In this document: positions 1-21,966 of the stretch, piece after piece
How positions within the stretch are numbered: the stretch's first letter is position 1
How the letters are laid out: the number at the start of each line of letters is the position of its first letter
Virus record (IMG/VR): IMGVR_UViG_3300021379_000274
Span: 1-21,966 of that record
Length of the DNA: 21,966 bases
Strand: one strand, 5' to 3'
Source: a virus
Notes under the pieces: generated by a model
Seen by the model: the letters and a program-made list of their open reading frames with translations, nothing else
Databases searched by the model: none
Told to the model about the DNA's origin: nothing
Made by a program: the position numbers and the translations under genes

Positions 1-46
1 CAAAGCGTACACAGTTCTTTGACTTAATAATTTTAATATCATCCAT
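1..46 (-). CDS. Partial hypothetical protein (N-terminus only, cut by window edge)
   Basis: An ATG on the minus strand at 46-44 opens a frame that stays open to the window edge, giving MDDIKIIKSKNCVRF. The start shares one base with the TGA stop of the upstream gene (TGATG), and GAGG lies about eight bases before it. This stop/start overlap matches the compact style of the phage and suggests translational coupling. Only 15 residues are visible, so no function can be given. Confidence 0.4.
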   Translation of the reverse strand, partial: MDDIKIIKSKNCVRF

Positions 47-399
47 CAGTCCATCCTCACTGCATAATGTTCTGATCCAGTTGGTATGCCCATGACTGAG
101 TAAGGATAGAAATAAACAGTTCCTTCTCTTGTTTCCCATTGCATGTATGGATACATTGGATCATCCTCTGGGTATCGATAGACACCTTCGGCATCTATCT
201 CTCCACCAAGAGGGCGATCCTTCACTGACATGCCAGCACGTTGTTTGTATGACTTATCAAGATGATCGATGAGTGTTTCATCAATACCCATTGAGTATCG
301 AAGGTTCCATTCCATAACCCAGAGTGGAACGAACCCACCCCAAGCCATCATGTCATCTGTTGTCATGTCGTATCGTTTCTTATCGAAAGTAATTATCAT
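46..399 (-). CDS. Hypothetical protein, 117 aa
   Basis: I do not recognise this protein. The start at 399 is set by a strong ribosome binding site, AGGAGAACGC directly before the ATG, nearly identical to that of the next gene upstream. The product is acidic and rich in aromatic residues (Trp, Tyr, Phe, Met), with a Tyr/Pro-rich stretch near residues 76-86 and no obvious membrane segment or signal peptide. It lies in a minus-strand set of small genes transcribed away from the structural module. Such genes are usually early or accessory functions in podoviruses, which is inference from position only. GC content and codon use look somewhat higher in G and C than in the late genes. Confidence 0.7.
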   Translation of the reverse strand: MIITFDKKRYDMTTDDMMAWGGFVPLWVMEWNLRYSMGIDETLIDHLDKSYKQRAGMSVKDRPLGGEIDAEGVYRYPEDDPMYPYMQWETREGTVYFYPYSVMGIPTGSEHYAVRMD

Positions 400-409
400 T
401 GCGTTCTCC

Positions 410-616
410 TTAATCTATTGTTGAAGTGATAGTGATATTATATCGAACATAATCACATATAATGTCTTCGATTGCACTTGTGTGATCGTGGATATCAAAC
501 TCTGATTCCTTGTAACCATCAAGCTTTTCATCAATCATCTTTTCGATTTGTGGTTTTAGCATTTCGAATAGCACTACTGCTAGTCGTGATTCTCTTTCAG
601 TTAGTATTTTATCCAT
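410..616 (-). CDS. Hypothetical protein, 68 aa
   Basis: A small acidic protein starting MDKILTERES. I place the start at 616 rather than at the upstream in-frame ATG at 706, because AGGAGAACGTA sits directly before 616 and matches the binding site of the following gene (AGGAGAACGCA). The stretch 617-706 holds inverted repeats instead of a good initiation site. The sequence is probably largely helical (residues about 6-35), with a Lys/Glu-rich middle and a hydrophilic C-terminus. No family is recognised. The gene is ten bases upstream of the 117-aa gene and is presumably co-transcribed with it. Confidence 0.65.
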   Translation of the reverse strand: MDKILTERESRLAVVLFEMLKPQIEKMIDEKLDGYKESEFDIHDHTSAIEDIICDYVRYNITITSTID

Positions 617-779
617 TACGTTCTCCTTTGGATTTGTTTTTAGTTGAATGGTGGCACCTTTCATGCCGAGTGTAAAGCTATAGCTCAGGTAAGTAGATCT
701 TAACACGAGCTATGGCTCGTAACGTGACCATGCGCCAGCTTTGCTGGCATAGCATGGCACTCTATTTTTCTAAGCAAAG
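617..779. other. Intergenic segment with three inverted repeats
   Basis: The gap between the 68-aa gene and the terminator holds no convincing gene. It contains the palindrome AGCTATAGCT (676-685) and the hairpin ACGAGC-TATG-GCTCGT (705-720). A longer hairpin has CCATGC (728-733) and GCCAGC (734-739) pairing with GCTGGC (743-748) and GCATGG (752-757), with three bases bulged. GGCTCGTAACGT (714-725) recurs exactly at 1464-1475. Because a terminator lies upstream on the minus strand, a promoter for the two downstream minus-strand genes would be expected here, but I cannot identify one with confidence. Confidence 0.6.
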
Positions 780-809
780 AAAAAGGGTAGAGCCGTGTGA
801 CTCTACCCT
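780..809 (-). terminator. Rho-independent terminator for the 177-aa minus-strand gene
   Basis: Read on the minus strand, AGGGTAGAG (809-801) pairs perfectly with CTCTACCCT (792-784) across an eight-base loop. It is followed by TTTTTC (784-779). It sits six bases past the stop codon of the gene ending at 815. A nine-pair stem plus U-tract is the classic intrinsic terminator form. On the plus strand there is no T-run after the stem, so it should act only on minus-strand transcripts. Confidence 0.85.
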
Positions 810-814
810 GTTAG

Positions 815-1348
815 TTAAGAAGCTTTCTTCTTCTTCTTGACTGGCTCTACGAGGTCGTTTGCGACCTCTTGCGTGATGCCTAGAGCTGCGTCCATATCTA
901 GAATCTCTTGAGGTATGTCGACCTCAGTAGAAGGTACGTTCTGAGTGTTGTATGCATAGCCAACAGGCGCACCGTATGGTGTGTACCATTCTCCTTGGTC
1001 GGCATACCAAAGATCTTGTAGATCTTTGTACATCTCATCAAGAGCTTCATGTTTGAAAGTAGCCGCTTGTGATGCTCCGTGAGATCCGCGTATACGGTTC
1101 AATGCGATCTCTGTGCCATCGTACACTGCACGATCTGCCACATAGCGGCTCTTTTTGTTCTGGGCGTTGATCTCGGAATCGATGCCATTCTTGCCACCAA
1201 ATCGTAGGAAGTACAGTCCATCGAGAAGCTTTTCCATCAGTACCTTACGTGCGAATGTCATCTCATCATGTGGCAAGAAGTCCTTCGATTCGTAATCATA
1301 ACGGTCATACTCAAAGCTTAGTTCTTTAATGATAGTTGCGATAGTCAT
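815..1348 (-). CDS. Hypothetical protein, 177 aa
   Basis: I do not recognise this protein. It starts MTIATIIKEL. The start at 1348 is preferred over the in-frame ATG at 1384 because AAAGGAG lies about eight bases before 1348, while the upstream stretch overlaps an operator-like inverted repeat. The protein is soluble and mixed in charge, with a likely helical core (residues about 30-120), a Tyr/Trp/Pro-rich region near 120-140 and a basic C-terminal tail of five lysines. It is the first gene leftward from the divergent region and is followed at once by a terminator, so it may be a single-gene transcript made early in infection (inference). Confidence 0.75.
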   Translation of the reverse strand: MTIATIIKELSFEYDRYDYESKDFLPHDEMTFARKVLMEKLLDGLYFLRFGGKNGIDSEINAQNKKSRYVADRAVYDGTEIALNRIRGSHGASQAATFKHEALDEMYKDLQDLWYADQGEWYTPYGAPVGYAYNTQNVPSTEVDIPQEILDMDAALGITQEVANDLVEPVKKKKKAS

Positions 1349-1378
1349 AATAAATCTCCTTTTAGTTTCTATCGTTTC

Positions 1379-1398
1379 ATACACAGTCTTTTGTGTAT
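1379..1398. promoter_or_regulatory. Operator-like inverted repeat upstream of the 177-aa gene
   Basis: ATACACA (1379-1385) and TGTGTAT (1392-1398) form a perfect seven-base inverted repeat around a six-base spacer. It lies 31 bases upstream of the minus-strand start at 1348. A GATAAT box on the minus strand (plus 1403-1408) could be a -10 element, which would put the repeat at the transcript start, either as an operator or a 5' hairpin. No good -35 is visible, so the promoter part is weak. Confidence 0.35.
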
Positions 1399-1423
1399 AA
1401 GGATTATCAAGGCTAACGAATCT

Positions 1424-1517
1424 GATTAATGCAGGGATCTCTAGACCAGCCGCGCTGGCGAACGGCTCGTAACGTCATCTTGTATGACGTAACGAACGGA
1501 TCGTCCTTGCATTAATC
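1424..1517 (+). other. Large hairpin with two nested hairpins
   Basis: GATTAATGCAGGGAT (1424-1438) pairs with GTCCTTGCATTAATC (1503-1517) over 15 positions, two of them G-U pairs in a plus-strand RNA. The same positions would be A-C mismatches in a minus-strand RNA. Inside are CCAGC-CGC-GCTGG (1446-1458) and ACGTCAT-CTTGT-ATGACGT (1472-1490). The latter extends by CGT/ACG past one A-A mismatch. This would fold as a three-way junction, and the G-U pairs favour a rightward transcript. Confidence 0.5.
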
Positions 1518-1576
1518 TGATACGTAAGCCCAACTGGAAGTTATCATTAGAAGTCATGTGTGTGAGAGATAGATGC

Positions 1577-1720
1577 ATGATCACTGAGTGTGTCTATCCC
1601 CTGACACTGTAGCTCACTACGGTGGCCGATGGGACAAACGATGCTTGCCCAAGCAAGATCGTCACCCCATCGAGCCGCCCAAGCTAGATATAGATGGGAT
1701 AGACCCATCGAAGGGATCAT
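1577..1720 (+). ncRNA. Candidate structured RNA element (branched fold), function unknown
   Basis: A closed set of helices can be drawn. ATGATC (1577-1582) pairs with GATCAT (1715-1720), and GTCTATCCC (1592-1600) with GGGATAGAC (1696-1704). Inside, CACTGTAG (1605-1612) pairs with CTACGGTG (1617-1624) including one U-G pair. A long arm follows, in which CGATGGG (1627-1633) pairs with CCCATCG (1666-1672), ACGAT with ATCGT and CTTGC with GCAAG over a CCAA loop. The U-G pair again fits a plus-strand RNA. A second CCCATCG (1704-1710) and another GATGGG (1693-1698) allow competing helices. I know no family that matches. It could be a leader RNA, a free small RNA, or protein-binding DNA repeats. Confidence 0.35.
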
Positions 1721-1721
1721 T

Positions 1722-1795
1722 GTGTCTGCACTCCTTAGCGAGTGCAGAGTGTGCAGACACTTGGTAAATTAGGTGTCAATCACCTAATTGACCAA
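1722..1795 (+). other. Mutually exclusive hairpins followed by a long hairpin
   Basis: TCTGCACTC (1725-1733) can pair with GAGTGCAGA (1740-1748) over a six-base loop. Alternatively GTGTCTGCAC (1722-1731) can pair with GTGCAGACAC (1751-1760). Both stems are perfect, and they exclude each other. Next, TTGGTAAATTAGGTG (1761-1775) pairs with CACCTAATTGACCAA (1781-1795) with a single mismatch over a five-base loop. No T-run follows any of these stems, so they are not ordinary terminators. Switch-like control of the leader is an inference. Confidence 0.5.
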
Positions 1796-1804
1796 AGAAC
1801 CCAA

Positions 1805-1823
1805 CGTCACAATAAATGTGACG
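1805..1823. other. Short perfect hairpin
   Basis: CGTCACA (1805-1811) and TGTGACG (1817-1823) are perfectly complementary across ATAAA. The element lies just upstream of the candidate late promoter and could be an operator or part of the structured leader. Confidence 0.5.
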
Positions 1824-1830
1824 CTACGTA

Positions 1831-1866
1831 ACAGCTTGACAGCTGTACCAGTTTTGGTGTCGTAAT
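1831..1866 (+). promoter_or_regulatory. Candidate sigma70-type promoter for the late operon, overlapped by a palindrome
   Basis: TTGACA (1836-1841) is a perfect consensus -35. A partial -10, CGTAAT (1861-1866), lies 19 bases downstream, longer than the usual 17. The -35 is buried in ACAGCT-TGAC-AGCTGT (1831-1846), which could be a repressor or activator site. Transcription would then begin near the G-rich tract before terS. The weak -10 keeps confidence low. Confidence 0.3.
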
Positions 1867-1889
1867 GGGGGGAGAGAGGGAGAGGGGGG
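1867..1889 (+). other. G-rich polypurine tract before terS
   Basis: Twenty-three purines in a row contain G6 (1867-1872), G3 (1878-1880) and G6 (1884-1889). Such a tract can form a short G-quadruplex or triplex DNA. A second G-rich patch, G6-T-G4, lies just past terS at 2306-2316. Small terminases often bind packaging sites in or near their own gene, so these tracts are candidates for recognition or cutting sites, by inference only. Confidence 0.55.
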
Positions 1890-1905
1890 CTAACGAAGGT
1901 ACACA

Positions 1906-2283
1906 ATGTCTGAACTTATTAATAAAAGATTAACACCAAAACAGGTGGCTTTGGTTGATACACTCGTATCAAAAGGTTGCACTATCACACAGGCTGCTAA
2001 AGAAGCTGGGTATGCTGATGGTGATAGCGGTAGAGTGACTGCTAGCAAGGCTCTAAAGCAACCTCATGTGCAACAGTATATGATGCAGTGTGTGACAGAA
2101 CAGTTAGGTATGAATGCTACGATTGCTGCTAGTAGGGTAATGAAGTTAGCTACGGGAGCTAAGAGTGAGTATGTGCAGCTCGAAGCGAGCAAGGACATAC
2201 TCGATCGTGCGGGATTCAAACCGATAGATAGATCGCAAGTACAGTTGGCTGGTGACATAAAGGTCAGTATTGATCTAGGGTAA
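1906..2283 (+). CDS. terS: Terminase small subunit
   Basis: This would be the DNA-recognition subunit of the packaging motor, which binds the genome concatemer and hands it to the large terminase at the portal. The 125-aa protein has the usual small-terminase plan. An N-terminal helix-turn-helix region (about residues 9-52) has LTPKQVALVDTLVSKG followed by ITQAAKEAGYA and a GRVTASKAL segment. The oligomerising middle then carries the typical phrase ASKDILDRAGFKP (about residues 92-106). T7 gp18 is shorter, about 89 aa. AAGG about eight bases before the ATG is a moderate ribosome site. It is the first gene of the rightward operon, but a group of small genes separates it from terL, unlike the usual adjacent pair. 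Confidence 0.85.
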   Translation: MSELINKRLTPKQVALVDTLVSKGCTITQAAKEAGYADGDSGRVTASKALKQPHVQQYMMQCVTEQLGMNATIAASRVMKLATGAKSEYVQLEASKDILDRAGFKPIDRSQVQLAGDIKVSIDLG

Positions 2284-2416
2284 TTACCTAGCAGTGGTTA
2301 CTACAGGGGGGTGGGGTCAAAACTGCACAGTACAGTTACGGAAAGGGTCTACCACTCGTATTTTTTTCTAAAAAGGTTTTGTTTGCAGAATTTATTTTTT
2401 GTGTTAAGGGTCGAAT
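2284..2416. other. Gap after terS with G-rich patch, inverted repeat and A/T runs
   Basis: G6-T-G4 lies at 2306-2316. AACTG (2321-2325) and CAGTT (2333-2337) form a short inverted repeat. T7 and A5 runs follow between 2360 and 2376, and T6 near 2396. I see no convincing promoter or terminator. This is the longest gap in the rightward operon, so a promoter or the packaging site could be here. Confidence 0.4.
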
Positions 2417-2530
2417 ATGAGATATTCCAAGAAACCAGAGAAGACGCCTCCGAGGGTTGTTTCGAATGCCAAGGCAAAAGAGTTATTGAAGAGCAAGGGT
2501 TATGCCAGCAAAGAAGTATCAAAATCCTAA
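2417..2530 (+). CDS. Small basic hypothetical protein, 37 aa
   Basis: A short frame starting MRYSKKPEKTPP and ending KEVSKS. It is strongly lysine-rich with a Pro-rich start. AAGG lies about seven bases upstream, and the gene overlaps the next one by 29 bases in another frame, which fits the crowded small-gene cluster. The competing longer frame over the same bases (2311-2541) lacks such a start and has an unlikely composition. No family is recognised; short length keeps confidence moderate. Confidence 0.5.
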   Translation: MRYSKKPEKTPPRVVSNAKAKELLKSKGYASKEVSKS

Positions 2531-2786
2531 GGGTGGCTTGAATGCTGCTGGTCGTGCTTATTTTAAGCGCAAGGAGGGTGCTAATTTAAAAGCACCAGTA
2601 AAGAAAACGCCTAAGAGTGGTAGTAGATCTGAGGGTCGCAAGAGAAGTTTTGCGGCTCGTTTTCTTGGCATGAAGGGGCCGATGAAGGATGAGAAGGGTC
2701 GTCCTACTAGGAAGGCTTTGGCATTTAAGGCTTGGGGCTTTAAGGATAAAGCTGCGGCAAGGGCATATTTACGGAGGACTGCTTAA
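2502..2786 (+). CDS. Small basic phage protein of the GGLNAAGR...GPMKDEKGRPTRKAL type, 94 aa
   Basis: The protein is very basic (Lys and Arg about a quarter of residues). It has a Gly-rich opening, KGGLNAAGRAYFKRKEGANLK (about residues 10-30), then a K/S/R-rich linker. The C-terminal core reads FLGMKGPMKDEKGRPTRKAL followed by AFKAWGF. I associate this pattern with a family of uncharacterised proteins common in marine phages (I believe DUF6321, unverified). The role is unknown; a nucleic-acid-binding or virion-associated role is suggested only by charge and by its place between terS and terL. AAGG lies five bases before the ATG. Confidence 0.8.
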   Translation: MPAKKYQNPKGGLNAAGRAYFKRKEGANLKAPVKKTPKSGSRSEGRKRSFAARFLGMKGPMKDEKGRPTRKALAFKAWGFKDKAAARAYLRRTA

Positions 2787-2971
2787 TGTGTGGAGGTCGT
2801 GCAAAAACTTCTGAGGCTTTTTACAAAGAGATGAAGGCTGAGAAAACAACTGAACCGCTCCCTTCTTTGCAAATGAAGGAAACCAAAAGAGCTGGTCCAA
2901 AGTATAAAAAGGTTATGCGTACTGGAATGGAAGCAAGGTCATTACTTAACCCTTATATGAAAGGAAATTAA
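2786..2971 (+). CDS. Small hypothetical protein MCGGRAKTSE, 61 aa
   Basis: The start overlaps the previous stop (TAATG), a coupling seen repeatedly here. The protein begins MCGGRA and is lysine-rich, with PLPSLQMKETKRAGPKYKK in the middle and LLNPYMKGN at the end. The MCxGG opening resembles the MCFGGG start of the gene at 5913, so the two may play related parts, although the rest does not align by eye. A cysteine at position 2 followed by Gly-Gly is notable but has no signal peptide before it. Function unknown. Confidence 0.75.
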   Translation: MCGGRAKTSEAFYKEMKAEKTTEPLPSLQMKETKRAGPKYKKVMRTGMEARSLLNPYMKGN

Positions 2972-2972
2972 T

Positions 2973-3110
2973 ATGCCGATGGGTAAAGGAACATATGGTT
3001 CACAGGTTGGAAGACCTAAGAAGAAAAAAAGTTTACTTACTTCTAAGCAAAAGACTTTACCAAAAGAGTTGCAAAGAAAGATTATGAAGGCCAAGTCTAA
3101 GAATGGCTAA
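2973..3110 (+). CDS. Small basic protein MPMGKGTYGSQVGRPKKKK, 45 aa
   Basis: A 45-residue frame beginning MPMGKGTYGSQVGRPKKKK and ending IMKAKSKNG. AAGGAAA lies seven to ten bases upstream. The MPxGKGTYG...GRPKKK opening is, to my recollection, shared by many short proteins next to terminase or portal genes in marine phages. Conservation of so short a sequence supports a real gene. It is highly basic and probably unstructured in part. It overlaps the following gene by eight bases. Function unknown. Confidence 0.7.
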   Translation: MPMGKGTYGSQVGRPKKKKSLLTSKQKTLPKELQRKIMKAKSKNG

Positions 3111-3348
3111 TAGACAAGAAATAAATGCAGAGCTTCAAAGCATTTATAAAAAGCTTGGGCTAAACTCTGAGGGTGTTAGACCAAAAGCTTCAACGATGAC
3201 ATTGTTTAGAAGAAACATTAGTGGCAGGAATAAATTAGGTTTTTCTGGCAGTAGGTCTAAAGAAGAAAAAGAACTTCGAGAAAGAATGAAGAAGCTAGAG
3301 CAAATGCTTTTTGATATGCCAGATGAAGATGAAGGAAAGTTTCCATAA
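3103..3348 (+). CDS. Small hypothetical protein, 81 aa
   Basis: MANRQEINAELQSIYKKLGL opens a protein that looks like two charged helices (about residues 4-18 and 53-71) separated by a basic Ser/Arg/Gly-rich stretch, with an acidic tail (DMPDEDEG). The C-terminal helix KEEKELRERMKKLEQML could form a coiled coil. The gene overlaps both neighbours (eight bases upstream, one base downstream as TAATG). I do not recognise a family. Confidence 0.75.
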   Translation: MANRQEINAELQSIYKKLGLNSEGVRPKASTMTLFRRNISGRNKLGFSGSRSKEEKELRERMKKLEQMLFDMPDEDEGKFP

Positions 3349-3515
3349 TGGCAGTAAACGCAGCAGGTAATTACACTAAGCCCAAGATGAGGGCGACTTT
3401 GTTTCGTAGAATAAAAGCAAGGGCTACACATGGTACGGCTGCTGGTCAGTGGTCTGCTCGAAAAGCGCAGCTTCTTGCCAAGGAATATAAAAAGCGTGGA
3501 GGAGGATATAAGTAA
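3348..3515 (+). CDS. Small basic protein with GNYTKP...GQWSARKAQLLAKEYKKRGGGYK motif, 55 aa
   Basis: The frame begins at TAATG and ends at another TAATG, so it is coupled at both ends. The whole protein is one motif: AGNYTKPKMRATLFRRIKA followed by GTAAGQWSARKAQLLAKEY and ending KKRGGGYK. I recall this pattern from many phage and some virus proteins, alone or as a C-terminal domain, without known function. It is strongly basic and probably a small helical domain. GGAGGAGG near its end serves as ribosome site for the next gene. Confidence 0.75.
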   Translation: MAVNAAGNYTKPKMRATLFRRIKARATHGTAAGQWSARKAQLLAKEYKKRGGGYK

Positions 3516-3721
3516 TGGCTAAAAAGAAAAATAAAACACTTTTAAAGAAAGCTAGTTTTGCAGGTGGTGATCCAAATGTAGATATGAACATTCACGCCTT
3601 CATGAAAAATATATCAGAAGAATTACAAGATCCAAATTTATCTCCTAAAAGGAGAGGTATTCTTGAAGATCAATTAGATGATTTATACAATAAGTTAAGA
3701 AAAATGGGCATTGAAATATAA
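3515..3721 (+). CDS. Small hypothetical protein, 68 aa
   Basis: It begins MAKKKNKTLLKKASFAGGDP and has a lysine-rich N-terminus followed by a mainly helical part (about residues 23-66) ending LYNKLRKMGIEI. GGAGGAGGA lies seven to fifteen bases upstream, the strongest ribosome site in the small-gene cluster, so this protein may be made in quantity. Its start overlaps the previous stop. No family is recognised. Confidence 0.75.
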   Translation: MAKKKNKTLLKKASFAGGDPNVDMNIHAFMKNISEELQDPNLSPKRRGILEDQLDDLYNKLRKMGIEI

Positions 3722-3958
3722 ATGAAGAAGTCACAGAAGTCATTACTAAACTGGGGAAAGCAAAAGTGGCGCACCAAGTCTGGGAAGAAGTCTAGTGAAA
3801 CTGGTGAACGGTACTTACCTAGCGCGGCTATTGCTGCTCTTAGTGATGCTGAATATGCAGCTACAACCAGAGCTAAACGAGCGGGTAAGGCTAAGGGTAA
3901 GCAATTTGTGGCTCAACCGAAAGCGATTGCTAGGAAAGTAAAACAATATAGGAGTTAA
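3722..3958 (+). CDS. Small basic protein of the KSLLNWGKQKWRTKSGKKSS type, 78 aa
   Basis: This begins immediately after the previous stop. Its core reads LLNWGKQKWRTKSGKKSSETGERYLP, then AIAALSDAEYAATTRAKRAGKAKGKQFVAQPKAIARKVKQYR. I recall this pattern as a recurrent short domain of unknown function in phages and large viruses, sometimes in the same protein as the GQWSARKAQ motif found two genes upstream. It has very high Lys/Arg content and conserved aromatics. DNA or RNA binding is possible but not shown. Confidence 0.78.
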   Translation: MKKSQKSLLNWGKQKWRTKSGKKSSETGERYLPSAAIAALSDAEYAATTRAKRAGKAKGKQFVAQPKAIARKVKQYRS

Positions 3959-3960
3959 TT

Positions 3961-4185
3961 ATGGCATGGTATGTTAAATCAACAGGTGAACTTTGGACAG
4001 GCGAAACACATGAGCTTCATGGTTTTACTTGGTCAGAAGCTAACCATATGAGTTATTCAGTAAAGCTTGAGCAAGGTGAAGAGCCAGTAAAAGCAAGAAC
4101 TCAAAAAGGAACATTTCAATCTGATGATCCTTCTACGCCTAATATCGATGAATCAAAAAAGAAGCCAAAGCGAAAGAAAAAATGA
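3961..4185 (+). CDS. Small hypothetical protein with basic tail, 74 aa
   Basis: MAWYVKSTGELWTGETHELHGFTWS suggests a small beta-rich domain (about residues 1-52) with several Trp, Thr and His residues. It is followed by a flexible Ser/Asp/Pro stretch and a C-terminal tail of lysines (KKKPKRKKK). Tails of this sort often bind nucleic acid, which is inference. AGGAG lies about six bases before the start, and the end overlaps the next gene by four bases (ATGA). No family is recognised. Confidence 0.78.
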   Translation: MAWYVKSTGELWTGETHELHGFTWSEANHMSYSVKLEQGEEPVKARTQKGTFQSDDPSTPNIDESKKKPKRKKK

Positions 4186-4382
4186 GCTTTGTAGATATGC
4201 TGAAACCTGAAGAGCTAAGAATGCTTAGGCGCATAGTAAAGAAAGTACACTTTCAACACTTTGATGAAAAGCATGGCTCTGCCTTTGTAACAAACAAAAT
4301 GCTCGATGGTGTTATAGATAACATTGGCCCCGATGTTGCAGAGTCTATGATTAAGTTTGGGGTTGATAAAGGACTTCGATGA
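4182..4382 (+). CDS. Small hypothetical protein upstream of terL, 66 aa
   Basis: A predicted all-helical small protein, MLKPEELRMLRRIVKKVHFQHF then a His/Lys-rich loop and MLDGVIDNIGPDVAESMIKFGVDKGL. It overlaps both neighbours by ATGA, so its translation is tied to terL. Similar 60-70 aa proteins directly before the large terminase occur in related marine phages as I recall, but none has a function I can name. Its position suggests a packaging role, by inference. Confidence 0.75.
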   Translation: MSFVDMLKPEELRMLRRIVKKVHFQHFDEKHGSAFVTNKMLDGVIDNIGPDVAESMIKFGVDKGLR

Positions 4383-5902
4383 TTGAGTTTAAGTATAAAC
4401 CAGACGGTGATGTACTTAAATCCTTTATGAAGGATAATACTTTCTTTCGTGGCATTCGAGGGCCAGTAGGGTCTGGCAAATCAGTGGGTTGTTGTGTTGA
4501 AGTATTTCGCAGAGCTTTGCAACAAAAGAAAGCATCTGATGGCAAACGTAAGTCAAGATGGGCTATAATAAGAAATACAAATCCACAGTTAAGAACTACA
4601 ACTATTAAGACTTGGCTTGACTGGTTTCCAGAAAATGACTGGGGAAAGTTTACTTGGTCAGTGCCGTATACTCATAATATTAAAAAAGGAGAAATAGAAC
4701 TTGAAGTTATATTCTTGGCTCTTGACCGTCCTGAAGATGTTAAAAAACTTCTTTCGCTCGAACTTACAGGTATCTGGATCAACGAAGCGAGAGAGATTCC
4801 TAAGTCTATTATTGATGCCTGTACGATGCGTGTTGGGCGTTATCCTTCTATGCGTGATGGTGGTCCTAGTTGGTCTGGCGTTATTGCCGATACCAACGCG
4901 CCTGAAGAAGATCATTGGTGGCCCATTATGGCTGGTGAAGTTCCAATCCCAGATCATATACCTCGTGAGCAAGCTAAGATGTTGGTTAAACCAGACAATT
5001 GGAATTTCTTTACCCAACCTTGTGGGATGCTCGAAGTCAAAGACGAAGAAGGTGAAATCCAAGACTACGAAGAAAACCCCAAAGCGGAAAACCAAAAAAA
5101 CATCTTAGGTAATTATTATTCTAATTTAATAAGGGGTAAAACAAAAAGCTGGATTGATGTCTATGTTATGAATAAGCTTGGGTCAATTCAAGATGGAAAG
5201 CCGATATATCCTATGTTTGCATTAGACGCACATGTTTCAAAAGAAGAAATAGCTATAGGTGCAAACTTACCAGTTTATGTTGGTCTTGATTTTGGCCTTA
5301 CGCCAGCAGCTACTATTGGGCAAAAGGTAAGAGGTCGGTGGTTAATCCAACAGGAAATAGTTGCTGTAGATATGGGCATTGTTAGATTTGCAGAAGTTTT
5401 ACGTCAAGAGCTTGCAACAAGATTTAGCGCAGCTTCTGAAGTAATTATATATGGAGATCCTGCTGGTGACTTTAGAGCGCAGACTGATGAATCCACTCCC
5501 TTTCACATTCTGCGTGGTGCTGGCTTGAGGGCGTACCCAGCTCCCTCCAACTCTGTTGATCTTCGCCTTGAGGCAGTGTCTTCCCAGCTGACTAAGATGG
5601 TTGAGGGTAAGCCAGCATTTCTTATTGATCGAAGGTGCCAACAGCTAATTAAAGGTTTTGAGGGTGGATATCAGTATAAACGCATGGAAGTATCTGGTGA
5701 AAGATATTCTGATAAGCCTGATAAGAATATGTTTTCTCACATCCATGATGCCCTTCAATATATGATGTTAGGGGCTGGAGAGGGAAGAGCGTTGATGAAT
5801 ACACAAAAACCTGTTATGCCAGTTGTAGCTAATAGAAGGTTTGATGTTTTTAACAAACCTTCTAGGGTAAAACGTAAACCAAGTATTTGGGCAAGAATGT
5901 AG
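4379..5902 (+). CDS. terL: Terminase large subunit (ATPase and nuclease)
   Basis: This is the packaging motor and genome-cutting enzyme that docks on the portal. The N-terminal ATPase has a Walker A motif GPVGSGKS (residues 28-35), a Walker B region GIWINEARE (131-139, catalytic Glu136) and a likely coupling motif IADTN (169-173). The C-terminal RNase H-like nuclease shows its acidic set as D304 in GLDFG, D360 in YGDPAG and D457 in HIHDALQY. All key residues are present, so it should be active. At 507 aa it is shorter than T7 gp19 (about 586). It starts with ATGA overlap to the gene before it. Placement before the portal differs from T7, where the large terminase is near the right end. Confidence 0.95.
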   Translation: MIEFKYKPDGDVLKSFMKDNTFFRGIRGPVGSGKSVGCCVEVFRRALQQKKASDGKRKSRWAIIRNTNPQLRTTTIKTWLDWFPENDWGKFTWSVPYTHNIKKGEIELEVIFLALDRPEDVKKLLSLELTGIWINEAREIPKSIIDACTMRVGRYPSMRDGGPSWSGVIADTNAPEEDHWWPIMAGEVPIPDHIPREQAKMLVKPDNWNFFTQPCGMLEVKDEEGEIQDYEENPKAENQKNILGNYYSNLIRGKTKSWIDVYVMNKLGSIQDGKPIYPMFALDAHVSKEEIAIGANLPVYVGLDFGLTPAATIGQKVRGRWLIQQEIVAVDMGIVRFAEVLRQELATRFSAASEVIIYGDPAGDFRAQTDESTPFHILRGAGLRAYPAPSNSVDLRLEAVSSQLTKMVEGKPAFLIDRRCQQLIKGFEGGYQYKRMEVSGERYSDKPDKNMFSHIHDALQYMMLGAGEGRALMNTQKPVMPVVANRRFDVFNKPSRVKRKPSIWARM

Positions 5903-5912
5903 GAGTATTGCT

Positions 5913-6152
5913 ATGTGTTTTGGTGGTGGTAAGAAGCAACAAGAAGAATCTAACAAGGCTGCGGCACAGCAACGAATTGAAGCTGAAGCTGTAAAAGAAC
6001 AAGAGCTTCAAAAGAAAGCTCTCCAAAAAAGAGAAGACATTTCTGACGCGATATCTAAACAAAAGGGTATAAAAGGAATGCGTGGTGGTACAGGACGACG
6101 TTCTTTATTTCGTTCTGGTGGTCAAGGTTTTCTAAGTCGGTTTGATTACTAA
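5913..6152 (+). CDS. Small hypothetical protein MCFGGGKKQQ, 79 aa
   Basis: The protein begins MCFGGGKKQQEES, continues as a long charged helix rich in Ala, Glu, Gln and Lys (about residues 8-55), and ends in a Gly/Arg-rich stretch with GGTGRRSLFRSGGQGF. AGGAG lies about ten bases upstream. It overlaps the portal start (TAATG). Short MCFGG proteins between terminase and portal genes are known to me from other phages without a defined role. The Cys-Phe-Gly start and coiled-coil body would suit a connector or membrane-associated virion protein, but this is a guess. Confidence 0.75.
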   Translation: MCFGGGKKQQEESNKAAAQQRIEAEAVKEQELQKKALQKREDISDAISKQKGIKGMRGGTGRRSLFRSGGQGFLSRFDY

Positions 6153-7690
6153 TGCATAAAATAGCAGAGCAAAAATTTAAAAGATACGAAAAAGCTAAAG
6201 CTTTTCGTGAAAAGTGGGTTCCTCTATTTGAAGAGTGCTATGAATATGCTCTGCCTCAAAGAGAATCTTTTTATTATGAAGAAGCTGGTCAACGAAGAGA
6301 TGAAAAGATTTTTGATGAAACAGCAGTAGTTGGTGTGCAAGAGTTTGCATCTCGATTACAATCTGGGCTTGTTCCAAACTTTGTAAGATGGGCAGACTTA
6401 GCATCTGGAAGCGAAGTGCCTAAAGATCAAAGAGAAGACATAGATAATGAGTTAGATGATGTAACTGAATATGTTTTTGAGGTTTTACAAAACTCAAACT
6501 TTAGCCAAGAAGTTCATGAATCATTTATGGATTTAGCTGTTGGCACAGGTATCCTTTGTGTTGAAGAGGGTGATTCTGTAAATCCTATTAATTTTACAGC
6601 TATTCCTTTACCTCATGTTGTTTTAGATACTGGCCCTGATGATCAAATAGATCATGTTTTTCGTGAAAGAAAAAAGATTTTATTTGATGATATTCCTTTA
6701 TTATATGGCGAAAAAGAATATGACCCACAAGTAACTAGGCTTATGGGGCAAGATAGAGAAACTAATATATTAGAAGTTGTTTGCAAAGATTATAGCAAAA
6801 AGAACGAAGAAGCTTATTATCATTATGCAATCTGTCTTACTACAAAAACACTTCTTCATGAAAAACAATTTAAAGGTTTAGGATCTAATCCATTTGTTTG
6901 CTTTAGATGGTCTAAGTGTGCTGGTGAAATATATGGCAGAGGCCCATTAATTAATGCGCTTGCTGCTATAAAAACTACAAATCTTACTATAGAAATGATT
7001 TTAGAAAATGCACAGATGTCTATCTCTGGCATTTATCAAATGGAAGATGATGGCATTATTAATCCTGATACAATTAGTCTCGTCCCTGGAACAATTATTC
7101 CTAAGGCTATGGGATCTGTTGGTCTTCAGGCAATACAACCATCTGGTAGATTTGATGTAGCACAACTTGTTTTAGGTGATATGCGTAAAAATATTAGGGA
7201 AGCATTGTATATGAATATGCTTGGCGATCCTGATAAAACGCCAGCATCTGCTACAGAGGTTGCTGAAAGAATGGGTGATTTAGCAAAACGTATGGGTGCT
7301 GCATTTGGACGATTACAGACTGAGTTAGTTCAGCCTGTATTGCAGCGTGTTATATATATTCTAAAGAAACAAGGCAGAATTGAAGTTCCAACCCTCAATG
7401 GCCGAGAAGTTAGAATTAGGTCTGTTTCACCCTTGGCTCAAGCACAAGCTAATCAGGATATATCAACAGTCGCTCGTTTTCTCGAAATGATTGGTGGTGT
7501 GTTTGGGCCAGAAATGTTGCAGATTCTTATTGATAGTGAAGAAACTGCTGTTCATCTTTCTAAGAAGTTTGGTGTTCCAGAGTCCTTAATAAGAGATGAA
7601 GATCAAAGACGCGAGATAGCTGAGGCTGCAAGACAGTTAGCACAGCAACAATTACAACAACAAGGAATGCAAATTGGTCAACAAGGCTAA
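6152..7690 (+). CDS. Portal protein (head-tail connector, T7 gp8-like)
   Basis: This forms the ring at the unique capsid vertex through which DNA enters and leaves, and on which terminase and tail assemble. The N-terminal region (about residues 1-75), with WVPLFEECYEYALPQRESFY, then FDETAVVGVQEFASRLQSGL and VPNFVRWADL, matches the podovirus head-tail connecting protein family (Pfam Head-tail_con). The middle carries PFVCFRWSKCAGEIYGRGP, the usual path-like core, and ASATEVAERMGDL leads into the long stem helices. The C-terminus is a Gln-rich tail (about residues 490-512), as is common in this family. The 512 aa compare with 536 in T7. It is coupled to the gene before it by TAATG. Confidence 0.93.
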   Translation: MHKIAEQKFKRYEKAKAFREKWVPLFEECYEYALPQRESFYYEEAGQRRDEKIFDETAVVGVQEFASRLQSGLVPNFVRWADLASGSEVPKDQREDIDNELDDVTEYVFEVLQNSNFSQEVHESFMDLAVGTGILCVEEGDSVNPINFTAIPLPHVVLDTGPDDQIDHVFRERKKILFDDIPLLYGEKEYDPQVTRLMGQDRETNILEVVCKDYSKKNEEAYYHYAICLTTKTLLHEKQFKGLGSNPFVCFRWSKCAGEIYGRGPLINALAAIKTTNLTIEMILENAQMSISGIYQMEDDGIINPDTISLVPGTIIPKAMGSVGLQAIQPSGRFDVAQLVLGDMRKNIREALYMNMLGDPDKTPASATEVAERMGDLAKRMGAAFGRLQTELVQPVLQRVIYILKKQGRIEVPTLNGREVRIRSVSPLAQAQANQDISTVARFLEMIGGVFGPEMLQILIDSEETAVHLSKKFGVPESLIRDEDQRREIAEAARQLAQQQLQQQGMQIGQQG

Positions 7691-7934
7691 TATAGGATTA
7701 GATGGAATACAGCGAAGTTCTGAAAAAGATACACAAATAAGTCAGAACATAGCACAAATATTTAGTAGCCCAACAGGATCTGAAGTAATTAAATATTTAA
7801 GATCTATAACTGTTGAAATGGTAAATGGGCCTAATGTTTCAACAGAAGAACTAAGACACATAGAGGGCCAGCGATATATTGTTGGCCTGATAGAACAACG
7901 TATTCAACATGCACATAGGAGTAAAAACAAATGA
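7674..7934 (+). CDS. Small Bbp19-like phage protein, 86 aa
   Basis: The start is TTG at 7674, inside the end of the portal gene, with AGGA six to ten bases before it. No later ATG would leave the conserved part intact. The body IAQIFSSPTGSEVIKYLRSI followed by EELRHIEGQRYIVGLIEQRI has the form of the short Bbp19-type proteins found between portal and scaffold genes in podoviruses: a helix near the start, then an EGQR-type helix. It is probably all-helical. The role is unknown. It ends in ATGA overlap with the scaffold gene. Confidence 0.75.
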   Translation: MVNKANIGLDGIQRSSEKDTQISQNIAQIFSSPTGSEVIKYLRSITVEMVNGPNVSTEELRHIEGQRYIVGLIEQRIQHAHRSKNK

Positions 7935-8677
7935 GTACTGAGGGAGCAGTAGAAGTTGCAGAAGCTGATGGGAGAGACTTTGTAACTGAAGAAGATGTTC
8001 AGGCAGCTGAAGCACCAGCAACGCCAGAAAGACCAGAATGGTTGCCAGAAAAGTTTAACAATCCAGAAGACTTAGCCAAGTCTTACAATGAATTATCTCA
8101 AAAGCTTGGCACAAAGGAAGAGGATATAAGAAACTCTATCATAGAAGAAATGCAAAATGAAGCATTTAGTGATCGACCAGAAACATCTGGTGATTACACA
8201 ATGCCTGATTTTATAGATGAAGAATCTGCTGTAGATAATGATTTATTAAAGTGGTGGGCTGATCATTCATTTGAAAATGGTTTTAGTCAAACTGAATTTG
8301 AAAAAGGCATAGAGATGTATGCTAACGCAATATCAGCTGACATTCCAGATTATGATGAAGAGTTTGCTGCTTTAGGTGATAATGCAAATGATCGTATAGA
8401 TGCAGCTTCTGCTTGGGCTAATAAGTTTTTTCCAGAGTCTGCATTGCCAGCTATCGAAAGAATGTGTGAAACACATGAAGGAATTATCGCTTTAGAAACT
8501 ATAATGGAATCTATGAAGGATGGTAATTTCTCTGGTGATATGCAAGCAAATGCTGGGCTAAACGAACAGAAGCTTAGAGAGATGATGAATGATCCTAAGT
8601 ATTGGAACCCATCTGATCGTGATCCTCATTTTATAAAGCAAGTAGAAGATGGCTTTAAGCAACTATACAGAGGCTAA
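7931..8677 (+). CDS. Scaffolding (capsid assembly) protein, T7 gp9-like
   Basis: The expected role is guiding coat protein into a prohead and then leaving it. The 248-aa protein is very acidic and low in cysteine. It has a disordered N-terminus (AEAPATPERP), then the motif WLPEKFNNPEDLAKSYNELS (about residues 37-57). Marine podovirus scaffolds nearly always carry this motif. A long helical middle follows, and the C-terminus LREMMNDPKYWNPSDRDP resembles the capsid-binding end of scaffolds. T7 gp9 is about 307 aa. Its place just after the portal and before the capsid supports the call. Confidence 0.88.
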   Translation: MSTEGAVEVAEADGRDFVTEEDVQAAEAPATPERPEWLPEKFNNPEDLAKSYNELSQKLGTKEEDIRNSIIEEMQNEAFSDRPETSGDYTMPDFIDEESAVDNDLLKWWADHSFENGFSQTEFEKGIEMYANAISADIPDYDEEFAALGDNANDRIDAASAWANKFFPESALPAIERMCETHEGIIALETIMESMKDGNFSGDMQANAGLNEQKLREMMNDPKYWNPSDRDPHFIKQVEDGFKQLYRG

Positions 8678-8687
8678 AATCCTTACA

Positions 8688-8714
8688 AGGGGGAGTTATT
8701 ATATGACTCCCCTT
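8688..8714 (+). promoter_or_regulatory. Hairpin sequestering the ribosome site and start codon of the GNAT-like gene
   Basis: GGGGAGT (8690-8696) pairs perfectly with ACTCCCC (8706-8712), extended by one G-U and one A-U pair at the base. The strong Shine-Dalgarno AAGGGGGAG is within the stem, and the ATG (8703-8705) is in the nine-base loop. Folded, the site would be closed to ribosomes. The scaffold gene stops 25 bases before the ATG, so ribosomes finishing it could open the stem. Confidence 0.65.
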
Positions 8715-9188
8715 AATATAACTCACATTGATGAGCTAGAAGAAAATCTTTCTCCTGAAAATAAAAGAGAGATATATTTATTAGGTTATGATAATATAAG
8801 ACAAGCTTTGTTTGAAATGTATCAAACCGCTCAATCTTATGTTGTTAAAAAACAAGATGGTAAAATACTTCTTGTAGGAGGGCTTTGGTTTTCTGAAGAT
8901 CAAGATTTCCCACAAATGTTTGCAATGTTTACAAATGATGCATTTGATAAATTTACATTCTTAGCTAGAGGCTCAAGAATGCTTTTGAATTATTTAAAAG
9001 AGCAAGAACCCCATATTACTATGACTATTTTGTCTGATTATGAGGGTATAATTAGCTGGGCTTTGTGGTTAGGATTTGAGCCTGTTGGTTTTACAGAAAC
9101 AAAATATGCTAAGTATGTTGAATTTATTCATTGTAATTTAGATCAAAATTGTGTTTATGATAAACCACAACGACCCGTAATACACTGA
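8703..9188 (+). CDS. GNAT-fold internal virion protein candidate (T7 gp13-like), 161 aa
   Basis: The protein looks like a GCN5-type acetyltransferase fold as used by phage internal virion protein A. A beta strand KILLVGGLWF is followed by a helical part. HITMTILSDYEGIISWALWLGFEPVG then forms the typical last strand-helix-strand with a GF turn, before TETKYAKYVEFI. The catalytic status is unclear: no clean Q/RxxGxG/A acetyl-CoA loop is visible (FLARGSRMLL is the nearest), so it may be a structural relative. I chose ATG 8703 because AAGGGGGAG lies 8-10 bases before it; an earlier ATG at 8649 would overlap the scaffold and has a poor site. Unlike T7, it sits between scaffold and capsid. Codon use is very AT-rich. 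Confidence 0.7.
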   Translation: MTPLNITHIDELEENLSPENKREIYLLGYDNIRQALFEMYQTAQSYVVKKQDGKILLVGGLWFSEDQDFPQMFAMFTNDAFDKFTFLARGSRMLLNYLKEQEPHITMTILSDYEGIISWALWLGFEPVGFTETKYAKYVEFIHCNLDQNCVYDKPQRPVIH

Positions 9189-9267
9189 TCGGCCCGAAAG
9201 GATACCCGAGTTGAAGTAGAAAAGCGGACACTCGTCGAAACCAGAAACTTCAATTTAGGACTGAAAA
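9189..9267 (+). promoter_or_regulatory. Capsid gene leader with inverted repeat
   Basis: This 79-base gap is unusual in a packed operon. TTGAAGT (9211-9217) pairs with ACTTCAA (9247-9253), enclosing a small GAC-GTC hairpin. A competing pair, CGAGT (9207-9211) with ACTCG (9230-9234), is possible. TTTAGGA before the capsid ATG is the ribosome site. T7 has a promoter and processing site before its capsid gene; an equivalent may be here, but I recognise no promoter sequence. Confidence 0.4.
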
Positions 9268-10077
9268 ATGGCAAATACAATTGATCAAGCCTTTATCAAA
9301 CAGTTCGAGACAGAAGTACACATGGCGTATCAGCGTATGGGTTCTAAACTAAGGAACACAGTGCGCTCTACAAATGTGACTGGCTCGACTGCGAGATTCC
9401 AAGTTATTGGAAAAGGCGTAGCAAATACAAAATCCAGAAATGGTAACGTAACTCCAATGGAGCTTGCACACACTACTGTAGAAGTTACAATGGCTGACTT
9501 CTATGCACCAGAGTATATTGACAAACTTGATGAGTTGAAAATTAATATCAACGAGCGTCAAGCTGTTGCTCAATCTGCTGCTGCTGCTCTAGGTCGTAAG
9601 ACTGATGAGATTATTACAACAGCATTAGATGCTGGTGCTAACTCAACCCAAATTCACGATACATCTTCTGCTCTTGAAAAAGCAGATTTGCTTTCTCTAT
9701 TTGAAACATTTGGCAATGCAGATATTCCAGAAGACGGACAGCGTTATTTAGCAATGTCTCCTGCTGGTTTTGCTGATTTGTTTGGAATTACAGAGTTTGC
9801 ATCAAGTGACTTTGTTGGGCCACAAAATCTACCGTTTGCTGGCGGCATGACAATGAAAGAGTTCTTAGGCTTTAAGATTTTTTCAACATCTGCTGTAGCT
9901 GGTGGTAAAAACTTTGCATACCATACAACTGCTGTTGGTTTGGGTATTAACTCAGATGTAACAACAGAAGTTAACTATGTTGCAGAAAAAGTATCACACT
10001 TAACCACATCTATGATGTCTATGGGTTCTGTCGTTATTGATGACGATGGCGTCTATGAAGTCTTAGATAATAACTAG
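9268..10077 (+). CDS. Major capsid protein
   Basis: This forms the icosahedral shell (HK97 fold expected). The opening MANTIDQAFIKQFETEVHMAYQ with GSKLRNTVRSTNVTGSTARF, then VIGKG, is the typical start of podovirus capsid proteins. The middle has KTDEIITTALDAGA and the P-domain-like QRYLAMSPAGFADLFGI. The C-terminal part FLGFKIFSTSAVAGGKNFAYH, followed by VGLGINSDVTTEVNYVAEKVSH, is the usual end, where coat proteins refer to their own non-native state by Gly/Ser-rich strands. At 269 aa it is shorter than T7 gp10A (345). Codon use differs from its neighbours: CGN arginine codons outnumber AGA and many codons end in C, fitting strong translation. Its own leader and a hairpin two genes on suggest separate control. 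Confidence 0.92.
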   Translation: MANTIDQAFIKQFETEVHMAYQRMGSKLRNTVRSTNVTGSTARFQVIGKGVANTKSRNGNVTPMELAHTTVEVTMADFYAPEYIDKLDELKININERQAVAQSAAAALGRKTDEIITTALDAGANSTQIHDTSSALEKADLLSLFETFGNADIPEDGQRYLAMSPAGFADLFGITEFASSDFVGPQNLPFAGGMTMKEFLGFKIFSTSAVAGGKNFAYHTTAVGLGINSDVTTEVNYVAEKVSHLTTSMMSMGSVVIDDDGVYEVLDNN

Positions 10078-10089
10078 GAGGGTTAGAAA

Positions 10090-10353
10090 ATGGCTTATAG
10101 CGCAAGTGGACTAACTCGTATTGGTGGTGATTCAAACGGTAGCTTGTGGAGATACACAACTACAGATGCAATTGCTGCTGTAAATACATCTGGTTACTTT
10201 AACGATGCAGCAAGTATGCTTGCTGTTCGTGATTTGATTATAGTGCATGATACTAATGCACCAACAACAAATTTTGTAACAGTGTTGTCTAATACTGGAA
10301 CTGTTGTAGACGTATCTGATGGTACAGCTGTAGCAGAAACAGATGGCGACTAA
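10090..10353 (+). CDS. Small capsid-adjacent protein, possible decoration protein, 87 aa
   Basis: MAYSASGLTRIGGDSNGSLWRYTTTDAI begins a small beta-rich protein with many Ser, Thr, Val and Asp and no Lys. The pattern WRYTTTDAIAAVNTSGYFNDAASML followed by VRDLIIVHDTN resembles short proteins encoded right after capsid genes in other marine podoviruses. There they are thought to decorate the capsid or act in head completion. AGGAGGG lies about ten bases before the ATG, a strong site, in line with high expression. The UUCG hairpin follows nine bases after its stop. Confidence 0.7.
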   Translation: MAYSASGLTRIGGDSNGSLWRYTTTDAIAAVNTSGYFNDAASMLAVRDLIIVHDTNAPTTNFVTVLSNTGTVVDVSDGTAVAETDGD

Positions 10354-10355
10354 TA

Positions 10356-10389
10356 AAGGGATGGGGGCTTCGGCCCCCAACTTTCTATG
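10356..10389 (+). promoter_or_regulatory. Ribosome site separated from its start codon by a hairpin
   Basis: Tail tube A starts at 10387 with no Shine-Dalgarno in the seven bases after the hairpin. AAGGGA (10356-10361) lies directly before the UUCG stem (10362-10379). With the stem folded, AAGGGA and the ATG are brought about seven bases apart, an optimal distance. A like arrangement is known for phage T4 gene 38. Confidence 0.45.
10362..10386 (+). terminator. UUCG-loop hairpin after the capsid genes, possible partial terminator
   Basis: TGGGGGC (10362-10368) and GCCCCCA (10373-10379) form a perfect seven-pair stem closed by a TTCG tetraloop, a very stable form. The following ACTTTCT is only a weak U-tract, so termination would be partial. 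T7 has a terminator at the same place, after its capsid gene, to raise capsid over tail transcripts. The hairpin may instead or also act in translation of the next gene or in RNA stability. Confidence 0.6.
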
Positions 10390-10971
10390 CCTACAGTAGC
10401 TAATACACCTATAAAAGTATGCTCAAGAGCGTCTGTTTTGATTGGTGGTGATGAGATACAATCATTTACAGATGGTACTGCTGAATCTCTTGTAGTTGAT
10501 GCTATATATGAAGATGTTGCAAGAGCAGCATTAACTAATACAAGGTGGCGATTTGCAACAAACCAAGCTGAATTAAATAGGTTAGCAACTGCGCCAACAG
10601 GCAGATGGGATGCTGCTTATCAGCTTCCTTCTGATTCTTTGTTAATACATGTTATTACTATAAATGATGAACCAATCAAATACGATACTTATGGTGATAA
10701 AGCATATTGTGACGCTGTTTCTACAGATGTTTTGGTTGCTGATTATAGTCATAGAGCTGATGAGGCTGACTGGCCTTCTTACTTTACTATAGCAGTTGAG
10801 CATATGCTAGCTGGAGCTTTAGCCATCTCTGTTGCTAGAGATGCATCTTTATCTCAAATGATGGAACAAAAAGCACAATTTTATTTTTCTCAAGCAAGAC
10901 GATTAGAGTCACAACAACAAACAACACGCAAACTAAATACATCAAGGTTTATCGCACAAAGGCGTAGTTAA
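10387..10971 (+). CDS. Tail tubular protein A (T7 gp11-like)
   Basis: This protein joins the portal to the tail nozzle as the upper part of the short tail. The 194 aa are very close to T7 gp11 (196). The N-terminus VCSRASVLIGGDEIQSFTDGTAESL matches the usual family start, where the first helix is followed by EAxLVxxxYxxxRxxxL: here ESLVVDAIYEDVARAALTNT then RWRFATNQAELN. The middle AYQLPSDSLLIHVITIN and the C-terminal helix HMLAGALAISVARDASLSQ are also standard. It follows the UUCG hairpin and is coupled to tail tube B by TAATG. Confidence 0.92.
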   Translation: MPTVANTPIKVCSRASVLIGGDEIQSFTDGTAESLVVDAIYEDVARAALTNTRWRFATNQAELNRLATAPTGRWDAAYQLPSDSLLIHVITINDEPIKYDTYGDKAYCDAVSTDVLVADYSHRADEADWPSYFTIAVEHMLAGALAISVARDASLSQMMEQKAQFYFSQARRLESQQQTTRKLNTSRFIAQRRS

Positions 10972-13355
10972 TGCAGAAAGTTAGAGTACCTATAAATAGC
11001 TTTCAGTTTGGTGAGGTAAGTGATTCTTTAAAAATGAGAACAGACACGCCTGTGTATGCACAGTCGGCTCAAAGTCTTGAGAATATGATTGTTATGTCTG
11101 AAGGTTCTGTTAAAAAAAGACATGGCTTAAAACATATTTATGATTATAGCATAACTTTTAATTCTTCTTATCCAGAGCAATCTCATCTATTTAAGTTTGT
11201 TTTTGATGAAAATGAAGAGTATATTATTTCTGTTGAGCATCAAAAAGTTAGATGTTTTAGATTGTTATCTGATGGCACAGTATCTTTAGTTCAAACTATT
11301 ACTCAGGATACAGGATCAAATGCATTACCATTTGATCAGGAATATTTGCAAGAATATACATATGCACAATACGGTGATGTTATGTTTATAGCTCATCCAT
11401 TATTTGCAACACGAATGTTAACAAGAACAAGCCTTACAACATTTGAAGTAAGCACTTATTCTTTTGACACTAGAGCTGATAATAAGGTTACTTATCAACC
11501 TTATACACGTTTTCATGCTCAGGGTGTTACACTTGATCCATCTGCTACGACTGGCACTGGAATTACTTTAACAACAAGTTCTGCTTACTGGGATACTGGA
11601 ACAACAAAAACAGCTGGTATAAATGCTGGCTCATTTGTTACTGATGAATATTATATAATTACTACGGTAGGAACAACTGACTTTACATTGATAGGTGCTA
11701 ATGCAAGTACTGTTGGTCAGGTATTTAAAGCCACAGGTGCAGGAAGTGGAACAGGTGTTGCTACTAATGTTACTGAGCCAGCTCATATAGGTGTTGTTGT
11801 TCGATATGGTGGTTCTGAGATAGAAGTAAAAAATGTAAGATCTTCTACTGTAGCTGTTGGTGATGTTGTTGATTCACTAAAAATAAGATTAAGTGTTTTA
11901 GATCCATTAAGAACTATTGATGGCAGCACAACTGTTGAGGTAACCCATATTAATCATGGGTTTGGTGGTGGGGAAGCTATTACAATTCAAGAGGCTTCTG
12001 CTGTTGGTGGTATCAATGCTGGCAACTTAAATGGCTCTCGAACTGTTGGAACTATTATAGATGATAACACATATACATTTACTGCTGGTGGTTCGGCGTC
12101 TAGCTCTGCTGATGGGGGTGGCAGAGTAAAGATAGTATGCCATGCCCCTACAGATGATTGGGATGAGCAAGCTTATTCTTCTTATAGGGGGTATCCAGCT
12201 GCTGTAACATTTCATGAAAACAGATTGTGTTTTGGCGGTACGTTAGCTGAACCTGATACTGTATGGATGAGTAAGATTGGTGAGTTTTTTAACTTTGATG
12301 TTGGTGAAGCTGCTGACACTGACTCTATTGTTTTAACAGCCGCAACAGGTGATGTTAATGAAATAAGATATATGGTATCGAACAGAGATCTTCAGATATT
12401 TACAACATCTGGCGAGCTATACATTCCTACATATCTTAATCAAGCAATTACACCTACTAATGCACAGATAAGAAAACAAACCCCATATGGCTCATCATTT
12501 GTAAAACCAGTATCTATTGATGGTGCTACTGTTTTTGTTCAACAGAATGGCAAAGTTGTTAGAGAATATTTATATTCTGATTCTGAGGAAGCATATGTAT
12601 CAACAGCTATTTCTACTATAGCTAGCCATTTGATTAATACACCTAAATATTTAACTGTTGCTCATAGTGGCTTTGGTCTTCCAGATTCTTATGCGGCTTT
12701 TACAACAACTGATGGTAATCTAGCTTTGTTTTCTTCTAATAGGGCTGAGAGAAGAGCGTCTTGGACAAAGGTGACAGTAAATGGAAACTTTGGTTCAGTG
12801 CTTGCTATCGAAGATAGATTATTTGCTAATGTGTATGATTCAGATAATAAGCTTCAACTATGCGAGTTTGAGGGTGATATTGGTTTAGATTTATATTTAT
12901 ATAAGCCTGTTTCTACTAATGTAGCTGATGTAAGTGATTTATATAACAGCGGTGATGTTGTTGATGTACTTGGTTTTAATGGAACAGTTATTGATTCTCT
13001 TGGTCAAAAAACTGTTAATAGTAGCAATCAAGTTGATATTACTGGTCATAGTGGCTACACACATGTTTACGTTGGTAAAAAGTTTACATCTAAAATTATA
13101 TCTAATGAGATAGATGGCAGTACTGGAAGTGGCCCACTTACAGGTAAAACAAGAGGTTTAACAAATATTGTTGTTGATTTTAAAGATACAAGATCAGCAA
13201 AGGTAAACTCTAAGAAACTTCTTATTGAGTCAGCATTTACTGGCAAAAAAGAATTTAGAGGATTAGGTTACAGCACTCAACCTACTGTAACTATTGAACA
13301 AGATGACCCATTACCTATGCAAGTAAATGGTTTAGTAGCGGAGTTAGTTATATAA
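10971..13355 (+). CDS. Tail tubular protein B (T7 gp12-like nozzle) with inserted domains
   Basis: This makes the six-subunit nozzle at the end of the short tail. The N-terminus VPINSFQFGEVSDSLKMRTD followed by YAQSAQSLENMIVMSEGSVKKRHGL is the classic family start, and the middle part AVTFHENRLCFGGTLAEPDTVWMS then KIGEFFNFD is a well-known signature. It is 794 aa long, the same as T7 gp12. Two stretches look like inserts known from other phage structural proteins. Residues about 218-266 carry YYIITTVGTTDFTLIGANAS, then VGQVFKATGAGSGTG. Residues about 322-372 carry VEVTHINHGFGGGEAITIQ, then GGINAGNLNGSRTV and DDNTYTF. It is coupled to tail tube A and to the next gene by TAATG-type overlaps. 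Confidence 0.93.
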   Translation: MQKVRVPINSFQFGEVSDSLKMRTDTPVYAQSAQSLENMIVMSEGSVKKRHGLKHIYDYSITFNSSYPEQSHLFKFVFDENEEYIISVEHQKVRCFRLLSDGTVSLVQTITQDTGSNALPFDQEYLQEYTYAQYGDVMFIAHPLFATRMLTRTSLTTFEVSTYSFDTRADNKVTYQPYTRFHAQGVTLDPSATTGTGITLTTSSAYWDTGTTKTAGINAGSFVTDEYYIITTVGTTDFTLIGANASTVGQVFKATGAGSGTGVATNVTEPAHIGVVVRYGGSEIEVKNVRSSTVAVGDVVDSLKIRLSVLDPLRTIDGSTTVEVTHINHGFGGGEAITIQEASAVGGINAGNLNGSRTVGTIIDDNTYTFTAGGSASSSADGGGRVKIVCHAPTDDWDEQAYSSYRGYPAAVTFHENRLCFGGTLAEPDTVWMSKIGEFFNFDVGEAADTDSIVLTAATGDVNEIRYMVSNRDLQIFTTSGELYIPTYLNQAITPTNAQIRKQTPYGSSFVKPVSIDGATVFVQQNGKVVREYLYSDSEEAYVSTAISTIASHLINTPKYLTVAHSGFGLPDSYAAFTTTDGNLALFSSNRAERRASWTKVTVNGNFGSVLAIEDRLFANVYDSDNKLQLCEFEGDIGLDLYLYKPVSTNVADVSDLYNSGDVVDVLGFNGTVIDSLGQKTVNSSNQVDITGHSGYTHVYVGKKFTSKIISNEIDGSTGSGPLTGKTRGLTNIVVDFKDTRSAKVNSKKLLIESAFTGKKEFRGLGYSTQPTVTIEQDDPLPMQVNGLVAELVI

Positions 13356-13810
13356 TGTCTTTACAACTTATGGCTGGATTATTGAGGTTTGGTGCTGGCA
13401 TGGCCGCTGGTCAAAGAGCTTTAGAAAGAAAAGAGTTAGAAGCTTATAATATTGGTACTGAAAAAGTAATGGGTGAAGCTGAAGCTGTTCAAAGAAGTAA
13501 TGATAGATTAGAAGCTTATAGATTAAATACAAAAGCTAATCTTGCTGCATTTTCTGCAACAGGTAGAGATATAGACAGTCCAACTGTAAGAGCTTTTCTT
13601 GATAAACAAAAAGAGATTGCTGCTGAAGATGTATCGAGATCTGATTTAATGGTTATGTTTGAGGGTATGAAATTATCACAAGAGCAAGCAGCAACTATAG
13701 CTGAAGGAAAAGCTATGAAGAGATCAGCAACAATTCAAGCATATACTGGATTAGCTGGAACTCTTCAGGATTATCAGGATACAGGTGGCAAATTATTTGC
13801 TATGACATAA
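13355..13810 (+). CDS. Internal virion protein (T7 gp14-like), 151 aa
   Basis: A small Ala/Gly-rich helical protein that starts MSLQLMAGLLRFGAGMAAGQRA, an amphipathic or membrane-active looking N-terminus. A long helix (about residues 20-60) and ATGRDIDSPTVRAFLDKQ follow, then another long helix to the end. In T7, gp14, gp15 and gp16 form the core that is ejected to build a channel through the cell envelope. A small protein of this kind directly before the two giant proteins fits gp14 (196 aa in T7). The identification rests on composition and order as well as the general GAG..AG pattern. Confidence 0.7.
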   Translation: MSLQLMAGLLRFGAGMAAGQRALERKELEAYNIGTEKVMGEAEAVQRSNDRLEAYRLNTKANLAAFSATGRDIDSPTVRAFLDKQKEIAAEDVSRSDLMVMFEGMKLSQEQAATIAEGKAMKRSATIQAYTGLAGTLQDYQDTGGKLFAMT

Positions 13811-13821
13811 GGGTTGTATAA

Positions 13822-16800
13822 GTGGCAGTTACAAGAGAAAGAAGACAGTTTAAGATAGGTCGAATTGGGGTAGCAAGAGCTTCTCAAGCTGGCGTTATTG
13901 AAGCTGAAGGTATTCAAAAAGCTGCTGCTAACTTAGAGCAAAGGTTTTTTACTCAAGCTGTTGATGCTGCAAAGAAACGTGGAATGGATGCAGCTAATGC
14001 CTTAGATCGAGCAGAAGTTGTTGCTCTTGATGAAACAGGCAGACCAAAAGCTTACAATCTTCCTAAAGGGATTGGCAAATATGCTAGGGAAGCTTATCAA
14101 GCAGTTTTACTTCAAAGATTTGAAACTGAAATAAATACTGAGTTAAGAGGTAAATCAAGCGAACTAGCTGTTAAATTTAGAAGAAGTCCAGAGGCTTACA
14201 GAGAAACATTTTCTAAATATGTTGCTGATGTTGCAAAGACAGAACAGTCAACAGTTTTTACTAATTACATAAATACTCTTGGTACTGGTTTACTAAATGA
14301 TCAATATAGAGGTTTGCAACTTCAAGCTGCTGCGCGTCAAGAAGCTAATGATAAAATAGCGTATCAAAACTCAGCTGCTAATCTTTTAAATGATATTGAA
14401 AATACAGCTGCTGTTGGCAAAGACACTTCTGAATTAATAAATCAAGGCACATCATTAGATAGGCAATATATAAACTCTGGTATTGTTTTATCTAATGAAA
14501 CTTTAGATAATTTAAAATCTAGAGAAATAGCTAATGCTAGAGGGGTATTTAGATATGAGCTTAATCAAGCAATAAAACGTGGTATTAGTATAACAACACT
14601 ACAAGATGCAATAGTTGGTATGGATTTACAGGATATTTCTGATTTATCTACAGAATATTTTCCTCAAGTCTCTCAAATATTAGGCTCTAAAGACATTAGT
14701 TTTATTGAATCAATATCTGATTTTGCAACTGAATTATTAACAGATGGTGCTACTAAAGTTACAATCCAAAACCAAGAGCTTGCTAGATTAAGAAATCAAG
14801 AATCTACTTATATTTTAGAAGAATTAAATAATAGCTATGTAGATCTTTTATCTGGGCCATCTTCTGAAGTTGAAGCTAAACTTGAGGACTTAATATCAAA
14901 ATATGTTCACTCTCAAGAAACAGCAAATTTATATTCAGGTACAGGTGTTAGTGAAGATTTTATTAAATCATTAACAATGTCTGAAGATGGGCAAGCACAA
15001 ATTCTTTCTGATATTGCTATTAAAAAAATGTTAGTAGCTACAGATAGCTATGATGACTTAAGGAATGTACAAAATTATTTTAATGATCCAACACAAGAAA
15101 ATTTAGAAAAAATAACGTCAGATGAATCTAGATCTCTAGCTATATCTTTAACAAACTTTGTTGAGCAAACAGGTCTTAGAAGTATTTTTGAAGATATAGA
15201 TAAACGAGCTGAAAGTCTTAGTGATGATAAAAGAGATGCACAAAACAAAGCTAGATATGAAGCCACAGTAAAATTAAATAGTTCTGTAAAAAATGAAATA
15301 TTTCCTGTTATTTCTTCAGCAACTTCGGAAGAAGAAATAGAAAATGTTTTATCAAGATCTTCAGGAGTTATTTCATCTTCTGGAGTTGATAAAGATGAAA
15401 AACAAAATCAATCTAATCAGGTAAACAATAAGGCTGGTGGTGCTTATTTAAGATTAGCATTTAAATCTACAGTTAATGAAAATCAAATAGATGCACTCAA
15501 AGCATTTGCTAGAGAAGGTGAAGATACTACTGGTCTTTTAACAGATAAACAAAAAGAATTAGTTAATAAAGGTAAAGATCTTATTGGTGCAGATGATGAG
15601 TCATATCTAAGCACACAAATACAAAATTATACAGCTGCTGCTAAAAACAGATTGTCTGTAAATGCTGCAATACAAGAAAGAACAAACCTTTTAAATAATG
15701 CAATAACAGGTTCTGTTGATGGTAATGATGAAGATCTAAGAACAGAGCTTTCAACTATTATGCAAGTAGAACCTAGTTATTTTTTTAACACAGATTCTAT
15801 TGATGTTAATAAAGATTTAACACTACAAAAAATGTCAGAAAGTATTTTTACCTCAGCTCAAGTTGAGGCTATTAATATGTTTTTAAATGGGCAAGTAACT
15901 GATCCAGATCAAATTGATAGATTTTTGACTACCACATCTAAAAGCCTTGAGTTTGTCACAGCTGCTGGTGATGTCATTAGATCTAGAGGATCATATGCTA
16001 TAGAGGCTGAAAATTTTGCATTGTTAAGAGAGGCTATTAGTTTTGCAGAAACTGTAAGCAATGATCCTCAAGCAATATTACAACATGTTACAAGATTAAA
16101 AAATGCTCTTGCAACAGATGAATTACAAACAAACATGGATATGTTCTTTACAAGAGCAAGCAAAGGTACAACACCATCAAGCAATAATGTTACTAGTTAC
16201 ATTATAAATAATTATCCTCAAGCTAGAGGTAACTCTAATTTAAGAGAGCGTTTAATTACTTTAGCTAAAATTACTTACTTTAGTAATGACAAAACAATAG
16301 CTGATACAGGTCGATTTAAAGATATAGATTCTGTTTTAAAAGATGAGATAAAGAAAAACTATGTAGAAGATGATATGATTTCTGCTGAAGATGGAACAAA
16401 TAGAACCTTGTTTCCATTAAGCGTAACAGCAAAAGGATTTGAGCAACCTTTTGTAGATTACATCCGTAAAAGTATGAAAAATATGAGTACCAATAAGAAT
16501 GTTGATTGGGATACTGTAGAGTTTAAATTACATCCTGTTGGTTACAATTCTAAAGATAATGGTATGACTTATGGTGTTGTTATTGTTGACGCAATGGGAA
16601 CGCGACAGTTACAAGAAGTCGCTATATCTTTAACTGAAGTCGATGAAGCACAGCCATTGCCAGCATTCTTTTCAACAAATGAGCCATTATTTAGAGGTAT
16701 TAAGGCTGGTATAATTAAGGCTGATGATGCTGCAAAAATGGAATTAGCTAAGAGATTATATGAAATGGAAAAAGCTATGGCTGATAAAGATAGGGGTGTT

Positions 16801-16890
16801 AGAGTTTCAACTGAGTCTGGTATACAAATACCATTACCTATTGAAGTTCCAAATATTGCAATACCCGCTTTGCCATCTAATGAAAGATAA
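13822..16890 (+). CDS. Large internal virion protein (T7 gp15-like), 1022 aa, GTG start
   Basis: The start is GTG at 13822 with AAGGG about nine bases before it. The protein begins MAVTRERRQFKIGRIGVARA and is then almost entirely alpha-helical, with many Asn, Ser, Asp and Leu and no enzyme motif that I can see. The early segment AFYxx-like KYAREAYQAVLLQRFETEINTE, then SSELAVKFRRSPEAYRETFSKY (about residues 87-132), resembles the opening helices of gp15-like core proteins. T7 gp15 is shorter (747 aa). It would be a tube-forming ejection protein crossing the periplasm. Codon use is extremely AT-rich with AGA for arginine. It ends two bases before the next ATG. Confidence 0.75.
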   Translation: MAVTRERRQFKIGRIGVARASQAGVIEAEGIQKAAANLEQRFFTQAVDAAKKRGMDAANALDRAEVVALDETGRPKAYNLPKGIGKYAREAYQAVLLQRFETEINTELRGKSSELAVKFRRSPEAYRETFSKYVADVAKTEQSTVFTNYINTLGTGLLNDQYRGLQLQAAARQEANDKIAYQNSAANLLNDIENTAAVGKDTSELINQGTSLDRQYINSGIVLSNETLDNLKSREIANARGVFRYELNQAIKRGISITTLQDAIVGMDLQDISDLSTEYFPQVSQILGSKDISFIESISDFATELLTDGATKVTIQNQELARLRNQESTYILEELNNSYVDLLSGPSSEVEAKLEDLISKYVHSQETANLYSGTGVSEDFIKSLTMSEDGQAQILSDIAIKKMLVATDSYDDLRNVQNYFNDPTQENLEKITSDESRSLAISLTNFVEQTGLRSIFEDIDKRAESLSDDKRDAQNKARYEATVKLNSSVKNEIFPVISSATSEEEIENVLSRSSGVISSSGVDKDEKQNQSNQVNNKAGGAYLRLAFKSTVNENQIDALKAFAREGEDTTGLLTDKQKELVNKGKDLIGADDESYLSTQIQNYTAAAKNRLSVNAAIQERTNLLNNAITGSVDGNDEDLRTELSTIMQVEPSYFFNTDSIDVNKDLTLQKMSESIFTSAQVEAINMFLNGQVTDPDQIDRFLTTTSKSLEFVTAAGDVIRSRGSYAIEAENFALLREAISFAETVSNDPQAILQHVTRLKNALATDELQTNMDMFFTRASKGTTPSSNNVTSYIINNYPQARGNSNLRERLITLAKITYFSNDKTIADTGRFKDIDSVLKDEIKKNYVEDDMISAEDGTNRTLFPLSVTAKGFEQPFVDYIRKSMKNMSTNKNVDWDTVEFKLHPVGYNSKDNGMTYGVVIVDAMGTRQLQEVAISLTEVDEAQPLPAFFSTNEPLFRGIKAGIIKADDAAKMELAKRLYEMEKAMADKDRGVRVSTESGIQIPLPIEVPNIAIPALPSNER

Positions 16891-16892
16891 CT

Positions 16893-19800
16893 ATGGTAGT
16901 TAATCCAAATAGCTTTAGATTAGGATACTTTGCTGATGTTAATAGGCAGCAAATAGATCCATCATTTTCAGATACTTTAAAAGCTACCCTTGGATATAAT
17001 TATGCTCCATTAGGAAATATGATTTCTAATTTACAATATACTCCACAAAGAGATTATGATTGGAAACAAGATATTGGTGAGTATAAGCAATATGCTCCCA
17101 ATTTGTATCATGCTGTTAGCCCTGAACATATGGCCGCACTCAAACAGCAAATAGAGGAGTCTATTTCTAGAAGAGAAGTTCTCTATAACTCTTCTATGTT
17201 AGCACAAGTTGGAGCTGGTTTTTTAGATCCTATTAACTATATTGCATTACCTTTAGGCGGTCCAAGTTTAGGTGTTGCAAGATCTGCTGCAAGAGTTGGC
17301 CTTGGTGTTGCAGCAATTGAAACTGGATTAGAGGCTGTGCGTCAAACAGATCCTCTTCAAACAGCTGAAGAGGGTGCTTATAATATACTAGCTGCTGGTA
17401 TGTTTGGTGCTGGTTTTGGTGCTGTTGCTGGTAGTTTAAATATTAGAGCTTACAAAAAAGCAAAAGCAGAGCTTCAAGAAGAGCTTGATATGCATAGGAG
17501 ATTAGATCTTTTATCTGATATTACTCCTGAAGAACTGCGTGTGCCACGAGAAGAACGTATTTATGGCAATGTATCCGATGATGATTTGCAAACTCAAGTA
17601 AATCATTTTTCTAATGAAGCTGCAAAAACAAGAGCTGAAGCTGATTCTTATGATGGAAGAAATGCTCCAGACTTTATAGCTAGAGCTGATGAGCTTCAAG
17701 CAATGGCTAACGCTTATAAAAAAGAACTTGGTATTAGAGATCTTGAATCAAGAAATATAGATTTAAAAGACCCCTATAGAATTATGAACTCTGTTTATAC
17801 AGATAGTTTTTTGTATAAAGCTGTAACAACGCCAATGAAAAGAGCTTTGCAATCTAAGTATCCAACTTTAGTAAAAGAAAAGTTTGTAAAAAGTTTTAGT
17901 GATAGCGGTATAGCTCATGCTCTTAACTCTGTTGGGTTGCCAACACCACAATCCGTGTTTCAACGTGCTGCTGTTTCTCAAGCAAAATGGGTAAGGGTGC
18001 ATGACCAACTATTAAGAATATGGCAAGAAGATACAGGTGCTTCAGATATTGTAAAATTAGATATTAATCTAGTTGATTTAAAAAGACGCGCTAAAAACGC
18101 TGTTGGTGGTGCTGAAGCTACTTATAATAAGTGGTTACAAGATTTGACTGAAAGATCTATTCGAGGATCTAAAGATTTTTCTGAATCAGAATTAAAAGCT
18201 ATTTCTGCTATTAATGATTACTTTGAATCAGCAAAAGTAAACTTAGAAAGAGTTGGGTTAATAAGCACACAAGATGGTGTCAAAGCCAAAATAGAAAGAC
18301 TTCAAGCAAAGATAGATCAGTTAAATAAAGAAAAGGTTGTTGCTGAAGGACGAAAAACTAAAAGAGGTCTTCGAGAGGCTAATCTTTTAGAAGAACGTTT
18401 ATCTAAACTTGGTAAAGAAATAGCTGAAGAAAAAAGTGTTCTTTTAGGTTTAGAAGATTTTGATTTTAAACAAGAGGTTCAAGAAGCGTTCTTTCCTAGA
18501 TTTTGGGACAAAGATGCTATTAAAAGAAATAGAGAATCATTTCATGATGTTCTTTATGAATGGTATGCAAGCCATCCATATATTATGGAGCTTGACCCTA
18601 AGACAGCTAAATATGAAAAAAAGGTATTAAATCCTGATAGGCAAAGTATAAGCAAAAGAGTTAATTTAACAATTGATAAAATACTTGGCGAAGAAGACCC
18701 AGCAAATGTAGACAGCATGGGTTTTGGATATGGTCGATCTAAACATTTTAGACATAGACAGATTGATATACCTAATAGATTAGTTGTTGATTATATTGTG
18801 ACTGATCCATTAGCTGTAATGAAAACGTATTCTTCTCGCATTGAGCCTAGATATGAGTATGCTCGTATGTTTGGTGATGATGTTGATGGTGTATTGTATG
18901 ACATGAAAGCAGAAATGATTAGAAAAGGTCTTTCTGAAAAACAAATAAATCAAATGACTAGAGATTATATGCATATGTATGATCGTGTTGCTGGTGTTGT
19001 TAATAGAAGTCCAACAAGATGGGATAATCGTGTTGCTGAAATATTAAAGAATGCAGCATCTTTTAATTATATGGGGAGTGCTGGAATAGCTGCACTTCCT
19101 GACTTTGGCCGTATTGTTATGGAAAATGATATGGCTGATGTTATTAAGGGCGTTCAGGCTATTTTAGATAAAAATACAGTAGAGCTTACTAAACAAGAAG
19201 TAAGGTATGCTGGAGAGGCTTTGGATATTCTTAGAGGCTCTGCTCATCTAAGATTAGTTGATGATGTTATTAATAATATTAACGGTGCAACATTATTAGA
19301 TAATGCTAGAAATGCTTTTTATATTGCAAATGGTTTAGCTCCTTTAACTGTTATTGCAAAACAGCTTGCTGGTGTTATTGATTCTCATGTTATTATTGAT
19401 TATTCACTTCGATATAATTCTTTAACAAAACAAGAATTAACTTGGTATTCTAAATATGGTTTTGACAAAAACGATGCAAAAAGAATATCTGAAGCTCCTT
19501 TTGAAAAAACAAAAAATGGTTTTTATTTAGCAAACTCTGATGCATGGGAACCTGATTTAGCAGAAAAATTTAGAGTTGGTATAAATAGCGGTGTTTTAAA
19601 TACGATTATGGCAGCAACGCCAGCTGACAAACCTATAATAAATGATGGTGTTGTTTATATTCCTAAGCATATTGGTGCTTTGTTTGGTTTTAAAGAAGAC
19701 GGTCGTGTAAAAGGGTACACAAGAATACAAAGTGGTTTGCTTGGTTTACCGTTTCAGTTTTATAGTTTTGTCTTAGCAAATGTTAATAAAACAGTTGGCG

Positions 19801-20258
19801 CTCTTGCTCAAGGTCAGATAAAAAATAGATACCTAGGTATTAGTACAGCAATAGGTTTAGGCTATATGTCTATGTCTATTAGAACTCCAGATTACATTTG
19901 GGATGAAATGAGTTGGCAAGATAGATTTGCTAGATCTTTTGACATGAGTGGAATTATGGCTTTATATTCCGATATGTTTTACACTTCTATGCATACGTCT
20001 TTGGCACTAGGTGGGCCAAACATTACTAATGGATTAATATCTCCTAAATATCCGCAACAAAAAAACTTTGCTGATGCTGTTGCTGGTATTGCTGGGGCTG
20101 GCCCAAGTTGGGGTTTAGATATTACTAGAGCTGGTATTGATATTTATAATCAGGACTTTGGCGAAGGTTTTAAAAATCTTGCTAGGAATTTACCATTTGC
20201 AAGAATGTGGTTTTTAAAAGATGATGTTAATCAAATAACAAGGGCTTGGGCGCAGTAA
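16893..20258 (+). CDS. Giant internal virion / DNA ejection protein (T7 gp16-like), 1121 aa
   Basis: The likely largest core protein, ejected first with the genome. Residues 100-121 contain SMLAQVGAGFLDPINYIALPL, a motif that recurs in gp16-type proteins of marine podoviruses. Ala/Gly-rich hydrophobic stretches (about 124-146 and 166-180, with GAGFGAVAG) could insert in membrane. A coiled coil is likely at about residues 464-522. I see no lytic transglycosylase domain at the N-terminus, unlike T7 gp16, so wall digestion may rest with another protein. Length compares with 1318 in T7. Its stop overlaps the fibre gene start. Confidence 0.82.
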   Translation: MVVNPNSFRLGYFADVNRQQIDPSFSDTLKATLGYNYAPLGNMISNLQYTPQRDYDWKQDIGEYKQYAPNLYHAVSPEHMAALKQQIEESISRREVLYNSSMLAQVGAGFLDPINYIALPLGGPSLGVARSAARVGLGVAAIETGLEAVRQTDPLQTAEEGAYNILAAGMFGAGFGAVAGSLNIRAYKKAKAELQEELDMHRRLDLLSDITPEELRVPREERIYGNVSDDDLQTQVNHFSNEAAKTRAEADSYDGRNAPDFIARADELQAMANAYKKELGIRDLESRNIDLKDPYRIMNSVYTDSFLYKAVTTPMKRALQSKYPTLVKEKFVKSFSDSGIAHALNSVGLPTPQSVFQRAAVSQAKWVRVHDQLLRIWQEDTGASDIVKLDINLVDLKRRAKNAVGGAEATYNKWLQDLTERSIRGSKDFSESELKAISAINDYFESAKVNLERVGLISTQDGVKAKIERLQAKIDQLNKEKVVAEGRKTKRGLREANLLEERLSKLGKEIAEEKSVLLGLEDFDFKQEVQEAFFPRFWDKDAIKRNRESFHDVLYEWYASHPYIMELDPKTAKYEKKVLNPDRQSISKRVNLTIDKILGEEDPANVDSMGFGYGRSKHFRHRQIDIPNRLVVDYIVTDPLAVMKTYSSRIEPRYEYARMFGDDVDGVLYDMKAEMIRKGLSEKQINQMTRDYMHMYDRVAGVVNRSPTRWDNRVAEILKNAASFNYMGSAGIAALPDFGRIVMENDMADVIKGVQAILDKNTVELTKQEVRYAGEALDILRGSAHLRLVDDVINNINGATLLDNARNAFYIANGLAPLTVIAKQLAGVIDSHVIIDYSLRYNSLTKQELTWYSKYGFDKNDAKRISEAPFEKTKNGFYLANSDAWEPDLAEKFRVGINSGVLNTIMAATPADKPIINDGVVYIPKHIGALFGFKEDGRVKGYTRIQSGLLGLPFQFYSFVLANVNKTVGALAQGQIKNRYLGISTAIGLGYMSMSIRTPDYIWDEMSWQDRFARSFDMSGIMALYSDMFYTSMHTSLALGGPNITNGLISPKYPQQKNFADAVAGIAGAGPSWGLDITRAGIDIYNQDFGEGFKNLARNLPFARMWFLKDDVNQITRAWAQ

Positions 20259-21082
20259 TGGTTATTAATGTTGCAGATAACACACCAAGAATACACTACA
20301 CAGTAGCAGAGGGTGTAACTCAAACTTCTTTTGCGGTGCCTTTTGAGTTTTTTGAAGATGATGAAGTTACAATGTATGTTGATGGTGTAGTTAAAACTAT
20401 AACTACTGACTATACAATTACAGGTGGGTCGGGCGCGACTGGCACTATAACAATGGTTACTGCTACACCTCCAGATGTACAACAGGTAACAGGTGCTACT
20501 GGTGGTTCTTTAGTTACTATTGTTCGAGATATACCTATTGAGCGTATTACTGATTTTACTGCTGGTGCGGCTATTGGTCGTGATGCTCTTAATGAGCAGC
20601 TTGATGTTTTAACTGCATTAGTTGCTGATTTGAATGATCGAGTAGCAAGAAGTTTAGAGTTAAATGATTATGAGATAGCTAGCTCGACAACATTACCAGC
20701 TACAAATGATAGAAAAGGTAGGTATTTATCTTTTAATTCTACAACTGGTGCGCCTGAAGCTGGGCCATATACTGACAATGTAAATACATTAGCTGCTATT
20801 ACAGATGCTATTAACACATTAGCAGATCTTGAGGATGGCACAGTAGCTACTACAGGTTTAAGTAGACTTGCAGCTATAGATAGTGATATTGACGCATTAG
20901 CAGATATAACACAGGAGATAATAGATTGTGCTGCTGGTTTAATTCACACTACACCAATAACTAGGGGTGGTACAGGAGCAACAACGGCTGCACAAGCAAA
21001 AATTAATTTAGGAATAACTGATGGTATTACACTTCAACAAGCTTCAGATGAAGCATTAGCACTGGCAATTGCATTAGGATAG
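20258..21082 (+). CDS. Tail fibre protein with T7 gp17-like N-terminal domain, 274 aa
   Basis: I start it at ATG 20258, overlapping the previous stop, instead of a TTG at 20246. Residues about 9-50, with IHYTVAEGVTQTSFAVPFEFF followed by DDEVTMYVDGV, match the T7 tail fibre N-terminal domain that fixes fibres to the nozzle. IGRDALNEQLDVLTALVADLNDRV (about residues 107-130) is the helix usual in these proteins, starting a trimeric coil. Near the C-terminus, TRGGTGATTAAQAKINLGI is a common fibre repeat motif. It ends soon after, so it lacks a large receptor-binding tip and probably acts as an adaptor that carries proteins encoded downstream. Confidence 0.88.
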   Translation: MVINVADNTPRIHYTVAEGVTQTSFAVPFEFFEDDEVTMYVDGVVKTITTDYTITGGSGATGTITMVTATPPDVQQVTGATGGSLVTIVRDIPIERITDFTAGAAIGRDALNEQLDVLTALVADLNDRVARSLELNDYEIASSTTLPATNDRKGRYLSFNSTTGAPEAGPYTDNVNTLAAITDAINTLADLEDGTVATTGLSRLAAIDSDIDALADITQEIIDCAAGLIHTTPITRGGTGATTAAQAKINLGITDGITLQQASDEALALAIALG

Positions 21083-21091
21083 GAGACAATT

Positions 21092-21541
21092 ATGGCTGAT
21101 GATGCAACGGTAACAATCTCGGCAACTGTGTTGCCAGATGAAATACAAAAGACGTTTTCGTCTTCAATGACGGTAAGTCCGTCTGACGGTAACGACAAAT
21201 GGTACTACAAACTAACAAGCGTAAGCAACGCTAGCACAGACCTAATGGCTGGCTATTACACTGATTATACGGCTGTAGACGATGACACAGCTCCAACAGC
21301 AATAGATGCGGCAGATAAGGTAAACTTTCTATATGTAAAGAATACTGACGCTGCTGAGAGCGTATACATTGTCTTAGATGGTGGTACAGCTTCAAGCACT
21401 GCTGGTGATGGTATTACATTAGGTCCATCACAAGCGTTTGCTTTACGTTTACCAAATGCAACTGTAGCTGACATACACGCTATTAGTTCTGCTGGTACAG
21501 TAACTTGCATAGTGTGCGCTTTACTTGACGATGTAGCGTAA
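21092..21541 (+). CDS. Virion-associated beta-rich protein, 149 aa
   Basis: MADDATVTISATVLPDEIQKTFSSS starts a Thr/Ser/Ala/Asp-rich protein of beta character, with NDKWYYKLTSVSNASTDL, then NFLYVKNTDAAESVYIVLDGG and LGPSQAFALRLPNATV. Proteins with this arrangement (a VKNT..S..IYVxLDGG strand followed by LxPGxxFxLR) occur near phage tail fibre genes, possibly as decoration or fibre-associated proteins; this is inference. Codon use has more C-ending codons than flanking genes, like the capsid gene, which suggests abundant synthesis. AGGAGA lies about eight bases before the ATG. Confidence 0.75.
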   Translation: MADDATVTISATVLPDEIQKTFSSSMTVSPSDGNDKWYYKLTSVSNASTDLMAGYYTDYTAVDDDTAPTAIDAADKVNFLYVKNTDAAESVYIVLDGGTASSTAGDGITLGPSQAFALRLPNATVADIHAISSAGTVTCIVCALLDDVA

Positions 21542-21550
21542 GGATAGGTT

Positions 21551-21859
21551 ATGGCTAATACATTTAAGAATTTTTTAATAGGTTCCGTAGGAACTGAAGG
21601 GCAAAGTGTTTATACAGTTCCTTCTGATATTACTTCTGTAACTATTGGCCTTAACTTATCAAATAGAATTACTACTCAAATAACAGCAAGTGTTCTTTTA
21701 GACGGTATACATATTATCAAAGATGTTCCTATTCCTGCTGGCTCGGCTCTTGATGCGCTGGGCGGCAAAATAATATTACAGGCTGGGAATAATGTAACTG
21801 TTGAGTCAAGTGCAGCTAAAAGCTTAGATGTAATTCTTAGCGTATTGGAGCAATCGTAA
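21551..21859 (+). CDS. Small virion-associated protein, 102 aa
   Basis: MANTFKNFLIGSVGTEGQSVYTVPSD starts a beta-rich protein that continues SVTIGLNLSNRITTQITASV, then IHIIKDVPIPAGSALDALGGKIIL and ends with VESSAAKSLDVILSVLEQS. This whole pattern (MANTFKN..., YTVP, iiKd.PIP.GSaL..lgGK.iL, S.DvilS.LE) is shared by small structural proteins of about 100 aa next to phage tail fibres. It may bind the capsid or fibre; no function is established that I know of. AAGGA lies about nine bases before the start. It is coupled to the next gene by TAATG. Confidence 0.78.
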   Translation: MANTFKNFLIGSVGTEGQSVYTVPSDITSVTIGLNLSNRITTQITASVLLDGIHIIKDVPIPAGSALDALGGKIILQAGNNVTVESSAAKSLDVILSVLEQS

Positions 21860-21966
21860 TGGCTGGATATATCGGTACTCGTCAAGTAACTTCAGTCTCA
21901 AACACTGACAGCATTACAGTAACAGGTGACGTTACTTTTGATGGGGTTCTTACCAACGATGACTCA
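21859..21966 (+). CDS. Partial structural or tail fibre protein (N-terminus only)
   Basis: The start overlaps the previous stop as TAATG. The 36 visible residues, MAGYIGTRQVTSVSNTDSI then TVTGDVTFDGVLTNDDS, are typical of the beginning of phage tail fibre or fibre-tip proteins, in which MAGYIG is followed by repeated short strands such as VTGDVTFDG. The gene is open at the window edge. It could be the receptor-binding partner of the short adaptor fibre encoded at 20258. Confidence 0.7.
   Translation, partial: MAGYIGTRQVTSVSNTDSITVTGDVTFDGVLTNDDS

Follow-up and report, generated by a model that had tools for sequence, protein, structure and literature searches.

A candidate structured RNA family upstream of the late promoter of uncultured marine phages

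Between the two divergent gene blocks of this virus contig lies a stretch filled with inverted repeats, which raises the question of whether it specifies a structured RNA and, if so, what such an RNA would do. The window, by which we mean the whole analysed contig of 21,966 bases, carries leftward genes at positions 46-1384 and a rightward late block that begins with the terminase small subunit gene terS (1906-2283, + strand; PHROG 2538, E 1.6e-15; Pfam Terminase_2, E 4.8e-9), followed by TerL, a head-tail adaptor (portal-type) and capsid genes. The noncoding stretch sits at the divergence of leftward early and rightward late genes in a common marine phage group. GC skew flips sign at the structured element; gene orientation also switches GC skew. 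A dedicated search found no tRNA or tmRNA in the window.

We consider it likely that positions ~1409-1720, or to ~1797 with accessory hairpins, encode a rightward structured noncoding RNA of a family outside Rfam, just upstream of the late promoter. Comparison among relatives shows a discrete module with a covarying conserved fold, a rightward strand and a fixed place relative to that promoter; transcription and function of the RNA are predicted. The family would add a structured RNA class without an Rfam relative to very common uncultured marine phages, at the point of the early/late switch. With a covariance model, an invariant linker and a fixed promoter module in hand, the RNA is directly testable.

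Limits and folding of the noncoding module

Open reading frames in 1400-1800 are limited to overlapping short ones of at most 59 aa, none of them convincing, in agreement with the original observation that the region holds no convincing gene. Protein coding was rejected because no ORF is conserved and the frames are broken by short indels between relatives.

Close relatives were collected via TerS and via a rare stem, 1626-1661. Against L005, L274, L276 and L278, positions 1405-1797 (+ strand), which hold the whole element with its accessory hairpins, are 86-94% identical by segment, whereas the leftward gene is at chance level (47-51%) and the sequence beyond terS likewise. Since this identity is kept between unrelated flanks, the module is discrete and sharp-edged, with a left edge at ~1405 and a right edge at ~1797; the promoter region beyond has 51-80% identity across relatives. 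The drop at both edges replaces the extent of 1424-1846 first proposed. The element thus comprises a core of ~310 nt and up to ~390 nt with accessory hairpins.

The + strand of 1400-1905 folds at -197.4 kcal/mol against a mean of -149.6 kcal/mol for dinucleotide shuffles (z -6.6, 0/100), so that the predicted excess stability over shuffled controls is present. The - strand reaches z -8.3 (0/100 dinucleotide shuffles), and for the core at 1409-1726 the values are z -6.6 (+) and -5.3 (-). The strands cannot be told apart by folding energy alone, but they can by wobble asymmetry across relatives.

Architecture, covariation and strand

The core (~1411-1720) consists of a three-way-junction domain, an invariant linker region and an irregular rod of ~145 nt. 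Domain 1 (1411-1530, +) was defined by the minimum-energy fold, covariation over 22 sequences and group alignments, and its stem P1 (1411-1437/1504-1530) closes a junction of P2 and P3. The repeat originally seen at 1424/1517 is part of this longer 27-nt arm pair, which is 85% complementary. P2 is a hairpin, CCAGC-NNN-GCTGG (1446-1458, +), with two-sided changes at two of its five pairs and the form CCGAC/GTCGG in group D, and P3 is a long hairpin (1459-1503, +) with a cap at 1472-1478/1484-1490 and two-sided changes at 10 of 17 pairs. The linker GCCCAACTGGAAGTTA (1528-1543, +) is identical in 25/25 aligned members and forms a mini-hairpin, AACU-GGA-AGUU; in the distant member L229, which stands before another promoter class, the hairpin reads AUCU-GGA-AGAU, a compensatory change. 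A second linker, TGTGTGTGA..GATAGAT.CAT (1557-1578, +), is conserved in members.

Domain 2, the rod (1577-1720, +), includes stems at 1592-1600/1696-1704, 1610-1614/1682-1686 and 1627-1633/1666-1672, is capped by a stem near 1638-1662 and terminates in a stem of the AGCUUUG..CAAAGU type. Groups A, C, D and E share this architecture with unrelated, hardly alignable sequence. The rod carries an inserted hairpin in L305 and an insertion of ~56 nt in L295, both typical of RNA. Two accessory hairpins follow (1722-1760 and 1761-1795; 1722-1795, +), with compensatory differences among relatives and possibly the 3' end of the RNA; they are absent from L316 and are therefore dispensable.

All arms of the inverted repeats that were said to fill the region are present in the sequence, and 1446/1458, 1472/1490, 1592/1704 and 1627/1672 coincide with stems of the minimum-energy fold. 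The hairpin 1605/1624 is probably a wrong pairing, as relatives favour 1610-1614 (UAGCU) with 1682-1686 (AGCUA), which also appears in the minimum-energy fold, and 1805/1823 lies outside the RNA, in the promoter/operator module.

In an alignment of 22 sequences and 49 domain 1 pairs (A4), 92.6% of cells are paired, and 19/49 pairs have two-sided changes (109 two-sided cells versus 38 after shuffling). The covariation score is 0.328 compared with 0.161 for shuffled alignments (0/500) and at most 0.070 for slid versions. The shuffled control does not take out the relatedness of the sequences, but the slid control preserves it. Group-wise alignments give 13 covarying pairs for domain 1 in group A and 4, 6, 2 and 11 for domain 2 within groups A, C, D and E, respectively; pair counts are inflated by sequence kinship. 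Compensatory changes in relatives, which had been proposed as a check, are thus in excess of both shuffled and slid controls, as befits a structured noncoding RNA. Stems are replaced completely between lineages while the fold stays.

Within groups, the pairs that are predicted from both strands include 18 with G-U and one with A-C in the + reading (binomial p 8e-5), which extends across relatives the earlier claim that the structures favour a rightward RNA. With the covariance model R1, the window reaches 185 bits on the + strand versus 24 bits on the - strand; since the model was built from + strands including the window, this shows orientation and is not independent support. A strand-neutral set of Watson-Crick-column pairs, which included spurious pairs, had no strand preference (8 versus 6 pairs). 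The wobble bias argues that the + strand acts single-stranded, most simply as RNA; single-stranded DNA would give an equal bias.

The same asymmetry bears on whether the complement might instead be carried, as a long regulated leader, on a transcript of the leftward gene from a TGTCAA box (TTGACA on the - strand). This box lies at a fixed distance of 60-62 nt from the rightward TTGACA, the - strand also folds well (z -8.3), and a hairpin at 1379-1398 directly precedes the leftward ribosome site. However, the wobble pairs favour + by 18:1, the RNA is conserved where the leftward gene is unrelated, and a leftward promoter at TGTCAA was rejected because no conserved -10 follows it. We judge a leftward 5' UTR very improbable. 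The 1379-1398 hairpin (-; ATACACA/TGTGTAT, read by eye) lies between the RNA and the leftward gene, whose probable start is the ATG at 1348; its form recurs in nearly all members, even where the leftward gene differs, and it may be a leftward 5'-UTR element.

Two further features were noted on this side of the locus. In the window (1351-1403, -) and in L177, L274 and L310 a hairpin may mask the ribosome site of the leftward mRNA, its arms in L177 being TCCTATAT/ATATAGGA; it is possibly a separate regulatory element. At 728-765, between leftward genes, a hairpin GTGACCATGC-CCAGC-NNN-GCTGG-ATAGCATGGCAC is conserved in the window and in L002, L003, L276, L278, L316 and L327, and a T-rich stretch follows it on the + strand.

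The RNA family and the late promoter

Scanning 2.9 million viral contigs with the 16-mer GCCCAACTGGAAGTTA, alone and with the start of the second linker, yielded a family of ~28 distinct members on 56 contigs. Distant loci, found with a profile search, have wholly different stems and an intact GCCCAACTGGAAGTTA. A scan with the second linker only returned 15 stretches, all 15 of which also have the first linker and were already members; thus, the two linkers travel together. The linker pattern has no match in GTDB bacterial genomes, and no DNA similar to the RNA occurs in 50,697 phage records, where the sole similar-DNA match is to the terS gene of Pelagibacter phage Hodr. For the window and 35 relative loci, Rfam 15 gave no covariance-model match at the gathering score, consistent with the original prediction of a new RNA, and a permissive scan of four loci gave a single sub-threshold match to an unrelated family. 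The element is not described in the literature searched. Large structured phage RNAs are an already known kind; the marine family is new in being outside Rfam and in its distinct size, fold and fixed tie to the late promoter.

That promoter is predicted from a consensus of 152 distinct elements, which comprises TTGACA, a weak -10-like GTGYTAnnAAT and two G-runs of equal length; TTGAC lies 30-32 nt before the first G-run in 150/152. In the window it occupies 1836-1866 (+), with TTGACA at 1836-1841 and the -10-like GTGTCGTAAT at 1857-1866, and the double G-run GGGGGGAGAGAGGGAGAGGGGGG (1867-1889, +) falls at the expected transcription start. This exact 23-mer occurs in at least 120 viral stretches. 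The G-runs vary as 5/5, 6/6, 7/7 and 8/8, equal within each phage, with a variable spacer. One promoter class is accompanied by the palindrome GTGACGNNACGTMAC and by a TGTCAA box 60-62 nt upstream; the class consensus corresponds in the window to an operator-like near-palindrome GTGACGCTACGTAAC (1818-1832, no strand assigned). The box (1774-1779 in the window, likewise without strand) is present at 45/99 sites, 60-62 nt from TTGACA in 36/45 and 51 nt in 3/45, against a background of 2% per 115-nt window. The whole promoter module spans 1774-1889. Hodr has TTGACA-N17-TATACT at the corresponding place, without G-runs.

All 26 distinct members with enough downstream sequence have the terS promoter (TTGACA/G-run) on the same strand as the RNA, 265-446 nt further downstream. 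The original prediction of a leader of the late operon does not fit this order: the conserved promoter module is 3' of the RNA and 5' of terS, so late mRNA starting from the promoter at 1836-1889 would exclude the RNA, which is neither downstream of the late promoter nor inside its transcript. The RNA would therefore be transcribed on its own or form the 5' end portion of a transcript that crosses the G-runs.

The promoter/G-run module is conserved far more widely than the RNA, the linker being absent at 84/103 G-run sites. Strong structure upstream is not a general rule among relatives: z is below -3 on + at only 40% of 93 sites (last 250 nt). Some linker-free sites (L044, L053, L081, L105, L115, L160, L191, L015) carry another strongly folded element upstream of the G-run promoter, here called type II, with a closing stem and two hairpins, one short (ACGCC/GGCG) and one long (GCAGTTCGCAA/TTGCGAACTG), a layout that resembles domain 1. 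Merging type II with the family was rejected, as the domain 1 covariance model did not reach the type II sites. The occurrence of this other three-way-like element suggests that what counts may be the presence of a structured RNA at that site and not one particular sequence.

Possible roles of the RNA

Several features of the locus recall the geometry of ColE1 RNA II: (i) early and late genes diverge here, (ii) GC skew changes, (iii) the early genes scanned are of a recombination type (RusA, YqaJ/RecE exonuclease, Erf and SSB-like proteins), and (iv) template C-runs lie downstream. ColE1 has no initiator of its own and uses a noncoding RNA begun ~550 nt upstream, with a G-rich stretch essential for R-loop formation (PMC5043065, PMC6317783). 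The marine locus likewise has a noncoding RNA (~1409-1720) read toward G-runs (1867-1889) on the RNA-like strand, an order repeated in members. Among the proteins scanned, part of the gene set of three ~33-kb relatives in which many small proteins are unassigned, neither an initiator nor a DNA or RNA polymerase was seen. The relative MEP301 has been reported to lack both polymerases (PMC8024684).

By this analogy, our leading mechanism, offered tentatively, is that the RNA serves as a primer or regulator like RNA II of ColE1, with an R-loop forming at the G-runs. Host RNA polymerase would start the RNA near 1409, the RNA would fold while emerging from the polymerase, and the fold, acting in cis, would govern whether transcription entering the G-runs (C-runs in the template, ~460 nt downstream of the start) leaves a persistent RNA:DNA hybrid. 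Host enzymes would then extend the hybrid as a replication primer, as RNA II is in ColE1 plasmids. Action in cis would explain the fixed position together with freedom of sequence under a constrained shape. Such a role would answer how phages without a recognised polymerase begin DNA synthesis.

Several observations count against the primer. No clear promoter (-35/-10) was found before P1. A separate promoter 31 nt upstream serves the G-runs, and in group E a GC-rich hairpin resembling a terminator separates the RNA from the promoter. The main objection is the wide occurrence of G-runs without the RNA: most relatives' G-runs lack the linker, so that the G-runs must be able to do their work, whatever it is, in the absence of the RNA. 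Known traits of the ColE1 system also include a promoter for the RNA, an antisense RNA I and processing by RNase H; the marine locus, for its part, has a second promoter-type site before the G-runs. We consider unlikely the more specific proposal of a phage origin resembling those of ColE1 and mitochondrial OriH, in which the structured RNA, acting in cis, brings about an R-loop at the double G-run; if it were true, a phage without recognised replication enzymes would prime its genome by host transcription, with the early-to-late switch at the same site.

Two alternatives rank close behind the primer mechanism, late-transcription control and action in trans. In the former, which is possible, the RNA would be the 5' part of read-through into terS and would modify RNA polymerase or a terminator in cis, timing late expression on top of the TTGACA promoter. 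The HK022 put RNA, a cis-acting element of the nascent transcript with ~70 nt and two hairpins, and the lambda late leader offer comparisons: both are structured RNAs with which a phage transcription unit begins, and the parallel lies in possible control of late genes. Compared by architecture only, the marine RNA differs in being ~310 nt long, far bigger than put, with two domains, and in lying upstream of the late promoter. The position upstream of the late block is fixed in all members, the group E hairpin resembles a terminator, in group A an alternative hairpin, GATGGG-ATAGA-CCCATC, competes with rod pairing, and the phages appear to depend on host RNA polymerase (PMC8024684). The strong conserved promoter between RNA and terS argues otherwise, since most late mRNA would lack the RNA, and no U-tract terminator was found on the + strand of the intergenic region of the window. 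If the RNA does act on transcription, it would show how late genes are timed with a host polymerase.

A discrete module of ~310-390 nt with a complex two-domain fold, an invariant linker and optional rod insertions (L295, L305) is also what would be expected of an RNA with partners. A trans-acting RNA that ends at the accessory hairpins and works like GOLLD/ROOL or 6S RNA, whether as a decoy, a sponge or a multimeric particle, is nevertheless somewhat doubtful, as 26/26 usable members stand beside the late promoter, never elsewhere, and the Rfam searches matched neither GOLLD, ROOL and 6S nor any other family. GOLLD and ROOL are large, elaborate phage noncoding RNAs of ~650-800+ nt, often near tRNA islands, with a conserved fold and a function that is not established (PMC12286853). 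The marine RNA shares with them its kind and differs in its size of ~310-390 nt, its tie to the late promoter, a window without tRNA and the lack of a model match.

Because single-stranded DNA also tolerates G-T pairs, the hairpins might act as DNA, in a packaging site or a single-stranded initiation site. Such an element would adjoin terS, many contigs end near the G-runs, and 11/80 loci have their start in the ~125 nt that precede terS. Yet the contig ends are spread over ~200 nt with no single position, a protein-binding site would not be expected to have its stems so heavily replaced, and the G-U excess speaks against a duplex cruciform; we regard a DNA-level element as improbable. For the packaging link originally suggested, adjacency to terS is the only point in favour. 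The phi29 pRNA is likewise a phage-encoded structured RNA near packaging genes; phi29 is not known to have a TerS/TerL terminase, whereas the marine phage has both TerS and TerL, and its RNA has no Rfam match.

The G-runs have further features of their own. The element could form a G-quadruplex or R-loop, and its exact 23 nt also occur in MAG contigs L335-L338, assigned to Opitutae, Rhodobacterales, Euryarchaeota and Symploca, which are perhaps binned phage contigs. Many IMG/VR contigs (L006, L012, L026, L028, L029, L036, L060 and others) end within ~200 nt of the G-runs. A cos site there was rejected, the ends being too scattered; they probably reflect an effect of the G-runs on sequencing or assembly and are possibly virion ends. 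One of these contigs, L029, starts with about 50 C.
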